This document shows positions 1 through 64,000 of a stretch of 64,000 bases of DNA, piece by piece (the stretch's first letter is position 1; every line of letters starts with the position of its first letter). The DNA comes from Prochlorococcus marinus str. MIT 9301. GTDB taxonomy: Bacteria; Cyanobacteriota; Cyanobacteriia; PCC-6307; Cyanobiaceae. The DNA lies in assembly GCF_000015965.1 (NCBI RefSeq), contig NC_009091.1, forward strand, positions 1,054,001 to 1,118,000, in the 5' to 3' direction. The notes under the pieces were generated by a model. The model ran no database searches and had not been told where the DNA came from. It was given only the letters and a program-made list of their open reading frames with translations. The position numbers and the translations under genes were made by a program.

Positions 1-594
1 TCCAACACTCTTGATGATTGTGGTAATGTAAACGCAAATATCGATAATGCTGGTGCTTCTGCAATGGCTGAATATGATTTCGGTAATGGCTTTACTGCTG
101 CTGTAGGTTATGCAGGTAATGAAGAAGGTCTTATGACTACAGCTAAAAATGACGCTTACGGTGCTAACTTAGCTTATATTGCTGATAACTACGGCGTTTC
201 TTTAACTTACGGAATGCAAGAGGATGGTGCTAGTAACGAAACATATACAGCATTAAACGGTTTCTATTCATTTGATAACGGTTTAAACATCAGTGCTGGT
301 TATGAAGTCGGAGATCTCGATGTTGCTGACGCAAATGTGGACGAAACATTAGCGTACTTCGTCGGAATTAACGGTGATGTAGGTCCAGGTGAACTTGGTG
401 CTGCTGTAGGTACTAATGGATCTATGACTGAATCTGCTGGTTCTATAACTGAAGAGATGATGTATGAAGTATATTATGACTACCCATTAAATGATGGTAT
501 GACTATTACTCCTCTTGTTTTCGTCAAGGAGTCATCAACAGCTGGCACTCCAGATCAAACTGGTGTAATGGTTAAAACAACATTTAAATTCTAA
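1..594 (+). CDS. Outer-membrane porin, C-terminal part (PhoE/Som type)
   Basis: The reading frame is open from base 1 to the stop at 594, so the gene begins before the window; the first internal Met codon is at 64. The visible 197 residues are rich in Gly, Asn, Asp and Tyr, with alternating short amphipathic strands such as GFTAAVGYAG and LNISAGYEVG. They end in TTFKF, the terminal aromatic residue typical of outer-membrane beta-barrels. Picocyanobacterial porins of this type carry an SLH domain upstream, which is not visible here. In related genomes a phosphate-stress porin (phoE) lies beside phoB-phoR, so the neighbouring phoR supports a PhoE-like role in anion uptake. The porin class is fairly sure; the phosphate-specific role is inferred from context. 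Confidence 0.8.
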   Translation, partial: SNTLDDCGNVNANIDNAGASAMAEYDFGNGFTAAVGYAGNEEGLMTTAKNDAYGANLAYIADNYGVSLTYGMQEDGASNETYTALNGFYSFDNGLNISAGYEVGDLDVADANVDETLAYFVGINGDVGPGELGAAVGTNGSMTESAGSITEEMMYEVYYDYPLNDGMTITPLVFVKESSTAGTPDQTGVMVKTTFKF

Positions 595-630
595 ATTAAA
601 GTTTAATTTAGAAATCTTACACACATTAAA

Positions 631-660
631 AAGACCTGCTAAATACAGGTCTTTTTTTTT
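631..660. terminator. Bidirectional terminator between porin and phoR
   Basis: AAGACCTG (631-638) pairs with CAGGTCTT (646-653) around a 7-base loop. A T-run follows on the plus strand, and an A-run precedes the stem, giving a T-run on the minus strand. It lies between the convergent porin and phoR genes, so it can end both transcripts. Confidence 0.85.
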
Positions 661-683
661 ACCTTTAAGAATTTAAATTTTTA

Positions 684-1844
684 TTATATATCGGTATTAA
701 TACACGGAAAGATGGTTTCAACAATCGCTCCACCATCTTTATGATTAAAAGCCTTTATAAACCCTTTATTGTTATTGATTATTTTTTTTGTTATTGAAAG
801 ACCTAAACCACTACCACTTTTCTTAAATTTAGTCCTTGATGGATCCCCACGATAAAAACGAGAAAAAATATCATTATATTCATTTTCTTCTAATCCAATA
901 CCTTTATCCCTCACTCTTATAACAACAGAGCTGTCTCTCTTAAAAATTTCAATTTGTATTTCCTCATTTGTTGGGGAGTAACGTATAGAGTTATCCAAAA
1001 TATTTATAAATGCTCTCTTTAAATTTTCAATATCACCAGAAATATAATATTTTGTTGGTATAAATAAATTTATTTTTATATTTTTTTTATCTGCAAGCGG
1101 TTTTAAGGTTTGCCAAGATTCCATTACCAAATCTGAAATAGATATTTTTTTATTTTTATTAAAAGATTCGCTACTTTCTAACTTGGAAAGCTCTAAAGTC
1201 TCTTCGGCCATTTTTCGCAATCTTTTTGACTCTTTCTTAAGCCTTTTAACAAGATACCTATCCTTTTTTGATACTACTGCTTCCAGTCTTTCCCCAATTA
1301 AAATAAGAGATGTAAGAGGGGTTTTCAATTCATGAGATACATCATTAATTAATTGATTTTGTCGTTTTTTTATGGATTCAATTGATAATTTACTTTCCAA
1401 CAATATTAAATAATTCTTTTTACTTCCTCTAACAATATTTGCCCAAATAGGTTCTCCTGCGATGGTGAAATCAATGCTGACTGGAAAATCTTTTTTTCTT
1501 GAGTAAAGAATTTTATTTCTCAGTAATTCAAGCTCATTAATATCATTAATTGCTTTTCCAATGACATCTTTATATTTAATAAACCTAATAAGAGATAAAG
1601 CCTTTTTATTAATAAATTTTATTGTTAGGTCTGATGATAAGATTATCCATCCTTGTGATGAATAATCCAACCAAGACAACATTTCTTGAGGTCTAATTTT
1701 GTCAAATGGGAAATCAATAGTTCTTTTATACTTATTTTTATCAACTTCAAATTTTTTTTCTTTTGATTGAGAAAAATGCTTGACTTTTATTTTCCACTTC
1801 TGATGTAAAAACAATAATACTTCTTGTAGAGTTTTCATTTTCAT
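684..1844 (-). CDS. phoR: Phosphate-sensing histidine kinase PhoR/SphS
   Basis: A 386-residue sensor kinase. A PAS-like region (about residues 55-160) precedes the dimerisation/phosphotransfer helix with NDVSHELKTPLTSL, where His171 is the phosphorylated residue. The ATPase domain shows the N box (NILDNSIRY, about 281-289), G1 (DKGIG, 313-317), an F box and G2 (GSGLGL, 344-349). The N-terminus has only a weak hydrophobic patch (about residues 8-14) and no clear transmembrane pair, as in cyanobacterial SphS. The start overlaps the phoB stop in an ATGA, so the two are translationally coupled. The partner PhoB-type regulator and neighbouring porin and phosphite genes support phosphate sensing, although the ligand cannot be read from the sequence. 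Confidence 0.9.
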   Translation of the reverse strand: MKMKTLQEVLLFLHQKWKIKVKHFSQSKEKKFEVDKNKYKRTIDFPFDKIRPQEMLSWLDYSSQGWIILSSDLTIKFINKKALSLIRFIKYKDVIGKAINDINELELLRNKILYSRKKDFPVSIDFTIAGEPIWANIVRGSKKNYLILLESKLSIESIKKRQNQLINDVSHELKTPLTSLILIGERLEAVVSKKDRYLVKRLKKESKRLRKMAEETLELSKLESSESFNKNKKISISDLVMESWQTLKPLADKKNIKINLFIPTKYYISGDIENLKRAFINILDNSIRYSPTNEEIQIEIFKRDSSVVIRVRDKGIGLEENEYNDIFSRFYRGDPSRTKFKKSGSGLGLSITKKIINNNKGFIKAFNHKDGGAIVETIFPCINTDI

Positions 1845-2584
1845 CCAAACTTATATCCAAAACCTCTTACAGTTTTAAGAAACTTTGGAGCTGAGGGATC
1901 TTCTTCTAGTTTCTCTCTGAGCCACCTAACATGAACATCTACAGTTTTAGTATCACCAATAAAGTCAATTTCCCAAATTTTTTCCAGAATTAAATCTCTT
2001 GACCATACCCTTTTTGGATTTTTCATAAATAACTCTAATAATTTAAATTCTTTTGGAGATAATGTTATTTCTTTATCAAAAGAAGTTACCCTACATTCTT
2101 CCAGAAACATTTTTATGTGATTAAACTCGATTACAGTGTGTGATTTTTCTATATTTTTTTTATTACGTTTAGATCTTCTTATTAAGGCTCTAGATCTAGC
2201 AATTAATTCATTTAAACCAAAAGGTTTTGTTAAATAATCATCTGCACCAACCTCTAATCCAAGAACCCTGTCTGATTCATTATCTTTAGCACTCAAAATT
2301 AGTATGGGTGTATAGTCTTCATCATTTCTTATTTTTCTACATAACTCTAATCCATTTAGTCCTGGCAACATTAAATCTAGAATTATTAGGTCAACATCTT
2401 TTTTAATATCATTATTAATAAAATCTAAGGCACTTAAACCGTCTTTGAAACTTGATACTCTAAAACCTTCGCTGCTCAAGGTTTCACTGACTGTAAGCCT
2501 AATACTCTTATCATCCTCTACAAGAAGAATTCTTGAGTCTTGCAAACTTTTATGATCTTTAATAGCCATTGAAAGTTCCAACAA
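1841..2584 (-). CDS. phoB: Phosphate response regulator PhoB/SphR
   Basis: A 247-residue OmpR/PhoB-family regulator. The receiver domain shows the acidic pair VEDD near residue 23, the phospho-acceptor Asp70 in ILDLMLPG, and the conserved Lys in LTKPFG. The C-terminal winged helix ends in FLKTVRGFGYKFG, the usual PhoB-type finish. Met6 (MAIKD) is an alternative start. It is first in a phoB-phoR pair and overlaps phoR by 4 bp. Candidate Pho-box repeats about 80 bp upstream (2664-2693) suggest autoregulation. It probably controls the ptx and phn genes and the porin in this window. Confidence 0.92.
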   Translation of the reverse strand: MLELSMAIKDHKSLQDSRILLVEDDKSIRLTVSETLSSEGFRVSSFKDGLSALDFINNDIKKDVDLIILDLMLPGLNGLELCRKIRNDEDYTPILILSAKDNESDRVLGLEVGADDYLTKPFGLNELIARSRALIRRSKRNKKNIEKSHTVIEFNHIKMFLEECRVTSFDKEITLSPKEFKLLELFMKNPKRVWSRDLILEKIWEIDFIGDTKTVDVHVRWLREKLEEDPSAPKFLKTVRGFGYKFG

Positions 2585-2663
2585 TTTTATTTTATATAAT
2601 CAAAATTATTTGATCTAATTATTTCATAATTAATTTACATTGAATTATTATTTTTTTCATTTA

Positions 2664-2693
2664 ATCTTATTTTCTTTTTAATTTTCCCTTAAA
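2664..2693 (-). promoter_or_regulatory. Degenerate Pho box upstream of phoB
   Basis: Read on the minus strand, TTTAAGGG, ATTAAAAA and AATAAGAT follow one another with 3-base spacers, giving an 11-bp period. This resembles the cyanobacterial SphR/PhoB box of tandem 8-mers built on TTAA. The third unit is imperfect, and the background is very AT-rich, so chance is possible. Confidence 0.4.
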
Positions 2694-2785
2694 CCCTTTT
2701 ATCTATATTTAGATTGTCTCTTTAATCTTCCTCACACAAAATATTAAAGAGACAAATTTATTGAATTTAATAATAGATATTAAAA

Positions 2786-2953
2786 CTAATATCCCATCGA
2801 AGCGTAATAATAATCGTCATCTTCATCTATATTTGTCACTACCCATTCTGGCGGAAAGTCACCAATTTTTACATATTGATAAAGCTTATCAACATCTGGA
2901 TCGTAATAAGTATCGTTGATTTTTGGATCTTTGACTACTTTGCTTGGATGCAT
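2786..2953 (-). CDS. Small acidic protein, 55 aa
   Basis: A 55-residue protein with ATG start, MHPSKVVKDPKIND and an acidic, tyrosine-rich tail (NIDEDDDYYYASMGY). It has no signal peptide or membrane segment. The composition is protein-like, with DP, FPPEW and other turns, and it is followed by the phoB promoter region. I do not recognise the family. The reading is supported by codon use and length only. Confidence 0.55.
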   Translation of the reverse strand: MHPSKVVKDPKINDTYYDPDVDKLYQYVKIGDFPPEWVVTNIDEDDDYYYASMGY

Positions 2954-3050
2954 AATAAAAAATATTTCTACTCTTTTTTTATAGATTATTTAGTTTAAAG
3001 CAGCTTTAAATATCATTTAAATATTTTCATTTGATCTAGTTAACCTAAGA

Positions 3051-3452
3051 CTAATTTAACTTGTAGTTAGTCTTGATTGTTTTAATTACCGATTTTTTCG
3101 GATCTTTATTTGGATAACAATTAACAATTCTATATTTCCCACCTTTTCTATCTGTCTCAACGAGAGTAAATTGAACAAATTTTTCTTTTTCAGCACTTGA
3201 AAAATCTTTGACTTCTATTTTGATGATTTCTTCATTTTCACTTTCAATTATTCTGGATTTACCTCCACAAAGACGAACAGCAGTTTCTTTAGTTACATAA
3301 AACAATTTTTTTTCATCAGTAATGGATGATTTATCTTTCTTAATGGAAATTTCATCTTTTGTAATGGATAAATCATCTTGGGTAATGGATAATTCATCTT
3401 TTGTACTGCAAGAAGTAATAATAAGGATAAATAAAACTAATAGCTTTTTCAT
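3051..3452 (-). CDS. Small lipoprotein with heptad repeats
   Basis: The protein has 133 residues. It begins MKKLLVLFILIITSC, a lipoprotein signal with the acylated Cys at residue 15. Next comes a run of near-identical 7-residue units (ELSITQD, DLSITKD, EISIKKD, KSSITDE), visible also as repeats in the DNA. A globular part of about 85 residues with two Cys (CGGKSR, VNCYPN) follows. The repeated stalk probably varies in copy number between strains. The function is unknown; it is likely an envelope-anchored protein. Confidence 0.7.
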   Translation of the reverse strand: MKKLLVLFILIITSCSTKDELSITQDDLSITKDEISIKKDKSSITDEKKLFYVTKETAVRLCGGKSRIIESENEEIIKIEVKDFSSAEKEKFVQFTLVETDRKGGKYRIVNCYPNKDPKKSVIKTIKTNYKLN

Positions 3453-3458
3453 GATTTT

Positions 3459-3611
3459 TTAAATGATAAATTCACTAATAATTTCTTCTAATTGACTTTT
3501 ATTTAGTTTAATAAGATAGTTTTGGATTTCCTTTCTAAATAATCTATCTTCAACTCTTTTAGTTTGAAGAATCGAAAGAGTGATGAAGTTAACAAGTTGT
3601 TTTTTATCCAT
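3459..3611 (-). CDS. Small helical protein, 50 aa
   Basis: A 50-residue, charged, probably all-helical protein (MDKKQLVNFITLSILQTKRV to SEFII). It lies just upstream of the lipoprotein gene in the same direction, 6 bp away, so the two may be co-transcribed. The family is not recognised. Support comes from the uninterrupted frame, sensible amphipathic pattern and close spacing. Confidence 0.55.
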   Translation of the reverse strand: MDKKQLVNFITLSILQTKRVEDRLFRKEIQNYLIKLNKSQLEEIISEFII

Positions 3612-3821
3612 ACATATTTTCTAAATCCCTATTGTTAAATCATATTTAAATTTTGATTAAGCTAAGAAATAACAACAAATATCTATTTTAGAAATTTAAG
3701 CCATTTAAAAAAAATTTATTTTTTACTTAATAACTTCTTAATCCAATTATTTTAAATTAAAATCGTCTTCTATATTTTTATGCCTTGAATATTGAAGACA
3801 ATCATATAAAAAAAATAATAA

Positions 3822-4010
3822 ATGATTATAAAAAATTCACCTTCTCCCAAAAACTCAAATCAAGCCCAAGAAATAGGGCATATCAAATATTCTTATAAAG
3901 AAAGTTTTAAAAGAGAAAATAAATCTTTTTTGGATGATTCGGAATTTATTGAAAATTACAATAACGCCCTTAAATCACCACAATCAAGAAGATTGTATAA
4001 AGATACATAA
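3822..4010 (+). CDS. Hypothetical small polar protein, 62 aa
   Basis: A 62-residue polar protein rich in Asn, Ser, Lys and Glu (MIIKNSPSPKNSNQAQEIG). It has no membrane segment or known motif. It stands alone between divergent small genes. I cannot assign a family, and the coding call rests on the open frame and amino-acid composition. Confidence 0.45.
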   Translation: MIIKNSPSPKNSNQAQEIGHIKYSYKESFKRENKSFLDDSEFIENYNNALKSPQSRRLYKDT

Positions 4011-4186
4011 AATGAAGTCTATCCAGACACAATCATGGTCCAAGAAATTTTACCTCTAGATAAAATTTTTATTTAAAATTTTATTAAAAACTACTTTTAA
4101 ATATTTTTTAAATATATCTTAAATCCGACCTTCTTTTTTTAATGTTAGCTTACTTCAACGTTCATCCAATTTATTTGGACGCATGA

Positions 4187-4214
4187 AATGAGAATAGGGA
4201 ACGGGATTCTCATT
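4187..4214 (+). promoter_or_regulatory. Structured 5' leader hairpin (copy 1)
   Basis: AATGAGAAT (4187-4195) and ATTCTCATT (4206-4214) form a perfect 9-bp stem around the loop AGGGAACGGG, 14 bp before the start of the 56-aa gene. The same leader, including about 45 bp further upstream with AACGTTCATCCAA and GGACGCATG, occurs before the paralogue at 32458-32628. There the loop is identical and the stem changes keep pairing through G-U pairs. This suggests a conserved RNA element, type unknown. Confidence 0.6.
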
Positions 4215-4228
4215 CACTGTATAAGATC

Positions 4229-4399
4229 ATGAATGAGCTCTCTCAAATAAGAGAAAAAATTACAAGAGCCAAGAGGCTTTATGAAGCCCAAATCTTGGCA
4301 ACTAAAAATGGAGAAGTTACTCCATATAGAAGATCAGTCTTTGAAGAAAGAATTAGGGAAGCACAAAAAGAAATGAGATCGCAAGACACCAAAAAATAA
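4229..4399 (+). CDS. Small basic helical protein, 56 aa (paralogue A)
   Basis: The 56 residues are almost entirely helical and charged: MNELSQIREKITRAKRLYEA then TKNGEVTPYRRSVFEERI. A close paralogue is encoded on the minus strand at 32458-32628, sharing roughly three quarters of residues and the TPYRRSVFEERI core. Both genes carry the same structured leader. Conservation between the copies shows the frame is coding. The function is unknown; the size and charge would suit an RNA- or protein-binding adaptor, but that is speculation. Confidence 0.8.
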   Translation: MNELSQIREKITRAKRLYEAQILATKNGEVTPYRRSVFEERIREAQKEMRSQDTKK

Positions 4400-4415
4400 A
4401 TTCTTTTGTAAAAAT

Positions 4416-4664
4416 CTATTCTGTATCAGCTACATTCTTGAAGAAATCGCAGTAAGCCATTAATTCTGATTCGGTTTCAATTTTTAGATTTAAATCATTA
4501 ATTACTTTCTTGGTATCAATTCTGTAGCCATACCAATCTAAACAAACTTCTCTCTGCCTTTGGGTTTCAGAAACCTTTTGAGTACCTATTTTGTTTGAGT
4601 TACTAGTACAACTCGCAAGAAAAATAGTTGAGAGAGCTAGTAGTGGGAATAGTAGTCTTTTCAT
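4416..4664 (-). CDS. Small lipoprotein, 82 aa
   Basis: An 82-residue protein with the signal MKRLLFPLLALSTIFLASC, lipobox LASC and acylated Cys19. The mature part holds two further Cys (REVCLDWYGY and MAYCDFF), which could form a disulfide. It sits 3 bp downstream of the DUF3764-like gene in the same direction, so both are probably one transcript. The family is not recognised. Confidence 0.75.
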   Translation of the reverse strand: MKRLLFPLLALSTIFLASCTSNSNKIGTQKVSETQRQREVCLDWYGYRIDTKKVINDLNLKIETESELMAYCDFFKNVADTE

Positions 4665-4667
4665 TTG

Positions 4668-4973
4668 TTAATCACAACAACTTTCCGTTGTTGTTGAAGA
4701 AGTCCAAGATGATTCTTCCATTGTTGAAAGGTCAACTCTATGCGTTGCCATCCAGTCACCATTAGCTTCCACAAACTTTTGAACATTTCCTTCTGGAGCT
4801 TGATGAATGACAATAACTTTTTGAGGATCTTCCTTACTTACTCCTCTAAAAAGTGGCTTAATGAGAAATTCAGAATGTCTTTTTTCAGCTTCCGCACTGT
4901 CAAATATCGCGGCCCATTCATCGAAAGTGCTTTCAATTTTAAAAGTAAAAACTGAGGTTATGGAACAAGACAT
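4668..4973 (-). CDS. DUF3764-like protein
   Basis: A 101-residue single-domain protein resembling the picocyanobacterial DUF3764 family: an N-terminal strand, a FDEWAAIFDS-type helix, the central segment PLFRGVSKEDPQKVIVIHQA, and a GDWMATHRV stretch. A diverged relative with the same DPQ(K/R) core lies at 37142-37423. The fold is probably a small ferredoxin-like alpha/beta barrel half. It ends in a Ser/Thr-rich tail with CCD. No function is known. Confidence 0.7.
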   Translation of the reverse strand: MSCSITSVFTFKIESTFDEWAAIFDSAEAEKRHSEFLIKPLFRGVSKEDPQKVIVIHQAPEGNVQKFVEANGDWMATHRVDLSTMEESSWTSSTTTESCCD

Positions 4974-5170
4974 AATAAAGATATTGTTTGTTTAATTAAA
5001 ATAAGTCTGTTTAATTAAGGTTTAGTTAATTATCTTTAAATGGAATTAAAACAGATGTTTTTTCAAATTTAAGCCAACCTTTTTTCTAATATTTTTAACA
5101 TTCTTAAATAAACATTCCTATTGAAAAGAGTAAGTGTCAATGCTATCAATTTAATAAAACTTACAAAAAT

Positions 5171-5260
5171 ATGGAGCTAAATACTTTCTTACTTATCTTA
5201 TTAGTCATTGCAAATTTTACAAATTTATATCTGACTCATTTCAAAAAAAAGAAAAAGTAA
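5171..5260 (+). CDS. Very small membrane protein, 29 aa
   Basis: A 29-residue peptide with ATG start, one hydrophobic helix (FLLILLVIANF) and a lysine tail (HFKKKKK), the profile of a single-pass small membrane protein. Many such peptides occur in this genome type, but the short length limits certainty. Confidence 0.4.
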   Translation: MELNTFLLILLVIANFTNLYLTHFKKKKK

Positions 5261-5294
5261 TAGCTTTTACAATTTAAACAAACATTTTAATTCG

Positions 5295-5324
5295 CTTAAC
5301 CTTTTATTAATTTTAAGTTAAAAA
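5295..5324 (+). promoter_or_regulatory. Pho box upstream of ptxA
   Basis: CTTAACCT, ATTAATTT and GTTAAAAA are separated by two 3-base spacers, so TTAA recurs every 11 bp at 5296, 5307 and 5318. This closely matches the described cyanobacterial PhoB/SphR site of three tandem 8-mers. It lies about 50 bp before the ptxA start, suiting activation of the operon by the PhoB encoded at 1841-2584. Confidence 0.65.
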
Positions 5325-5371
5325 AAAGATAAACAAATCAGTATTCAATGGATTTAAATGATTAAATCTTA

Positions 5372-6157
5372 GTGAATAATAAGCTCTCCTTAAAAAATAT
5401 TAATGTCAAATATGGAGAGAGCCTAGCTTTAAAATCTATAAACTTAGATATTTACAAAGGTGAATTTGTAGTCCTTCTTGGATCTTCTGGGGCAGGTAAA
5501 TCAACTTTACTAAGAACAATAAATCAATTGAATCCATTAACTTCAGGAGAGTTAGATTTTTTTGATTTAGGAAAAATAAGAAATAAAAAAGATCTTCAGA
5601 ATTTAAGAAAAAAAACTGGGATGATATTTCAACAACATCAGTTGATTGAGAGAAATACTGTTTTCCAAAATGTTTTAACTGGTCGACTTGGATTTCATTC
5701 ACTACTTAGAAGCATTTTACCTCTTCCAAAATTTGATCAAGAACTTGCTCTCGATTGTATAGATAGAGTTAACCTCTTAGACAAAGCGCTTGTAAAAGTA
5801 AAAGAATTAAGCGGAGGACAACAACAAAGAGTTGGAATTGCTAGAGCTTTAGCTCAAAATCCTTCGTTGATTTTAGCAGATGAACCAATAGCTAGTCTTG
5901 ACCCAAAAACTTCCCATCAAGTTTTATCGATGCTTAAAGATATTTGTAAGAAAGATAATATATCCGCATTAACTAGTCTTCACCAAGTTGATTTTGCTAA
6001 AGAATATGGAGATAGAATTATTGGCTTAAGTCATGGGAAAATAGTTTTTAATGGTAAATCAGATCAACTTTCAGACGAGATTTTAAAAAATATTTATTCA
6101 TCTTCAACAATAACAGAAGAAACAAATTTTACCTCAAATGAAGTGGTAATGGTTTAA
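5372..6157 (+). CDS. ptxA: Phosphite/phosphonate ABC transporter ATPase
   Basis: The 261-residue ATP-binding subunit shows Walker A GSSGAGKST (37-45), the Q loop IFQQHQ, the signature LSGGQQQR (146-153) and Walker B LILADEP (166-172). It belongs to the PhnC group of phosphonate-type importers. The start is GTG at 5372; no in-frame ATG is available at a suitable place. It heads an operon with a PhnD-type binding protein, a PhnE-type permease and a phosphite dehydrogenase. That context favours phosphite as substrate, hence ptxA rather than phnC, although related transporters also carry phosphonates. A Pho box precedes it. Confidence 0.88.
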   Translation: MNNKLSLKNINVKYGESLALKSINLDIYKGEFVVLLGSSGAGKSTLLRTINQLNPLTSGELDFFDLGKIRNKKDLQNLRKKTGMIFQQHQLIERNTVFQNVLTGRLGFHSLLRSILPLPKFDQELALDCIDRVNLLDKALVKVKELSGGQQQRVGIARALAQNPSLILADEPIASLDPKTSHQVLSMLKDICKKDNISALTSLHQVDFAKEYGDRIIGLSHGKIVFNGKSDQLSDEILKNIYSSSTITEETNFTSNEVVMV

Positions 6158-6169
6158 AACCACTTCATT
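6137..6169 (+). promoter_or_regulatory. Intercistronic hairpin between ptxA and ptxB
   Basis: AATGAAGTGG (6137-6146) pairs perfectly with CCACTTCATT (6160-6169) over a 13-base loop, spanning the ptxA stop codon. The following run is A-rich, not T-rich, so it is a poor terminator. It could instead protect the 3' or 5' end of a processed transcript and raise the level of the binding protein relative to the ATPase, as in other ABC operons. Confidence 0.55.
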
Positions 6170-6171
6170 AA

Positions 6172-7068
<897 letters not shown>

Positions 7069-7105
7069 AAAATCACTTTAAATATACAAATAAAAAAATT
7101 ATTAA

Positions 7106-7903
7106 ATGGATAAATTCAAAAGAATTTTAGAGGTTGAAAGGAGGACTTGGAAAAAACAATTTTTCAGGGTTCTCATAATTTTGATATTTGTATTTTCTTC
7201 TTTAGCAGTTGTAGGTCTTTTCGATTTTGAAAGGATAAGTACAGGCATTCCGGCAGTTTTAAAATTACTGCCGGAAATGTTTCCTCCTGATTTCTCAAGA
7301 GCTGGAACTTGGTTTAAACCTTTAATAGACTCTTTGGCAATGAGTATCGCAGGAACTTCGATTTCTGTTTTTTTATCTTTACTTCTATGTTTTTTTGCTG
7401 CAAGAAATACAACTATAAATCCAATTGTTTACAACTTAGCAACACTAATTTTAAACGTCACAAGAGCTGTTCCTGAATTAATTTTAGGTATTATTCTAGT
7501 TGCAATGATTGGCTTTGGTGCTCTACCTGGGACATTGGCATTAGGTCTTCATTCTGTTGGAATGTTAGGTAAATTTTATGCTGAAGCTATTGAGCTTTGT
7601 GACAAGGAACCTATAGAAGCAGCTAGAGCTTCTGGCGCAAGTGATCTACAAGTTATTGTGCATAGCATTCTTCCTCAAGTTTTTCCTGCTATGGCTGATG
7701 TTACTTTTTATAGATGGGAATACAACTTTAGAGCTTCAATGGTTGTGGGCGCTGTAGGGGCTGGTGGTATAGGTTTAGAGATCATAAGTGCTTTGAGGAT
7801 AATGGATTATGCTCAAGTATCAGCTTTATTAATAGTAGTTTTAGTCGTAGTAACTGTATTAGATAGCATGAGTAACTATCTCAGGAAATCAGTATCTGAA
7901 TAA
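7106..7903 (+). CDS. ptxC: Phosphite/phosphonate ABC transporter permease
   Basis: This 265-residue inner-membrane subunit of the PhnE family has about six hydrophobic helices. The cytoplasmic coupling loop with EAARASGASDLQVIVHSILPQ carries the permease EAA motif, followed by a conserved RWEYNFRASMVVGAVGAGGIG segment. It is third in the ptxABCD operon and lies 10 bp before ptxD. It forms the channel with PtxA and PtxB. Confidence 0.88.
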   Translation: MDKFKRILEVERRTWKKQFFRVLIILIFVFSSLAVVGLFDFERISTGIPAVLKLLPEMFPPDFSRAGTWFKPLIDSLAMSIAGTSISVFLSLLLCFFAARNTTINPIVYNLATLILNVTRAVPELILGIILVAMIGFGALPGTLALGLHSVGMLGKFYAEAIELCDKEPIEAARASGASDLQVIVHSILPQVFPAMADVTFYRWEYNFRASMVVGAVGAGGIGLEIISALRIMDYAQVSALLIVVLVVVTVLDSMSNYLRKSVSE

Positions 7904-7913
7904 TTCTCATTAA

Positions 7914-8870
7914 ATGAAGAAGGTTGTTATTTCCAATAAAGTTCATACTGAAGTTATTGAGTTATTAGAAAAAAATTTTGAAGTAATTAGTAACCAAAAT
8001 GATAAACCTCTAACTTATGAAAAATTAAAGTTCTTATGTAAAGATGCACATGGTGTGATGGTATTCATGCCAGATAGAATTGATAAAAACTTTTTAGATA
8101 ATTCAAAAAATTTAGAGATCATCTCTGGAGCACTAAGAGGATTTGACAATATTGATTTGGAAGAGTGCATAAAAAGAAATATTAAATTTACAATGATCCC
8201 AGATTTACTTGCTTCGCCAACAGCAGAGTTAACTTTAGGACTTCTTATTGGTTTATCAAGAAATCTACTAATAGGTGATGAATATGTTAGATCTGAAAAG
8301 TTTAAAGGTTGGGAACCAAAATTCTTCTCAAATGGGATTGAAGGGAAAAATGTTTGTCTTCTGGGTATGGGTAAATTAGGGGTTGAAGTAGCTAGGAAGA
8401 TTAAAGGTTTTAATGTAAAACTTTTTTATTATGATTTACAAAAATTAGATTCAATAGATGAACAACAACTAAACACCAAATATCTGGAATTAAATGATCT
8501 TTTTGAGAAGGCTGATTATTTGGTTATTCTTTTACCTTTGAAAAACGATACTTACCATTTTATTAACTTTGAAAATATTTTAAAAATAAAAAAAAATTGT
8601 TTAATTATTAATACTTCAAGAGGTTCTGTAGTAGATGAGAGTGCAATTGCACAAGCAATTAATTCTGGGCACATAGGAGGATATGCTTCAGATGTCTTTG
8701 AATTTGAAGATTTATCGATAAAAGATCGACCAAAAAAAATTAATCAGGAATTATTAAATTTAAAAGATAAGACTTTTTTTACTCCTCATCTTGGCTCGGC
8801 AGTTGATGAAGTTAGACTTTTTATTGAATTAGAAGCTGCTCAAAATATTATCAACTTTTTATATCATTAA
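7914..8870 (+). CDS. ptxD: Phosphite dehydrogenase (NAD-dependent)
   Basis: A 318-residue D-2-hydroxyacid dehydrogenase-family enzyme with PtxD-specific features: FMPDRID with Met52, GFDNID, NTSRGSVVDE with catalytic Arg236, GGYASDVFEFEDLSIKDRP with Glu265, and TPHLGSAVDEVR with His292. The Rossmann motif GMGKLG (151-156) is followed by Asp174 in FYYD, favouring NAD over NADP. It oxidises phosphite to phosphate with NAD+ reduction. Compared with the Pseudomonas stutzeri enzyme as I remember it, Lys76 of the active site is Arg here (ALRGFDN, Arg75). It is last in the ptx operon, and its 3' end overlaps a convergent GNAT gene by 20 bp. It is slightly shorter than the P. stutzeri protein, lacking the C-terminal tail. 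Confidence 0.93.
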   Translation: MKKVVISNKVHTEVIELLEKNFEVISNQNDKPLTYEKLKFLCKDAHGVMVFMPDRIDKNFLDNSKNLEIISGALRGFDNIDLEECIKRNIKFTMIPDLLASPTAELTLGLLIGLSRNLLIGDEYVRSEKFKGWEPKFFSNGIEGKNVCLLGMGKLGVEVARKIKGFNVKLFYYDLQKLDSIDEQQLNTKYLELNDLFEKADYLVILLPLKNDTYHFINFENILKIKKNCLIINTSRGSVVDESAIAQAINSGHIGGYASDVFEFEDLSIKDRPKKINQELLNLKDKTFFTPHLGSAVDEVRLFIELEAAQNIINFLYH

Positions 8871-9276
8871 TAGTTTTATACATTTTTATATAAGAGATAT
8901 TTTCTTTTTTGAAATAATCACCTTCAGATAAAAAACCGAATTTTTCATAAAACATTTGGGCTTTTTTTCTAGAAAATAAATAAATATAATTTATGTTTTT
9001 TAATTCTAAGAAAGAAATTGAATGACAAATTAATTTAGACCCAAATCCTTTTTTTTGATAAGCAGGTTTTGTGGCCATTTTTCTAATTCTTGCTTTATTT
9101 TCTCTCATGAAAAGTGAAATTATTGATATTAATTCCTCTTGTTTATATAAACCAAAATGTGTCCCATTTTTATCATCTTCAAGAATACAAAATTCTCTTT
9201 TTTTATCTGGCCAAATAGCTTCATGCCTTATATCAATAGTTTGATTAGAATATATTTTTCTAATTGAAATTGGCAT
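8851..9276 (-). CDS. GNAT-family N-acetyltransferase
   Basis: The 141-residue GNAT domain contains the acetyl-CoA pyrophosphate-binding signature MATKPAYQKKGFGSKLICHS and a typical end, RKKAQMFYEKFGF. The substrate is unknown. It converges on ptxD, overlapping it by 20 bp, and is divergent from phnY. No other domain is present. Confidence 0.85.
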   Translation of the reverse strand: MPISIRKIYSNQTIDIRHEAIWPDKKREFCILEDDKNGTHFGLYKQEELISIISLFMRENKARIRKMATKPAYQKKGFGSKLICHSISFLELKNINYIYLFSRKKAQMFYEKFGFLSEGDYFKKENISYIKMYKTINDIKS

Positions 9277-9295
9277 TCTTAATTATCTTTTCTTC

Positions 9296-9338
9296 TTAAA
9301 TTTATCTTAATCATAAATGTTTAATATCTTGTTAAGAC
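9296..9338 (+). promoter_or_regulatory. Pho-box-like TTAA repeats upstream of phnY
   Basis: Two pairs of TTAA-centred 8-mers with an 11-bp period occur at 9296/9307 (CTTAAATT, CTTAATCA) and 9321/9332 (TTTAATAT, GTTAAGAC), ending just before the GTG start. The two pairs are out of phase with each other by 3 bp, so the box is less regular than the one before ptxA. PhoB control of phnYZ is plausible. Confidence 0.4.
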
Positions 9339-9348
9339 TTGTATTTAG

Positions 9349-10086
9349 GTGGAATCAGTTTTGAACAATATAAAATTAAAATTCGATAATGACGGATTTA
9401 TAGTTAATGAGAACCTAATAAATCAAAGTGATTTAGAGGCAATTGAAAAATGGATTAGTGAACTTAACGACTCTAAAGAGGTTAACCATCATTATGAAAA
9501 AACAGTTAATGGTAAAGTGCTTTCAAGAACAGAAAACTTTGTAAGCTCGCATACATCTTTTAGGGAATTTCTTTTAAGTTCATCAATAAAAGATTATTTA
9601 ACTATGCTATTTGATGATGAACCAATATTATTCAAGGAAAAAATAAATTATAAATACCCAGGGGGAGCTGGATATGCACCTCATCAAGATGCTCCTGCTT
9701 ATCCTTTTGGAAAAAAACACATAACAATGCTATTAGCTATAGATGACTCTGATATAAATAATGGATGTTTGGAATTTGCAAGAGGTAGAAATAATGAGGG
9801 CATAATAAATATTGATGAAAAGGGGTGTATAGATTCACTAACCGCAGAAAAATTTGTTTGGGAGAAGATACCTCTTAAAAAAGGAGGCGCAGTATTTTTT
9901 GATTCTTTTGTTCCTCACAGAAGTTCAACAAATAAATCTAGTCGTCCAAGAAGAGCGCTCTATGTAACTTATAATGCTAAAACTGAAGGCGATTTAAGAA
10001 AAGATTATTATGACTTTAAAAAGGACTCTCTTAAAGATGGATATGTAAGTTTAATAGGTCACTTTGAAGGAGAAGCAATTAAATGA
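9349..10086 (+). CDS. phnY: Fe(II)/2-oxoglutarate-dependent phosphonate dioxygenase
   Basis: The 245-residue PhyH-family oxygenase has the iron triad His112-x-Asp114 (APHQDAPAY) and His190 (FVPHRSS), with Arg201/202 in RPRRALY placed to bind 2-oxoglutarate. PhnY hydroxylates the alpha carbon of an alkylphosphonate; in Prochlorococcus the pair PhnY-PhnZ is reported to act on methylphosphonate. The GTG at 9349 is the likely start because the preceding in-frame codon is TAG; TTG at 9361 is the alternative. It overlaps phnZ by 4 bp (ATGA), a tight functional pair. Confidence 0.88.
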   Translation: MESVLNNIKLKFDNDGFIVNENLINQSDLEAIEKWISELNDSKEVNHHYEKTVNGKVLSRTENFVSSHTSFREFLLSSSIKDYLTMLFDDEPILFKEKINYKYPGGAGYAPHQDAPAYPFGKKHITMLLAIDDSDINNGCLEFARGRNNEGIINIDEKGCIDSLTAEKFVWEKIPLKKGGAVFFDSFVPHRSSTNKSSRPRRALYVTYNAKTEGDLRKDYYDFKKDSLKDGYVSLIGHFEGEAIK

Positions 10087-10688
10087 AATACAAAACTATT
10101 AAAAACTTCAAAAACAAATTACAAAATTCTGATAACAATGAATTTGTAGATTTATTATTTGACTTTATTAAGGAGGAAGGAAAAACTAATTATGATGAAT
10201 CAGTCACTCAATTACAACATAGTCTCCAAACAGCTTCACTCGCTCGCACTGAAGATGGCAGAAGGCATATAGTAATTGCTTCTTTGTTACACGATATAGG
10301 TCATCTTCTAATCGATGAAAATGACTCAAAAAATGATTTCTTAAAAAAAGATCTTAACCATGAAAATATTGCTTCAAATTTTTTAAAAGATTTTTTCTCT
10401 GAAGAAATTACAGAAAGTATTCGCTTACACGTTGTAGCAAAAAGATATTTATGCTCAATCGATAATTCTTATTATGAAAGTTTATCTAAAGCATCTAAAA
10501 ATAGTTTTAAGATACAAGGTGGTGCTTTAAATAAAGAAGAGATTAATGAACTAGAAAATAATAAATACTTCAAAGATGCAGTTCGATTAAGAAAATGGGA
10601 TGATAGAGGAAAGGTTTCTCTAAAAGAAGTTGAAGAATTAGATACTTATAAAGAAATGATTGTTGCCGAAAGATTAGCTATCTATTAA
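10083..10688 (+). CDS. phnZ: Mixed-valent diiron HD-domain oxygenase PhnZ
   Basis: This 201-residue HD-domain protein resembles PhnZ and myo-inositol oxygenase. Candidate metal ligands are His46 (QLQHSL), the HD pair His70-Asp71 with His74 (LLHDIGHLL), His93 (LNHENI), His116 (RLHVVAKRYL) and Asp173 (RKWDDRGK). Tyr37 and Glu39 in TNYDES fit the family's Tyr/Glu gating residues. It cleaves the C-P bond of the alpha-hydroxyphosphonate made by PhnY, releasing phosphate and, for methylphosphonate, formate. Its 3' end overlaps the convergent osmC-like gene by 11 bp. Confidence 0.88.
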   Translation: MKYKTIKNFKNKLQNSDNNEFVDLLFDFIKEEGKTNYDESVTQLQHSLQTASLARTEDGRRHIVIASLLHDIGHLLIDENDSKNDFLKKDLNHENIASNFLKDFFSEEITESIRLHVVAKRYLCSIDNSYYESLSKASKNSFKIQGGALNKEEINELENNKYFKDAVRLRKWDDRGKVSLKEVEELDTYKEMIVAERLAIY

Positions 10689-11079
10689 AAATATATTCAT
10701 AGCTTATATTTATAGATTCTTTAAGAGAATTGCTTATGAATGATGATTCAATTTTTTCTTTTATAAAGTTCTTTATTTTTAATTTCTTAATAAGTGGAAG
10801 GCATATTTTACAATGCAAGGTTGAAATTTTATTATTTTGAACATCACTTTTAGAGATAATGTCAACATAAAAACTTTTTGATTCAATATTATTCTTTTCT
10901 AGAATTATTCCAAGAGTTGTTGAAATACAAGAAGCTAAAGATGCAGACAATAGATTTGAGGGTTTAGTCTGTTCGCAAGAATCATGTAAATTTCTATTCG
11001 AATTTGTTTTTATTTTTAATTGATTTTCGAAGATAATTTCACTCTGAAATTCACCTACATATTTCGCCTTAATTGACAT
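10678..11079 (-). CDS. OsmC-like protein
   Basis: The 133 residues resemble the OsmC/Ohr fold: a KPSNLLSASLASCISTTLGI helix with Cys51, and a second conserved Cys pair in LHCKIC (Cys90, Cys93). Family members reduce organic hydroperoxides with two Cys residues, but which Cys acts here is uncertain. It is convergent with phnZ and divergent from the arsenite exporter. The arrangement suggests it belongs to the same accessory block. Confidence 0.75.
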   Translation of the reverse strand: MSIKAKYVGEFQSEIIFENQLKIKTNSNRNLHDSCEQTKPSNLLSASLASCISTTLGIILEKNNIESKSFYVDIISKSDVQNNKISTLHCKICLPLIKKLKIKNFIKEKIESSFISNSLKESINISYEYIFNR

Positions 11080-11178
11080 ATAAAAATAGCTATTATTAAG
11101 AGCTTATTATGGGTAAATTAAGTTAAGATTAAGGCCAAAAAATTTTGCTAAATTTAATAATTGATTAAAAAATTTTAA

Positions 11179-12189
11179 ATGCAATTTTCTGATAGATATC
11201 TAAGTATTTGGGTTTTCTTAGCAATGTGTATTGGATCTTTATCCGGTTATTTATTTCCTAATTTATCTCAAATTATAGGCGGATTAGAACTCTCAAGAAT
11301 AAATCTTCCAATAGCAATTCTTATCTGGGGAATGATTTTCCCAATGATGTTATCAATAGATTTCAAGTCAATAATAAATTTGAAATATAAGATTAAAGGA
11401 TTTTCTATTGTCCTTTTTATTAATTGGTTAATAAAACCAGTTTCAATGGCAATCATTGCAGCCTCTTTTTTATATTTTTTATATGGTAATTTTATAGATC
11501 CTGTACTTGCTAAAGAATATGTTTCTGGAATGATTCTATTAGGAATAGCACCATGTACAGCAATGGTTTTTGTCTGGAGTAATCTTGCTAAAGGCGATCC
11601 TTTATTTACTTTAATACAAGTAGCTATTAATGATCTAATATTAATTTTAGCCTTTCCATTTTTGTCAAAAATTCTTTTAGGATTTAACAGTATAGATATC
11701 CCTTTAGATACTGTTTTCGGTTCTGTAATAATCTTTATTTTGGTACCACTTTTTCTAGCAATATTTTTAAAAAATAAAATCAATAGCGAAAAAAGAATAA
11801 AAAGTATTTTGAATAAAAGTAAAAGTTATTCGTTATTTTTTTTAATTCTTACTGTCTTTTTATTATTCTTTGTTCAATCAAAATCTACATTACAAAATCC
11901 TATTCATATAATCTTAATTTCAATTCCATTAATAATACAGACTCTTTTTATTTTTTATTTAACTGCTTTTTCAATGAAGTTTTTTAGGCAAAAGTATTCT
12001 ATTTCCTGTCCAGGCTCGATGATAGCCGCTTCAAACTTTTTTGAACTTGCAGTAGCTGTATCGATAACTCTTTTTGGTATTAATTCAGGAGCTGCTTTGG
12101 CTACCATAGTTGGGGTACTAGTAGAAGTTCCTTTGATGCTTTATTTAGTAAATATTTCTAAGTCTTCCAAAATATTATTTATAAAGTAA
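11179..12189 (+). CDS. acr3: ACR3-family arsenite efflux transporter
   Basis: The 336-residue membrane protein has about ten hydrophobic helices and the ACR3 signatures GIAPCTAMVFVWSNLAKGDP, with the essential Cys in TM4, and LIQVAINDLI. It exports arsenite. No arsenate reductase is beside it in this window. Proximity to phosphate-starvation genes fits arsenate entering through phosphate uptake. Its 3' end overlaps a truncated minus-strand gene by 11 bp. Confidence 0.9.
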   Translation: MQFSDRYLSIWVFLAMCIGSLSGYLFPNLSQIIGGLELSRINLPIAILIWGMIFPMMLSIDFKSIINLKYKIKGFSIVLFINWLIKPVSMAIIAASFLYFLYGNFIDPVLAKEYVSGMILLGIAPCTAMVFVWSNLAKGDPLFTLIQVAINDLILILAFPFLSKILLGFNSIDIPLDTVFGSVIIFILVPLFLAIFLKNKINSEKRIKSILNKSKSYSLFFLILTVFLLFFVQSKSTLQNPIHIILISIPLIIQTLFIFYLTAFSMKFFRQKYSISCPGSMIAASNFFELAVAVSITLFGINSGAALATIVGVLVEVPLMLYLVNISKSSKILFIK

Positions 12190-12290
12190 TATTTTCTTCT
12201 TCAAGTTTTTTCTTTAGTTCTAGTGGCATATAAGTAATATCTTTTTTAACTGCATCTATAGCATCTTTATACTTTTGCAGTAAGTCTCAG
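12179..12290 (-). pseudogene. 5'-truncated remnant of small conserved gene
   Basis: Read on the minus strand, the sequence encodes YKDAIDAVKKDITYMPLEL and continues KKKLEEENITL to a stop. This matches the C-terminal half of the intact 55-aa gene at 27285-27452. The N-terminal half is missing and the frame is disturbed near 12285. The break lies only 30 bp from the 20-bp repeat at 12320, so it probably marks a rearrangement junction. Confidence 0.7.
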
Positions 12291-12319
12291 CTAATAATAT
12301 ATAAAACGCAAAAAAGTGA

Positions 12320-12339
12320 GCACGCAAATGGCACGCATA
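12320..12339 (+). repeat. Flanking repeat R1, left copy
   Basis: GCACGCAAATGGCACGCATA, in which GCACGC recurs after 11 bp. An identical 20-bp copy lies at 16126-16145, so the pair brackets the autotransporter gene. The GC content stands out from the surroundings. Confidence 0.8.
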
Positions 12340-12440
12340 ATAACTTTAAATATTTGAAAAACATCTTTAGCAATCAAATAAGGAACAGGGTAAAATTTCT
12401 CTAGTGAGAAAAATTTGAAAGTAAAAAAAATAATTGCTAG

Positions 12441-15400
12441 ATGAATTTTAAAAACAGAAGGAAGATATTATCTTTCATTTATAGGTATTCACTTAGAAGC
12501 TTTTTTTTATTGATTCTATTTAATGTCAATAAATCACTAGCTAATAATTGCCAGAACATTGGTGAAATTGGAACTTCTGGCAGTTGTAATGGAAAACTAA
12601 TTGTTAGCAGACAAAATCTTCTCGACGCAATCTCAGATGGAAGCTATGCCGTTATTGGTCCAGGCAATGTTAGTTACACATTTGCTGAGGGTGGTACTGG
12701 TGATATTTATACAGGAAACATAAATGATTTCTCTTCATTATTTAAAGGTAAAAAAACTTTCAATCAAGATATTGGGTATTGGGATACAAGCAGTGCCACA
12801 AATATGTCTGAAATGTTTTCTAATGCCAGGAGATTCAATCAAGACATCAGTAATTGGGATGTAAGTAATGTAACTAAAATGAACAGAATGTTCTTAAACG
12901 CAAGATATTTTAATCAAGACATTAACGGTTGGGATGTAAGTAATGTTGAGCAAATAAATCTCATGTTTAGGAATGCGCATAGGTTCAATCAATCTTTAAA
13001 TAGTTGGGATGTAGGGAATGTGACACAAATGGCTCATATCTTTAGGAGTGCAAAAGCATTTAATGGCAATATTTCTGCTTGGAACACCTCAAAAGTGAAA
13101 AATTTCATAGCAGTTTTTGATGGTGCAAAAAGTTTTAATCAAGACATAAGTAATTGGGATGTCAGCTCTGGAACAAGAATGAATCATTTCCTAAGGAACA
13201 ATGCTGTTTTCAATAAGGATCTATCTAGCTGGGATGTGCGCAAATTTCGCTCTGAGCCTAGTCATTTTGCTCCAAATTTATTAACTGCGGGAGGAGTAAA
13301 ACCATGTTGGGGATTAAATGGATGCGCATCTGCAGATTTAATTCCGGTTCTAAGTTCCTATTCACCAAATAATTTTGATGTTTCTCATGGAAGCAATCTT
13401 GATTTGGAGTTGAATTTTAATATGGCAGTTGAACTGGTAAGTAAAAAAAGTAATGTTATCCTTCACAAAATGAGTGGAAGCAACCTAAAAAAAGTTGCAA
13501 CATATAATTTACTCAAATCAGACAAAGTTAGTTTCTCAGATGACAAAACAAAGATTACAATCAATATTGGACCTAAAATTACAGACAATACAAAATATGT
13601 TGTCCAGATAAGACCTGGAAGTATCAAATCCTCCTCTTCAGGGGCATATTTCCAAGGTATCCAACCTGAATATCAAAAATCAGGAAGTATATGGTTTTCG
13701 ACAGGCAGTAATGATCAAGTACTTGACATCATAGGAACCACTCCATCAAGTGGATCAAATTCATTAGAGACTGAAAATCCTCAGATAATAATCAGATTCA
13801 GTGAAGATATTGCTCTTGGTACAGGGAATGTAACCCTAAAAAAATATTCTGATGATTCTACTGTCAGAGCTTTTAACGTTGCCAATTCAACAGATCAGGA
13901 AGATTTACAAATAAACGACACTGATTTGACCATAAAATTAGTAGATACTAATGGTGATACATTAGTTGTTGGATCCACCAAATACTATTTGCAAGTAGAT
14001 GCAACTGCAATTGATAATGCAGGCTCATCTAAATCATTCGCAGGAATTAGCAATAAAGATGCATATTCATACACAACTATTTCTGCCAGTAATTGCGGTG
14101 CAATAACTGGTCAGGCAAAATATTGGAAAGGTAAAGGAGCAGCAAGTAGCAGTGTAAAGATATATAGAGATAATTCTCTTGTAGATACAAAAACTACAGA
14201 TGATCTTGGTTTTTATTATTTTTATCCCACTCAAACAGGAACTTATCATGTTGAGTTTGTAAAGCCTACAAGTAATTCTAATGCAGATAAATTAACAAGA
14301 GCAGCTTTATCAATACCACAAGGACAAGTAAATTCAGATGATATTGTTCCAGTCAACTCTGGGAGATGGGTAAGAAATATAGAAATCACTACAGCATGCG
14401 AGTTTCATACAGAAATAGATGGCCTTTTAATTGATCCTGCAGGTGTTATCTATGATGCGACCACGCGCCAACCAGTCTCAGGAGCTACTGTCAGACTTTT
14501 ATATAATGGAGAATTAGTTAATAACGACTGGCTGGACGACAGTGGTGGTAAAAATTCACAAATAACGAGTTCAGATGGACAATACAGTTTCACTCTTAAG
14601 GCAGACTCAGCTGCAGACGGTACATACACGATAGAAGTTCTACCTCCAACTGCTTATAAATTTCAAAGTTCTCAAATTCCAGTAGAGGGTGATACATATT
14701 CACCCCAATTAGGAGGATCAGTAGAAGAGATTCAAGATCAGGAAGAAGCTCCTGCATCAGATCAAGATACAACTTATTATTTATCATTTTCATTCGTATT
14801 TACTAATGAAGCTGCCACCACGTCAAATGGAGTAATTAATAATCATATTCCTATTGATCCAGCTGTAGATCCCACAACCAAAGCAGATGTTAATGGTTTG
14901 GTAGAGGCATGGACTAATGCGGCTATTCGTTTTAACAAATCAAGTGTCAAAGCTGTTGATAAACGATTTGATTGGTTAAGAAGTAATCAAAATTCGGAAA
15001 AGAAATCTCATCAAGGTATAAATATTTCATTTGATAATCAATTATTAGAAAAGGCTCTAAATGGTTCTTCAAAAAGATTCAAAGACTTAAATTATAGAGA
15101 TATAGAAAGTTGGGCTAGATCTAATTGGTCTAATGAGAGACTAAAAAAAGAATCAGATCAGGTTTTTAATGATCTTATTGATAACTCTGTAGATCTTGCT
15201 TTTGCCGAATTACGAGAAAAAACATTTAAGCCGAATCTGAATCCAACCGGAGGTGAATTAATTGGTAACTGGTCAGTTTGGACTAATGGTAAGATTCTTT
15301 TTGGAAATAAAGGTATTAGTTCAAAATCATCAGAACAAGATATCAATAGCTTATTTTTAACCTTGGGGATTGATAAACCCTATAAAGAGAATGGTTTATT

Positions 15401-16085
15401 TGGAGTTGCTTTCAATTATGGAAAAGATGATATAAGTGTAGGCAATGCAGGGAGTGGTATTGATTCTACAAACTTAGGCTTTAATTTTTATTCTTCAAAT
15501 CTTCTAAAAGATAAATTTCCTATAGAATCTCAAATCGGTTTTGGAAAGATGGATATGAATACGAAAAGAATTGATAATTCTACTTCTCACATAGGAGATA
15601 GGGATGTATACATGATTTTCGGCTCTGCGAAGATTTTGGCAGAGCCTTTTAAAATCAAAAATTTTCAATTAACTCCTTATGGAAGATTAGATTTGGCTCA
15701 TATTAATTTAAAGGCCTTTTCTGAATCTGGAAGTAGTCTCGCACTCTCATTTAAAGATCAAACTGTTAATAGAAAAATGGTCTCTTTAGGAGTAAATGTA
15801 GATAGGGATTTTATATTTGAAAATTGGAGATTAAAACCATTTTTAGGAATATCTTATGGTTATGATTTCACCGGAGATTCGATTGTAGATATGAATTATG
15901 TTGGTGACTCTCAAAATTACAGAATTATTCTTGATGAATTTAGTTCAAATAATTGGAACACAAATATTGGTTTTGAGTTTTTTAGGGATAATGATTGGTC
16001 AGGAAGTATTAGTTATGAGTATGAAAAAGCAGGTTCTTCTTCTCATATAAATTCCTATCAATTTAATATTTCATGGTTCTTTTAA
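12441..16085 (+). CDS. Giant autotransporter with BspA-type repeats
   Basis: A 1214-residue modular surface protein. A signal peptide ends near NKSLA (about residue 34). About residues 95-280 hold tandem DUF285/BspA-like units of about 25 residues around FNQDISNWDVSNVTKMN. Two Big_5-type Ig-like domains follow (about 300-550; motif ENPQIIIRFSEDI), then two SdrD/carboxypeptidase-regulatory-like beta domains (about 553-760; TTDDLGFYYFYPTQTG and RQPVSGATVRLLYNG). A helical linker (about 815-930) leads to a C-terminal beta-barrel (about 935-1214) ending in FNISWFF. This layout suggests type V secretion, with the passenger displayed outside. It is flanked by the identical R1 repeats, and is large for such a small genome; adhesion or phage/grazer interaction is plausible but unproven. 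Confidence 0.85.
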   Translation: MNFKNRRKILSFIYRYSLRSFFLLILFNVNKSLANNCQNIGEIGTSGSCNGKLIVSRQNLLDAISDGSYAVIGPGNVSYTFAEGGTGDIYTGNINDFSSLFKGKKTFNQDIGYWDTSSATNMSEMFSNARRFNQDISNWDVSNVTKMNRMFLNARYFNQDINGWDVSNVEQINLMFRNAHRFNQSLNSWDVGNVTQMAHIFRSAKAFNGNISAWNTSKVKNFIAVFDGAKSFNQDISNWDVSSGTRMNHFLRNNAVFNKDLSSWDVRKFRSEPSHFAPNLLTAGGVKPCWGLNGCASADLIPVLSSYSPNNFDVSHGSNLDLELNFNMAVELVSKKSNVILHKMSGSNLKKVATYNLLKSDKVSFSDDKTKITINIGPKITDNTKYVVQIRPGSIKSSSSGAYFQGIQPEYQKSGSIWFSTGSNDQVLDIIGTTPSSGSNSLETENPQIIIRFSEDIALGTGNVTLKKYSDDSTVRAFNVANSTDQEDLQINDTDLTIKLVDTNGDTLVVGSTKYYLQVDATAIDNAGSSKSFAGISNKDAYSYTTISASNCGAITGQAKYWKGKGAASSSVKIYRDNSLVDTKTTDDLGFYYFYPTQTGTYHVEFVKPTSNSNADKLTRAALSIPQGQVNSDDIVPVNSGRWVRNIEITTACEFHTEIDGLLIDPAGVIYDATTRQPVSGATVRLLYNGELVNNDWLDDSGGKNSQITSSDGQYSFTLKADSAADGTYTIEVLPPTAYKFQSSQIPVEGDTYSPQLGGSVEEIQDQEEAPASDQDTTYYLSFSFVFTNEAATTSNGVINNHIPIDPAVDPTTKADVNGLVEAWTNAAIRFNKSSVKAVDKRFDWLRSNQNSEKKSHQGINISFDNQLLEKALNGSSKRFKDLNYRDIESWARSNWSNERLKKESDQVFNDLIDNSVDLAFAELREKTFKPNLNPTGGELIGNWSVWTNGKILFGNKGISSKSSEQDINSLFLTLGIDKPYKENGLFGVAFNYGKDDISVGNAGSGIDSTNLGFNFYSSNLLKDKFPIESQIGFGKMDMNTKRIDNSTSHIGDRDVYMIFGSAKILAEPFKIKNFQLTPYGRLDLAHINLKAFSESGSSLALSFKDQTVNRKMVSLGVNVDRDFIFENWRLKPFLGISYGYDFTGDSIVDMNYVGDSQNYRIILDEFSSNNWNTNIGFEFFRDNDWSGSISYEYEKAGSSSHINSYQFNISWFF

Positions 16086-16125
16086 GAAAGTAAAATAATT
16101 TTCGAAAAAACGTAATTAATTTGAA

Positions 16126-16145
16126 GCACGCAAATGGCACGCATA
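16126..16145 (+). repeat. Flanking repeat R1, right copy
   Basis: Identical 20 bp to 12320-12339, again with an 11-bp internal period. It lies 40 bp after the autotransporter stop and 154 bp before the end of tRNA-Pro remnant A. Confidence 0.8.
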
Positions 16146-16237
16146 TCCTTCCAAGCTAGTCCTAATTAGACCACACTTTTTTCTCTAAATATACTGATAT
16201 AGCTATAAGTCTCAAATATAGCCTCAATCTTGCGGGT

Positions 16238-16283
16238 TCTTTGGGAGCACTAGTTCGCAGGTTCGAATCCTGTCGCCCCGACT
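16238..16283 (+). pseudogene. tRNA-Pro 3' remnant A
   Basis: The sequence retains the 3' half of the anticodon loop (TTTGGGAGCAC), an intact T arm (GCAGGTTCGAATCCTGT) and the acceptor 3' strand CGCCCCGA. Loop TTTGGGA implies anticodon UGG. There is no D arm or 5' acceptor strand upstream, so it cannot fold as a tRNA. It is one of four such remnants. Confidence 0.88.
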
Positions 16284-16303
16284 CTTAAAAACCAATTCAT
16301 ACT

Positions 16304-16329
16304 AGCGAGTTACCCTGACTCGCTTTTTT
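16304..16329 (+). terminator. Terminator carried with tRNA-Pro remnant A
   Basis: AGCGAGT (16304-16310) pairs with ACTCGCT (16318-16324) over TACCCTG and runs into T5. It starts 20 bp after the acceptor end, and similar hairpins follow remnants C and D, so it is probably the native terminator of the parent tRNA-Pro gene. Confidence 0.85.
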
Positions 16330-16340
16330 ATTTATTTTAA

Positions 16341-16382
16341 TGTGACATATTTGTATTTTTGTCATATTTATGTCATATGTCA
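16341..16382 (+). repeat. 11-bp-period repeats R2 after remnant A
   Basis: TGTCATATTTA and TGTCATATGTC (16360-16381) are adjacent direct units with an 11-bp period, preceded by an inverted-like TGTGACA at 16341. They begin 80 bp after the acceptor G of remnant A. They look like arm-type binding sites for a recombinase. Confidence 0.6.
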
Positions 16383-16530
16383 GTCTTTGTAGAATTATTC
16401 ATGAATATTCTTAGTTTTTCCCTATGTCTTATCAAGGATAAAAATTCTAAAAGATAGACTGATAATATTCACAATGTTCTCTAAGGGGTTTTGGGTTAGC
16501 TTTATCACTTTTTTTGTCTATTATTTATTT

Positions 16531-16779
16531 ATGGAGAAATTTACTCTTATAAATAAGGACAGATCAAGAATAAAAGTCTTTGAACCATTTGAAGTTGTTT
16601 CCAAGCCTTCGCCAAGCATTGATGCAATGATGATTTCTTACGGGTGTGTCTATAAGAGAAGTAGTAAACCAGTTATGAGAGGTTCACGAGTAGAAACTAT
16701 TGAAGATGCAAGAAAGGAATATAAGCAGTTATTGGAAGAGGGTTGGAAGAAGACAAATATTTTTAGAAGTTATTTTTAA
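16531..16779 (+). CDS. DUF1651-like small protein
   Basis: An 82-residue protein, MEKFTLINKDRSRIKVFEPF through EDARKEYKQLLEEGWKK, with the C-terminal pattern (A/E)R..Y..LL..GW(K/R)(K/R) seen in other DUF1651-type genes here (25357-25602, 41854-42123). I chose ATG 16531 because the decayed paralogue at 28120 begins at the same residue. The frame extends up to ATG 16474, which would add a hydrophobic N-terminus. The function is unknown. It is the first gene after remnant A. Confidence 0.7.
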   Translation: MEKFTLINKDRSRIKVFEPFEVVSKPSPSIDAMMISYGCVYKRSSKPVMRGSRVETIEDARKEYKQLLEEGWKKTNIFRSYF

Positions 16780-16841
16780 TTAAAAAAACATTTGCATAAT
16801 TTCTTAAAACTGGTAATTTTAGTGGACTTGAATAAGTTCAA

Positions 16842-17057
16842 ATGCAAGATCAAAGAATTGAAAAGATAGCAGCTGTTGCAGTAAACATAACTAAAGTGCT
16901 AGTAATCATTTATCTAGGCTTCGTAGAAGTATTTAAAATTGGTAAATTACTCAGAGAGAAGTTAGATGCTGAATTTGACATTTCTCGAAAATGGGCTTCA
17001 CAAGCTTATTCAATTCTAAAAAAACGACAGGCGGAACAAAAAGTAGCGAGAGTTTAA
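16842..17057 (+). CDS. Small membrane protein, 71 aa
   Basis: The 71-residue protein has one hydrophobic helix (ITKVLVIIYLGFVEVF) followed by a basic helical tail (SILKKRQAEQKVARV). It starts at ATG 16842, 62 bp after the DUF1651-like gene. No known family is recognised. It is cargo between tRNA remnants A and B. Confidence 0.55.
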   Translation: MQDQRIEKIAAVAVNITKVLVIIYLGFVEVFKIGKLLREKLDAEFDISRKWASQAYSILKKRQAEQKVARV

Positions 17058-17196
17058 AATTTTTTGCTATAAATTAACTGAGGCCAAACCTCGTCAGCAC
17101 ACTCTACGTTTGCTGCAAGACATAGATTGATTCAATATAGTTGCGAGTCAATTTAATAACCCTTTCAGTAGTTGGAATTTCTGGAGGGGTTTCTTG

Positions 17197-17319
17197 TTAC
17201 TGATATTTATTGAGTAGGCGATTATAAATTACCAACAATACTATTACTCCAACTATTCCATAAGTTGCATGGGCTGGATCATGATGATTCTGCCAAATCT
17301 CCTGTAAAAATTCCTTCAA
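17197..17319 (-). CDS. Possible small membrane protein, 40 aa (TTG start)
   Basis: The minus strand encodes about 40 residues with EIWQNHHDPAHATYGIVG followed by a hydrophobic helix (VIVLLVIYN) and NRLLNKYQ. The sequence looks genuine, but no ATG is available and the start would be TTG, so it may be a gene that lost its start. The rest of 17058-17396 shows nothing else I can support. Confidence 0.4.
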   Translation of the reverse strand: MKEFLQEIWQNHHDPAHATYGIVGVIVLLVIYNRLLNKYQ

Positions 17320-17396
17320 TACTTAATAGCTATTACCCAATGAGGATAACACTTATGAGATTTTTCTCTAATTAATTGTAATTTTCTGCTATTTTT

Positions 17397-18779
17397 TTAC
17401 CAAAATTTAAATATGCTCTCTTTCTCTACAAAATTCCCGCAACTATTAGTATTTTCAGCTTCAACTGGAATTTCACTATTTAACGACCTTAAAATATCTA
17501 CGATTGAGATGGCAAAATTTAAATTCTGAGCTCTACCCTCGTCTCCAGGTAAACTCCAGGTATTCACTCCAACTACCTCACCATTGCTATTTACCAAAGG
17601 GCCTCCGCTATTACCAGGACTTATAGCTGCATCTGTTTGTATAAGAGTCACATAATATGGGACTACGTCTTCTAAATCACTTGATGGTTGTCTCACTGCA
17701 CTTACAATCCCTCTAGTCACTGTTCCCGCTAAACCTAAAGGAGATCCAAGAGCAATTACATTTTGACCAGGTCTTGGATATTTACTAAAACAAAGAGGAA
17801 GAGCTTTTGAATTCTTAGTGTTATTTGATTGTATTAATGCGAAATCAAGCTTTGAGTCTACATAAATAACTTCACCTTGATCTTTTAACCCATTATCTCC
17901 AGAGATAGTGAATTCTTTATCTCCACCGGCAACTACGTGCATATTAGTAACAATAAGTCCTGTATTATTTATAAAAAAGCCACTTCCTAATCCAGAATCT
18001 CCCTCTAATTTGACTACTGATGGAAGAGTTATAGATGCTATTTCCTCTATATCAAGTTTTTTTGAACTAATTGAGGCTCGAGCTATTTCATATTTAGGTT
18101 TGTTCCACTCTTTTGTATCCTTTTGGAATAATAGTTTTAAATTTTTTATTGTTTCATCACCTATAGGGATAAATTTATCTGCTAAACCACTATTTGGGAT
18201 AGCTTTAATTTGTAAATTAATAGATTCATTCTCACCTATATTCTTTATTCTTTTTGCAAATCCATAAGGGAATTGAAATTCACCTCTACTACCTCTTAAT
18301 CTAAACCTCTTGTCTCCAACAAATATCTCAATAAAACCAGGAAAATCGTAATATCTAGCACTTTCATAAGTACATGTCCAAAAACCACAACCACCCCAAG
18401 TTAATATTCTTCCTTCTAATTTGTTGGTATTCCATTTCGTGACATAACTTTTAACTGCTCCGGTACTAAAATCAGAAACATAATCCCTATCAAAAATTGT
18501 TAATTCATATGAATTTCTAAGAGATGATTTGTATTTTATGATTTTGGACCAAGCAATCTTAGGATTTTTCTTTTTCCAATCGACATCTTTTTCATATTCA
18601 ATAACTTCTAAACCTGTATCTTCATCAATAACTACATTTCGCAGGTATTTCTCACTACATCTTTTTTTATTTTTGTGAACAGGTGAATCACAATTAATCT
18701 TTACGGCTAATAATTCTTGAGCATTAAAAAAAGAGCCAAACCCCAAAACAATTACTAAAAGTATTAATTTTCTCATCAA
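17397..18779 (-). CDS. Secreted trypsin-like serine protease (HtrA-type domain)
   Basis: The 460-residue protein begins with a hydrophobic signal (LILLVIVLGFGSFFNA). Its first 240 or so residues are of no family I know and hold paired Cys (CGFWTC). The C-terminal half is an S1C protease domain with His281 (VTNMHVVAGG), Asp312 (SKLDFALI) and Ser391 (SPGNSGGPL), the full triad. No PDZ domain follows, unlike DegP/HtrA housekeeping proteases. It is probably periplasmic or extracellular and lies between tRNA remnants A and B, so it is likely acquired cargo. Confidence 0.88.
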   Translation of the reverse strand: MMRKLILLVIVLGFGSFFNAQELLAVKINCDSPVHKNKKRCSEKYLRNVVIDEDTGLEVIEYEKDVDWKKKNPKIAWSKIIKYKSSLRNSYELTIFDRDYVSDFSTGAVKSYVTKWNTNKLEGRILTWGGCGFWTCTYESARYYDFPGFIEIFVGDKRFRLRGSRGEFQFPYGFAKRIKNIGENESINLQIKAIPNSGLADKFIPIGDETIKNLKLLFQKDTKEWNKPKYEIARASISSKKLDIEEIASITLPSVVKLEGDSGLGSGFFINNTGLIVTNMHVVAGGDKEFTISGDNGLKDQGEVIYVDSKLDFALIQSNNTKNSKALPLCFSKYPRPGQNVIALGSPLGLAGTVTRGIVSAVRQPSSDLEDVVPYYVTLIQTDAAISPGNSGGPLVNSNGEVVGVNTWSLPGDEGRAQNLNFAISIVDILRSLNSEIPVEAENTNSCGNFVEKESIFKFW

Positions 18780-19017
18780 ATAGATTTTCTTTTATTGATA
18801 TTATCTGTATTTAATTTAATTGTCCCTCTTTTGTTAAGAGCAGCTTAAGCAAACAAAAAGTCAATTTAAAAATCAGAGCTAAGAGTAAAGCCAGAAAATA
18901 AATAATCCTAATTAAAACTAATTATAACCATCAAAATCTTGTCTCCAATTACCTGCTAAAACTAGTATTTCCTCAGAACATAACAAATGTCTTATAGATT
19001 TCTCAGAAGTTAGTACT

Positions 19018-19066
19018 AGTGCTTTGGGAGTACTATATCGTAGGTTCGAATCCTGTCGCTCCGACT
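19018..19066 (+). pseudogene. tRNA-Pro 3' remnant B
   Basis: Contains a foldable anticodon arm (AGTGC, loop TTTGGGA, GTACT), the T arm (GTAGGTTCGAATCCTGT) and acceptor 3' strand CGCTCCGA, but no 5' half. Differences from the other copies show independent drift. A weak, decayed version of the terminator hairpin follows at about 19085-19110. Confidence 0.85.
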
Positions 19067-19138
19067 CTTAAAAACTAAGTTATATTAGTTGGTCATCCAG
19101 ACTAGCTATTTTAATGGGGAAATTCACTTTACTCTCTT

Positions 19139-19160
19139 GATATCAGTTTGATGTCAAATG
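19139..19160 (+). repeat. 11-bp-period repeats R3 after remnant B
   Basis: GATATCAGTTT is followed directly by GATGTCAAATG, two imperfect units with an 11-bp period beginning 76 bp after the acceptor G of remnant B. The spacing matches that at the other remnants. Confidence 0.5.
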
Positions 19161-19299
19161 CATCTTGGCAGAGTCAAAATCTTTTTTAATAGTTGTCAAT
19201 AATAATAAGTATCTATTTTGCTTCTCAAAAACAGTATCTATTTATGCAAGGTGATTTATAATTTCATAATTAATTTATTGATCTAACTTACAAAAAAGT

Positions 19300-19929
19300 A
19301 TGAATATTAAGATTAATCCAAAATTTTTATTTCCTACCCAATATTGGGAAGTTGAATTAAAAGAAAGTATAAAAGAATTGCAAAATGAGTCATATATAAT
19401 TAAGAAAAATGATCAGGAAGGGGTTATAAAAAGTAATACTGGTTTAAACGGATATCACTCTAAAGATATAAGGAATTTTGAAAATATCCCAAAAATCAAT
19501 AAGTTGATGTTTGAGATAGCTAATTGTGTTAATTCAATTCATCAAGTCAGTAGAAGGGGGAAACTTAATTTGGCTAATTTTTGGATAAATATTAGTGGGA
19601 AAGGAGCCTCTAATTCTCCTCATGTACATTCCGGCAATAATTATTCGGGTGTTTTTTTTATAAAAATACCTAAAGAAATGAGTGGAGGAAGATTTCTTTT
19701 TTATAGAAATTTTAATGATGCAGCATTAAATTCAATGGCTTACATGGGTCAATTTAAAGATGGTTATAAAATGCAGTCCTATGATTATCCGATTATCACA
19801 ATTCCTCCAAAAGAAAATATGTTGTTAGTTTTCCCTTCTTGGGTTCCTCATGCAGTAGAGACAAATTTATCTGATGAGGACCGTATAAGTCTTTCATTTA
19901 ACTTTATTTTAAATAGATCTTTGCCCTGA
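19300..19929 (+). CDS. Putative 2OG-Fe(II) oxygenase (TIGR02466-like)
   Basis: The 209 residues resemble the short 2-oxoglutarate oxygenases also carried by cyanophages. Ligands appear in NSPHVHSGNNYSGVFF (His108, His110) and SWVPHAVETN (His174), with Arg186 in EDRISLSFNF to hold 2-oxoglutarate. The first metal motif is HxH rather than HxD, as is usual for this group. The substrate is unknown. It is the only clear gene between remnants B and C. Confidence 0.8.
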   Translation: MNIKINPKFLFPTQYWEVELKESIKELQNESYIIKKNDQEGVIKSNTGLNGYHSKDIRNFENIPKINKLMFEIANCVNSIHQVSRRGKLNLANFWINISGKGASNSPHVHSGNNYSGVFFIKIPKEMSGGRFLFYRNFNDAALNSMAYMGQFKDGYKMQSYDYPIITIPPKENMLLVFPSWVPHAVETNLSDEDRISLSFNFILNRSLP

Positions 19930-19961
19930 AAAATTCTTCACTTATAAATAGCTAACAGCGG

Positions 19962-20075
19962 TCAAATATGGCTAATTGAAAGGTGAAATGTTATTAGTAG
20001 GGTTGCAAAAAGCATTCCTTTCAAGGCAATAGGAAATACCCAAATACCAATAAATCTATGGTCAAAAAATCTCAA
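19962..20075 (-). CDS. Possible 37-aa membrane peptide (TTG start)
   Basis: A minus-strand frame encodes DHRFIGIWVFPIALKGMLFA and more hydrophobic residues to the stop at 19962. The only start is TTG. It may be a decayed small gene. The remaining bases of 19930-20412 show nothing else convincing. Confidence 0.25.
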   Translation of the reverse strand: MRFFDHRFIGIWVFPIALKGMLFATLLITFHLSISHI

Positions 20076-20412
20076 ATGATCTCACCCCTGAAAATACTTC
20101 TTAAAGAAATAAATAGGGATTCTGGTCGCTTATAAGATGGCCCACTTAAAGGGAGGATGAAATGATATTGAATTTAGATATTCGAAGTAATCAAATGACT
20201 CCATAATTTTTACTCGTAATTTCCAAAAACTATATTTTATCTCTCAAATTTCAATTGATTTAAATAGATCAAAACCTCGTATAAAATGCTTGTTAAATTT
20301 TTCTTAACTAATATTTTGATGAAAAATATTACTTTATTTGTCATATCAAACCTAGCAGAACTAATCAAAATTAGATCTTGCTTGAATACCCATTACCGCA
20401 CTATGACTGTTA

Positions 20413-20461
20413 AGTCCTTCGGGAGCACTAGGTCGCAGGTTCGAATCATGTCGCCCCGACT
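20413..20461 (+). pseudogene. tRNA-Pro 3' remnant C
   Basis: Has part of the anticodon arm (AGTCC, loop TTCGGGA, GCAC), the T arm (GCAGGTTCGAATCATGT, one mismatch) and acceptor CGCCCCGA. With the downstream 45 bp it is nearly identical to remnant A. The loop would read CGG, probably drift. No 5' tRNA half is present. Confidence 0.88.
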
Positions 20462-20484
20462 AAATCAAAACCAATTCATACTGG

Positions 20485-20508
20485 CGAGTTACCCAAACTC
20501 GTTTTTTT
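20485..20508 (+). terminator. Terminator carried with remnant C
   Basis: CGAGT (20485-20489) and ACTCG (20497-20501) flank TACCCAA and lead into seven Ts. It is homologous to the terminator after remnant A. Confidence 0.8.
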
Positions 20509-20519
20509 ATTTCATTTAC

Positions 20520-20556
20520 TCGTTGGCTCCAATGCGCCAACGAATCGCCAAAAAAT
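20520..20556 (+). repeat. Inverted plus tandem repeats R4a after remnant C
   Basis: TCGTTGGC (20520-20527) is the inverse of GCCAACGA (20536-20543), with 8 bp between. CGCCAACGAAT (20535-20545) is then repeated as CGCCAAAAAAT (20546-20556), an 11-bp period, starting 77 bp after the acceptor G. This looks like a core-plus-arm recombinase site. A related pair, R4b, lies past the next gene. Confidence 0.65.
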
Positions 20557-20634
20557 AGTTTGATCTTAATAAAGAAACAAATGTTGAATAAGTTTTTTAA
20601 ATAAAGTATTTTCTTTATAATCTTTTTTAAATTT

Positions 20635-21249
20635 ATGTCTGCCTTAAAATCTTTTGCTGCTTTATCGATCGCATCAATGAGTATTTTGCCTTTAACTCCA
20701 GAATTAAAAGCGGATGATTATGAAAAAGGATTTTATGGCACTATCGGTGCAGGTGCTGGTACTTTTTCTGATTTACTTTTAGTAGGAACTCCATTCGCAT
20801 TAGCTTTTGATCCCGGATTTAGTTATGAAGGAAGCTTCGGATATGACTTTGGAAAGCACTTTAGAGCAGATGTTAGTTATACAAATACAATCTCAACTAT
20901 AGTTACTGACCATCAAGCTAAGTTCGGTTCAATAATCCTAAATGGATATATAGATCTTCCAATTGAGGATACAAAATGGACTCCATTTATAGGAGCAGGA
21001 TATGGTTCAACAAATGTGGATGCAGTAAATTTATGTACTGCCGGAGGCACAGATGACTGTACAGATGACGTTGCTACCTACAGCTTAAGTGGAGGTATAA
21101 GTTATGCTCTAAATTCAGATACTGACATAACAGGGAAAATAACATACTTGGGATTTGACACAATTAACGTAACTGATGATGGGACACTTGTAACTGTTAC
21201 CGAATCTGAAACGCTTTCAGCTCATATAGGAGTGAAATTTAAGTTTTAA
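20635..21249 (+). CDS. Small outer-membrane beta-barrel protein
   Basis: The 204-residue protein has a signal peptide (cleavage near PELKA-DD) and an eight-strand-like barrel of the OmpA/opacity type. Alternating Gly/aromatic strands include GFYGTIGAGAGTFSD, YEGSFGYDFGKHFRADVSY and WTPFIGAGYGST. It ends in HIGVKFKF, the outer-membrane insertion signal. Two Cys (LCTAGGTDDCTDD) could form a surface-loop disulfide. It lies between repeats R4a and R4b, so it is a one-gene cassette. Confidence 0.85.
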   Translation: MSALKSFAALSIASMSILPLTPELKADDYEKGFYGTIGAGAGTFSDLLLVGTPFALAFDPGFSYEGSFGYDFGKHFRADVSYTNTISTIVTDHQAKFGSIILNGYIDLPIEDTKWTPFIGAGYGSTNVDAVNLCTAGGTDDCTDDVATYSLSGGISYALNSDTDITGKITYLGFDTINVTDDGTLVTVTESETLSAHIGVKFKF

Positions 21250-21272
21250 AAGACAATTTATTCTTAAATAAT

Positions 21273-21294
21273 CGCCAACGAATAGCCAACAAAT
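21273..21294 (+). repeat. 11-bp-period repeats R4b
   Basis: CGCCAACGAAT followed by AGCCAACAAAT, the same unit family as R4a. It lies 24 bp after the barrel gene and 152 bp before the acceptor G of remnant D, almost the same distance as R1b to remnant A (154 bp). Confidence 0.65.
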
Positions 21295-21379
21295 ATCATA
21301 TAAAAGAACTAATAAATTAAGTTAGAATTAAATTTTTCTAATTATAACCATATAGAACTAATGCTATTTTCATTAAATA

Positions 21380-21428
21380 AGTGCTTTGGGAGCACAGGGT
21401 TGTAGGTTGGAATCCTGTCGCCCCGACT
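21380..21428 (+). pseudogene. tRNA-Pro 3' remnant D
   Basis: Contains the anticodon arm AGTGC, loop TTTGGGA, GCAC, a T arm with one change (TTGGAATC) and acceptor CGCCCCGA. No 5' half is present. It is the last of four remnants, right before the core gene block that starts with the flavoprotein. Confidence 0.87.
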
Positions 21429-21448
21429 CTTTAAATGCAAGTTGTACT

Positions 21449-21472
21449 AGCGAGTTACCCAGACCCGCTTTT
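21449..21472 (+). terminator. Degenerate terminator after remnant D
   Basis: AGCGAGT (21449-21455) and ACCCGCT (21463-21469) with one mismatch, then four Ts. It matches the hairpins after remnants A and C. Confidence 0.6.
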
Positions 21473-21486
21473 ATATTGCAAAAATA

Positions 21487-21518
21487 TGACCACTCGAAAC
21501 TTGGTCAGATAGTGATCA
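21487..21518 (+). repeat. Inverted plus tandem repeats after remnant D
   Basis: TGACCA (21487) inverted to TGGTCA (21502), which recurs as TGATCA 11 bp later (21513). It begins 77 bp after the acceptor G if the direct unit is counted. The pattern copies that at remnant C with a different unit sequence. Confidence 0.45.
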
Positions 21519-21596
21519 AGAATTTATTTTTACATTAATCTAATTTTTTTTATAAAGAACGTAATTAACTATTTAATTAAGGATTAAATATCCCTA

Positions 21597-23351
21597 TTAC
21601 TCAAGCAGTTTATTTCTAATATCCTCTTCTCTTTTTGCATTTTTAACAATTATTTTTTGTTCCTTATTTAATTCTTTTAGAGGTACTTTAGAGATTTTCA
21701 AATTATTATCATCATCCATGCTTACTACACAATTAAATTTAAATAAGGGGTCAAGTAAGGGAAAATCACTTCTTTGATGTGCGCCCCTACTCTCATTTCT
21801 TTGTAATGCCGAAATAATTGTTGCTTTTGCACTAAACAAAGAAGATTGTAAATCAAAGATCAATGCTAGATCTTCGCAATTATACTGATCAATTCTTACA
21901 TCAACATCACTAAGTTTTGTTTTGATACTTTCTATTTTTGATAACCCCTTTAAAAGTAATGTCTCGTTTTTAATCACCCCACAATATTTCCACATTATTA
22001 ATCGCAATTCATTTTGAAGAGGCCTCACCAATTCATTACCATTTTTAATAAACTTATTAATATTTTGATGGGCAATGGCGATGGCTTTATTTGATCTCAT
22101 TTGCTGAGCTAAATTTTTTGAATATTTTGAGGCTGCAATACCAGCACGTCTTCCAAAAATAATAATTTCTGCTAACGAATTACCACCCAAACGATTAGCT
22201 CCATGAAGTCCTCCTGCAACTTCACCAGCCGCAAAAAGACCCTCTACAGAAGTGGATAAATCCTCAGGATTAACTAAAATTCCGCCCATAGAATAGTGAG
22301 CAGTTGGCGCAACTTCCATTGGTGATTTTGAAATGTCAAGCATTTGAGCTTCAAGAAATTGTCTGTATATGCTTGGAAGTTTTTCAATAATGAACTCTTT
22401 ACTTTTATGGCTTATATCAAGAAAAACACCACCATTTTTGGTTCCTCTGCCTTCAATTATTTCTGTATAGTTAGCAATTGCTACTCTGTCTCTCGTAGAT
22501 AATTCCATCCTTTTCGGATCATATTCTCTCATAAATCTTTCGCCTTTATTATTTATTAACTTTCCACCCTCACCTCTTACCGCTTCAGTAACCAAAGTAC
22601 CCTCAATTTCTTCGGGTAAGACCATTCCAGAAGGGTGGAATTGCACCATTTCCATATCTATTAATTCACATCCTCCTTTTAGACTTAAATAATAACCATC
22701 ACCTGTATTTTCATTTTTTCTAGATGAACTTTTTTTCCATAATCTTGTATGCCCTCCTGTACATAAAATAACCGCATCTGCTAAGTGCACAGTCCTCTCT
22801 GAAGTAGACAAATTAAATGACATTGCTCCAAAGCATGTATTTTCCCTAATCAATAATTCAGTTACATATTGATTGTCATAGATGGGAATCTTTAAATCAT
22901 CTGATTTTTTTAAGAGAGTTTTTAAAATTGATAATCCAGTAAAATCACCTGAATAACAAGTTCTGCGATATTTGTGCGCACCAAAAAATCTTTGATCTAG
23001 TTCACCATTTTTTAATTTTGCAAAGTTAGCTCCCCATTTATCTATTTCTTTTACTAGTGATGGTGATTCTTTAGCCATTATTTCAACCTTTAAAGGATCC
23101 CCAATGCCATAACCCTCTAAATAAGTATCAATAAAATGCTGTTCCCATGAATCTTCTTTATCTAAGTTGCCTAAAGCAGCATTTATGCCTCCTGCCGCTA
23201 AGACGGTATGAGCATCAGTCTTCGGTCTTTTTCCTAGAATACATACATCGAGACCAGATTTTTTTATTTCAATAGCAGATCTTAAACCAGCTCCACCGCA
23301 TCCAATCACGAGAACATTTGATATCTGAGTGAGGTGCTCTTTAACAGGCAA
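21597..23351 (-). CDS. Succinate dehydrogenase/fumarate reductase flavoprotein subunit
   Basis: The 584-residue FAD_binding_2 protein has the dinucleotide motif VIGCGGAGLRSA (15-26) and HTVLAAGGINAALGN, with His48 at the position of covalent FAD attachment in SdhA/FrdA. Substrate-site motifs are MVQFHPSGM, TEAVRGEGG, TRDRVA, TAHYSMGGI and GANRLGGNSL. It could also be named L-aspartate oxidase-like, but the attachment His and C-terminal domain fit the SDH/FRD A subunit. No iron-sulfur subunit is adjacent here. Confidence 0.85.
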   Translation of the reverse strand: MPVKEHLTQISNVLVIGCGGAGLRSAIEIKKSGLDVCILGKRPKTDAHTVLAAGGINAALGNLDKEDSWEQHFIDTYLEGYGIGDPLKVEIMAKESPSLVKEIDKWGANFAKLKNGELDQRFFGAHKYRRTCYSGDFTGLSILKTLLKKSDDLKIPIYDNQYVTELLIRENTCFGAMSFNLSTSERTVHLADAVILCTGGHTRLWKKSSSRKNENTGDGYYLSLKGGCELIDMEMVQFHPSGMVLPEEIEGTLVTEAVRGEGGKLINNKGERFMREYDPKRMELSTRDRVAIANYTEIIEGRGTKNGGVFLDISHKSKEFIIEKLPSIYRQFLEAQMLDISKSPMEVAPTAHYSMGGILVNPEDLSTSVEGLFAAGEVAGGLHGANRLGGNSLAEIIIFGRRAGIAASKYSKNLAQQMRSNKAIAIAHQNINKFIKNGNELVRPLQNELRLIMWKYCGVIKNETLLLKGLSKIESIKTKLSDVDVRIDQYNCEDLALIFDLQSSLFSAKATIISALQRNESRGAHQRSDFPLLDPLFKFNCVVSMDDDNNLKISKVPLKELNKEQKIIVKNAKREEDIRNKLLE

Positions 23352-23551
23352 TTTTAAGTTAATTTAGTAATTTAATTTTAACTCTTTGCTTTCGAAAGAC
23401 ATAAATAATTCTAAAATTCTAAATGTGGTCAAAAAGTGGAGTAAACCTGCACTTGGTGGTTTAGTTCCTTATCAATGACCCAAAAAATAAATTTTTAACC
23501 TATTTAGCCTTTTTATTTTTTAAGATATACAAAATCCAGAAACCTAACAAA

Positions 23552-23806
23552 ATGAGTAAATTTAAAGATAACTTTTCAAGCGAAAGCTTTTACCCAGATA
23601 GTAATTATTATCTTGACCAAGACGATACTTCTCAAGAGAAACCAATTTCAGACGACCAAAAATCCAATATGGGGGAGAATTTTGAATGGCCAAATACCTA
23701 TTGGTTCATTGCTGAAAGAACAAATGGAAGACTTGCAATGATAGGTTTCATGGCTGTCATTATTAATTACAGCTTATTTGGATGGATAGCTTATCCAATC
23801 CTTTAA
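23552..23806 (+). CDS. hli: High-light-inducible protein (HLIP), 84 aa
   Basis: The C-terminal 40 residues (TYWFIAERTNGRLAMIGFMA) carry the chlorophyll-binding helix signature ExxNGRxAMxGF, ending SLFGWIAYPIL. A polar, acidic N-terminal extension of about 45 residues precedes it. HLIPs are one-helix relatives of the LHC family that protect photosystems and handle chlorophyll. The stop abuts the ATG of the next small gene (23807), so they are co-transcribed. Confidence 0.9.
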   Translation: MSKFKDNFSSESFYPDSNYYLDQDDTSQEKPISDDQKSNMGENFEWPNTYWFIAERTNGRLAMIGFMAVIINYSLFGWIAYPIL

Positions 23807-24034
23807 ATGAGTAATTCTAATTTTGACAAAAATGGTTTAGATAAGTCTGGAACACATTGGCTTCAATATGCTGCGTTTGTTTTAACTGCATTTGCTATTT
23901 ATTTTGGCTGGGCATTTTTCAATGATTCCAATTTCCATCAGTTCTCTGTAAAAATATTCAAGTTCTGGAATTGTAATGGATACAACCCATTAAGTTATTG
24001 CTTGATGCGTTGGAAAGTAAACTTTTATCCTTAA
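23807..24034 (+). CDS. Small membrane protein downstream of hli
   Basis: A 75-residue protein starting immediately after the hli stop, with one hydrophobic helix (WLQYAAFVLTAFAIYFGWAFF). The part after about residue 42 (FHQFSVKIFKFWNCNGYNP) is less typical and may reflect a frameshift that extended the frame. The translational coupling to hli suggests a thylakoid role; that is inference. Confidence 0.55.
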   Translation: MSNSNFDKNGLDKSGTHWLQYAAFVLTAFAIYFGWAFFNDSNFHQFSVKIFKFWNCNGYNPLSYCLMRWKVNFYP

Positions 24035-24136
24035 AAAAGTAATGGATACTAGTTCTTACTAGTTGGTTAATTCAAATAGATCAAGGTTAAAAGGGTTTAT
24101 CGAAAATACAATTAATAAAGATCAATTTTTAAATAT

Positions 24137-24283
24137 ATGGTTATTGATACTGAGAAGGTTACTTCTACTTGGGTATAAGAATTACCTGCAATAACAACCA
24201 GAGAAGAATTAAATAAAGATGCAGCTAGAGAAGAATGGAAGGAATTAATTGCTCAGGGTTGGAGAAGAACAGAGGAAGACTAG
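24137..24283 (+). pseudogene. DUF1651 remnant with in-frame stop
   Basis: The frame MVIDTEKVTSTWV is interrupted by TAA at codon 14, then continues ELPAITTREELNKDAA and REEWKELIAQGWRRTEED to TAG. The C-terminal pattern EEW.ELI.QGWRR is the DUF1651 hallmark. A single-base change could restore it. It stands alone between the hli pair and rluF. Confidence 0.65.
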
Positions 24284-24482
24284 ACAAAAAAAAGAGAGCT
24301 TGGGCTACTAATCCTTAATAGATGATCAAATAATACTGAATTACTAATCATTTGCGGAGCAAGTAGTAGGATTTTCATAATCTTTAAGCTATTTCTATTC
24401 CTACCAAAGTCGAAAAGTATAAATCTTTCACTTTTGCTAACCAATTTACTTTAACTTCCCAATTACTTTTATTGGCTTTTAA

Positions 24483-25205
24483 TTAGTTATATGTTTTTGA
24501 GGAGTTTTCAAGTAATTCATTTAATTCTAGAAGTTCTTCTTTACTAAGTTCTCGGTATTCTCCTGTGGGCACGTCTAACTTAATATTCATGATCCTTACA
24601 CGCTTTAATGATCGTACTCTATATCCTAAGGCCTCACACATTCTTCTAATCTGGCGGTTAAGCCCCTGTGTAAGTATTATTTTAAAATTTCTTGGACCCA
24701 ATTGTTCTACGAAACAATTTTTAGTAATTGTGTCTAATATTTCCACTCCATTACTCATGCTTTTTATAAAGTTGCTATTAATCGGACGATTAACTTTTAC
24801 AATATATTCTTTTTCATGATTATTTCTTGCTCTGAGTATTTTATTTACGATATCTCCATCATTAGTTAAAAAAATCAATCCTTCACTGAGCTTATCTAAT
24901 CTTCCGATAGGGAAAATTCTTTTAGGGTATTTAATGAAATCTATGACATTATTGGGTTCTAATTTTTTATCTGTTGTGCAAACAATTCCTACAGGTTTAT
25001 TAAAAGCTAAGTATATGTTTTTTTGTCTCTTTGATTTTTCTATTCTTTGACCTTTAACTTCTACTTGATCATTATCTTCTACTTTGGTTCCAATTTCTGG
25101 AATTTCGCCATTTATAGTTACCTTTCCTTCTAGGATTAACTTATCTGCTTCTCTTCTAGAACAATAACCGACTTCACTTAAATATTTATTTATTCTGGTA
25201 GCCAT
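24483..25205 (-). CDS. rluF: 23S rRNA pseudouridine synthase RluF-like
   Basis: The 240-residue protein opens with an S4 RNA-binding domain (RINKYLSEVGYCSRREADK, residues 4-22). The RsuA/RluB/E/F catalytic domain has GRLDKLSEGLIFLTNDGD, where Asp104 is the nucleophile, and QGLNRQIRRMCEALGY. Similarity to E. coli RluF is strong across LNKPVGIV-like, HEKEYIVKV and RRMCEALGYRV segments, but RluF's long basic tail is missing. It isomerises uridine in the large-subunit rRNA. The shared upstream motif at 25261-25280 is described separately. Confidence 0.88.
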   Translation of the reverse strand: MATRINKYLSEVGYCSRREADKLILEGKVTINGEIPEIGTKVEDNDQVEVKGQRIEKSKRQKNIYLAFNKPVGIVCTTDKKLEPNNVIDFIKYPKRIFPIGRLDKLSEGLIFLTNDGDIVNKILRARNNHEKEYIVKVNRPINSNFIKSMSNGVEILDTITKNCFVEQLGPRNFKIILTQGLNRQIRRMCEALGYRVRSLKRVRIMNIKLDVPTGEYRELSKEELLELNELLENSSKTYN

Positions 25206-25260
25206 TTTTGATGTTTCATTTGTATCTGCACTAAATAAAATAATTTACTAATCTCCTCAT

Positions 25261-25280
25261 ATTTTAGATCGGCTGTCAAT
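25261..25280 (-). promoter_or_regulatory. Shared 20-bp motif upstream of rluF
   Basis: On the minus strand, ATTGACAGCCGATCTAAAAT. Near-identical sequences precede the SRAP gene (26323-26342) and the TM2 gene (60692-60711). It contains a -35-like TTGACA, but no consistent -10 follows at 17 bp. It may be a promoter or operator. Confidence 0.45.
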
Positions 25281-25356
25281 TTTAGTTAGAATTCTCATTT
25301 TTGAATTTCAGATTTTTTTCATGATTAATTTACTTCGCAGAGATCTAACTCTCTTT

Positions 25357-25602
25357 CTAAGTCCAAACTTCTTCAATTTTCCTCCATCCCTTAGAAAGTA
25401 ATCTTACATAAATTTCCCTAGCTAAATCTATTTCAACAGAAACTGTATTCTTCATTACTGGTGGTTTGTTTCCTAATCCCCCAACTATTTTTCCAGTATC
25501 TATAAACATATACTCAAAAACTCCATCAATACTCTTATCGTTTTTCATAAATCTTTTAACTTCTGACCTATTTGAATTAATCAACCAATAAGATTGAGCC
25601 AT
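25357..25602 (-). CDS. DUF1651 protein
   Basis: This 81-residue protein matches the small picocyanobacterial DUF1651 family: a WLINSNRSEVKRF opening (write-up of a solvent-exposed strand pair) and the C-terminal helix LAREIYVRLLSKGWRKIEE. There is no signal peptide or membrane segment. Relatives in this window are 16531-16779, 41854-42123 and two pseudogenes. The function is unknown. Confidence 0.75.
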   Translation of the reverse strand: MAQSYWLINSNRSEVKRFMKNDKSIDGVFEYMFIDTGKIVGGLGNKPPVMKNTVSVEIDLAREIYVRLLSKGWRKIEEVWT

Positions 25603-25634
25603 TAATCTAACCTTGGGATTAGTAAGCGTTCCAT

Positions 25635-26273
25635 TTAAAACAAACTCATTTGATCAGTTTCTTTTTTCTTTAAATCCTCTACTAGCCAACCATCAGGGGA
25701 CCAATTCATCATGATTGCAAATAACCCTTTTAATTCATCTGCATCTTTAACTTGCTCTGTCCATTGTTCCTCATATCCATTAGGCACGATCACAGGCATT
25801 CGGTCATGTAAAGGTTTAATTAAATCATTTGGATCAGTAGTTAAAATGCAGCAACTCTCAAGTTCTGCTCCATCTGGTGAGGTCCACTTACTCCAAATTC
25901 CTCCTAACCAAAAAGTCTCATGATTTACTTTTCTAACACGATATTTTTTTTCAAAAAAACCGCTCGCAGGTATTAGGCATCTTTTATGTTTCCAACTTCC
26001 ACTAAATAATTTTTTTTCTTCTACGGTTTCTGATCTCGCATTAAATGGTCTTGGTCTCTCTTTATCAAATGGGTCTTTAGCCCAAGGAGAAATAAAGCCC
26101 CATGTCATAAAAGTAGTCTTAATTTTTCCTTCGTTTTTAATTACAAGCACAGGATCATTAGGTCTTATGAGATTTTGAGTCTCGTATTTAGAATCAAGTC
26201 CACTTGGATAGTCTTTTTTCAAAACCTTTGGCAACTTCTCAAATTTAGTTTTCAGCTCAAATCTTCCGCACAT
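25635..26273 (-). CDS. SRAP/HMCES-type abasic-site protein
   Basis: The 212-residue SRAP-domain protein (YedK/HMCES family) has the catalytic Cys2 exposed after Met removal (MCGRFEL), Asn78 (RPFNARSETV), Glu108 (IPASGFFEK) and His156 (LHDRMPVIV), the full active set. It forms a DNA-protein crosslink at abasic sites in single-stranded DNA, protecting them during replication. The gene is preceded by the 20-bp motif also found before rluF. The length is normal for the bacterial family. Confidence 0.9.
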   Translation of the reverse strand: MCGRFELKTKFEKLPKVLKKDYPSGLDSKYETQNLIRPNDPVLVIKNEGKIKTTFMTWGFISPWAKDPFDKERPRPFNARSETVEEKKLFSGSWKHKRCLIPASGFFEKKYRVRKVNHETFWLGGIWSKWTSPDGAELESCCILTTDPNDLIKPLHDRMPVIVPNGYEEQWTEQVKDADELKGLFAIMMNWSPDGWLVEDLKKKETDQMSLF

Positions 26274-26322
26274 TGATTTTTAAAATCTTTTTAAACTCAC
26301 TTTAAAAAGTCAAATTTTCCCT

Positions 26323-26342
26323 ATTTTAGATCTACTTTCAAT
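26323..26342 (-). promoter_or_regulatory. Shared 20-bp motif upstream of the SRAP gene
   Basis: On the minus strand, ATTGAAAGTAGATCTAAAAT, 50 bp before the SRAP start. It differs at a few bases from the motif before rluF and the TM2 gene. Confidence 0.4.
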
Positions 26343-26460
26343 TTTCTCAAATAAAAAACAATTATTTTATCTTAGAAAGTTTTTCATCTAAATAATTAAA
26401 AGAAAATATAGATATTGAAAAGCTTCCTCAAATTTAATTTGAATGTTTCAAGATTAATTT

Positions 26461-26607
26461 ATGGCAGATCCAATTCTTTACTTATCTTTGTTACTGGGAC
26501 TTGGAGGAGTTTATGTATTAATCTCCTCCTTTCATGATGATGACGATGGGGATGATGATGGAGAAAAATACATTTATAAATTAGAACACACTAATCTAGC
26601 GAAATAA
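26461..26607 (+). CDS. Small membrane protein with Asp-rich tail, 48 aa
   Basis: The 48-residue peptide has one hydrophobic helix (ILYLSLLLGLGGVYVLISS) followed by HDDDDGDDDGEKYIYKLEH. The polyacidic stretch could bind cations. It starts with ATG at 26461. The function is unknown. From its end to 26856 I see no further gene. Confidence 0.55.
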   Translation: MADPILYLSLLLGLGGVYVLISSFHDDDDGDDDGEKYIYKLEHTNLAK

Positions 26608-26856
26608 ATAAGGTATTCATAAAGATTTTTTTTAAAGTAAAAGATGCTTGAGATAAAAGGATACCTTCGAGAATAATCTTCTAAGATTAAAGGAAATATT
26701 TTCTAACTTTAACTATATTTACTGAATCATTATATTCATTTTTAAATTTAGTTGTTGGTCCTCTATCCGTATATGTTTGTGCCTTAAACCGTACATTTTT
26801 ATTAGTCGATTGATGAGCATGCTTAGTTAGAACTTAGTGGTAACGTAGTTAATTCA

Positions 26857-27042
26857 ATGCCTTCAAGACCAATAAAATCTTGTAATAAATATGTGTTGAG
26901 TTACAAAGATTCATCAAATAAGACACATGAAGTTGGCTTCTACGCACGCGATGCATACGATTGCCTAATGCTTGCTAGAGAATTCAACTCTTACGTACAT
27001 GAGAATCCAGGATCTGTAATCAGAATCCAACAAAAATTTTGA
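26857..27042 (+). CDS. Small conserved-looking protein, 61 aa
   Basis: The 61 residues (MPSRPIKSCNKYVLSYKDSS, then HEVGFYARDAYDCLMLAREF) resemble a compact alpha/beta domain. It is followed 7 bp later by a second small gene with a good ribosome-binding site, so they form a pair. I do not recognise the family. Confidence 0.6.
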   Translation: MPSRPIKSCNKYVLSYKDSSNKTHEVGFYARDAYDCLMLAREFNSYVHENPGSVIRIQQKF

Positions 27043-27049
27043 GGTAATT

Positions 27050-27214
27050 ATGAATTTAAAAAGATCACAATTCGCAATTCAAGATAAAAATGCAAGAGAT
27101 CTTGATAATGCAAAAGATTTTCCAACAATTGCAGATTTAATGAGAGAACAGAAAGTTCCACATGATGACGGAAATACAGTTCACCACCGTAGAGATTTAG
27201 ACTCCCTCGGTTAG
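27050..27214 (+). CDS. Small polar protein, 54 aa
   Basis: The 54-residue protein (MNLKRSQFAIQDKNARDLDN to HHRRDLDSLG) is preceded by GAGG at 27041, a clear ribosome-binding site 6 bp from the ATG. It is co-transcribed with 26857-27042. There is no membrane segment. The function is unknown. Confidence 0.6.
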   Translation: MNLKRSQFAIQDKNARDLDNAKDFPTIADLMREQKVPHDDGNTVHHRRDLDSLG

Positions 27215-27284
27215 TTTAAGAGAATAGCTATTTACTAATTTTTTTAAAAATTAACGATCATGATGAATGATATTTGCAATTCAT

Positions 27285-27452
27285 TCATAAGATAATATTC
27301 TCTTCCTCAAGTTTTTTTTTAAGCTCTATAGGCATATATGCAATATCCTTTTTTATTGCATTAATGGCATCACTATACTTTTCCGGTTCAGCTAAAAGCA
27401 TTTTTATTAAATTGTATTGATTTTCAATTTCTTCAGAAGAAAATTTTCCCAT
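27285..27452 (-). CDS. Small helical protein, 55 aa (intact copy)
   Basis: MGKFSSEEIENQYNLIKMLL then EPEKYSDAINAIKKDIAYM and PIELKKKLEEENIIL: a wholly helical 55-residue protein. A 5'-truncated, frame-damaged second copy lies at 12179-12290 beside the ACR3 gene, which shows the frame is coding and that the gene has been duplicated or moved. Confidence 0.75.
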   Translation of the reverse strand: MGKFSSEEIENQYNLIKMLLAEPEKYSDAINAIKKDIAYMPIELKKKLEEENIIL

Positions 27453-27512
27453 AAAAAATAGCTACTACCTTTTTATTTTAAATCAACAATCAAACACACA
27501 AAAGATTAACCA

Positions 27513-27824
27513 TTAGTTAGAGGCTGCCGCAATTTCTTTATGGACGGAAAGAAATTCTTTATCTGTTAGAACTGGTGTAACTTCAATTTCTACGCCAAAA
27601 TTATCGACCCAGATACTACTCCATTTCCAAATGTTCTGATGGTTTGAAGATTCAACTATTGCCCAACCATTAGCCCCCTCAGGATTTAGTACTCGATTAA
27701 GAACTTTAAACCCATCAAATTCATCACCTTCGCATCCTCCTTCCACAAAACCTGCAAAAGCTTCGGCCCCTTGCATATGACTTTCTTGATCTGGAAATTG
27801 CCAGTGTAAGATGTAAGTTTGCAT
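27513..27824 (-). CDS. DUF3303-like protein
   Basis: A 103-residue protein fitting the DUF3303 family: an opening strand MQTYILHWQFPD, the conserved GWAIVESSNHQNIWKWSSIW segment, and DNFGVEIEVTPVLTD. The fold is probably a dimeric alpha/beta barrel. The role is unknown. The upstream gap to 27950 shows no gene. Confidence 0.75.
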   Translation of the reverse strand: MQTYILHWQFPDQESHMQGAEAFAGFVEGGCEGDEFDGFKVLNRVLNPEGANGWAIVESSNHQNIWKWSSIWVDNFGVEIEVTPVLTDKEFLSVHKEIAAASN

Positions 27825-27949
27825 GAATAAAATTATTTTTTTAATTATTAATTATCGAATTTAAAAATTAAATAAAAAGTCTTTAAACACTAATTAAAAA
27901 GAGCTTAAGCCTAAAAGGAAAAAAAGCAAAAAAAAAAGACTCTTTCGAG

Positions 27950-28085
27950 CCTAGGTGATGGGGACTCCTATAATGACAAATTAAACAGAAACAAACAACC
28001 CCATCAATAGGTAATTTTAAATACTTACAAACACCATATGTAGTGCTAAGATTTTAAAAAGGCTGGGTGATGGGGATTATCCCGC
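27950..28085 (+). ncRNA. Candidate attenuator or small RNA with switchable stems
   Basis: Two copies of TGATGGGG (27956-27963 and 28068-28075) can each pair with a single CCCCATCA (27999-28006). The second copy also overlaps GGGA-TTA-TCCC (28073-28083) followed by GCTTTTT, a terminator shape. Outer bases CCTA/TAGG extend the first pairing. A TATAAT lies at 27969-27974. The architecture allows mutually exclusive folds. It could also be a free small RNA starting near 27981. Confidence 0.45.
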
Positions 28086-28095
28086 TTTTTGATTA

Positions 28096-28119
28096 GGGCG
28101 AAGCTAACGCCCTTTTTTT
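28096..28119 (+). terminator. Strong intrinsic terminator
   Basis: GGGCG (28096-28100) pairs with CGCCC (28108-28112) over AAGCTAA, then seven Ts. No coding gene ends just upstream, so it supports a non-coding transcript before it. Confidence 0.85.
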
Positions 28120-28339
28120 ATGGAAAAATTTACTTTAATCAATAAAGCTAGATCGAGAATTAATGTATTTGAAACTTTTGATGATAGTTCTAAGAATCCT
28201 TCTATGAATTAATGAAATTTTAATTTCCTATGGTTGTGTGCTTAAGCGATCAAGTAAGCCAGTTTTGAAAGACTCTATGGTTGAATCTATCGAAGAGGCG
28301 AGAAAAAAATATAGAAAACTGTTAGAGGAAGGGTGGTAA
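28120..28339 (+). pseudogene. Frameshifted paralogue of the DUF1651-like gene
   Basis: It starts MEKFTLINKARSRINVFETF, stops after PSMN, and then in another frame reads ISYGCVLKRSSKPVLKDSMV through EEARKKYRKLLEEGW. Both parts align with 16531-16779. Loss of bases near 28210 broke the frame. Its ATG lies directly at the end of the terminator T-run. Confidence 0.8.
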
Positions 28340-28451
28340 AAACTTATAGAATTAACAGTTTTTAAAAAAAAATGGTGAATAGGTACTTTACCTAAAATTT
28401 GACATTATTAAAAAATAATTGCTAGATAAGCTTCAGAATGGAATATTAACA

Positions 28452-28619
28452 ATGAATAAAGACATTTATTCAAATATTAAAGATTCCGATGCTTTGGAAA
28501 GTTTTTTTGAATGTATAACTTCTTGTAGCATCAATAGTGAAGGAGTAGATTGCACAACAGCATGTTATGTAAAACATTTAGAACCAAACAATATCGATTA
28601 CCCTTTAAAATTTTCGTAA
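28452..28619 (+). CDS. Small Cys-rich protein, 55 aa
   Basis: The 55 residues include FFECITSCSINSEGVDCTT and ACYVKHLE: four Cys in a C-x3-C, x8, C-x3-C layout that could bind a metal or form two disulfides. I took ATG 28452, though the frame extends to TTG 28419. There is no signal peptide. Proteins of this layout are common in marine picocyanobacteria, but the function is unknown to me. Confidence 0.65.
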   Translation: MNKDIYSNIKDSDALESFFECITSCSINSEGVDCTTACYVKHLEPNNIDYPLKFS

Positions 28620-28652
28620 TCAAAGCTTATTGATAATTGTTATATTTCATTG

Positions 28653-28766
28653 ATGTTATTCCCACCTCCTCAAGTTATTTTTGGCCTATTGCTTTTATCT
28701 ATAGCAGTAGTTCTCATCTGGGATATTAGATACAATCCTTTTGGAGAAGACGAAGACGGGATTTAA
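28653..28766 (+). CDS. Small membrane protein, 37 aa
   Basis: MLFPPPQVIFGLLLLSIAVV continues with an acidic tail NPFGEDEDGI. It has a single transmembrane helix and is closely spaced after the Cys-rich gene. The coding call rests on composition. Confidence 0.5.
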   Translation: MLFPPPQVIFGLLLLSIAVVLIWDIRYNPFGEDEDGI

Positions 28767-28769
28767 TCT

Positions 28770-28886
28770 TTAACTAGGAAGCTGATTTGTAGGTGGTGCG
28801 TGAAATTGCCGTTTCTTTCTTTTGAGTCTTTTGTAAGCGACTAAAGAGCCTAATAATAACAATGTAATAGCTATTGAGTTAATCAT
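28770..28886 (-). CDS. Small membrane protein with basic tail, 38 aa
   Basis: MINSIAITLLLLGSLVAYKR then KRKKRQFHAPPTN: one helix and a strongly basic cytoplasmic tail. It converges on 28653-28766 with 3 bp between. The frame and charge pattern support a real peptide. Confidence 0.5.
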   Translation of the reverse strand: MINSIAITLLLLGSLVAYKRLKRKKRQFHAPPTNQLPS

Positions 28887-29086
28887 ATCGGGTAGTTTTA
28901 TATTTATAAAAACAAATATGTTCTAAATATCAATGACTAAAGTTATTTTTTCAAAAAATTTTTTAATTATGGATTAATTTTTAATATTTAGCTTTTTCAT
29001 TAGGTAACTAAAACAACCAATAGAAAATGCTTATCTGACCAAAAGTAATTTCTATGCAATTAGAATCACTTTTTCTTATTTCTCAT

Positions 29087-29170
29087 TTAATATTGCAGAA
29101 CAGCTTTTAGATGTTGTACTTCTTTTTCTAAAGTCTCAATTCTTTTTTCTAGTTCTTCATTAGTTGCCAT
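29087..29170 (-). CDS. Tiny coiled-coil peptide, 27 aa
   Basis: MATNEELEKRIETLEKEVQH then LKAVLQY shows a clean heptad pattern, so it is likely a short coiled coil. Peptides of this kind recur in this genome type. Its length limits confidence. The stretch 28887-29086 holds nothing else. Confidence 0.5.
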   Translation of the reverse strand: MATNEELEKRIETLEKEVQHLKAVLQY

Positions 29171-29315
29171 TTTTTTTAAAGATAAATTCCTTGATATTTA
29201 TACTATTAAAAAAGCGACTTATTACTCATGGTAAATGTCAAATAAGTAATAGAACCTATTGATGTGCATAATCTCTCTAGATAAATTATGCAGAGTATAA
29301 ATTTAGGTGGAATTT

Positions 29316-29459
29316 ATGAGTGGAGATTATGAGACACTAGAAATAAATCAACCTAAAATTACATATTTCCAGAAAAGATCCGAAAATAATACAGAATGGT
29401 TAGATGAATTAATCAACCAAATTGAAAATATGAAAAACAATATATCTAAATCTGATTAA
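29316..29459 (+). CDS. Small hydrophilic protein, 47 aa
   Basis: The 47 residues (MSGDYETLEINQPKITYFQK to NNISKSD) start after AGGTGG at 29306, a good ribosome-binding site. The stop TAA overlaps the next ATG (TAATG). It is first in a run of tightly coupled genes leading into the metal-related operon. The function is unknown. Confidence 0.6.
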   Translation: MSGDYETLEINQPKITYFQKRSENNTEWLDELINQIENMKNNISKSD

Positions 29460-29575
29460 TGACAGGAAAAGAATTAGAGGAATTAGAGGAATTTGCAAAA
29501 GAAAATGGATACAATGACGAGCTAAAAGATATATATTTAAGGGAAGTTATTGACAGAAATAAAGAATACGAATGA
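29459..29575 (+). CDS. Tiny acidic protein, 38 aa
   Basis: MTGKELEELEEFAKENGYND continues to NKEYE. It overlaps its upstream neighbour by 1 bp and its downstream neighbour by 4 bp (ATGA). This chain of overlaps supports real translation. Confidence 0.6.
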   Translation: MTGKELEELEEFAKENGYNDELKDIYLREVIDRNKEYE

Positions 29576-29802
29576 GATCAAATTTTCGACCAAACATTCG
29601 ACTAGCTACAAACATATTTTTAGTTATTGGTACTTTTGCTATTGCTTTAAAGATTGCTCCAATAGCAGAGGTATATCAGGAAAAAAATTTATGTATTAAA
29701 TATTTAAAACATCAAATAAATAGAGACAAACTTATCAAAAGACTAAAAATAGTTAAACAAGCAAATCCATCTAGTATTTGTGACTCTATCCTTAAAAGTT
29801 AA
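29572..29802 (+). CDS. Membrane-anchored small protein, 76 aa
   Basis: The 76 residues have one N-terminal hydrophobic helix (NIFLVIGTFAIALKIAPI) and a basic external part with two Cys (NLCIKYLKHQ and SSICDSIL). It overlaps the preceding gene and lies 2 bp before the MauE-like gene, so it belongs to that operon. The architecture resembles the minus-strand protein at 33991-34221, with an N-terminal anchor and two later Cys. Confidence 0.65.
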   Translation: MRSNFRPNIRLATNIFLVIGTFAIALKIAPIAEVYQEKNLCIKYLKHQINRDKLIKRLKIVKQANPSSICDSILKS

Positions 29803-29804
29803 AA

Positions 29805-30257
29805 ATGAAGCTTAAGTCATTTACCCCCTTAATTGCAGTCTTTGGCACTTCACTATTAATAACCATTACATTGCTTAAAAGTTTCCAAATTTATATGGGT
29901 ATATCAATTTGTCTTTTAGCAATGCTTAAGCTTATGGATATTGAAGCTTTTGGAACAAGTTATAAGAAATATGATTTAATATCTTCTCAATTTGATAAGT
30001 GGATATATATTTACCCTTTTTGCGAATTATTAATTGGAATAAGTTTTCTTAATTCTTCTCCACCCACTTTAATTATTGTTATCGCTCTAATTTTAGGAAT
30101 TTCTGGAATGATTTCGGTATTTAAGGCAGTTTATTTGGATAAATTAAAATTAAATTGTGCATGTATCGGTGGATATGCAAAAACTCCTTTGGGAATTATT
30201 AGTTTTATCGAAAATCTATTAATGGCAATTATGAGTGTCTTAATTTTATTTAATTAG
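29805..30257 (+). CDS. MauE/DoxX-like membrane protein
   Basis: The 150-residue protein has four hydrophobic helices and the conserved end NCACIGGYAKTPLGIISFIENLLM. That Cys-x-Cys-x-Gly-Gly loop and PLG..S..EN motif are found in MauE/DoxX-type proteins that often sit beside DUF411 and copper genes. In MauE the partner process is thiol or metal maturation. Here it probably helps handle a metal or redox-active thiols in the envelope. Confidence 0.7.
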   Translation: MKLKSFTPLIAVFGTSLLITITLLKSFQIYMGISICLLAMLKLMDIEAFGTSYKKYDLISSQFDKWIYIYPFCELLIGISFLNSSPPTLIIVIALILGISGMISVFKAVYLDKLKLNCACIGGYAKTPLGIISFIENLLMAIMSVLILFN

Positions 30258-30320
30258 CGATTTAATAAATTTTCATTTATGTTTAAATTAGAAATTAAAT
30301 TTAATCGTCATAATTAGAGC

Positions 30321-30839
30321 ATGGCACTAAAAAAAACATATATGAAAAGAGGATTTTTAAATTATCTAATTTTTTCTGGAATTCTTTTTACAAATATAAT
30401 TAATCCAAATAAGAGTATTGCTTTAACTCAAGAAAATGTAGGTATCCCAAAAGTTATTTCTTACAGATCAGCATCATGTGGTTGTTGCAAAAAATGGATC
30501 AATCATTTAAGAGATAATGGATTAGAAGTTGTTGATAATATAGTTGAGGATGTTTCAGTAATTAAAAACCAATATCAAATTCCCAATAATCTGAGATCAT
30601 GTCACTCTGCTCAAATAGCTAACTATATGATTGAAGGACATGTCCCGATTGAATCAATCAACAAACTTTTTAGAGAAAAACCAAATATCAATGGGATAGC
30701 AGTTCCAGGCATGCCACTTGGCTCTCCAGGGATGGAAATGCATTCTCACGATTCGCACTCTCATGATTATGAGAACTACAAAGTAGTTTCATTTAGTAAA
30801 ACTGGCAAAACAAAAATATTTGATAAAATCTCTCCTTAA
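30321..30839 (+). CDS. DUF411 periplasmic metal-binding protein
   Basis: The 172-residue protein has an N-terminal hydrophobic signal and the DUF411 core SYRSASCGCCKKWINHLRDN (Cys53, Cys55, Cys56), then LRSCHSAQIANYMIEGHVP and GIAVPGMPLGSPGME. The C-terminus adds a His-rich stretch, MHSHDSHSHD. DUF411 proteins are commonly linked to copper resistance. The Cys, Met and His residues fit Cu or similar soft metals, though the metal is not shown. Confidence 0.8.
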   Translation: MALKKTYMKRGFLNYLIFSGILFTNIINPNKSIALTQENVGIPKVISYRSASCGCCKKWINHLRDNGLEVVDNIVEDVSVIKNQYQIPNNLRSCHSAQIANYMIEGHVPIESINKLFREKPNINGIAVPGMPLGSPGMEMHSHDSHSHDYENYKVVSFSKTGKTKIFDKISP

Positions 30840-30860
30840 TAAAAATACTTTTTTGAAATA

Positions 30861-31082
30861 ATGTATATTTTTCTTAGAAATTTTAAATTTTTTATTTTTT
30901 TACTTACCTTATTTCTAAATTTCAATAGTTATTTGCATGCACATATGCGTGGTACATTTCTTTCTGAAGAGGACGCCGAAAATAGATCTTTAGAACTTGG
31001 TTGCAAAGGAATACATAAGAATAAAGATAAATGGATGCCATGCAAAAACGAAAAAGAATTACATATCTATTTGAGGAAATAG
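30861..31082 (+). CDS. DUF3721 small secreted protein
   Basis: The 73-residue protein has a hydrophobic signal (FFIFLLTLFLNFNSYLHA) and the DUF3721 signature HMRGTFLSEEDAE followed by LGCKGIHKNKDKWMPC. Paired Cys and nearby Met/His are possible ligands. Its stop abuts the next start (31083). It is an operon partner of the DUF411 gene. Confidence 0.75.
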   Translation: MYIFLRNFKFFIFLLTLFLNFNSYLHAHMRGTFLSEEDAENRSLELGCKGIHKNKDKWMPCKNEKELHIYLRK

Positions 31083-31343
31083 ATGAAAAAATTAAAAACA
31101 AATCAAAGAAAAATTCACAGGAAAATAACCGCAATTTCAGCAATCCCTTTGCTAATTACTATTGTATCTGGGACTATTTATAGTATTCTTCAACCACTTG
31201 GAATAGATTCTTTTTGGTTAATAAAATGGCATACAGGTAATTTTGGCATTATTAATTTGCAACCTTTTTACTCGATATTTCTTGGTATGGCTTCAATAAT
31301 CTCAATAATATCTGGCATTAAACTATTACAAAAAAAATCTTAG
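31083..31343 (+). CDS. PepSY-TM-like membrane protein, 86 aa
   Basis: Two hydrophobic helices, with His in RKIHRKITAISAIPLLITI and in WLIKWHTGNFG, resemble half of a PepSY-associated transmembrane unit, where His residues hold haem or metal. It directly follows the DUF3721 gene with no gap. It is last in the operon. Confidence 0.65.
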   Translation: MKKLKTNQRKIHRKITAISAIPLLITIVSGTIYSILQPLGIDSFWLIKWHTGNFGIINLQPFYSIFLGMASIISIISGIKLLQKKS

Positions 31344-31371
31344 ATATATTCTCAGTTAAGCCAAAATCTTA

Positions 31372-31569
31372 CTAATTAATACTATTTGCGCCCCCACTTA
31401 CTAAGAAAATTATCGCTCCTAGTGCCATTGTTGCTACACCCATATAGGGGTATTTCTTAATTCTTGATTTAGTAATTGGGAGCCATGAAAGATATCTATC
31501 AGATTTATTTAATTCATTTTTTTGCCTAGGTGGCAATCCTAATTCTTCTCTTCTTTTAGCTTCGCCCAT
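31372..31569 (-). CDS. DUF2839-like protein (MGEAKRR family), copy 1
   Basis: MGEAKRREELGLPPRQKN then WLPITKSRIKKYPYMGVATM and a hydrophobic end. The N-terminal MGEAKRR...LGLPP is a family hallmark. The C-terminal helix is membrane-spanning. A paralogue lies at 33773-33988. It converges on the metal operon. The function is unknown. Confidence 0.75.
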   Translation of the reverse strand: MGEAKRREELGLPPRQKNELNKSDRYLSWLPITKSRIKKYPYMGVATMALGAIIFLVSGGANSIN

Positions 31570-31675
31570 AATCTTAAATTTGTTTATGTATCAATATTAA
31601 AAATTATGTACCACACCTGCGAGTTAACTTTATTAAGAACAGAGGTCCTTTATAGATAAACAAATCATTTAAAAT

Positions 31676-31897
31676 TTATTTAGCCTTCTTTAAATATAGA
31701 TTCTTTGTATTTGCCTGATCTGATGTAAATAACAAAATTAATATAGTTCCAACTAGAAATGAAAAAATCATTGTCAAACCAACAACTTCAACCATCTCAC
31801 TAGGCAGATAATTTAGAAACATAATCAATAGATCTCTTATTTTTAACTTAGCAATTGTATTTTTTATGTAAAGTAAGTATTCCTCCTTAAATTTCAA
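31676..31897 (-). CDS. Small membrane protein, 73 aa
   Basis: A basic N-terminus followed by two possible hydrophobic helices (LLIMFLNYLPS and VVGLTMIFSFLVGTILILLF). No motif is recognised. It is separate from its neighbours by about 80-110 bp on both sides. Confidence 0.5.
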   Translation of the reverse strand: MKFKEEYLLYIKNTIAKLKIRDLLIMFLNYLPSEMVEVVGLTMIFSFLVGTILILLFTSDQANTKNLYLKKAK

Positions 31898-31975
31898 AAA
31901 GAACTTTCTGAGACTTTTTAATCTTTATTTATTTTTATTTGCGGGATAAATGTAGTTATAGCCGATTACAATTTC

Positions 31976-32266
31976 TTACTTTGCTAATCCTATTTTCTTG
32001 AGCAATTTCAAGTAAGGCAAGGCCCAATTACCAAAGGTAAAAGAGATTGTTGTATTTTTTGTAGTTGGTAATAATTTTTTAGTATGTGTAGAGGCTAATT
32101 TAGAAAATATCTTAATAGTCTCTGCTTCTAGATTATCCATATACAATTTTTTTTGAACACCTCGATCTTTCTTTTGGGGCAAATAATTTTCTATAAACCA
32201 TAAAACTTGATCTAAATTTGATTTATTGGGTGAGGTTTTAATTTGTTTATTTTTCTTTTTAAACAT
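31976..32266 (-). CDS. Hypothetical basic protein, 96 aa
   Basis: The 96 residues are basic, with a helix around LDQVLWFIENYLPQKK and the later segment SFTFGNWALPYLKLLKKIG. It has no membrane segment. The family is not recognised. Confidence 0.55.
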   Translation of the reverse strand: MFKKKNKQIKTSPNKSNLDQVLWFIENYLPQKKDRGVQKKLYMDNLEAETIKIFSKLASTHTKKLLPTTKNTTISFTFGNWALPYLKLLKKIGLAK

Positions 32267-32410
32267 ATTTATTTACCTCTTAATTACTGAATTAAATTTG
32301 CCATTTATATAATTTAAATCAACTGTAAAAGCATCAAAATTATGTTCTTTTTAATAATCGATAATCGAAAAAATAAATTAATAGTTACGTTGTTTTTATA
32401 AAAATAAAAA

Positions 32411-32433
32411 AAGAGAGGGATCAACCCCCTCTT
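32411..32433 (-). terminator. Minus-strand terminator
   Basis: Read on the minus strand, AAGAGGGGG pairs with CCCTCTCTT (one G-T pair) and runs into a T-tract. It lies 25 bp after the stop of the gene at 32458-32628. Confidence 0.8.
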
Positions 32434-32457
32434 AATTGATCAGTTTCAAAAAAGAAT

Positions 32458-32628
32458 TTAATTTTTTGAGTCTTTCAATTTCATTTCTTTCTGTGTTTTC
32501 TTGATCCTTTCTTCAAAGACGGATCTTCTGTATGGAGTAACTTCTCCACTTTTAGTAGCCAAAAGTTGGGCTTCATATAGCCTATTGGCTCTTTTGATTT
32601 TTTCTCTTATTTGTAAGAGGTTATTCAT
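32458..32628 (-). CDS. Small basic helical protein, 56 aa (paralogue B)
   Basis: MNNLLQIREKIKRANRLYEA then TKSGEVTPYRRSVFEERI: the same length as, and closely similar to, paralogue A at 4229-4399. It has its own structured leader (32643-32670) and a clear terminator (32411-32433), so it is a free-standing transcription unit. The function is unknown. Confidence 0.8.
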   Translation of the reverse strand: MNNLLQIREKIKRANRLYEAQLLATKSGEVTPYRRSVFEERIKKTQKEMKLKDSKN

Positions 32629-32642
32629 GGTCTTTTGCAGTT

Positions 32643-32670
32643 AATGAGAATCCCGTTCCCTACTCCCATT
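32643..32670 (-). promoter_or_regulatory. Structured 5' leader hairpin (copy 2)
   Basis: On the minus strand, AATGGGAGT (32662-32670), loop AGGGAACGGG, ATTCTCATT (32643-32651). Relative to copy 1, two stem bases changed from A to G, giving G-U pairs, while the loop is unchanged. Upstream blocks AACGTTCATCCAA and GGACGCATG are also kept. Confidence 0.6.
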
Positions 32671-32817
32671 GCATGCGTCCAGAGATATAAACTTGGATGA
32701 ACGTTAGTGAACGATAACATCTTTAAAAAAATTTCGCGAGAGTAATTTTTACTAAATTTTTCTCAAAAAAATAAATATTTAATAGATAGTATAAATAAGG
32801 TTTTAATACTTCCTAAA

Positions 32818-33093
32818 TTAGGATAAGAAAATTGTTTGCGACCTATCATTATTATCCTGAATCACTATTTTTTTATTTGGGAAAATATCTGATAATATTC
32901 TTTTCAAATTTGAATTATCTGAAGGAATTATATTACTCATATTTTTTGAACTTATTTTCCAATTTTCATCTACAAATAGTTCTTTATCATCACCTTTTTC
33001 ATTTTCCAGTGATGTCTTATTTAGAATTTTAAGTAACAGTTCTGAATCATAATCTTTAAATTCTTCAGGGCCATCTTTTAAATTTTTAATCAT
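32818..33093 (-). CDS. Hypothetical acidic protein, 91 aa
   Basis: The 91-residue, Asp/Asn/Lys-rich protein (MIKNLKDGPEEFKDYDSELL) has no membrane segment. A mid-protein SSKNMSNIIPSDNSN linker separates two helical parts. It is not recognised. Confidence 0.5.
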   Translation of the reverse strand: MIKNLKDGPEEFKDYDSELLLKILNKTSLENEKGDDKELFVDENWKISSKNMSNIIPSDNSNLKRILSDIFPNKKIVIQDNNDRSQTIFLS

Positions 33094-33318
33094 TATTTAG
33101 AAATCTAATGTTTCTAAATCTTGCATAAGAAATTTGAAGAATACAAGGTATTAATTACCTAAAAATATCTCTAAAGATAAAAAATCCTGATGCAATTAAA
33201 ATAATTTTCTTTAGAAAATTTAATTCCAAAATAGCTAAAGAATGATATTTAAAAAGATTAATTAATCATTTACACAATTTTTTTACTTGTTAATTTGCAA
33301 ATAAGAGATTAAGGAAAA

Positions 33319-33450
33319 ATGCCAAGAGTAATTAACAAAAAAATTAGACTTTTAAGATGGTTAAACTCAGGCATGATATTACCATTTATCTTTATGGCTG
33401 CATCCTCATCTATTATTCTTTATTGTGTTTTATTTTTCCTAATAAAATAG
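33319..33450 (+). CDS. Small membrane protein, 43 aa
   Basis: MPRVINKKIRLLRWLNSG then a long hydrophobic helix to FFLIK. AAGGA precedes the ATG by 5 bp. It is a single-pass, basic-in topology peptide. Confidence 0.5.
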   Translation: MPRVINKKIRLLRWLNSGMILPFIFMAASSSIILYCVLFFLIK

Positions 33451-33459
33451 CTTTATCAT

Positions 33460-33594
33460 TTAAGCAGCTAAATTTTCCTCTGATTTAGACATTATAATCG
33501 CAGCTTTTTTTAATAAACTAACTACTTCTTTTCTTCCAACTGCCTTATCAGCTTGACGCATAATTTCAGCATATTTTTTATTTATTTTTTTCAT
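33460..33594 (-). CDS. Small basic helical protein, 44 aa
   Basis: MKKINKKYAEIMRQADKAVG then RKEVVSLLKKAAIIMSKSEE: amphipathic and helical, with no membrane segment. It converges with the membrane peptide upstream, 9 bp apart. The upstream 33595-33772 holds nothing I can support. Confidence 0.55.
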   Translation of the reverse strand: MKKINKKYAEIMRQADKAVGRKEVVSLLKKAAIIMSKSEENLAA

Positions 33595-33772
33595 AAATAG
33601 TTTTAATTTAATTCAAAATTACAACACTATATGATGGTGTCAATCGTAAATAATTCTTATATATTAATTATTTAATTATATTTGCACAAAAAAATTGTTC
33701 ATTTATTATCCTTCAAGTTTTTTTATTGATGATGCCAAAAATCATAAATAACAAAATAAAGAATCATCATAA

Positions 33773-33988
33773 TTAAGCAATATTAAAGGATTTGAAAACA
33801 TAAAATAAACATCCTATTAGGATCAATATTGCAGCTCCATAAAAAAGAAAAGGGATAATTGGATATTTATACAATGTAGTCCTTACTTTTTGTTGTATGG
33901 CTTTTTTATCAAGTTGAGGCAACTTTATATCTTCAGTTTTTTCTCTAGGCGGAATACCTAAATTTTTTCTTCTCTTTGCCTCACCCAT
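33773..33988 (-). CDS. DUF2839-like protein (MGEAKRR family), copy 2
   Basis: I start it at MGEAKRRKNLGIPPREK (33988), matching the paralogue at 31372-31569, although the frame extends 9 codons further up into the neighbour. A C-terminal hydrophobic helix (FLFYGAAILILIGCLFYVF) anchors it. It lies 2 bp after the next gene upstream on the minus strand. Confidence 0.7.
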   Translation of the reverse strand: MGEAKRRKNLGIPPREKTEDIKLPQLDKKAIQQKVRTTLYKYPIIPFLFYGAAILILIGCLFYVFKSFNIA

Positions 33989-33990
33989 AA

Positions 33991-34221
33991 TTAATACTGA
34001 GGAATTCCCATACATTTTAAATAATTGTTATCAGCTATATCTAAAATTTGATTCCATTCTTCATGAGATGTTTCCAAATTATTTTTAAAATCTTTTTCGA
34101 ATTTAAGAATACATCTTTTTTCTATATTTTCTGGAGAATTATAATTTCTTAAAAAAGCAATACTCAAATAAGATAATGATGAAAAAACTATAATTATTTT
34201 TGCCATTGTAAATTTATTCAT
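33991..34221 (-). CDS. Membrane-anchored small protein, 76 aa
   Basis: An N-terminal hydrophobic helix (IIIVFSSLSYLSIAF) precedes an external part with two Cys (EKRCILKFEKDF and YLKCMGIP). It has the same length and layout as 29572-29802, but clear homology cannot be judged by eye. It is followed 2 bp later by the MGEAKRR gene. Confidence 0.6.
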   Translation of the reverse strand: MNKFTMAKIIIVFSSLSYLSIAFLRNYNSPENIEKRCILKFEKDFKNNLETSHEEWNQILDIADNNYLKCMGIPQY

Positions 34222-34300
34222 ATCTTTGGTGTTGCCTTATAAAAAAATAAGTAACTTGTTTGTTTTATAATTAATTTAATCTTTTAAAAACAATTATCAA

Positions 34301-34498
34301 ATGATAAATTCGGTAGATTTTAAACATTTGCCTATTCAGGATTTGGTTGTTTCAGGGTTAATAATCTTTATAATGTCTACGATTATTGCCAATATTTATG
34401 ACCCATTATTAGGAATTACTTATGCATTTGGGAATATACTTACTCTTACTTTTTTGAGTTGGTTATACAAAGAAACTTGGAGTGATCCAAAGAAATAA
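34301..34498 (+). CDS. Small membrane protein, 65 aa
   Basis: Two hydrophobic helices (LVVSGLIIFIMSTIIANIY and LGITYAFGNILTLTFLSWL) flank a YDPLLG turn, with a charged C-terminus (KETWSDPKK). No family is recognised. Confidence 0.6.
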   Translation: MINSVDFKHLPIQDLVVSGLIIFIMSTIIANIYDPLLGITYAFGNILTLTFLSWLYKETWSDPKK

Positions 34499-34526
34499 AT
34501 CAAATTCAAAAAAGATAAATAAAAAA

Positions 34527-34640
34527 CTACTTTTGTATTTTTAACTTTGAAGAATACTTTAAATTAACAATGTAAGTTGCAACAAGAGATAGTATCAAAA
34601 AAAATAATAAGCTCTCTAAAGTAGATTGAGGCATAACCAT
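34527..34640 (-). CDS. Tiny membrane peptide, 37 aa
   Basis: MVMPQSTLESLLFFLILSLV continues to a basic tail, KYSSKLKIQK. It has a single helix, and a second ATG at codon 3 is possible. Support comes from composition only. Confidence 0.4.
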   Translation of the reverse strand: MVMPQSTLESLLFFLILSLVATYIVNLKYSSKLKIQK

Positions 34641-34722
34641 AATAAGTACCAAAAATTAATACATTTCTACAAAAACGAATTCTGAAGAAAAATCAACCCT
34701 TTAATTATTTTTTATTTTCAAA

Positions 34723-36027
34723 TTAGTAAATCCCAAGCCCAAAAAATGAATTTGCAATAAACAATAAACTAAATAATGTTAAAAAAATTAATCCTATCCA
34801 ACTTATTGTTTTTAGAAAAAATCCATATCTATTTTTAAATGGGACTAATTTGCTATTTATAGTATCCATTGCCATCCAAGCAAATAAAGGGGCGGTTAGA
34901 AAACTTCCAGTCATTGCAGCAAATACAAAATCTTTTACTCCTATACCTCCTGACCTTGCAATCAGCAAAGCTATTAATGATGCAAAGATATGTACAATCA
35001 TCCAAATTTGAAATCTATTGCGCTCTGCTTTGGAATCCAGGTGTCCAAAATCAGTGCCTCTCAATAAACCTTGAATAGCAGAAATACTTCTTGGATATGC
35101 ATCTAGACAAGTAATTGTAGTACTAAACATTGCGGCAAATGCTGCAGGTATTATGATCCATTTAGCCCAATTCCCGATGGATTTAGTGTAAAGGAGTATT
35201 AACTTTTGAGCGAAGGAGACTCCACTTCCGGAAAGCATTCCATCGCCAGTACCATACATTGTTATTGCGCCAAGAGTAAGGAAGAAAATAGCCGTAACAA
35301 CAGTTATTAAGTAACCGAGATTAAAATCAAATTCTGCTTCATTAATATTTGGCTTATAATTTGAATCTTTCGCTCGAGAAAACATCCATAAAGAAGGCCA
35401 AACACATAACTCTACTGGGCAAGGCATCCATCCCATTAAAGGGATCAAAAAAGCTAAATTTGTTAACTTCCATGGGCTGATTTCTGGTTCAAAAAAACTC
35501 ATATTTAAGGACTCATTTATTGACCCTTTGAACAAAAGCGATAAAACTGCAAATAATGTTAATAAAGTTAATAGAGATACTAAAAATTTGGAAATTCTAT
35601 CAAGGGCTTTATATTTACCAAGAATTAATATCATTCCAGAAACAATCAGGATTCCTATCGACAAATCCATAGCTGGAAAAGTTGAGAAAAGGGGAATATT
35701 AGTTAAAAGGACACCAGAGACAAAACTTACAGCAGCTATTGTGAAAGTACCTGTAATTAGACTAACTACTAGAAATAAAGGAAGATATAAAGAATTCCTC
35801 TCTTTAAAACCTTCTAATAATGATTTACCAGTAGATGCCGTAAATCTAGTCCCAACCAACAAGAATGGATATTTCAAAAGATTAGTAAGAAGGATTAGGC
35901 CAACTAATGAAAATCCAAACCTTGCGCCAGCAGTAGTGGATGATAATAAATGAGAACCCCCAATTGCCGCTCCAGCTAGGACAATTCCTGGACCTAAACT
36001 TTTTTGTATTCCTTTTGTTAAATTCAT
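34723..36027 (-). CDS. NRAMP-related divalent-cation transporter
   Basis: A 434-residue membrane protein with about eleven hydrophobic helices, and NRAMP-superfamily character in the first helix (LGPGIVLAGAAIGGSHLLSS) and in LMGWMPCPVELCVWPSLWMF. The canonical metal-site motifs, DPGN in helix 1 and MPH in helix 6, are replaced by AAIGGSH and MPC. It therefore belongs to a divergent branch, and the substrate may not be Mn or Fe. It stands alone. Confidence 0.75.
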   Translation of the reverse strand: MNLTKGIQKSLGPGIVLAGAAIGGSHLLSSTTAGARFGFSLVGLILLTNLLKYPFLLVGTRFTASTGKSLLEGFKERNSLYLPLFLVVSLITGTFTIAAVSFVSGVLLTNIPLFSTFPAMDLSIGILIVSGMILILGKYKALDRISKFLVSLLTLLTLFAVLSLLFKGSINESLNMSFFEPEISPWKLTNLAFLIPLMGWMPCPVELCVWPSLWMFSRAKDSNYKPNINEAEFDFNLGYLITVVTAIFFLTLGAITMYGTGDGMLSGSGVSFAQKLILLYTKSIGNWAKWIIIPAAFAAMFSTTITCLDAYPRSISAIQGLLRGTDFGHLDSKAERNRFQIWMIVHIFASLIALLIARSGGIGVKDFVFAAMTGSFLTAPLFAWMAMDTINSKLVPFKNRYGFFLKTISWIGLIFLTLFSLLFIANSFFGLGIY

Positions 36028-36043
36028 ATTTTAATCAAATGAT

Positions 36044-36160
36044 TTAATTTACTTTTTGAGCCCTTCTAAATTTATTTTTTAATACTCTTTTTTTAACCCC
36101 AAAAACAGATAATGAGTGAAAAATAAAAAGTATAATTAAGAATCCTATTCGAAGTTTCAT
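36044..36160 (-). CDS. Tiny membrane peptide, 38 aa
   Basis: MKLRIGFLIILFIFHSLSVF followed by the basic GVKKRVLKNKFRRAQKVN. It has one helix and a strongly basic tail. Confidence 0.45.
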   Translation of the reverse strand: MKLRIGFLIILFIFHSLSVFGVKKRVLKNKFRRAQKVN

Positions 36161-36187
36161 AAGATATCTCCCTCAAATATGCTTTTA

Positions 36188-36304
36188 TCAGATATTTATT
36201 TTGTATTCAACCTCTTTTCTCCATAAAATCTTCAAAAACCTATCCAAAACATCTAATTCTTTTTTTTCAACATTTTTTAGATTTTTATTATTTTGTTTTT
36301 GCAT
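36188..36304 (-). CDS. Tiny basic peptide, 38 aa
   Basis: MQKQNNKNLKNVEKKELDVL then DRFLKILWRKEVEYKINI: charged and helical. It lies 27 bp upstream of the preceding small gene, in the same direction. Confidence 0.45.
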   Translation of the reverse strand: MQKQNNKNLKNVEKKELDVLDRFLKILWRKEVEYKINI

Positions 36305-36389
36305 AAATTATTGCCTAATTATTTCAAATTTAAACTAAGCTAAAAAAAACACAATAAGCAATACTTCTTAGAATTTTTTGTAGTTTTTT

Positions 36390-36764
36390 TTAATTTGATA
36401 AGTATTTTTCTGCCCTTCTTAATGCTTTTATTGCTCCTCTGTAATCATGATTTTTTAATTTTTCCTCACTTTTACGTTCCAACATTTGTACTATTTCATT
36501 TCTCTTAATTGCATCAATTTTAAGCTTATGATCAAATATAAGATCGAATTTTGAAGAGTACAAATTAGATAATTCTTCTCTATACTTTTCAATAATTTTT
36601 TCATCACAAGATTTATATTTCAATATCTCATTAGCTTTAATTTTGTCTTCTAAAGCTCCTTTAAAATTTCCAAGTTTAAATTTCTTTTCACTTGATCGTG
36701 TTAGCTTAATAATATTTCCCAATATCAATTCACCAGAATCTTCCATTTTTTTTTTGCTGACCAA
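36390..36764 (-). CDS. Helical repeat protein, 124 aa (TPR-like)
   Basis: Two similar helix-turn-helix segments, SEKKFKLGNFKGALEDKIKA and SEEKLKNHDYRGAIKALRRA, show the G-x-x-x-x-A-(L/I) spacing of TPR motifs. It is likely a small protein-binding scaffold. There is no signal peptide. Confidence 0.6.
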   Translation of the reverse strand: MVSKKKMEDSGELILGNIIKLTRSSEKKFKLGNFKGALEDKIKANEILKYKSCDEKIIEKYREELSNLYSSKFDLIFDHKLKIDAIKRNEIVQMLERKSEEKLKNHDYRGAIKALRRAEKYLSN

Positions 36765-36826
36765 AATTAATCCTATCAGCCTAAAGAAAAAAAGTATTCA
36801 TTTTTAATAATCAAATAAATAATTAA

Positions 36827-37126
36827 TTATCCAATAACAAGTCCTCTTTCAAGAAGTAAATCGAAAACCTCCACACTTTTCGTTTTCCCAAATTGTGGGG
36901 GCTTATGTAAATCTAATATTTCAGCAAGGCACATTATCCAATAAGTATCTTTTTTTAAATTAAGACTTTCGCAAATATGAGAGGGAGCAGATTTAAAACA
37001 TCCAAATTCTGTTGATATATTAATGTTCATTATTTGAGTTTCAAGTTCAAGACTTAAAAGTTCTATTTCTTGCTCAGTAAGGGCTGAACCAAATGAATAT
37101 GATTCAATTAAAAGTTGGTAATTCAT
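36827..37126 (-). CDS. Hypothetical protein, 99 aa
   Basis: The 99-residue acidic protein (MNYQLLIESYSFGSALTEQE) has Cys in FGCFKSAPSHICESL. It lies 15 bp downstream of the DUF3764-like gene in the same direction, probably co-transcribed. It is not recognised. Confidence 0.6.
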   Translation of the reverse strand: MNYQLLIESYSFGSALTEQEIELLSLELETQIMNINISTEFGCFKSAPSHICESLNLKKDTYWIMCLAEILDLHKPPQFGKTKSVEVFDLLLERGLVIG

Positions 37127-37141
37127 TAAAGAATTATTTTT

Positions 37142-37423
37142 TTAAGAAACCCAGCGTGTTATTTTTGTACCCTCATAAATATGTCCTGAAGCTTCAACTA
37201 TAGGTTTTGTTTCAGGATTCATAAAAATATCATATAAAACATTTTCTGGTCCTTGAAAAATTACAGTTGCCCTTTGAGGATCATCTAATGATTTACCAAT
37301 ATAAAATGTTTTAACTCCCATTTCTTTAAACATCGTCTGCTGTTCTTTTGCATTCATATGTGATTCATACTCCTCATAGGTATTACTTAGTTGAAAATCT
37401 AAAATAGTCGTTTCAATAGTCAT
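37142..37423 (-). CDS. DUF3764-like protein, second copy
   Basis: The 93 residues share the layout of 4668-4973: an N-terminal strand, NTYEEYESHMNAKEQQTMF helix, then FYIGKSLDDPQRATVIFQGP, where the second gene has RGVSKEDPQKVIVIHQAP. It is shorter at the C-terminus. The function is unknown. Confidence 0.65.
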   Translation of the reverse strand: MTIETTILDFQLSNTYEEYESHMNAKEQQTMFKEMGVKTFYIGKSLDDPQRATVIFQGPENVLYDIFMNPETKPIVEASGHIYEGTKITRWVS

Positions 37424-37557
37424 AAGAATAATTAAATTTTTTTAATTCTAAATCTTTATCAAAAAAATTAATCTAAAAAAATTAGTTTTTATTAAGCAAA
37501 GTGTTAACTAATTTTCATTTATGAGTTATAAATCAACTATAAAAAACGATTTTAATT

Positions 37558-38901
37558 TTGGACTCAAAAATTTCTCAGAGAGAACAATGGACTAGTAAGC
37601 TAGGATTCATTCTCGCAGCTGCTGGTAGTGCAGTAGGTCTAGGCAACCTTTGGGGTTTTGCTTACAGAGCATCTCAGGGTGGAGGTGCGGCGTTTGTACT
37701 TTTATATGTATTGATCGTTTTAATTGTATGTCTTCCAGTATTTGTTGCTGAAATGGCTCTAGGGAGAAACGCAATGGCAAGCACATTGCTTGCTCCTGTA
37801 AAGCTGGCAGGGAAGAATTGGTATCCATTAGGAATTCTTTTCTTTATAGCTCCTTTAGGAATAGCATCATATTATTCAGTGATAATGGGATGGACTGCAG
37901 ATACCTTGTTCCATTCTTTATTTTTTGGATTACCAAAGAATTTAACTGAAGCAGAAACCTTCTTTGGCTCGATTAGTAGTGGCAGCAGTGTTTTGTTGGG
38001 CCACCTATTAAGTCTTGTACTTACAGCAATAATAGTTTCATCAGGTATAAAAAAAGGTATAGAAAAGGTTACTAGATATTTCATGCCAATACTTTTCATA
38101 ATTATTGTGATTCTTGCTATTTGGGCTACTTCACTTTCAGGTGCATGGGAAGGATATAAAACATTTCTACTTAAGTTTGACTTCAATGAATTGAGAAATC
38201 CTCAAACAATAAGAAACGCTTTTACACAAGCATTCTTTTCATTAAGCTTAGGGATTGGAATTATGGTTACCTACGCATCCTATTTAAATAAAAAAAGTAA
38301 TCTTCCAAAACTAAGTGTAGGAGTTGCATCATTAGATACTTTGGTTGGACTAATGGCTGGATTTATAACTTTCCCAATAGTTTTAACATTCGGTTTAAGT
38401 GACGCTATTTCTGAATCCACTGTTGGTGCTTTATTTATCTCAATTCCAACAGGTTTAGGTTCATATGGTGCGGCAGGAAGAATTGTAGCTGTTGCATTTT
38501 TTGCACTAGCTTATATCGCAGCCATAACTTCATCTGTTTCATTATTGGAGGTTCCAGTTTCATCTTTAATGGATAAATTCGGCTTTAAAAGAGAAAAATC
38601 GGTTTGGTTGATAACTCTTTTCCTATTCTTAGCAGGCATCCCTTCTGCATTAAATTTAAATATTCTTGGAACTGTTGATTCGATTTTTGGTGGCGTATTA
38701 CTGATCTTTGGTGGATTCTTGGTTACTTTCTTTATGGGATGGGTAGTCCCTGGAAAATTTAATGAAGAACTTAATGATTCAAAAGTTGGAATCAAAACGA
38801 CACGTTATTTAAAATTCATGACAAGATGGATTGCTCCCCCAATTATTGGTTTTGGACTTTTTATTAGTGTGTTTGATTTGATGAAAAGCTGGGTGAGTTA
38901 A
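37558..38901 (+). CDS. Sodium:neurotransmitter symporter family transporter
   Basis: The 447-residue NSS/SNF protein has about eleven helices. The first holds GSAVGLGNLWGFAYRASQGG, the unwound sodium and substrate site, and EMALGR follows. The family imports amino acids or similar solutes with Na+. The start is TTG at 37558, the only sensible one in frame. The helix 6 region (NAFTQAFFSLSLGIGIMVTY) matches the family's second binding segment. The substrate cannot be told. Confidence 0.9.
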   Translation: MDSKISQREQWTSKLGFILAAAGSAVGLGNLWGFAYRASQGGGAAFVLLYVLIVLIVCLPVFVAEMALGRNAMASTLLAPVKLAGKNWYPLGILFFIAPLGIASYYSVIMGWTADTLFHSLFFGLPKNLTEAETFFGSISSGSSVLLGHLLSLVLTAIIVSSGIKKGIEKVTRYFMPILFIIIVILAIWATSLSGAWEGYKTFLLKFDFNELRNPQTIRNAFTQAFFSLSLGIGIMVTYASYLNKKSNLPKLSVGVASLDTLVGLMAGFITFPIVLTFGLSDAISESTVGALFISIPTGLGSYGAAGRIVAVAFFALAYIAAITSSVSLLEVPVSSLMDKFGFKREKSVWLITLFLFLAGIPSALNLNILGTVDSIFGGVLLIFGGFLVTFFMGWVVPGKFNEELNDSKVGIKTTRYLKFMTRWIAPPIIGFGLFISVFDLMKSWVS

Positions 38902-39065
38902 ACAATATTTTACTGGTGAACTTTTTTAAGTAAATATTAAATTTAACTTCTTTTAAATATCAAAAATAACGAAAGAAAACATCCCTGATAAAAAGATATA
39001 TAAGATATATCTAGATGTTGAATTTAAAGAAATTACAACGTAATCAACAATAGATTAAAAATTTA

Positions 39066-40769
39066 ATGTCAACCAAGTCCAATTCATTAAAAGAAAAGCT
39101 TACGGAAAATTTTTCTGAATTTTCTCAATTATCCGACTATTCTTTTATGAATTCTCTTAATGCAGATCCTCAATCAACAAAAGATGGAAATGATCATAAG
39201 CCGCGTTCAGTATATTCAGGTCATTACGTACCAGTTGTACCAACTGCTATTCCAGAACCAGAATATATTTCCCATAGCAAAAAACTTTTTAAAGAACTAA
39301 GGCTAAGCTCAAATCTTACAAAAGACCAGAATTTTTGTCGTTTTTTCTCAGGTGATATTTCTGTTGCTAATTATCCAATGAGTCCTGTTGGTTGGGCAAC
39401 AGGTTATGCATTATCTATTTACGGGACTGAATATACCCAACAATGTCCCTTTGGCACTGGTAATGGTTATGGCGATGGCAGAGCAATTTCTGTTTTTGAA
39501 GGTTTATTTAATGGGAAAAGAATGGAAATGCAACTTAAAGGAGGAGGTCCAACTCCCTACTGTCGTGGAGCAGATGGTAGAGCTGTCTTAAGATCTAGCG
39601 TACGAGAATTTCTTGCACAGGAATTAATGGATGCCTTAGGAATCCCTACCTCAAGATCCTTAACACTTTATGTTTCACGTTCAGAAATAGTTAGAAGACC
39701 GTGGTACTCCAAAGGGTCCAGGTATTTTGAACCTGACATCATGATTGATAATCAAGCGGCAATTACTACGAGAGTTGCTCCATCTTTTTTACGTGTAGGC
39801 CAGATTGAACTTTTTGCAAGACGAGTTCGTAATAATGCACATGATGAGGCCCTCAATGAACTAAAGATGATAGTTAAACATCTTATTCATAGAAATTATA
39901 AAGATGAAATTGATAATGAGATTTCAATTGAAAGTAAGGTAATAAAACTGGCTTCTTTATACAGATCAAGACTGATATCACTTATAGCCAACTGGATGCG
40001 AGTTGGTTATTGCCAGGGTAACTTCAATAGTGATAATTGTGCTGCTGGAGGTTATACCTTGGATTATGGCCCCTTTGGATTTTGTGAATTATTTGATCCA
40101 AGATTTCAACCATGGACAGGTGGAGGTGAACATTTCTCATTTTTCAACCAACCTTTTGCTGCGGCAATCAACTTTAAAACATTCTGTTCCTCTCTTAGTC
40201 CGTTACTTTCAGGAAACAAACAAGATCAAGGAAAGTTAGATCAAATCGAAAAGGATTTTTCAGAATTGATGAACAAAGAGTTGAAGAAAATGTGGGCAAA
40301 CAAGCTTGGTTTAGAACATTACAACGAAACTCTAATAAATGAATTTTTTAATCTCATGGTCATTTCAAAAGCAGACTATACAATTTTGTTCCGTAAACTC
40401 TCTGAAATACCTGATAACTCATATTCGTTAAAAGACAGTTTCTATTTTCCAATTGATGATGAGCTCAATAATAGATGGGAAGTATGGCTTAAAAACTGGC
40501 AATCAATCTTGAAGAAAGAGGGAAATATTAAAGCGAAATCAGCATTAATGAAATCCCTTAATCCAGTCTATACTTGGCGCGAATGGATGGTGGTTCCCGC
40601 ATATGAAGAAGCTGAAAAGGGAAATTACAAAAAGATAAAAGAGTTACAGGATATCTTTAGCAATCCATATATAGAACAACCCTCAGAAATAGATCAAAAA
40701 TATAATCGACTAAAACCAAGCCAGTATTTTAACTATGGAGGCGTATCTCACTACAGCTGTTCTTCATAA
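39066..40769 (+). CDS. selO: Protein adenylyltransferase SelO (YdiU)
   Basis: A 567-residue pseudokinase-fold AMP transferase. Typical motifs are FSGDISVANYPMSPVGWATG near the N-terminus, LKGGGPTPYCRGADGRAVLRSS, VASFLRVG-like VAPSFLRVGQIELFA, and the metal-binding NFNSDNCAAGGYTLDYGPFG with conserved Asp residues. It transfers AMP from ATP to Ser/Thr/Tyr of redox-related proteins. The length is normal for bacterial SelO. It ends CSS, without selenocysteine. It is a single gene, with no operon partners. Confidence 0.9.
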   Translation: MSTKSNSLKEKLTENFSEFSQLSDYSFMNSLNADPQSTKDGNDHKPRSVYSGHYVPVVPTAIPEPEYISHSKKLFKELRLSSNLTKDQNFCRFFSGDISVANYPMSPVGWATGYALSIYGTEYTQQCPFGTGNGYGDGRAISVFEGLFNGKRMEMQLKGGGPTPYCRGADGRAVLRSSVREFLAQELMDALGIPTSRSLTLYVSRSEIVRRPWYSKGSRYFEPDIMIDNQAAITTRVAPSFLRVGQIELFARRVRNNAHDEALNELKMIVKHLIHRNYKDEIDNEISIESKVIKLASLYRSRLISLIANWMRVGYCQGNFNSDNCAAGGYTLDYGPFGFCELFDPRFQPWTGGGEHFSFFNQPFAAAINFKTFCSSLSPLLSGNKQDQGKLDQIEKDFSELMNKELKKMWANKLGLEHYNETLINEFFNLMVISKADYTILFRKLSEIPDNSYSLKDSFYFPIDDELNNRWEVWLKNWQSILKKEGNIKAKSALMKSLNPVYTWREWMVVPAYEEAEKGNYKKIKELQDIFSNPYIEQPSEIDQKYNRLKPSQYFNYGGVSHYSCSS

Positions 40770-40811
40770 AATTTCAATCCTCATGTAGATTGAACAACTT
40801 TGAGGAAAATC

Positions 40812-41252
40812 TTATTTATTTATGGCCGTAGGCATTCCAACTACTGATACAACTCCCACATGAAGTATGGCCGGCTTCTTCCCAACGTTTTTAACATAGT
40901 GGGGGCCACCATTATTACTCTCTATAAATGCATCACCAGCTCTAAAAAAATTAATTTCTTCACCCCTCACATGCTTTAATCTTCCTCTAGTAACATGAAT
41001 CAACATTGGGGAAGGATGAGTATGAATTGGAGTTTTCAAGCCAACTGGAATTTTTACTTTTAAGAGTCTTAATTCAGGCTTACCCTCGAGATAATTAAAA
41101 TTTTTACCACTTAGTCCTTTTGAACTTTGAATAATCGGAATAACTTCAATCTTTTCTTCAGCAAGAGAAGGTTGTGGTAAAGCTAAAGTCCCAATAAAAA
41201 GGAAGCAAAATGGAACAAATTTTTTTAATTTCATTAGATATTTGATTTTCAC
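40812..41252 (-). CDS. Secreted cupin-domain protein
   Basis: The 146-residue protein has a signal peptide (cleavage near SLA-EE) and a cupin core with IHTHPSPMLIHVTRGRLKHV, containing the HxH ligand pair and a later His. The second motif is GDAFIESNNGGPHYVKNVG. It is probably a periplasmic metal-binding protein or enzyme of unknown substrate. It converges on selO. Confidence 0.8.
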   Translation of the reverse strand: MKIKYLMKLKKFVPFCFLFIGTLALPQPSLAEEKIEVIPIIQSSKGLSGKNFNYLEGKPELRLLKVKIPVGLKTPIHTHPSPMLIHVTRGRLKHVRGEEINFFRAGDAFIESNNGGPHYVKNVGKKPAILHVGVVSVVGMPTAINK

Positions 41253-41286
41253 TAATAATAGGTAGTTTCAAAAATTATAAACTAAT

Positions 41287-41448
41287 TTATTTTTTGTATA
41301 ACTTTTCTAATTGCTTAATTTCCTCTCTTAAATCGTTACCTCTATTATTTAATTTATTGTTCTTAATTACTATTGGGATAATCCACCAGGCTTGAAGACC
41401 TAAAAAGATAAATACTAGGATCAATAATTCAAAAGTACCAGGCTGCAT
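41287..41448 (-). CDS. Small membrane protein with coiled tail, 53 aa
   Basis: MQPGTFELLILVFIFLGLQA, then WWIIPIVIKNNK and a charged helix LREEIKQLEKLYKK. It has one membrane helix and a short coiled coil. The start is ATG. No family is assigned. Confidence 0.55.
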   Translation of the reverse strand: MQPGTFELLILVFIFLGLQAWWIIPIVIKNNKLNNRGNDLREEIKQLEKLYKK

Positions 41449-41521
41449 TTAAAAAATAATCCTTCTTTGTTAATACTATTATTCTAAAAGTTATTAAACA
41501 TTCATGAGATATTCAATATTT

Positions 41522-41704
41522 CTAGGCTGCCTCTAATTCAATGTTAAGTTCAATTCCCTTTGAAATAATTGCTTCTTTAAATTCAATAAGTTTGGAAATT
41601 ATTCTTTGCTTCTCAGGATCAGTTTTATGGATATCATCTACAACTTCCTGCATTGCAAGTGTTACTTTTTGTAGTTTGATTTCTAAATCTTCCCTGTAAT
41701 TCAT
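41522..41704 (-). CDS. Small helical protein, 60 aa
   Basis: MNYREDLEIKLQKVTLAMQE and DPEKQRIISKLIEFKEAIIS form two amphipathic helices. It has no membrane segment or known motif, and it is separate from neighbours. Confidence 0.55.
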   Translation of the reverse strand: MNYREDLEIKLQKVTLAMQEVVDDIHKTDPEKQRIISKLIEFKEAIISKGIELNIELEAA

Positions 41705-41778
41705 AAGCTTAAAGAAACTATCTTATTTATTAAAAAACAAAATAATTATTAGTAAATAAGTACTTAACCTTAAAAGGA

Positions 41779-41805
41779 TTGACAACAAAACAAGGAGGAT
41801 ATAAT
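41779..41805 (+). promoter_or_regulatory. Consensus sigma-70-type promoter
   Basis: TTGACA (41779-41784) and TATAAT (41800-41805) are both perfect, spaced by 15 bp, slightly short of the ideal 17. It lies 49 bp before the DUF1651-like gene at 41854. An AGGAGG inside the spacer is too far from the ATG to serve as its ribosome-binding site. Confidence 0.6.
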
Positions 41806-41853
41806 TTATAGTACAAGTGTATTAAAATCTACCAAGCCTATTAAGGGAAAAGC

Positions 41854-42123
41854 ATGGAGCCCAAGTACTTATTTGGTTGTAGCACTAGCAAGCCAAGTGG
41901 GTGCCTACTAAATCCCGAAGGCAGCAGAATTATCTTTTTCGAAGAATGCAAAAATTCTCCTAAACCTAATTTTAAAATTTATACGCATCTTTTCTATACA
42001 AATCACCTTGGAGAACCAGGAGGGTACAAATCCTCTGAAAAACTCAATATAGATTCAGCCTGGGAAAAGTGGCACGAACTTCACCAAAAAGGATGGACAG
42101 AAGTATCTCATAATTACGGATAA
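41854..42123 (+). CDS. DUF1651-like protein, 89 aa
   Basis: The 89 residues include LLNPEGSRIIFFEEC and the typical family end SAWEKWHELHQKGWTEV. Two Cys occur early (FGCSTSKPSGC). A consensus promoter lies just upstream. The function is unknown. Confidence 0.65.
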   Translation: MEPKYLFGCSTSKPSGCLLNPEGSRIIFFEECKNSPKPNFKIYTHLFYTNHLGEPGGYKSSEKLNIDSAWEKWHELHQKGWTEVSHNYG

Positions 42124-42244
42124 AGGATCCAGATAAGAAAAAGCCTTTATTTTTTTTTGAGCTTAAAAGTTTTCTAAATATAGAATTCGGTGTTAAAAAT
42201 AAATAATCAAGATAAAATTAGCTTCATATAAAGAAAAAGACTCA

Positions 42245-42541
42245 ATGATACGTTTTCTTATTGCATCAATTATTTTTCTTATTCCAATAGGAAGTTTTGC
42301 TGATGAAAAGCAAAGAGAAATTGAGAATGAAGCTATAAATCTTGTTATTAAAAAATATGGAAAAGGCTTAGAAAATAGATTAAAAGGAACGGAAGTAACT
42401 CCCAGTTATCGAAGTTGGTATGAAAATGATTGTTTTGTAAGTATTGCAGCAGGTACATACCAAGAAGATACTTGGTCGGCAATGAAGTGGTTTAGCGTTA
42501 ATGTCTGTTCTGAATCAGCTGAAATAATGGAAAGCGAATGA
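42245..42541 (+). CDS. Secreted small protein, 98 aa
   Basis: A signal peptide (MIRFLIASIIFLIPIGSFA) precedes a mature part with two Cys (ENDCFVSIAAG and VNVCSESAE) that may pair. The stop overlaps the ATG of the amidotransferase gene by 4 bp. The function is unknown. Confidence 0.7.
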   Translation: MIRFLIASIIFLIPIGSFADEKQREIENEAINLVIKKYGKGLENRLKGTEVTPSYRSWYENDCFVSIAAGTYQEDTWSAMKWFSVNVCSESAEIMESE

Positions 42542-43275
42542 ATGCAATAAGACGCCTATTAGTTTTGCAGCATTTAGAAATAGAGGGGCCAGGTCTTTTT
42601 GAACAATTTGCTAAAGAGAGAGATTTAAAAATAGAAATTATTCGTTTAGATAATAAAAATGCTCTACCTCAAACAAAAAAAGGCGACTTAATTTTAATTA
42701 TGGGCGGACCAATGGGAGTTAAAGATATTGGAAGAGAGAGATATCCATGGCTTAAGTTAGAAAGAGATTTTATAAAAAAAGAATTAGAAAATGAAAGACC
42801 TATAATCGGTGTCTGCTTAGGTGCTCAATTGCTTGCGAATGCTGCTGGAGGAGATGTAGAGATTCTTAAATATGGATCACCTCCAAGAGCATTACCAGAA
42901 ATTGGATGGTCCCAAATTTTTATAGACAAATCGAATAAAGACTTTAAAGCACTGTTTGAAGACCCTTTTCATGTACTACATTGGCATGGAGATAGGATTT
43001 TATTACCTAATAAAGCAGTACTCATTGCTAGTAGTGCACGTTGTAAGGAACAATTTTTTAGGATTGGTAATTTTGCTTACGGATTACAATTCCATATAGA
43101 GACGACGGGGAAAATGATAAATAAATGGATTAAAGAAGATAAAGAGTTTGTCATTAAAGGATTAGGCTTAAATGGTCAGGAAATTTTAAAGGAAGAGAAT
43201 AAAAAATATATTGATAAAACTTTTTCAAAAAGAAAGCTTCTAATAAGTAAATTATTTGAATTATTAGATAATTAA
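42538..43275 (+). CDS. Class I glutamine amidotransferase-like protein
   Basis: The 245-residue GATase1 domain has the nucleophile Cys93 in GVCLGAQLLA, oxyanion region IMGGPMGV, FHVLHWHGD, and the His186-x-Glu188 pair in YGLQFHIET. It resembles stand-alone GuaA-like amidotransferases of unknown acceptor, without a synthetase domain. It is co-translated with the small secreted protein upstream. Confidence 0.85.
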   Translation: MNAIRRLLVLQHLEIEGPGLFEQFAKERDLKIEIIRLDNKNALPQTKKGDLILIMGGPMGVKDIGRERYPWLKLERDFIKKELENERPIIGVCLGAQLLANAAGGDVEILKYGSPPRALPEIGWSQIFIDKSNKDFKALFEDPFHVLHWHGDRILLPNKAVLIASSARCKEQFFRIGNFAYGLQFHIETTGKMINKWIKEDKEFVIKGLGLNGQEILKEENKKYIDKTFSKRKLLISKLFELLDN

Positions 43276-43300
43276 AAGAGAATAATAATCCAGTAAAAAA

Positions 43301-43316
43301 GGGCTTGATAAAGCCC
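43301..43316 (-). terminator. Terminator of the hli gene (minus strand)
   Basis: GGGCTT (43301-43306) pairs with AAGCCC (43311-43316) over GATA. On the minus strand it runs into six Ts, so it ends the hli transcript; on the plus strand the A/T tract is weaker. Confidence 0.7.
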
Positions 43317-43341
43317 TCAAAAAATTTAAAAAGGATTTTTA

Positions 43342-43470
43342 TTAGAAAATACCTGGAAGAATTTGACCAGTAAAATAGTAGGCTCCTACGAGAGCAAACA
43401 TTCCAAGCATTGCTGCTTTACCATTTAGCTTTTCAGCTTTTTCGGTCATGATTTTTTTTGCGAATTCCAT
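43342..43470 (-). CDS. hli: High-light-inducible protein, 42 aa
   Basis: Short HLIP of 42 residues: AEKLNGKAAMLGMFALVGAY then FTGQILPGIF. The ExxNG(R/K)xAM signature is present with Lys in place of the usual Arg. A second Met (ITEKA-side MTEK) at codon 9 is a possible start. It is a single gene with its own terminator. It binds chlorophyll in the thylakoid membrane. Confidence 0.88.
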   Translation of the reverse strand: MEFAKKIMTEKAEKLNGKAAMLGMFALVGAYYFTGQILPGIF

Positions 43471-43604
43471 AATTACTCGAAATAGATTTATATCTTTAAA
43501 TTAATTATTCCCAAAAGTTAAATGTTGTAGTGTTTCATACCTAAATCACTTTTTTTCTTAGAATTTAATTTTTAATTTATTTTTTATTTAGTAGTACTAG
43601 AAGT

Positions 43605-44906
43605 TTAAGAACCTAAAAGAGCTTTGCACTCCAGCATTTCTTTAGCAGCAGCTGATTTATTTGATCTCAATGAAATAATATCCGCTAAAAAGTTTGCATC
43701 ATCTTTTACTCCACAAAAACGTCCTGAGCCCCATGTATAAAGCCAAGGCAAACCAATAAAATATAACCCAGAAGATTGTGTCACACCTCTTTCATGAACA
43801 GGGATCCCAGTTCCGTCAAAAACTGAGATATCTACCCAACTAAAATCACTTTTATATCCTGTACACCAAATCACTACTGCTAAGTTTTTGCATTCAAGTT
43901 GAGTGCCTTTGACATCTTCAGTTGGTTCCCAACATGGAGTATATATTTCTCCTTTAGGAGCTTCTATATTATTTTTTGAAATCCACTCATCAATACTATT
44001 TCTTATTCTACAGTAAACAGAATCTGCTCCATCAAGATTTTTAGAAAGATCATTTGAAAATTGAATATTATCAATTGTTATCTCTTTAAGTCGCCCATGA
44101 AGATTCATCCCTTCTATTGCTCTCTTTCTAAGATCTATTTCTCTTCCATTATCTCTTCCAGTTAAATAATGATTAGTTTTATTCCTTACACTTTTAGGAT
44201 CATCGTGCTCACCAATAGGCATTGAATAATAACCCATTCTGTCAAGCCAATCTACAACATCTCTTCCTCTATACATTCTGGGAGATCTTGGAGCACTCCC
44301 AACACTTAGATGAACTTTTCTTTTTTCAAAAAAAAGATCTTCAGCTATTTGACAACCTGATTGACCACTGCCAACAACTAGGACAGGTCCGTCTGGTAAT
44401 GTATTTGCATTTTTATATTCTCTCGCATCAATTTGCAGGATATTAGTTGGTAATCTCTCAGAAAGAGGATGTCGGTTCGGAACATGATAAGCTCCAGTAG
44501 CTATTACAACTTGATCAGCTTCAAAATTTCCACGGTTAGTTGAAATAAAATATTTTTCATTTTTTTTAACTAAATGTTTTACTTCAATCCCTTCAAGAAT
44601 ATCAGCCTTTACAAATTCAGAATATTTTTTTAAATACTTAACTATATTTTCTTTATCCATAAAACCGTTAGGATCTTTACCAGAATATTGATAATCAGGA
44701 AGTGTGCATTGCCAATTTGGAGTCACAAGGCAGAAAGAATCCCAACGTTGTTCTTTCCAAGAAAAACCTACATAATTTTTTTCTAAGATAAGAGGTTTTA
44801 TCCCTTTTTTTTGGAGTGAATGAGCAATAGACAACCCTGCTTGTCCTGCACCAATAATAATGACAGAACATTTAGCAGAAATTTGATTTAAAAATTCTTC
44901 AGCCAT
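43605..44906 (-). CDS. Nit1C-associated flavoprotein monooxygenase (MSMEG_0569-like)
   Basis: The 433-residue FAD/NAD(P)H protein has two dinucleotide motifs, VIIGAGQAGLSIAHSL and VLVVGSGQSGCQIAED, and the ATGAYHVPN strand. It fits the flavin monooxygenases of Nit1C nitrilase clusters. It is transcribed away from the rest of the cluster across a 166-bp spacer. Substrate unknown; the cluster has been tied to cyanide or nitrile nitrogen use. Confidence 0.82.
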   Translation of the reverse strand: MAEEFLNQISAKCSVIIIGAGQAGLSIAHSLQKKGIKPLILEKNYVGFSWKEQRWDSFCLVTPNWQCTLPDYQYSGKDPNGFMDKENIVKYLKKYSEFVKADILEGIEVKHLVKKNEKYFISTNRGNFEADQVVIATGAYHVPNRHPLSERLPTNILQIDAREYKNANTLPDGPVLVVGSGQSGCQIAEDLFFEKRKVHLSVGSAPRSPRMYRGRDVVDWLDRMGYYSMPIGEHDDPKSVRNKTNHYLTGRDNGREIDLRKRAIEGMNLHGRLKEITIDNIQFSNDLSKNLDGADSVYCRIRNSIDEWISKNNIEAPKGEIYTPCWEPTEDVKGTQLECKNLAVVIWCTGYKSDFSWVDISVFDGTGIPVHERGVTQSSGLYFIGLPWLYTWGSGRFCGVKDDANFLADIISLRSNKSAAAKEMLECKALLGS

Positions 44907-45008
44907 CTTTTTAGTTATTAATTAAATCTTGTCATATTTTTGAGATTCAATTTGTTATCAAACTCACTAAAAAATTTTTTGATCTGAAATCTTAAGTTAA
45001 CTAATTTG

Positions 45009-45022
45009 GTGATATCGGTTAC
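45009..45022 (+). promoter_or_regulatory. Possible NtcA site before the Nit1C operon
   Basis: GTG, eight bases, TAC (GTGATATCGGTTAC) is one base off the GTA-N8-TAC core of NtcA sites. It lies 51 bp before the first gene and between the divergent units. No convincing -10 was found at the usual distance, so it is tentative. Confidence 0.4.
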
Positions 45023-45072
45023 ATTCTTTTAGAGAATCAAGTCAGAGAATGTTCTAAGTTTTTTTAATTTTC

Positions 45073-45555
45073 ATGCCATCCGTAACTCGTCCCGCAAATC
45101 AGCCTGGAGAATTCTTAGTTGATTATGAAGAAAAAGTATTCCCAGATGTTAAAGCCGAACCAGGAGAGAAAGCCTTACTAACTTTTCATACTGTCGCTTT
45201 TGAGGGATCTATTGGTCTTGTTAATCTTTTGCAAGCTAGTCGTCTTATAAACAAGGGTTTTGAAACTTCAATATTGCTATATGGTCCTGGAGTGACATTA
45301 GGACTACAAAGAGGCTTTCCAAAGCTTGGGGATGCAGCATTTGATGGTCATTTAAATTTTAATGCTCGCTTAGAAAAATTTATGGGTCAAGGCGGAAAAG
45401 TTTATGCCTGCCGATTTGCACTACAAGCTTTGTACGGACATGGAGAAGGAGCTCTTACTCCAGGGATAAAACCAATAAGTCCTTTAGATGTTCTAGATAT
45501 CGTTTTAATGCATCGCAAAGAGGGGGCATTTATTTTAGATACTTGGACTCTGTAA
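45073..45555 (+). CDS. Nit1C protein, Sll0783/MSMEG_0572 family
   Basis: The 160 residues fit the DsrE-like Sll0783 family, with [31 protein letters not shown] and [16 protein letters not shown]. In Synechocystis this is a nitrogen-starvation protein. First in the plus-strand Nit1C operon, 18 bp before the nitrilase gene. Its biochemical role is unknown. Confidence 0.85.
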
Positions 45556-45573
45556 GACATAAGATCCAAGAAA

Positions 45574-46566
45574 ATGACTAAAACATTTAAAGTAGCTGCT
45601 GCTCAAGTTAGACCTGTACTTTTTGACTTAAATGGTTCATTGAATAAAGTTATTTTAAAGATCAAAGAGGCAGCTACAAAAGATGTAAAGTTGATAGTCT
45701 TTCCAGAAACTTTTCTTCCTTACTACCCATATTTTTCATTTGTAGAGCCGCCAGTTCTTATGGGTAAATCTCATATGAAGCTATATGAGCAAGCAGTAGA
45801 AATCCCAGGTCCAGTTACAGACTTAGTTGGGAAATCAGCTAAAAAAAATAATATCCAAGTTCTTTTAGGAGTTAATGAACTTGATGGTGGAAGTTTGTAC
45901 AACACTCAAATTCTTTTCAACGAAAAAGGTGAAATTATTCTAAAAAGAAGAAAAATAACTCCTACGTTTCACGAAAGAATGATTTGGGGTCAAGGCGATG
46001 GTTCTGGCCTAGAAGTTGTAGATACTCAACTTGGCAAGATAGGATCTTTGGCTTGTTGGGAGCACTATAACCCTTTAGCTAGATTTGCTCTTATGGCTAA
46101 AGGGGAACAAATACATTGTGCTCAATTTCCTGGTTCATTAGTTGGTCCAATATTTACCGAACAAACTGCAGTCACAATGAGACATCACGCTTTAGAGGCT
46201 GGCTGTTTTGTGATTTGCTCAACAGGATGGTTAGATTCAGAAGATTATGAAAAGATAACGTCCGATACCAATCTTCACAAAGCATTTCAGGGAGGATGTC
46301 ACACAGCAATTATCAGTCCAGAAGGCAAATATTTAGCAGGACCACTTGATGAAGGAGAAGGATTAGCGATAGCAGAAATTAATTTATCACTGATTACTAA
46401 AAGGAAAAGAATGATGGATAGTGTTGGTCACTACAGTCGTCCAGATCTTCTTTCTCTAAAACTAAATACATCCCCTAACAAGGTATTTGAGATGACAAAT
46501 AAGAAAAATTTCATCCCAAAAGATCTAAGTGCAAAAGACTATTTAGAGGAAATCAATCATGTCTGA
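45574..46566 (+). CDS. Nitrilase, Nit1 subfamily
   Basis: The 330-residue carbon-nitrogen hydrolase has the Glu-Lys-Cys triad: Glu45 (IVFPETFLPYYPY), Lys127 (RRKITPT) and Cys161 (LACWEHYNPL). The FPETFLPYYPYF and CWEHYNP segments are characteristic of Nit1 enzymes in Nit1C clusters. It converts nitriles, possibly cyanide, to acid and ammonia. It overlaps the next gene by 8 bp. Confidence 0.9.
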   Translation: MTKTFKVAAAQVRPVLFDLNGSLNKVILKIKEAATKDVKLIVFPETFLPYYPYFSFVEPPVLMGKSHMKLYEQAVEIPGPVTDLVGKSAKKNNIQVLLGVNELDGGSLYNTQILFNEKGEIILKRRKITPTFHERMIWGQGDGSGLEVVDTQLGKIGSLACWEHYNPLARFALMAKGEQIHCAQFPGSLVGPIFTEQTAVTMRHHALEAGCFVICSTGWLDSEDYEKITSDTNLHKAFQGGCHTAIISPEGKYLAGPLDEGEGLAIAEINLSLITKRKRMMDSVGHYSRPDLLSLKLNTSPNKVFEMTNKKNFIPKDLSAKDYLEEINHV

Positions 46567-47647
46567 AATAGGTAAAATTATTACTGATTTGCAAGTTAAT
46601 GGGATAAGTTCAACTCCCAAAAAGGGCAACAGAGGTAGGAAAGGAGGAGCTGGTCCATCGGATCATAGAGCTTTAACAATTGAAGGAAAAACTGTAATGG
46701 TTCCCGTTTATAATCACTTATCTAAGAAGTCTAATTATCAACTTTCAGAAGAGTCTGACGGACAATTTATTCTCCAAAATAGTGAAGATTCAAAAATCAA
46801 GGAATTATCTACAACAAAAGAACCAAATTTTTATTCTTTAAAAACAAAAGATGGTATACCTTATAAATCGATTGCTCTTCTTCATAGCAAGGATGTATTA
46901 GCCACAACTATTCTCCAAAAATGTATTCGTTTCAGAAATAGAGAAGAATCTTGCCAGTTTTGTGCAATAGAACAATCTCTGAAAAATGAACAAACCATCG
47001 TAAGAAAAACTCCAGATCAAATTGCTGAAGTTGCAGAAGCAGCTGTAAGACTTGATGGAATAAAGCAATTAGTAATGACAACAGGGACCCCCAACACTAG
47101 CGATAGGGGAGCGAGAATAATGGCAGAAGCAGCTAAGGCAGTTAAGGCTAAAGTTGATATTCCAATCCAAGGTCAATGCGAACCTCCTGATGATCCTATT
47201 TGGTTTCAAAAAATGAAAGACTCAGGTGTAGATAGTTTAGGCATGCATTTAGAGGTTGTAGAGGAGGAGATAAGAAAAAAAATTCTTCCCGGCAAATCTG
47301 AAATTCCTCTTGAAAGATACTATAAATCCTTTGAAGAAAGTGTCGCAGTATTTGGAAGGGGAGAAGTTTCTACATATTTATTAGCAGGATTAGGTGATAG
47401 CAAAGAATCTCTAATAAATTGCAGTAAAAAATTGATATCTATAGGAGTTTATCCTTTTATAGTTCCATTTGTGCCAATAGCAGGAACTCCTCTAGAACAT
47501 CATCCCTCCCCAAGCACTGATTTCATGATTGATATTTATCAATCAGTCTCGCATTTACTAAATGAAGGCAACATAAAATCCGATGAAATGTCAGCTGGTT
47601 GTGCCAAATGCGGTGCCTGCTCAGCTTTATCCCTATTTGAGAGTTAA
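46559..47647 (+). CDS. Nit1C radical SAM protein (MSMEG_0568 family)
   Basis: The 362-residue protein fits the radical SAM family of Nit1C clusters. Its probable 4Fe-4S cysteines are Cys122, Cys132 and Cys135 (KCIRFRNREESCQFC), spaced C-x9-C-x2-C rather than the usual C-x3-C-x2-C. A second Cys cluster ends the protein (Cys348, 351, 354 in GCAKCGAC), possibly for an auxiliary cluster. The substrate is unknown. It overlaps the nitrilase gene and lies 6 bp before the GNAT gene. Confidence 0.83.
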   Translation: MSEIGKIITDLQVNGISSTPKKGNRGRKGGAGPSDHRALTIEGKTVMVPVYNHLSKKSNYQLSEESDGQFILQNSEDSKIKELSTTKEPNFYSLKTKDGIPYKSIALLHSKDVLATTILQKCIRFRNREESCQFCAIEQSLKNEQTIVRKTPDQIAEVAEAAVRLDGIKQLVMTTGTPNTSDRGARIMAEAAKAVKAKVDIPIQGQCEPPDDPIWFQKMKDSGVDSLGMHLEVVEEEIRKKILPGKSEIPLERYYKSFEESVAVFGRGEVSTYLLAGLGDSKESLINCSKKLISIGVYPFIVPFVPIAGTPLEHHPSPSTDFMIDIYQSVSHLLNEGNIKSDEMSAGCAKCGACSALSLFES

Positions 47648-47653
47648 AAAATT

Positions 47654-48307
47654 ATGTTTTTTATTGACCCCTCAAGTAAGGATATAGGCAGAAGCTTTAG
47701 CTCTGCGCCTTACTATTTCACGCCCTCTGTAAGATCAGGTATCGGGATTGAAGAAGAAGATTTCATGCTATCTCCAAATTCAAATTCTGAAAACTTTTCA
47801 TTTCATTTGCTTGAAGAGAATTCTCCCCTTATTAAAGACTACTGGGGATTACGAAAAAAAATATTTTGCGAGGAACAAAATATTTTTGCTGAATCAGATA
47901 TTGATGAAATTGATCAAGTTGCGTACCCAATAGTTTCTTTGAATTATGGATATGGTGCTAAAGAGAGAGTCGTTGGCGTCGTGAGAATTTACGAAACAGA
48001 AAAAAGAAAATGGTACGGAGGAAGACTAGGTGTTGATTCCAGTTTCCGTAAATTCAACCAAATAGGAAAAGGATTGATCTGGAAAGCAGTAACTACAGCA
48101 AATGGATGGGGATGCGATCAATTTTTAGCCACCGTTCAGATACAAAATGTAAGGTTTTTTAGACGACTTAAGTGGAATTCAATTAAACAAATTGAAATCA
48201 AAGGAATTAAACATCACTTAATGGAGGCTGACTTAAATTATTACAAGCCTTCAAAATTAAATAGACCAGGCTCATATCTAGTGGGAAGTGACCACAAAAA
48301 ATGTTAG
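47654..48307 (+). CDS. Nit1C GNAT-like protein (MSMEG_0567 family)
   Basis: The 217 residues have a GNAT fold: LIKDYWGLRKKIFCEEQNIF, VVGVVRIYETE, and RKFNQIGKGLIWKAVTTANG in the acetyl-CoA-binding position. It matches the acetyltransferase-like member of Nit1C clusters. The N-terminal extension is of unknown role. It overlaps the following AIR synthase-like gene by 7 bp. Confidence 0.82.
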   Translation: MFFIDPSSKDIGRSFSSAPYYFTPSVRSGIGIEEEDFMLSPNSNSENFSFHLLEENSPLIKDYWGLRKKIFCEEQNIFAESDIDEIDQVAYPIVSLNYGYGAKERVVGVVRIYETEKRKWYGGRLGVDSSFRKFNQIGKGLIWKAVTTANGWGCDQFLATVQIQNVRFFRRLKWNSIKQIEIKGIKHHLMEADLNYYKPSKLNRPGSYLVGSDHKKC

Positions 48308-49281
48308 ATAAACTTATTAAAAAATTGCAAACACATAGTGGTATTGAATCTAAAAAAGATATTCAAAGTGCTGCAAAAACTTTCTCACACAGCCCGTTCA
48401 GTCAACTTGGCAAATCTGCAATGCTTGGAGATGATGCTGCAGTAATCCCTAAACAATCAGGTTTGTTATTAATGGCAAGTGAGGGAATTAGTCCAAGCTT
48501 AGTAGAGAAAGAGCCTTGGTTCGCAGGCTGGAGCAGTGTATTGGTAAATATCAGTGACATCGCTGCGATGGGCGGTAAACCTTTAGCTTTAGTTAACAGT
48601 ATTTGGAGTGACAAAAATGATTTAGAAAAACACAATCAAATTCTTTCTGGTATGAATTTTGCCTGTGAAAAATTTAATGTACCAATGGTTGGAGGTCACT
48701 CAAATCAAAAAAGTCCTTATTCTGCTTTATCAGTATCAATTCTTGGACTGGTAGATGGTCCTATTCTTTCTTCAAGATTCGCAGAGTCTGAAGATGAATT
48801 ATGGATAATAGCCAACAAAGATGGATGCTTTTTTAAAGATTATCCCTTTTGGGATGCTGCTACGAAGGCATCTGCAACTTTACTTAGAAAACATTTTTCA
48901 TTGATACCGTTTCTTGCTAAAAAAAATATTATTCATGCAGCCAAGGACATAAGCATGGGCGGTATAACAGGTACTGCAGTTATGTTTGCTGAATCTGCTG
49001 GAAAAACAATTGAAATTGATCTTGAGAAAATTCAACGCCCTGAAGGAGTAACAGAATTCGACTGGCTTACTTGTTTCCCCAGCTATGGATTTCTTTGTGC
49101 TATCAAGCCATCTAAAGTTCCTTTTTTAAAGGAAGCTTTAAGAGCATATGAAGAACTAATTTGCTGCCATGTCGGCAACTTTAAAAATGGGAATAGCAGT
49201 GTTTATATCAAAAATTCAAATGGAGCAAAATTACTTTGGGAAGAAGATACTCCTCTCACTGGATTTACTCATACAAATTAA
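48301..49281 (+). CDS. Nit1C AIR synthase-like protein (Sll0787 family)
   Basis: The 326-residue protein resembles PurM/SelD-type ATP-binding enzymes: MLGDDAAVIPKQSG, VNISDIAAMGGKPLALVNS, MVGGHSNQK and DISMGGITGTAVMFAE. It is the AIR synthase-related member of Nit1C clusters and probably phosphorylates or activates an unknown substrate. The start overlaps the previous gene. Confidence 0.84.
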   Translation: MLDKLIKKLQTHSGIESKKDIQSAAKTFSHSPFSQLGKSAMLGDDAAVIPKQSGLLLMASEGISPSLVEKEPWFAGWSSVLVNISDIAAMGGKPLALVNSIWSDKNDLEKHNQILSGMNFACEKFNVPMVGGHSNQKSPYSALSVSILGLVDGPILSSRFAESEDELWIIANKDGCFFKDYPFWDAATKASATLLRKHFSLIPFLAKKNIIHAAKDISMGGITGTAVMFAESAGKTIEIDLEKIQRPEGVTEFDWLTCFPSYGFLCAIKPSKVPFLKEALRAYEELICCHVGNFKNGNSSVYIKNSNGAKLLWEEDTPLTGFTHTN

Positions 49282-49340
49282 ATCAATAATGCTCCAATCA
49301 ACTAAAATTTTCATATAAAACAAAGGAAACTAATTTAAAA

Positions 49341-49616
49341 ATGCCAGAAATTAATTTTCAAATAAATTTACCTGACGGTAAAAAAGTATCTCTATATTCA
49401 CCTTCTACAGTAATTTTAGAATATTTGAAACCTGGAGATTCCTTGAAAATATCAGATTTTAAGTCTCTTGCTATTCAAGCTTTGCATAAAGCTTCTGAAA
49501 AAGTCAGAGCAAAATATGGTTTTGCGTGTACTAGAACATTAGAAGAAGAAGAAAAAATACTAAGTTGGATTTCTAATTATGATCCTGACCAACTTATTTC
49601 AATAGCAATGGAATAA
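49341..49616 (+). CDS. Nit1C nitrogen-starvation protein (MSMEG_0570 family)
   Basis: The 91 residues fit the short Nit1C family: MPEINFQINLPDGKKVSLYS, STVILEYLKPGDSL, and KASEKVRAKYGFACTRT. It is last in the plus-strand operon, 59 bp after its neighbour. The function is unknown. With this gene the cluster has all seven usual members. Confidence 0.83.
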   Translation: MPEINFQINLPDGKKVSLYSPSTVILEYLKPGDSLKISDFKSLAIQALHKASEKVRAKYGFACTRTLEEEEKILSWISNYDPDQLISIAME

Positions 49617-49862
49617 GCTATTAAAAATTAGATTTACTTAAGAAAATAGAAGCCTAAATCAAGCCTTTCCTAACTAGACCTACTAATAAAACTTTTAAAA
49701 AAGTATTTTTTTCTCATCTCTTTAACAGAATACTTGCCTATTTCTGATGCCAAGAAAATAAAAAAAGCAATCTCAAAAAACAACTATTTAAAGATTTATG
49801 TCACGGTTATGATACATATATGTAGTAAATATCTTGAAAATAACTTAATTTCGGCCCAATAC

Positions 49863-49901
49863 TTTACATTTGTTAATAGTAGTGTTACATTAATTAACAA
49901 T
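49863..49901 (+). promoter_or_regulatory. HLR1-like repeats before the hli cluster
   Basis: GTTACATTAATTAACA (49884-49899) approximates the RpaB HLR1 site of two TTACA-type repeats with one mismatch; a weaker version starts at 49863. It lies only 13 bp before the ATG, so it would have to act as a repressor site or the start lies further in. The region is AT-rich and chance is likely. Confidence 0.25.
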
Positions 49902-49913
49902 TACATAACTTCA

Positions 49914-50120
49914 ATGGCTAATTCAAACGTTACTACTGAATCAGGTGGCAGGCAGAATATGTTTCCTACTGAGACACGTCCTTACATAGATGAGTCTGTT
50001 TCTTACGACAGCTACCCACAAAATGCAGAAAAAGTTAACGGTCGTTGGGCAATGATTGGGCTTGTTGCGTTAGTAGGTGCTTACGTTTCAACTGGACAAA
50101 TTATTCCTGGCATTTTTTAA
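49914..50120 (+). CDS. hli: High-light-inducible protein, 68 aa
   Basis: I start it at MANSNVTTESGGRQNMFPTE (49914), a typical hli opening, although the frame is open further up. The core is AEKVNGRWAMIGLVALVGAY with the GRxAM chlorophyll-binding motif, ending STGQIIPGIF. Its stop overlaps the next hli start (TAATG). It is the first of a four-gene cluster. Confidence 0.9.
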   Translation: MANSNVTTESGGRQNMFPTETRPYIDESVSYDSYPQNAEKVNGRWAMIGLVALVGAYVSTGQIIPGIF

Positions 50121-50380
50121 TGAGTCCACTTTCAGGTTTCTTAGCCGTAATTGTATTCTTTACAGCCATCCTCGTTGCTTATTTAACCAAGCAATTTCAA
50201 AACGAAAATTTAAACTATTCATCTCTTAATCAAATGAAAAACCCAAACACAAAAGTCAAAACAATCGAAAAAGAAAAAGTTGTTGCTGAAACTCTTAACG
50301 GCAGATTCGCAATGCTTGGATTAATTGCTGCTGTTGGAGCATACCTAACAACAGGTCAAATAATTCCTGGTTTCGTTTAA
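50120..50380 (+). CDS. hli: High-light-inducible protein with extra N-terminal helix, 86 aa
   Basis: An N-terminal hydrophobic helix (SGFLAVIVFFTAILVAYL) and a linker precede the HLIP core VVAETLNGRFAMLGLIAAVG ending TTGQIIPGFV. It therefore has two predicted membrane helices, unlike standard one-helix HLIPs. It overlaps the previous gene by 1 bp. Confidence 0.88.
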   Translation: MSPLSGFLAVIVFFTAILVAYLTKQFQNENLNYSSLNQMKNPNTKVKTIEKEKVVAETLNGRFAMLGLIAAVGAYLTTGQIIPGFV

Positions 50381-50415
50381 AAACCTACTATTTAACATTT
50401 CTAAAAATCAGAAAA

Positions 50416-50544
50416 ATGGAAAATTTTAAAACAACTTATTGGCAAAACGCTGAGAGAACTAATGGAAGAATGGCAATGATGGGCTTATTTGCATTAGTTG
50501 TAAATTATGGCTTATTCGGATGGATAATTCCAGGAATTTTTTAA
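50416..50544 (+). CDS. hli: High-light-inducible protein, 42 aa
   Basis: MENFKTTYWQNAERTNGRMA continues MMGLFALVVNYGLFGWIIPG. This is a minimal HLIP similar to the end of the 23552-23806 protein (ERTNGR.AM, YGLFGW). It is the third gene in the cluster, 35 bp after the second. Confidence 0.9.
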   Translation: MENFKTTYWQNAERTNGRMAMMGLFALVVNYGLFGWIIPGIF

Positions 50545-50545
50545 A

Positions 50546-50725
50546 ATGAATTTAGGCTTACTTTTTCTTAAAGTAAATACTTTGGGAGTTATAACTCTTT
50601 CTGAACTTGATTGGATAACTAACCATCAATCTGAATTTTCAAGGTTAGATATGGCTTTAGTTATAAAGATTGGCCGTCTTATGGATTCTGGAGTGGTAGA
50701 AATTGATAATAGATTGCCTGTTTAA
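50546..50725 (+). CDS. Small protein in hli cluster, 59 aa
   Basis: MNLGLLFLKVNTLGVITLSE and FSRLDMALVIKIGRLMDSGV form a small soluble domain, 59 residues. It starts 1 bp after the hli stop and is followed by a strong terminator, so it is last in the hli operon. The conserved association suggests a role in light stress; the function is unknown. Confidence 0.75.
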   Translation: MNLGLLFLKVNTLGVITLSELDWITNHQSEFSRLDMALVIKIGRLMDSGVVEIDNRLPV

Positions 50726-50747
50726 TTTTTAAAAAATGATCGTCATG

Positions 50748-50784
50748 AGTGTTTGTCAATAGGGATACTGACAAACACTTTTTT
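50748..50784 (+). terminator. Strong terminator of the hli operon
   Basis: AGTGTTTGTCA (50748-50758) pairs perfectly with TGACAAACACT (50769-50779) and runs into Ts. The 11-bp stem is among the strongest in the window. Confidence 0.92.
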
Positions 50785-50810
50785 ATGAGAAAAAATATTT
50801 GTAAAAAAAA

Positions 50811-50841
50811 AGAGATTGTTTCTTAGCTAAAAACAATCTCT
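50811..50841 (-). terminator. Minus-strand terminator
   Basis: AGAGATTGTTT (50811-50821) and AAACAATCTCT (50831-50841) form an 11-bp stem with a 9-base loop. On the minus strand it runs into nine Ts, ending the unit that starts with 51515-51799 or 50935-51150. Confidence 0.9.
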
Positions 50842-50934
50842 CAATTACCTAATTCTTACATGAAAATTTCAAGTAAGCTTTCAGATCTTAACTGATTTGT
50901 AATTATAGTAAATCCGTAAAAATGCTTTTGTAAT

Positions 50935-51150
50935 TTATCTTTTTAAACCACCTCTTTTTATCCAAAGAAACCATGTAACCCAAATAGGAGGGAGGAATCT
51001 TATTAAAAAAGAAATTTTATACATATAAAATGGGGCATTTTCACTTTGCAATAAATTCATCAAAAAGGAAGATATAGTTACCCAAAGTAAAATTATTAAT
51101 ATATTTGCTCCTAACAAAGCAAACTTATTTTGTTTGAATATTTTTGGCAT
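50935..51150 (-). CDS. Small membrane protein, 71 aa
   Basis: Two helices (LLGANILIILLWVTISSFL and LIRFLPPIWVTWFLWI) are followed by a basic end (KRGGLKR). It is the last gene before the minus-strand terminator. No family is recognised. Confidence 0.6.
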   Translation of the reverse strand: MPKIFKQNKFALLGANILIILLWVTISSFLMNLLQSENAPFYMYKISFLIRFLPPIWVTWFLWIKRGGLKR

Positions 51151-51209
51151 AAGTTTATTTTTTTTATATTCTTAATTTTAAATAACCTTGGGAAGTAAAT
51201 TATACATTT

Positions 51210-51461
51210 TCAAAAAAACTTTAAATTTAAAATCCATATCCAAATAAAAAAAATACTAAATTTTAATCCCTCTCCAAATAATATTCCGAAAGTAATAGGA
51301 GGCGAAAATATTAAAAAAAGAATAGAGAATAAACTAAATAAAGCAAATGAACCTCTTAAAAAATAATTCTTTCTTTTTGTTCTTCTTAGATTTTTTAAGG
51401 TATTCCACTCCCATTGAATAAGCCTGTAGAACTTTTCTGATAATAAAAATAAATACTTCAT
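51210..51461 (-). CDS. Small membrane protein, 83 aa
   Basis: A basic N-terminal part (NTLKNLRRTKRKNYFLRG) leads to two helices (FALFSLFSILFLIFSPP and FSIFFIWIWILNL). It is not recognised and lies 59 bp upstream of the next small membrane gene. Confidence 0.55.
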   Translation of the reverse strand: MKYLFLLSEKFYRLIQWEWNTLKNLRRTKRKNYFLRGSFALFSLFSILFLIFSPPITFGILFGEGLKFSIFFIWIWILNLKFF

Positions 51462-51514
51462 TAATATTATTAATTTCTATCGGCTTTTCTTATTTATAAA
51501 ATTAATTTCACCTG

Positions 51515-51799
51515 TTAGCAATAAACCTTATCCCCTTCTTCAGAAAGATAATAAATCTTATTTTCTGAACTTACGAAGAAAGTTAATCCCTTATATTGTG
51601 ATCTTTTAAATTTATCTAATCTAAGTCTGTGTAAATCCCAATTATCAGTACTTATGTCAGGATTAAATTCTTGTTCTTTTAAAAAAGGTACATAAGTTGG
51701 ACTAATTGTTGTTTTTTGGGCTAACCCTCTATTTCGTTTTAAATAAAAAAATAATAAAAGTACAAAAAAAAGAATTAATAATATATTTGTCATTGTCAA
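51515..51799 (-). CDS. Membrane-anchored small protein, 94 aa
   Basis: An N-terminal helix (ILLILFFVLLLFFYL) followed by basic residues and a soluble part with DNWDLHRLRLDKFKRSQYKG and FFVSSENKIYYLSEEG. The soluble domain probably faces the cytoplasm by the positive-inside rule. Unknown family. Confidence 0.6.
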   Translation of the reverse strand: MTMTNILLILFFVLLLFFYLKRNRGLAQKTTISPTYVPFLKEQEFNPDISTDNWDLHRLRLDKFKRSQYKGLTFFVSSENKIYYLSEEGDKVYC

Positions 51800-51954
51800 T
51801 TTTTCTAATTTGAAAAAATTTTATTTGGAGAATCAAGAACTTTTCACAATAAATTTGTTAGTAAGTAAAAAATCCTATTTTTATATTCTTGTATTTTTGA
51901 ATACTTATCAAGGGATTACCTAAATCAGATTATAAAAAGAGTCGCATTTTTAAC

Positions 51955-52098
51955 ATGACTCAAAATTCCATGAATACTCCTTATGCAAAAAGAGTAGCTG
52001 AAAAATTTAGAGAGGCTCAAAACTATTTAAAAACTAATGGTTTTAGTAGATCAACTAAACATTTACTGGAAGATATTGAAAATTCTGTTGAAAAATAA
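51955..52098 (+). CDS. Small helical protein, 47 aa
   Basis: MTQNSMNTPYAKRVAEKFRE then TNGFSRSTKHLLEDIENSVE: soluble and helical. The stop overlaps the next ATG (TAATG), showing coupling. Confidence 0.6.
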   Translation: MTQNSMNTPYAKRVAEKFREAQNYLKTNGFSRSTKHLLEDIENSVEK

Positions 52099-52256
52099 TG
52101 CCAATACCTCCTCACTTACCACAACTACAATATGGCTACGATGATGGCTTTACAACCATTGTTTTTGGGTTAATAGGAAGTTGCTTAGGATGTATCTTAA
52201 TTTTATTAATTTCATTTTTTGAATTTAAATTCAAAAAGCAAAATAGTAAGCCTTAA
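52098..52256 (+). CDS. Small membrane protein, 52 aa
   Basis: MPIPPHLPQLQYGYDDGFTT then a glycine-rich helix (IVFGLIGSCLGCILILLISFF) and a basic tail. It is coupled to the preceding gene and convergent with ychF, 8 bp away. Confidence 0.6.
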   Translation: MPIPPHLPQLQYGYDDGFTTIVFGLIGSCLGCILILLISFFEFKFKKQNSKP

Positions 52257-52264
52257 GAGACTTA

Positions 52265-53356
52265 CTAAACGTTAAATAAGAACTCCATTACATCACCTTC
52301 GTTAACAATATATTCCTTACCTTCACTTCTTAAAAGACCTTTAGTTTTTGCATTGGCAATTGAACCTGAATCAATTAAATTTTGATAGGAAATAGTCTGA
52401 GCTCTTATAAATCCTTTTTCAAAATCAGTATGAATTACTCCTGCTGCCTGTGGCGCAGTCATCCCATCTTTTATTGTCCAAGCTTTTGTCTCCTTTTCAC
52501 CGGTAGTGAAATAAGTTTTTAATCCCAATAATTTATATGTTGATCTAATTAATGAACTTAATCCCCCTTCTTCTACTCCTAAGCCGATAAGGTAGTCTTT
52601 TTTATCTTCTGGTTCTAACTCTATTAATTCAGATTCGACTTGCGCTGATATTTTTATACATTCTGTATTTTCATTGCTTGCAAAACTCTGAACTGTTGAT
52701 GAAAAATCATTACCTTCAGCTAAATCATTTTCATTCAAATTAGTTGCGTAAATAATTGGTTTAGCAGTAAGGAAGCCTAATTGCTTAATTATTAAATTTT
52801 CTTCTTCATTCAAAGATATTGATCTAACTGAAAGGCCTTTCTCTAGCTCTTCTTCAATTTTTTCTAGTAAGGTATCTTCTTTAGCTGCCTCTTTACTAGT
52901 TCTAACCTGTTTTTTAATTCTTTCTCTTCTTTTTTGGAGTTGAGATAAATCAGCTAAATTCAATTCCAGATTAATTATCTCAATGTCATCCAGGGGATCT
53001 ACCTTTCCAGAAACATGAATTACATCACTATCTTCAAAGCACCTTACAACATGAACTATTGCATCAACCTCCCTAATATTTGATAAAAATTTATTTCCCA
53101 AGCCTTCGCCTTTACTAGCTCCTTTTACTAGTCCTGCGATATCTACAAATTCAATTTTTGTTGGGATAATATTTTGGCTACAACTTAAATTACCTAACTC
53201 TTGCAACCTTTGATCCGGGACTGAAACTATGCCTTTATTAGGTTCTATAGTACAAAAGGGAAAATTAGCCGCTTGGGCCTTAGCATTTTCTACAAGTGCA
53301 TTAAATAGGGTTGATTTTCCAACATTTGGTAATCCAATAATACCTGCTTTTAACAT
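52265..53356 (-). CDS. ychF: Ribosome-binding ATPase YchF
   Basis: The 363-residue Obg-related protein has G1 GLPNVGKSTLFNAL (8-21), G3 DIAGLVKGASKGEGLGN, the YchF-type NxxE motif (TNLNEND), and a C-terminal TGS domain (TGEKETKAWTIKDGMTAPQA). The altered G4 favours ATP over GTP in this family. It binds ribosomes and affects stress responses. It is a single core gene. Confidence 0.95.
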   Translation of the reverse strand: MLKAGIIGLPNVGKSTLFNALVENAKAQAANFPFCTIEPNKGIVSVPDQRLQELGNLSCSQNIIPTKIEFVDIAGLVKGASKGEGLGNKFLSNIREVDAIVHVVRCFEDSDVIHVSGKVDPLDDIEIINLELNLADLSQLQKRRERIKKQVRTSKEAAKEDTLLEKIEEELEKGLSVRSISLNEEENLIIKQLGFLTAKPIIYATNLNENDLAEGNDFSSTVQSFASNENTECIKISAQVESELIELEPEDKKDYLIGLGVEEGGLSSLIRSTYKLLGLKTYFTTGEKETKAWTIKDGMTAPQAAGVIHTDFEKGFIRAQTISYQNLIDSGSIANAKTKGLLRSEGKEYIVNEGDVMEFLFNV

Positions 53357-53500
53357 TTGAAAAAACTTATGGGAAAATTATCAAGAAAACATCTTCTAGT
53401 AATATAGTATTTACTTAACCAATCTTGGATAAGTTAATTATAATCGTTTTGATTATTTATTTAGTTCCTAAATATTCTCTACTTCTGCTTTTAAAAAGAA

Positions 53501-54562
53501 ATGTTTGATTTAATAAAAAAAAATATAAATCTAAGAAGTGGAATTATATTGCTTTCTCTGGCTATATTTTTCGTTTTTATAACCAATTCCTTCAAGAAAA
53601 ACAAGTCAAAAGATATTTCTGATTTTGTAGTTCAAGTGGAAAAAGGAATCCTGTCAGATTCAATTAATACTAGTGGTGAAGTAAAAGCAAAAAAGACAAG
53701 CAATATTGGGCCTCGGAAGCAAGGCGTTATAAAAGAAATCAAAGTAGATGAAGGCGATCTTGTAAAAAAAGATCAGGTTTTAGCTTCTCTTGATGATGAA
53801 GACTTTATCTATAAAATTGAAGAACTTGAATTAAATGTAGAGAAACAAAAATCTGAATTTTTAAGAAGGGAATATTTATATCAAGAAGGTGCGGTAAGTA
53901 AAGAAGACTATGAAAGTTATAAAAATAACTACGACATTAGTAGCGCCAAACTTAATGATGCAAAAGCTGAAAAAAGTTTCTATCTAATTAAAGCTCCTTA
54001 TGGAGGAAAGATAACTGCAAAATATGCTGAGATAGGATCTTATGTCACACCAAGTACAAACTTAAGTTCAGACTCTAAAACTAAAAACTTTATTTTTGAA
54101 CTATCAGAGGGCCTAGAAATTGTTGCTAAAGTTCCTGAGAGTGACATTGGCAGAATAAAAATAGGTCAAGAAGCCTCAGTAAGGATTGAGGCTTATCCCT
54201 CAAAAAAATATAGTGCCATAGTTAAAAAAATAGCTGCGAGAGCTGTAAAAGATAATAATGTAACCTCATTCGAAGTAACTTTAAATTTTAAGGATATTTC
54301 TGAAGAAATTAAAATTGGAATGACTGCAGATCTTGAATTTAGAGTCGAAGGTAATGAAGAAAAAATCTTAGTGCCAACAGTTTCTATTGTCACTGAAAAA
54401 GGTGAAAAGGGAATTTTGAAAGTTGATAAAAACAATTCTCCCAAATTTGAAAAAATTGAAATTGGTATTAGTAGTGGAAATAAAACCTCAGTAATTGATG
54501 GATTAGAACCTGGAGAGCAAATCTTTATTAATATTCCACCTTGGGCTAAGAAGAGAAAATGA
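53501..54562 (+). CDS. Efflux periplasmic adaptor (HlyD/MacA-like)
   Basis: The 353-residue membrane-fusion protein has one N-terminal helix (GIILLSLAIFFVFITNSF). A lipoyl-like half-domain (GVIKEIKVDEGDLVKKDQVL), a coiled-coil hairpin (about 95-150), the second lipoyl half (LIKAPYGGKITAKYAEIGSY), and a beta-barrel follow. It would link an ABC or RND exporter to the outer membrane, but no exporter gene is adjacent. The stop overlaps the polA start by 4 bp. Confidence 0.85.
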   Translation: MFDLIKKNINLRSGIILLSLAIFFVFITNSFKKNKSKDISDFVVQVEKGILSDSINTSGEVKAKKTSNIGPRKQGVIKEIKVDEGDLVKKDQVLASLDDEDFIYKIEELELNVEKQKSEFLRREYLYQEGAVSKEDYESYKNNYDISSAKLNDAKAEKSFYLIKAPYGGKITAKYAEIGSYVTPSTNLSSDSKTKNFIFELSEGLEIVAKVPESDIGRIKIGQEASVRIEAYPSKKYSAIVKKIAARAVKDNNVTSFEVTLNFKDISEEIKIGMTADLEFRVEGNEEKILVPTVSIVTEKGEKGILKVDKNNSPKFEKIEIGISSGNKTSVIDGLEPGEQIFINIPPWAKKRK

Positions 54563-57489
54563 GTTTAACATCTGAAAACTCTAAAAAACCAATTTTACTT
54601 TTAGTCGATGGTCATTCACTTGCTTTTAGAAGCTTCTATGCATTTAGCAAAGGGATTGATGGAGGTTTAACAACCAAAGATGGATTCCCAACAAGTGTGA
54701 CTTATGGATTTCTAAAAAGCCTTCTTGATAATTGCAAAAATATTTGTCCTGAGGGCGTTTGTATTACTTTTGATACCGAAAAACCTACTTTCAGGCATGA
54801 ATTAGATCCAAATTATAAGGCCAATAGAGATGTAGCACCAGATGTTTTTTTTCAGGATATTGAACAACTAGAAATCATTTTAGAAGAAAGTCTTAATTTG
54901 CCAATTTTTAAATCTCCTGGTTATGAAGCAGATGATCTCCTAGGCACAATTGCAAATGATGCTTCATCTAAAGGATGGTGCGTGAATATTCTTTCTGGGG
55001 ATCGGGACTTATTTCAATTAGTAGATGATCAAAAAGATATTTATGTACTTTATATGGGAGGTGGTCCATATGCAAAAAGTGGGAATCCAACTCTTATGAA
55101 TGAAAATGGAGTAAAAGAAAAATTAGGTGTCGCTCCAGAAAGAGTAGTTGATCTTAAAGCTCTAACTGGTGATAGTTCTGATAATATTCCTGGTATTAAA
55201 GGAGTAGGTCCAAAAACTGCAATTAATCTTCTAAAAGAAAACGATACACTTGATGGAATTTATCAGGCTTTGGAGAAGATTCAGCAGAATAATGATAAAA
55301 AATATAAAGGATTCATCAAAGGTTCGGTTATAGAAAAGCTCAGAAACGATAAGCATAATGCTTTTCTCTCCAGAGATTTAGCAAAAATAAATACTGAAGT
55401 GCCTTTGATATTAAGTGATGGTTATGAATTAAAAAATATAAATCAAGAACTACTTTCAGAGTCACTGCAAAAACTTGAATTATCAACACTACTTCGGCAA
55501 ATTGATATTTTCAATTCAACTTTCAGCAAAGGTGGTTTTGGAAAAAATAATTTGGTTAGCAAGGAGGAGAAGGTTCCAAAGATCTTAAGTAACAATGAAT
55601 TAGAAAATAGTGAAAATAAAATCCCCAAAATTAAGGTAATTATTGTAAATGATTTCGAATTACTTGATAAATTAATTAAAAGATTAAACAAGACAAATCA
55701 AATAGTTTCTTTAGATACAGAGACTAATAGTTTGAATCCAATCGATGCAGAACTTGTTGGGATAGGGTTATGTCTTGGAGAAGAAAATGATGATTTATTT
55801 TATATACCTCTTGGTCATCAAATAAAAAAAGAGACCCCCAATCAATTATCGATTGAAGATGTTTTCTCAAAACTAAGAACTTGGATAGAAGATCCGAAAA
55901 AAGAAAAGGCACTCCAAAATTCTAAATTTGATAGGCAAATATTTTTTAATCATGGACTTGATCTTAAAGGCGTAACCTTTGACACCTTGCTAGCAGACTA
56001 CCTTCTTAATAACCAGGAGAAGCATGGATTAAGTGAAATTAGTTTTAGATTATTTGGATTTAAGCCCCCTTCATTTAAAGAAACAGTTGGGAAAAATAAA
56101 GACTTTTCATTTGTTGATATTAATGAAGCAAGTATTTACTGCGGTTATGATGTTTTTCTAACTTTTAAGATTGTCAAAATTTTTAAAGAAAGATTTTCAA
56201 AGGAAAAAGATGAATTAATCAAATTGTTCAAAGAAATCGAGCTACCCTTAGAGCCGGTATTGTCTCAAATGGAAATGAATGGCATAACTATCGATATACC
56301 TTATTTGGATAAACTCTCAAAGGAACTAAAAAGTACCTTAGAAGATATTGAAAATAAAGTTTTTGAATTAGCAGATGAAAATTTTAATTTATCTTCACCA
56401 AAACAACTCGGTGAGATCTTATTTGAAAAATTAAATTTGGATAAAAAGAAATCACGCAAAACAAAAACAGGATGGAGCACAGATGCTTTAGTTCTTGAAA
56501 GATTAGTCGACGAACATGAAATAATCCAACATTTAATAAAGCACAGAACTATTAGCAAATTACTTAGCACCTATATTGATGCTCTTCCAAATCTTATAAA
56601 CGAAAAGACAGGAAGAGTTCATACAAACTTTAATCAAGCTGCTACAGCGACTGGGAGACTAAGTAGTAGTAATCCTAATCTTCAAAATATTCCGGTTAGG
56701 ACTGAATTTAGTAGGAGGATCAGAAAAGCATTCTTGCCTGAAAAAAATTGGAAACTTTTATCAGCTGATTATTCTCAGATCGAATTAAGAATACTTGCTC
56801 ACTTAGCGGATGAAGAAATATTAATTAATGCATTCCATAAAAATGACGACATTCATTCTCTGACTGCAAGATTAATTTTTGAGAAAGAAGAAATTTCTTC
56901 TGATGAGAGGAGAGTTGGGAAAACAATAAATTTCGGAGTTATCTATGGTATGGGAATTAAAAAGTTTGCTCGTTCTACAGGAGTAAGTACTCCTGAAGCA
57001 AAAGAATTCCTAATAAAATACAAAGAAAGATATTCAAAAATTTTCAAATTTCTTGAACTTCAAGAAAGGCTTGCCTTATCAAAAGGTTATGTAAAAACAA
57101 TTTTTGGTAGAAAGAGAGAATTTAAGTTTGATAAAAATGGACTTGGAAGACTAATAGGAAAAGATCCTTACGAAATTGACTTGCAATCCGCAAGAAGAGC
57201 TGGCATGGAAGCACAGTCACTAAGAGCCGCAGCCAATGCCCCAATTCAGGGTTCAAGTGCAGATATTATTAAAATTGCAATGGTTCAACTAAATAAGAAA
57301 TTCATAGAAATGAACTTTCCAGCAAAAATGCTTTTACAAGTACATGATGAATTATTGTTTGAAGTTGAACCAGATTCTTTGGAAATTACGACGAAATTAG
57401 TGAAGAAGACTATGGAAAATTGTGTAAAATTAAATGTACCTCTTTTGGTTGATATTGGAATTGGAGATAATTGGATGGAGACAAAATAA
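54559..57489 (+). CDS. polA: DNA polymerase I
   Basis: The 976-residue protein carries a 5'-3' exonuclease domain (about 1-310; LLVDGHSLAFRSFYAF, GDSSDNIPGIKGVGPKTA). The proofreading domain has the acidic motifs SLDTETNSL, FDTLLADYLL and YCGYDVFLTF, so it is probably active. The polymerase domain has motif A DYSQIELRILAHL, the O helix RRVGKTINFGVIYGMG, and motif C QVHDELLFE. All three activities appear intact. It replaces primers and repairs DNA. It is co-translated with the adaptor gene upstream. Confidence 0.97.
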   Translation: MSLTSENSKKPILLLVDGHSLAFRSFYAFSKGIDGGLTTKDGFPTSVTYGFLKSLLDNCKNICPEGVCITFDTEKPTFRHELDPNYKANRDVAPDVFFQDIEQLEIILEESLNLPIFKSPGYEADDLLGTIANDASSKGWCVNILSGDRDLFQLVDDQKDIYVLYMGGGPYAKSGNPTLMNENGVKEKLGVAPERVVDLKALTGDSSDNIPGIKGVGPKTAINLLKENDTLDGIYQALEKIQQNNDKKYKGFIKGSVIEKLRNDKHNAFLSRDLAKINTEVPLILSDGYELKNINQELLSESLQKLELSTLLRQIDIFNSTFSKGGFGKNNLVSKEEKVPKILSNNELENSENKIPKIKVIIVNDFELLDKLIKRLNKTNQIVSLDTETNSLNPIDAELVGIGLCLGEENDDLFYIPLGHQIKKETPNQLSIEDVFSKLRTWIEDPKKEKALQNSKFDRQIFFNHGLDLKGVTFDTLLADYLLNNQEKHGLSEISFRLFGFKPPSFKETVGKNKDFSFVDINEASIYCGYDVFLTFKIVKIFKERFSKEKDELIKLFKEIELPLEPVLSQMEMNGITIDIPYLDKLSKELKSTLEDIENKVFELADENFNLSSPKQLGEILFEKLNLDKKKSRKTKTGWSTDALVLERLVDEHEIIQHLIKHRTISKLLSTYIDALPNLINEKTGRVHTNFNQAATATGRLSSSNPNLQNIPVRTEFSRRIRKAFLPEKNWKLLSADYSQIELRILAHLADEEILINAFHKNDDIHSLTARLIFEKEEISSDERRVGKTINFGVIYGMGIKKFARSTGVSTPEAKEFLIKYKERYSKIFKFLELQERLALSKGYVKTIFGRKREFKFDKNGLGRLIGKDPYEIDLQSARRAGMEAQSLRAAANAPIQGSSADIIKIAMVQLNKKFIEMNFPAKMLLQVHDELLFEVEPDSLEITTKLVKKTMENCVKLNVPLLVDIGIGDNWMETK

Positions 57490-57513
57490 GCCTTATGAAA
57501 TACTTAGTTTAAG

Positions 57514-58983
57514 ATGATCAAACTTTTTAATACTTTAAGCAAAAGAATTGAGGTTTTTAAGCCTATTGATGATGTAGTAAAAATTTATTGTTGTGGAGTA
57601 ACTGTTTATGATTTATGTCATCTTGGCCATGCCAGAAGTTACATAGCTTGGGATGTATTGAGAAGATTTTTAATTTACAGTGATTTCAAAGTGAAGTATG
57701 TTCAAAATTTCACAGATATTGATGACAAGATCTTAAAAAGAGCGAAAGAAGAAAGTATTTCAATGAAGGAAGTATCTGAAAAGAATATTATTGAATTTCA
57801 TAAAGATATGGATTCTTTAGGGATAATGCGTCCGGATAGTATGCCAAGAGCAACGAATCATATATGCAATATCTGCGACTTAATAACAATCCTCGAGGAC
57901 AAAGGTTATGCATATTCTAGGGATGGAGATGTTTATTATTCTGTTTTTAAAAATCAAAATTATGGAAAGCTAAGTAATCAAAATATAGAAGAACAAAACA
58001 TCAATCAGCAAGGAAGAATGGCTAATGAGGAAAATAGTAAAAAACTAAATCCGCAAGATTTTGCACTATGGAAAAAAGCCAAAGATGATGAACCATTTTT
58101 TGATTCGCCATGGGGTAAAGGTAGGCCAGGGTGGCATATTGAATGTTCGGCAATGGTTAAAGATGAATTAGGAGATACTATTGATATCCATTTAGGAGGT
58201 TCTGATTTGATTTTTCCACATCATGAGAATGAAATCGCCCAATCAGAAGCCGCCAATGGCAAAAAGCTAGCGAACTATTGGTTACACAATGGGATGGTCA
58301 ATGTAAATGGACAAAAGATGAGTAAATCCCTTAAAAATTTTAAAACTATCAGAGAGCTAATTAATTCAGGTATAAGCCCTATGACTTTGCGATATTTTGT
58401 TATGACTGTGAATTATAGAAAACCACTTGATTTTACTGAAGAAGCTTTAAGGAGTGCTTCAGAAGCTTGGAAAAACATTAATGTAGCCCTTTCTTTTATG
58501 GACCTTACAAAAGGGTCTTTAAACTCTATTGATAAAAATGAACCTATCGAAGAAGAATATAAAGAGAAAATAAGCTTTGAATTATCTCAAAAAAAGCTTA
58601 AATTTTCTGAGGCACTGGGAAATGACCTTAATACAGCAAGTGCTATTGCAATTATTTACGATTTAGCAAAACCATTAAAAAACTTTTTAAACCAATTTCA
58701 AAGAGTCGAAGGTTTTAAAATAGACCAAAATGAAAAATTCTTTCTACTTGAGAATTTTAAAACTCTTGAAAAGTTGACTGAGGTACTTGGTCTTAAAAAA
58801 GAGGTTTTAGTAAAAGAAAGTAAAATAACAGAAGAAGAAATATCAACGCTTATTAATGAAAGATTGAAAGCAAAAAAGGAAAAGAATTATGCGAAGGCCG
58901 ATGAAATAAGAAGTTTGTTAAAAGAAAAAGGTATTGAACTTATTGATCAATCAAAGGAAATAACAACATGGATAAGGGTCTAA
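57514..58983 (+). CDS. cysS: Cysteinyl-tRNA synthetase
   Basis: The 489-residue class I synthetase has the HIGH-type motif CHLGHARSY, zinc-binding residues including the Cys before it (CCGVTVYD) and HHENEIAQSE, and the KMSKS motif QKMSKSLKN. The C-terminal anticodon-binding helix bundle ends ITTWIRV. The gene follows polA by 24 bp. It charges tRNA-Cys. Confidence 0.97.
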   Translation: MIKLFNTLSKRIEVFKPIDDVVKIYCCGVTVYDLCHLGHARSYIAWDVLRRFLIYSDFKVKYVQNFTDIDDKILKRAKEESISMKEVSEKNIIEFHKDMDSLGIMRPDSMPRATNHICNICDLITILEDKGYAYSRDGDVYYSVFKNQNYGKLSNQNIEEQNINQQGRMANEENSKKLNPQDFALWKKAKDDEPFFDSPWGKGRPGWHIECSAMVKDELGDTIDIHLGGSDLIFPHHENEIAQSEAANGKKLANYWLHNGMVNVNGQKMSKSLKNFKTIRELINSGISPMTLRYFVMTVNYRKPLDFTEEALRSASEAWKNINVALSFMDLTKGSLNSIDKNEPIEEEYKEKISFELSQKKLKFSEALGNDLNTASAIAIIYDLAKPLKNFLNQFQRVEGFKIDQNEKFFLLENFKTLEKLTEVLGLKKEVLVKESKITEEEISTLINERLKAKKEKNYAKADEIRSLLKEKGIELIDQSKEITTWIRV

Positions 58984-59065
58984 ATTTTAAGAAAAAAACC
59001 AATTTGAAATTTTTGTTTTTTAAATACACCTTTAAATGGGAAGATATTAGAAATATGAGAGAAAA

Positions 59066-60295
59066 TTGAAATACATTACTGTGCTCGGTTCTACTGGTTC
59101 AATAGGGACTCAAACTCTCGAGATAGCTAGTGAGCAGCCTGATAAATTTAAAGCCGTAGCTCTTTCTGCAGGAAGAAATATTAATTTATTAACTGAACAA
59201 GTTAAAACTCATAAACCAGAGGTAGTTGCAATTGAGGATGAAAGTCTTATAGAAGATTTAAAAGATAATATTAATAACTTAGATTTGGATGATGTTCCCC
59301 TGGTGTTAGGTGGAAAGCAGGGGATTAACGCAGTTGCAGCATGGGATAAGGCAGATACTGTGGTAACAGGGATAGTAGGCTGTGCAGGCTTAATTCCAAC
59401 AATGTCAGCAATTAATGCGGGGAAAAATATTGCACTTGCTAACAAAGAAACTTTAATTGCTGCAGGACCAATTGTTATTCCTGCATTAAAGAAAAATAAT
59501 AGTAGGCTTTTACCTGCTGATTCAGAACACTCTGCTATCTTTCAATGTTTACAAGGATTACCAAATTATGAAAATGCAGATTTTTCAACAGGAGATATTC
59601 CTAAGGGTTTAAAAGCTATACATTTAACAGCTTCTGGTGGTGCTTTCAGAGATTGGGCCGTTGAGGATTTAAAGCATGTCACAGTGGAAGATGCGACTTC
59701 ACATCCTAATTGGGATATGGGAAAAAAAATAACTGTAGATTCTGCAACTCTTATGAATAAAGGATTAGAAGTTATTGAAGCTCATTATTTATTTGGGACC
59801 TCTTATGAAGATATCGAAATAGTTATCCACCCTCAAAGTATTATTCATTCAATGATTGAGATGGAAGATTCTTCTGTATTAGCTCAATTAGGTTGGCCAG
59901 ATATGAAACTACCCATTTTATATGCGATGAGTTGGCCTGAAAGATTTAAAACAAATTGGAAAAGATTAAACCTAAGTGAAATTGGAAAATTAACTTTTAA
60001 AGAGCCAGACGAGTTTAAATATCCATGCATGGGACTTGCATATGCTGCAGGAAAATCCTCTGGGACTATGCCTGCAGTCTTAAATGCTGCTAATGAAATG
60101 GCTGTTGAACAATTCCTCAAAGAAAAAATTTCTTTTCAACAAATTCCAACATTTATAAGTAAAGCGTGTGAATCACATATGGAGAATTTGAATTTGAGTC
60201 CCGAATTGGAGGATATTCTTGAAGTAGACAATTGGGCCAGACTTTTTATTGAGCAAGAAATTAAAAAAGGGAAAAAATACGTAAGTATTAGATAA
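59066..60295 (+). CDS. dxr: 1-deoxy-D-xylulose 5-phosphate reductoisomerase
   Basis: The 409-residue MEP-pathway enzyme has the NADPH motif [15 protein letters not shown] (5-19), the catalytic loop [16 protein letters not shown] with acidic metal ligands, [11 protein letters not shown], and [14 protein letters not shown]. The start is TTG (59066); the nearby ATG is followed by an in-frame stop. It makes MEP for isoprenoids, chlorophyll tails and carotenoids. Confidence 0.96.
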
Positions 60296-60436
60296 AAGTC
60301 AATATAAAAAAACATCTAAATAATTAAACCCATTTTATCCCTTCTAAATAATTCCTAATAACCCCTTTATTGCAATTAGTTTTTAGTATTTGCGTAAAGC
60401 AAAAGCTGCTATGAGTATGAGTAGTAAATATTTAAT

Positions 60437-60664
60437 TTAATCTTCTGCATCTTCAAATTCTCTTAGCAAACGAAAAGTTTTGGAAATAAAAGGAAAGATC
60501 CATACCAACAACCCGAAGACTGTTATCAAGGCGATAAGAAAACCCAAAATAGCTAAGAATCCCCCTGTTACGTCTCCTTCATAGAAGCGATCAAGCCCAA
60601 TTGGTGCACCAACACCTAAAAGAAAGAGTCTCGTTAAAGTTTGTTTTTCTTTTTTTCTCAACAT
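60437..60664 (-). CDS. TM2-domain protein, 75 aa
   Basis: The 75 residues show the TM2 pattern LFLLGVGAPIGLDRFYEGDV (G..G.dRFY.G) followed by two hydrophobic helices and an acidic end. The function is unknown. The 20-bp motif at 60692-60711, shared with rluF and the SRAP gene, precedes it. Confidence 0.8.
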   Translation of the reverse strand: MLRKKEKQTLTRLFLLGVGAPIGLDRFYEGDVTGGFLAILGFLIALITVFGLLVWIFPFISKTFRLLREFEDAED

Positions 60665-60691
60665 AAATAAAAATAGGGTTTTATCTTCCCA

Positions 60692-60711
60692 ATTTTAGAT
60701 CGACTGTCAAT
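60692..60711 (-). promoter_or_regulatory. Shared 20-bp motif upstream of the TM2 gene
   Basis: On the minus strand, ATTGACAGTCGATCTAAAAT, one base different from the copy before rluF (25261-25280). It lies 28 bp before the TM2 start. Confidence 0.5.
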
Positions 60712-60730
60712 AATGAATATACATTGTAGT

Positions 60731-60759
60731 TTCTTCACCTTTTAGTGAAGAAGTTTTTT
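60731..60759 (+). terminator. Terminator-like hairpin before ferredoxin gene
   Basis: TTCTTCAC (60731-60738) pairs with GTGAAGAA (60745-60752), then G and six Ts. No plus-strand gene ends nearby, so it may terminate a small RNA or act as an attenuator of the downstream gene. Confidence 0.6.
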
Positions 60760-60775
60760 GCAGTAGCTCATAACA

Positions 60776-61171
60776 TTGCCTAGAATCATTCAAAAAGCAT
60801 TAAGGGAAGGTTTTTTAAAAATGACAAAAGGGGTTCATAAACACCTTCTACTATGCGCAACGCCCACAAAACAGAAATGCTTTAAAGGCAATGAAGGTCA
60901 AAAAGCATGGGAATGTATGAAAAAGACTTTAAAAAAATTTGAGAATGATCCCTCTACAAAAAACGTTCATATATTAAGATCAAAAGCTGACTGTTTAAGG
61001 GTATGTAAGAACGGCCCAATTCTTCTTATTTGGCCTGATGGCATTTGGTATGAGAAAATCTCTCCAGAAAAAATTTCTGAAATTTTTACCTCACATATTA
61101 TTAATGGTAAGCCAATAGAAAAATGGATTTTCAAAAAAACACCATTTTTAAATAGTCCTAGATACTCATAA
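60776..61171 (+). CDS. Thioredoxin-like [2Fe-2S] ferredoxin
   Basis: The protein is 131 residues from TTG 60776; ATG 60821 is an alternative giving 116. The iron-sulfur cysteines appear as Cys27 and Cys35 (LLLCATPTKQKCF) and Cys73 and Cys77 (ADCLRVCKNGP), the layout of thioredoxin-like ferredoxins. The C-terminal WPDGIWYEKISPEKISEIF is also typical. It is a soluble electron carrier with an unknown partner. The end overlaps the convergent hydrolase gene. Confidence 0.85.
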   Translation: MPRIIQKALREGFLKMTKGVHKHLLLCATPTKQKCFKGNEGQKAWECMKKTLKKFENDPSTKNVHILRSKADCLRVCKNGPILLIWPDGIWYEKISPEKISEIFTSHIINGKPIEKWIFKKTPFLNSPRYS

Positions 61172-62246
61172 ACCAGTTCTTTACGACTTCGTCTGACCAG
61201 CAGCCATTAATCGAATGAAAACCATTATGACCTCCTTTTTCAGTTATAAAAATAGTGAATTTATCAATAGATTCTTTTCTTAAATTCAAAGTATCCTTAT
61301 ATGGAACCCAGGGATCATCCTTGGCATGGATAAAAAGCATTAGAGGTAATTTTTTTATTGAGTTTCGGATTCTAAATATTGGAGAAGCTTTAATATAATA
61401 ATCCTCTAAAGAATTAAATCCCCAACTAGGAGCTGTAAATTTCTGATCAAATTCTCTTATACTTTTTAAATTTCTAATTTTTATTCTTAATTTCTCGTTA
61501 TCAAGAAGTTTGCCTTCATCATTAAATCCCTCCCATAACTGATTTTTTAAGCGATGAAGTAACCATTTTTGGTAGATAGAATTTCTAGGTTTTTCAATAC
61601 AGAGACTGCATGAAGATAAATCTAAAGGAGTACTCACGCAGGCAAGGCCATCTAAAAGTTTTTCTCCTTTGTTTTCATTGTCATCTAGGCAGGCATTTAA
61701 AAGAATTGTTCCGCCTAAAGATAATCCAACTCCGTAAATTGGAAGATTATTATTCCTTTTCATAAGATCTTTGAACTCTAAATTAATCAATTTTTTAAAA
61801 TAATTAATTGCTGAAATAACATCACTGGAGCATCTAGCACAATAATTTCCTTTAGCTAAATATCTTGCTGATCCAGATCCTCTTAGATTTAATTTAAGAA
61901 CTCCAAAACCATTATTTGCTAATTTCCTAGATATTCTTCTTAAACCAAACCGTTTAGTTGAGCCTCCTAAACCATGTGTAACGATTACAAAACCCTTAAG
62001 TGAGTTTAAGTTTTCAGGTAATTCTAAAAAACCTAAAAGATAATCAGATTCAAATTTTTTAGAAAGAATTTTATTAATCGGAAAGAATATTTTTTTATTT
62101 TTTATTGATTTACCAAAATCAATAACAAAAGTATCTCTCAAAGTTTGTAAGTCGCCACCTATCCAAGGCAAGACTTCTCGAAATGGCTTATTTTTTTCGT
62201 AATCTGAAAAACTAAAAGATATACTATTATTTGTCCCCAACTCCAA
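61158..62246 (-). CDS. YheT-family alpha/beta hydrolase
   Basis: The 362-residue hydrolase has the oxyanion segment VTHGLGGSTKRFG, LRGSGSA, the nucleophile elbow GVGLSLGGT, the acid in FIHAKDDPWVPY and His in EKGGHNGF. These fit the COG0429 YheT group. The substrate is unknown, perhaps a lipid or ester. It overlaps pntB by 20 bp. Confidence 0.85.
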   Translation of the reverse strand: MELGTNNSISFSFSDYEKNKPFREVLPWIGGDLQTLRDTFVIDFGKSIKNKKIFFPINKILSKKFESDYLLGFLELPENLNSLKGFVIVTHGLGGSTKRFGLRRISRKLANNGFGVLKLNLRGSGSARYLAKGNYCARCSSDVISAINYFKKLINLEFKDLMKRNNNLPIYGVGLSLGGTILLNACLDDNENKGEKLLDGLACVSTPLDLSSCSLCIEKPRNSIYQKWLLHRLKNQLWEGFNDEGKLLDNEKLRIKIRNLKSIREFDQKFTAPSWGFNSLEDYYIKASPIFRIRNSIKKLPLMLFIHAKDDPWVPYKDTLNLRKESIDKFTIFITEKGGHNGFHSINGCWSDEVVKNWFMSI

Positions 62247-63666
62247 GATCCTTTAATTCTCCAATCAAATCATTCAGTACCTTTTTTGCATCACCAAAGA
62301 CCATTGAGGTATTTGGCAGATCAAATAAATCATTTTTTATTCCGGAGTAACCTGCACTCATACCACGTTTAATTACAAATACCGTTCTTGCTTCTTGAAC
62401 ATCAAGAACTGGCATGCCATATAAGGGAGAAGAGCTATCATTTTTAGCTTGAGGGTTAACCACATCATTTGCTCCTAAAACTAAAACAACATCCGTTGCT
62501 GGAAAATCAGGATTTACAACGTCCATCTCTTTAAGTTGTTCGTAAGGAACATCTGCTTCTGCTAAAAGTACATTCATATGTCCAGGCATCCGCCCTGCTA
62601 CAGGATGAATTGCGTAAACAACTTCAATACCATTTTGCTCTAGTTTTTTTGTCACTTCCCTTAAAGTATGTTGAGCTTGAGCTACTGCCAGACCGTAACC
62701 AGGAACAATAATTACCTTGTTGGCTGCCTCTAAAGTCAATGCGCATTCTTCAACACTGCAAGAAGTTATATTTGTATATTCTCCTGAACCAGAAGAGGCT
62801 GTACTTTGTGCAGATAAAGATCCTCCAAAAAGAACTGAGACCAATGATCTATTCATACCCTTACACATCACTTGAGTAAGTATTAGACCTGCCGCTCCAA
62901 CCATTGCGCCTGCTACTATCAAAAGCTGACTATCAACAACAAAACCTGCTGCTGCTGCTGCAATCCCTGAATAGCTATTTAATAAAGATATAACGACTGG
63001 CATATCCGCTCCACCAATTGGCAAAGTAACTCCAATACCTAATAAAGAAGAAACTATAACTAAAAGCCAAATAGAACTTGTATTACCATTTATCAAATCA
63101 AAAAAGGCTATCAAGGAAGCAACTGTAAAAACAATATTTACAAAATGTCTAACTTTGCTCTGAGTCCATCCTGGAGTTGACAACCAACCCTGCAACTTTG
63201 CCATCGCAACAATTGAACCTGTGAAAGTTATGGCCCCAACAAATATAGAAACAGATATTGAGACTTCGTTAATCAGTGACTTAAAAAAATCAAAATCTTC
63301 TTGGCCACCAGATATAGGAAAAATAGCTACTCCCAAGGCCACTAAAAGTGATGACATTCCTCCACAACCATTGAACAATGCCACTGTTTCAGGCATGGAG
63401 GTCATAGGTACTTTTTTTGCAAGAATTGCTCCGAATAAACTACCTAAGATTGATCCAATTATTATCCAAATCCAAGACTGAATAGCAATTCCAGAAGTGC
63501 CTAAATAATAAGAAAGTAATCCTACTACTGATAGCGACATTGCAAATGCAGCTAATCTATTGGCATCCCTTGCTGATTTTACTTTTGACAATCCTTTTAT
63601 TCCCAAAGCCAGTAAAAGTACTGCTAGAAGGTCAATAACGAATTTAATGATTACAGGTAGATTCAT
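62227..63666 (-). CDS. pntB: NAD(P) transhydrogenase beta subunit
   Basis: The 479-residue protein has about nine membrane helices followed by the NADP-binding dIII domain with IIVPGYGLAVAQAQH (about 323-337), MPGHMNVLLAEADVPY and VVLVLGANDVVNPQAK. It couples the proton gradient to hydride transfer from NADH to NADP+. It lies 8 bp after the small membrane alpha subunit, in the usual three-gene cyanobacterial arrangement. Confidence 0.95.
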   Translation of the reverse strand: MNLPVIIKFVIDLLAVLLLALGIKGLSKVKSARDANRLAAFAMSLSVVGLLSYYLGTSGIAIQSWIWIIIGSILGSLFGAILAKKVPMTSMPETVALFNGCGGMSSLLVALGVAIFPISGGQEDFDFFKSLINEVSISVSIFVGAITFTGSIVAMAKLQGWLSTPGWTQSKVRHFVNIVFTVASLIAFFDLINGNTSSIWLLVIVSSLLGIGVTLPIGGADMPVVISLLNSYSGIAAAAAGFVVDSQLLIVAGAMVGAAGLILTQVMCKGMNRSLVSVLFGGSLSAQSTASSGSGEYTNITSCSVEECALTLEAANKVIIVPGYGLAVAQAQHTLREVTKKLEQNGIEVVYAIHPVAGRMPGHMNVLLAEADVPYEQLKEMDVVNPDFPATDVVLVLGANDVVNPQAKNDSSSPLYGMPVLDVQEARTVFVIKRGMSAGYSGIKNDLFDLPNTSMVFGDAKKVLNDLIGELKDLGVGDK

Positions 63667-63674
63667 GTTAAAAA

Positions 63675-63968
63675 TTACTTCTTATTTGATGGTTTACGAC
63701 TAAACATCGCGAGCATTCGATCAGTTACAAAGAAACCACCTACAACGTTGAAAAGAGCAAATCCAAGAGAAACTGAACCAATGATTAAAAGTGGTACGTT
63801 ACCTTCTGCTTTTACAATTAAAGTCAAGGCTGCAAGCATTGTTATTCCTGAAATTGCATTTGCTCCACTCATTAGAGGTGTGTGAAGAGTAGGAGGAACT
63901 TTTCCAATTAACTCAAGACCTAATAAACTACCTAGTAAAAGAACCCAAAGAAGACTTATAAAAGACAT
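63675..63968 (-). CDS. pntA2: NAD(P) transhydrogenase alpha subunit, membrane part
   Basis: The 97 residues form three or four hydrophobic helices with PTLHTPLMSGANAISGITM, the conserved segment of the PntA C-terminal membrane domain. In cyanobacteria PntA is split, so the NAD-binding part should lie just beyond the window on the minus strand. It works with PntB. Confidence 0.92.
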   Translation of the reverse strand: MSFISLLWVLLLGSLLGLELIGKVPPTLHTPLMSGANAISGITMLAALTLIVKAEGNVPLLIIGSVSLGFALFNVVGGFFVTDRMLAMFSRKPSNKK

Positions 63969-64000
63969 AATTTTAAAACCTCAATTTTCAAAAACTTTAT

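Follow-up and report, generated by a model that had tools for sequence, protein, structure and literature searches.

Fragments of tRNA-Pro at the locus

The stretch of DNA analyzed here, 64,000 nucleotides from Prochlorococcus marinus str. MIT 9301 (hereafter the window), contains four 3' fragments of tRNA-Pro, all on the + strand, in agreement with a preliminary description of the sequence (the 23-nt tRNA 3' end is matched four times, against an expectation of 0 from shuffling). No intact tRNA is predicted by ARAGORN anywhere in the window. An intact tRNA-Pro(UGG) lies just upstream of it in the same genome (G000:C1:1045700-1045774), as does one more fragment at 1047294, and the genome has 6 tRNA-Pro copies in all at up to 3 mismatches, each of them on the + strand. 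Between and around the fragments are short tandem repeats, a small RNA and a handful of protein-coding genes (Table 1). The repeats had been said to start 80, 76, 77 and 77 bp after the acceptor CCCCG, and re-measurement gave identical values, the second acceptor being CTCCG. Fragments 1-3 pass a 6-of-7 lag-11 test at +70..85, with a chance of 2-4% each by shuffling; fragment 4 (TGGTCAG/TGATCAA), whose arm is degenerate, does not.

Table 1. Features of the tRNA-Pro array, in window coordinates ("arm" denotes a putative arm-type site).
Feature	Coordinates	Strand	Basis or remark
Right-end arm pair GCACGCAAATG GCACGCATATC, period 11, of the element ending at fragment 1	16126..16147	+	sequence; right ends in other genomes carry the same class
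tRNA-Pro 3' fragment 1 (attachment core)	16236..16281	+	sequence, 3'-end match
Terminator-like hairpin, carried along with the tRNA 3' half	16303..16329	+	by eye
Left arm: inverted TGACATA, then TGTCATA x2 at 11 bp; start 80 bp past CCCCG	16343..16377	+	sequence
Cargo ORF, weak DUF1651 match (E 0.0039, below Pfam cut-off)	16474..16779	+	BLAST family in 17/136 elements
Cargo ORF, 71 aa	16842..17057	+	BLAST family in 7/136 elements
Yfr13 sRNA within element	17080..17177	+	RF02364, E 1.6e-15
Cargo: trypsin-like protease	17397..18779	-	PF13365, E 1.3e-28
Degenerate right arm AGAGCTAAGAGTAAAGCC, another arm class	18875..18894	+	by eye
tRNA-Pro 3' fragment 2	19019..19064	+	sequence, 3'-end match
Left arm GATATCA/GATGTCA, period 11, 76 bp past CTCCG	19139..19156	+	weak (0.75) match to integrase L160 arm
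Cargo: 2OG-Fe(II) oxygenase	19300..19929	+	PF13759, E 8.7e-21
tRNA-Pro 3' fragment 3	20414..20459	+	sequence, 3'-end match
Left arm: inverted CGTTGGC, then CGCCAACGAAT + CGCCAA, period 11	20521..20551	+	0.85 match to integrase L157 arm
Cargo: outer-membrane beta-barrel protein	20635..21249	+	PF13505, E 9.6e-10
Right arm CGCCAACGAAT AGCCAACAAAT, unit = left-arm unit of its own 967-bp element	21273..21294	+	sequence
tRNA-Pro 3' fragment 4	21381..21426	+	sequence, 3'-end match
Degenerate left arm: TGACCA (inverted), TGGTCA, TGATCA	21487..21518	+	sequence

Only one of the four units in the window has matching ends (20413-21380), and for the right end of 19018-20413, another of these elements, no match was recognized. 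The stretch 16280-19019 looks like a composite of two elements because its degenerate right arm belongs to another arm class; over 1655 bp its right part shares 89.5% identity with an element whose arms are AGAGCTA. Upstream of the window, a 9.1-kb element that bears an integrase has matches to both of its ends in G000:1045749-1047294 (1244 bp at 97.3% and 166 bp at 84.9%). We found no cognate integrase in this genome, and its copies are therefore either relics or in need of help in trans.

Repeat period and spacing across genomes

The preliminary description had proposed an autocorrelation check at lag 11 in other genomes, which we ran on 128 nonredundant sites from 21 genomes (166 sites before filtering, 1 dropped for having less than 300 bp of flank). 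At +60..135 behind the tRNA-Pro fragments, a lag-11 pair occurs in 51/128 sites versus a shuffled mean of 9.4, compared to 29 sites at lag 10 (8.7 shuffled) and 28 at lag 12 (8.1 shuffled). In a control region of the same sites, +180..255, the counts are 6 (lag 11), 12 (lag 10) and 18 (lag 12); thus, lag 11 is a clear signal and lag 12 is less distinct. Around 119 cores, tandem pairs peak at +50..99 and -100..-149, while almost every other bin up to 1 kb away has 0-8 sites. Chance or AT-rich repeats are ruled out by the enrichment over shuffles and over neighboring bins. The claim of a fixed period and distance survives in part: distances in the window are 76-80 bp, but across genomes the period is 10-12 bp depending on the class and there are three left-arm distances from the core (anchors near +79, +58 and +34), which rules out a single fixed geometry of 75-80 bp. 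On the right side there are two distances, near -105 and -145.

Elements bounded by tRNA-Pro sites

The tRNA-Pro sites bound small elements with a median length of 2.1 kb (<3 kb in 97/136). Excluding the 15 of the 136 elements that have no left tandem unit, we find the left unit again, with unchanged orientation, at its own element's right end in 79/121 cases versus 10.5 permuted (maximum 18), while matches in reverse orientation number 5 versus 5.8 permuted. A tyrosine recombinase of about 400-460 aa adjoining the right arm is encoded in only 7/136 elements; attL and attR are kept far more widely than this integrase family. Of the element ends, 97/272 match the arm of some integrase at a score of at least 0.85, versus 0 shuffled, a count that includes the few ends of the integrase-supplying elements themselves. 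Ten near-full-length element pairs, in six element groups, are common to different genomes, and every feasible comparison of their neighbors differed. Within arrays there is no avoidance of the same arm type (7 pairs versus 8.4 permuted), which rules out selection against sharing one.

The attachment core had been placed in the T-arm and acceptor of the tRNA. We find instead that 3' remnants start at GTGCTTTGGG and that remnants with only the 5' half stop at about GGGAG(C), boundaries that rule out a core in the T-arm and place strand exchange in the anticodon stem-loop, with the crossover in the anticodon loop. The T-arm/acceptor identity is merely that of the tRNA half borne by the element. 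The farther a core lies from the intact tRNA, the more mismatches it tends to have (rho = 0.51, n = 130).

Integrases and their arms

For the integrase set, sequences scoring below 150 bits or lacking an N-terminus were excluded. The remaining 111 include 92 with a unique stretch of 120 N-terminal residues, many of them still closely related. In 48 of these 92 a strict 11/12-bp pair lies within 33 bp of the start codon, compared to 0-1 in five shuffles and 0 inside the gene. The other 44 lack a strict direct pair; some of them show inverted arms by eye and some have starts mis-chosen by our script. Across 7 recombinase sequences R298, K321, R393, H394, H417 and Y426 are invariant, which we take to be the catalytic R-K-H/x-R-H-Y set of tyrosine recombinases. 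Foldseek and VIA match the recombinase to Tn1549 and lambda Int, and a full-length model aligns to lambda Int (1z1b) over model residues 9-377 (Z 11.2, rmsd 12.5). The N-terminal domain is predicted to fold as a helix, three strands and a helix, and searched alone against the PDB it has no significant match.

Viral contigs contain whole attP sites. In 13/20 viral loci, the integrase, right arm, tRNA-Pro core and left arm follow one another and both arms have one common unit, with 9 distinct units among them. Of the 15 loci with an integrase and arms on both sides, two are mismatched: in L194 the two sides carry different units, and in L192 the units are related yet different. The remaining five are incomplete (the core is missing in L202 and L203, an integrase beside the core in L204 and L205, and the left side in L208, which is cut off at the core). 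The L195 integrase has no match in an annotated phage collection at E <= 1e-5.

In six groups of integrases, bodies are 0-7% different, N-terminal domains are 26-71% different and the arm units differ. These come from 18 flagged swap-like pairs, six of which have no scorable direct arm pair (L141/L142 versus L044/L134/L135, and L146/L140); the arms of L208/L209 were taken by reading the loci, the automatic choice being wrong. In the reverse direction 13 pairs were flagged, and two of them, L153/L149 and L162/L156, combine an identical arm unit with N-terminal domains that differ by 14% and bodies that differ by 32% and 53%; the rest have related, different or unscorable arms. Co-variation of the right arm with the integrase could be linkage, because the integrase start adjoins that arm, and only two viral pairs escape this concern. 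In both (L193/L195 and L206/L211), all four arm copies are changed at matching positions while the intervening DNA is mostly alike. Taken from these sequences, the address and the N-terminal domain appear to change together on a nearly constant catalytic body. Among the 32 integrases nonredundant at 10%, out of the 48 with strict arms, the arm tracks the body (rho = 0.43; partial 0.33; Mantel test) no less well than it tracks the N-terminal domain (rho = 0.34; partial 0.16), and it is therefore the swap pairs that carry the domain-specific claim.

A model for the array and its alternatives

The attP sites of lambda, L5 and Tn916 have arm-type sites that flank the core and are bound by the N-terminal domain of the integrase. 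Based on the matched arms at both element ends, the integrase starts beside arm pairs and the whole attP sites of viral contigs, we propose, with a probability of about 0.87, that the repeats are putative arm-type binding sites of tyrosine recombinases of the lambda/Tn916 style with swappable N-terminal domains, and that they tag both autonomous elements and integrase-less cassettes. This agrees with the earlier expectation of attachment sites for different recombinases, with arm-type repeats spaced by about one helical turn, and the repeats would presumably be helically phased. Each tRNA-to-tRNA unit would be one integrated element, some units being composites of two, in the order core (anticodon loop plus tRNA 3' half, often with the terminator), left arm pair, cargo, right arm pair and next core. 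The intact tRNA-Pro would be the entry point of new elements, with older ones pushed downstream. The core would be common to all while each element class would have its own arm unit, recognized by the N-terminal domain of the corresponding integrase and thus serving as an address. Few elements carry an integrase; most are integrase-less cassettes, many with both arms kept, which would depend on another element or a phage for a matching integrase acting in trans. The arm address would be exchanged or altered jointly with the N-terminal domain.

One alternative, which we consider unlikely, is that the repeats are sites for an accessory protein (an excisionase/RDF, an element-specific regulator or a replication initiator) and not for the integrase. 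The 9.1-kb element does encode an excisionase-like ORF (phrog_66, E 1.3e-5), and the classes with GCGA units have a further repeat set of about 10-bp period adjoining the arms at both ends. However, the pairs flank the core on both sides at a few set distances, and in the swap pairs the arm class switches with the N-terminal domain of integrases whose bodies are nearly identical. In addition, no ORF BLAST family occurs in more than 17/136 elements, and therefore no accessory gene generally accompanies the repeats, although this is equally true of the integrase. It is quite improbable that a single integrase of broad specificity acts on the entire array and that arm differences are neutral drift. 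A core common to all elements, and related classes differing by only 1-3 bases per arm unit, would fit a single enzyme, but drift would not alter all copies at the same positions with flanks mostly alike. Moreover, 41 distinct arm pairs adjoin integrases of one diverse family, and the two pairs with alike N-terminal domains keep one arm unit on diverged bodies. That tRNA duplication or homologous recombination left the fragments behind as fixed relics, with repeats arising by chance or slippage in AT-rich spacers, is hardly credible: the degradation of many copies and the missing cognate integrase of the window's genome are as expected of relics, but the repeat enrichment, the matching ends of single elements, the intact attP sites in viral contigs and the element pairs found in different genomes beside differing neighbors all argue against it.

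In a bolder form of the address proposal, to which we give even odds, dozens of arm-unit types make up an address code at one chromosomal site, each type read by a swappable integrase N-terminal domain, that decides which integrase (of a phage, satellite or autonomous element) moves which cassette into or out of the tRNA-Pro array, switching being achieved by concerted arm change and N-terminal domain replacement. If true, the array would be comparable in function to an integron, with the difference that its cassettes are addressed. What was an anonymous island of tRNA scraps becomes readable as a structure, since about 30 bp per end are often enough to assign element boundaries, the likely insertion order and the class of the cognate integrase. 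The many natural integrase/arm pairs and the six domain-swap groups are a resource for the study of DNA recognition by arm-binding domains, and the link from metagenomic phage contigs to the tRNA-Pro sequence of these picocyanobacteria bears on gene gain and loss in streamlined genomes.

Comparison with known systems

Tycheposons are integrative elements at Prochlorococcus tRNA genes that have a tyrosine recombinase, carry cargo genes and remodel islands. The elements described here, which are likewise inserted at a tRNA gene in Prochlorococcus, resemble them in each of these traits. As summarized second-hand in part of PMC10872708, tycheposons are 4-200 kb in size and have a recombinase, whereas most units here are <3 kb and without one; that summary mentions neither paired arm units nor arm/N-terminal switching. 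We searched the literature on Prochlorococcus for arm-type sites in connection with tycheposons or tRNA-Pro islands and saw no evident fit. The same text (PMC10872708) describes additive flexible islands at tRNA-Lys of Methylopumilus that, as here, have recurring tRNA 3'-end repeats and variable size, but its description, so far as available, does not include arm repeats or integrase pairing. Unlike lambda, L5 and Tn916, which are single elements, the array has many classes with one common core; arm-type sites on either side of the core are shared with them, and binding by the N-terminal domain would be too.

The ssrA islands of Dehalococcoides, tandem islands bounded by a direct repeat of the target gene, include 15 without an integration module that have been proposed as possibly cis-mobilizable (PMC3146451, available portion). 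Tandem units and integrase-less members are thus common to those cis-mobilizable elements, which grow by tandem accretion, and to the array, but recombinase and target differ, and the portion of that paper at hand reports no element-specific address and does not contain the word "arm". A parallel for the arms is the attP of Oenococcus oeni prophages IntF/IntB, for which the accessible text of PMC8074189 describes direct-repeat arm sites, integrase changes concentrated in a 66-aa N-terminus and a proposed co-evolution. Direct-repeat arms and N-terminal change of the integrase are found in both systems; in contrast to the few prophage groups in O. oeni, here dozens of arm types occur at one tRNA, mostly on integrase-less cassettes.

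Arrays of tRNA-Pro remnants with tandem repeats in Prochlorococcus

The window (C1:1054001-1118000) belongs to a complete genome of 1,641,879 bp, and the array of tRNA-Pro remnants begins outside it: an intact tRNA-Pro(UGG) gene at 1045700-1045774 is followed by a fragment at 1047294 and then by the four window fragments, all on one strand. Upon re-measurement, the four 3' fragments of the preliminary description and their distances of 80, 76, 77 and 77 bp to the 11-bp-period units were exact. Allowing up to 2 mismatches, the 23-nt core is present in 226 of the 266 genomes of the genus, often in multiple copies, and in 84 of the 87 that are at least 90% complete. The further a copy ranks from the intact tRNA, the more core mismatches it tends to have (mean 0.0, 0.4, 1.5, 2.0 and 3.9 at ranks 0 to 4 and 2.0-3.5 beyond; rho 0.51, n = 130). 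Entry of new elements at the intact gene would give this pattern. Copies whose core has more than 3 mismatches escape the search, so the older array end is undercounted.

Similar repeats follow tRNA-Pro fragments in other genomes. We collected array regions from 21 genomes including MIT 9301, those with positions among the matches listed in the genus core search, giving 166 sites when up to 3 mismatches were allowed, of which 165 had complete flanks and 128 were nonredundant. Pairs at lag 11 occur at +60 to +135 in 51 of the 128 nonredundant sites, compared to 9.4 after shuffling and 6 in a control interval (+180 to +255). Lags 10 and 12 give 29 and 28 sites (shuffled 8.7 and 8.1), a weaker excess because the control interval already holds 12 and 18. 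With a stricter pair definition (119 sites), matches concentrate in bins +50/+75 (62 and 43) and -100/-125 (46 and 39), while bins beside these peaks have at most 19; farther away, up to 1 kb, almost every bin has 0-8.

The spacing itself falls into classes. For some of the 164 distinct sites, an anchor base was assignable in the first left unit. Class I has a terminator-like stretch (98 sites; left anchors mostly 78-80 in 58 readings from four unit families, outliers ranging from 69 to 92), class II starts TCAGTTATAGCA (30 sites; anchors mostly 57-59, 23 readings) and class III starts TTGACTTCTCA (19 sites; anchors mostly 34, 8 readings); 17 sites are unclassified. Within one unit family, the anchor step is 21-22 bp from class II to class I, about two helical turns, and 45 bp from class III to class I. 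Right anchors lie mostly 102-106 or 142-148 bp ahead of the core. Elements with GCGA units (for example, at loci L040 and L057) have additional TTGCATA-like repeats, with a period of about 10 bp, next to the arms at either end; these may be excisionase sites or more arm sites.

Many elements carry the same arm unit at both ends

Cutting at cores yields 136 elements, 97 of them shorter than 3 kb; lengths run from 436 bp to 23 kb with a median of 2113 bp. Of the 121 elements with a left tandem unit, 79 show that unit again, in unchanged orientation, at their own right end (permuted 10.5, maximum 18); 5 show it there in reverse orientation (permuted 5.8). In the window, element 16280-19019 appears to be a composite of two arm classes: over 1655 bp, its right part shares 89.5% identity with an element of another class, and at 18875 a degenerate right arm could be made out by eye. 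The end comparison recognised no right end for 19018-20413, and no core follows the fourth window fragment. Ten pairs of nearly complete elements, belonging to six element groups, are common to different genomes; at least one neighbour was comparable in nine pairs, and every comparison made was different. The small RNA Yfr13, which in the window adjoins a 71-aa ORF, appears to travel as cassette cargo.

Features of the tRNA-Pro elements and associated loci
Feature	Position	Observation
Clear window element	20413-21380	CGCCAACGAAT at both ends; single beta-barrel gene between
MIT 9301 element	1045752	arm match to L050, right end 1.0
MIT 9301 element	1047297	arm match to L058, 0.9
MIT 9301 element	1074438 (window 20438)	arm match to L157, 0.85
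MIT 9301 element	1073043	arm match to L160, 0.75, weak
Yfr13 in tRNA-Pro elements	window 17080-17177; L042:8590-8687; L051:15882-15979; L059:2323-2421	
Other RNA matches	window 4156-4213 (+), 32644-32706 (-), 50798-50878 (-)	two glutamine-II riboswitch, one Yfr19
Tandem ORFs (399, 406 aa)	L007:1579-4152	C-terminal parts near-identical; porin-like by eye; directly upstream of intact tRNA-Pro
Short PF00589 recombinase (212 aa)	L050:6619-7257	second recombinase in 9.1-kb element holding family integrase

An integrase family and whole attP sites in viral contigs

Seven of the 136 elements share an ORF of about 400-460 aa at their right end, pointing inwards, and all seven align with tyrosine-recombinase residues. 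The integrase of L050 has no Pfam match at E <= 0.1 and a PHROGs integrase match at E 0.003; PF00589 is found at E <= 0.1 in 12 of 13 viral members (best 4e-6). The full model aligns with lambda Int from residue 9 (Z 11.2, rmsd 12.5, 299 aligned). For the N-terminal domain, predicted as helix, three strands and helix, a structure search with the domain alone gave nothing significant. Matches occur in 238 of 266 genomes, a count that includes a shorter 389-aa gene present in many; this is the only match in MIT 9301, whose tRNA-Pro copies may be relics only.

A strict 11/12-bp pair lies within 33 bp of the start codon in 48 of 92 unique integrases (0-1 in five shuffles; 0 inside the gene). Distances from the integrase start to the core group around 115, 150 and 169 bp; classes followed by a complete tRNA-Pro (verified for L106, L181 and L186) have clusters around 227 and 244 bp. 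The tRNA-Pro core is absent from 7 of the 92 loci, three of which have a tRNA-Gly (L187, L189) or tRNA-Thr (L191) gene and pairs near the integrase start.

Thirteen of 20 viral-contig loci hold an integrase followed by a tRNA-Pro core between a right and a left arm pair that have one unit in common, nine distinct units in all. The core is the tRNA 3' half in 11 metagenomic viral contigs (L193, L195, L197, L199, L200, L201, L206, L207, L209, L210, L211; the L200 integrase reads in two frames) and the 5' half in L196 and L198. The L195 attP reads TGTAATCTAG twice, core, then TGTAATCTAG and CGTAATCTAG; its integrase has no match at E <= 1e-5 in an annotated phage collection. Units on the two sides differ in L194 and are related yet different in L192, and the remaining five are incomplete. 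L199 additionally has genes for terminase, portal and major head protein, and therefore at least one viral locus is a temperate-type phage, a candidate temperate phage of marine picocyanobacteria with the host taken from its tRNA only.

The remnants also place the crossover. While 3' remnants begin at GTGCTTTGGG, the chromosomal 5'-half-only remnants (L024, L030, L069) and viral L196 and L198 share sequence only to about GGGAG(C) or a few bases beyond. The two kinds overlap in the anticodon stem-loop, so some elements bring the tRNA 3' half and others the 5' half. In L106- and L181-type loci, L196 and L198, the 5' half is carried with its upstream region, and an intact tRNA is left at the right end.

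In swap groups the arm unit changes with the integrase N-terminal domain

Of 272 cassette ends, 97 match some integrase arm at 0.85 identity or above (shuffled 0), touching 68 of 136 elements and 18 integrases, including a few elements that themselves supplied the integrase. When arms were compared with element ends, MIT 9301 site 1070260 and the last site had no convincing integrase-arm match. For 32 nonredundant integrases, arm distance correlates with distance in the N-terminal domain (0.336; 0/999 permutations) and in the body (0.430); the partial correlations are 0.164 (7/999) and 0.326 (0/999), respectively. Since the arm correlates with the body too, this matrix test gives the N-terminal domain no special place.

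Unlike the matrix test, swap groups point to the N-terminal domain as the arm-linked part. In six independent groups (L136/L137/L138; L151/L157 with L153; L152/L156; L193 with L195/L197; L206/L211; L208/L209), bodies are 0-7% different and N-terminal domains are 26-71% different. Every group also shows a change of arm unit, sometimes of just one or two bases. The opposite pattern appears in L153/L149 and L162/L156, where the N-terminal domains are 14% different, the bodies 32% and 53% different, and the arm unit identical. Simple linkage of the right arm to the adjacent integrase start is an alternative explanation. The L193 unit TGTATCCTAG and the L195 unit TGTAATCTAG differ at two positions, and each of the four copies shows this same change; between L206 and L211, GCACAT becomes GCATAA likewise in all copies. 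The cores are identical and the spacers between the two arms mostly alike. Such concerted change across alike spacers argues against simple linkage. The arm-linked role proposed for the N-terminal domain, like our whole account, is drawn from sequence.

In searches of the open-licence literature we did not find this arm code. Published work does describe tRNA remnants near a tRNA-Met island of Prochlorococcus MIT9313 (PMC2784084), attP-tRNA matches in marine phage contigs (PMC3861242) and, second-hand, tycheposons (PMC10872708).

Origin of the cassettes

The first MIT 9301 element (1045749-1047294) resembles a 9.1-kb element of another genome (G008) at both ends, with 97.3% identity over the left 1.2 kb and 84.9% over the right 166 bp. 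Besides the family integrase, the larger element encodes a second PF00589 recombinase and two further proteins, one weakly helicase-like and one excisionase-like. The alignment fits an internal deletion in which the smaller element would have kept both ends. Against a simple deletion, divergence is greater at the right ends than at the left, and the left ends do not agree in their first ~50 bp; alternatively, the larger element may have gained modules. PF00589 also turns up repeatedly in short open frames of other genomes.
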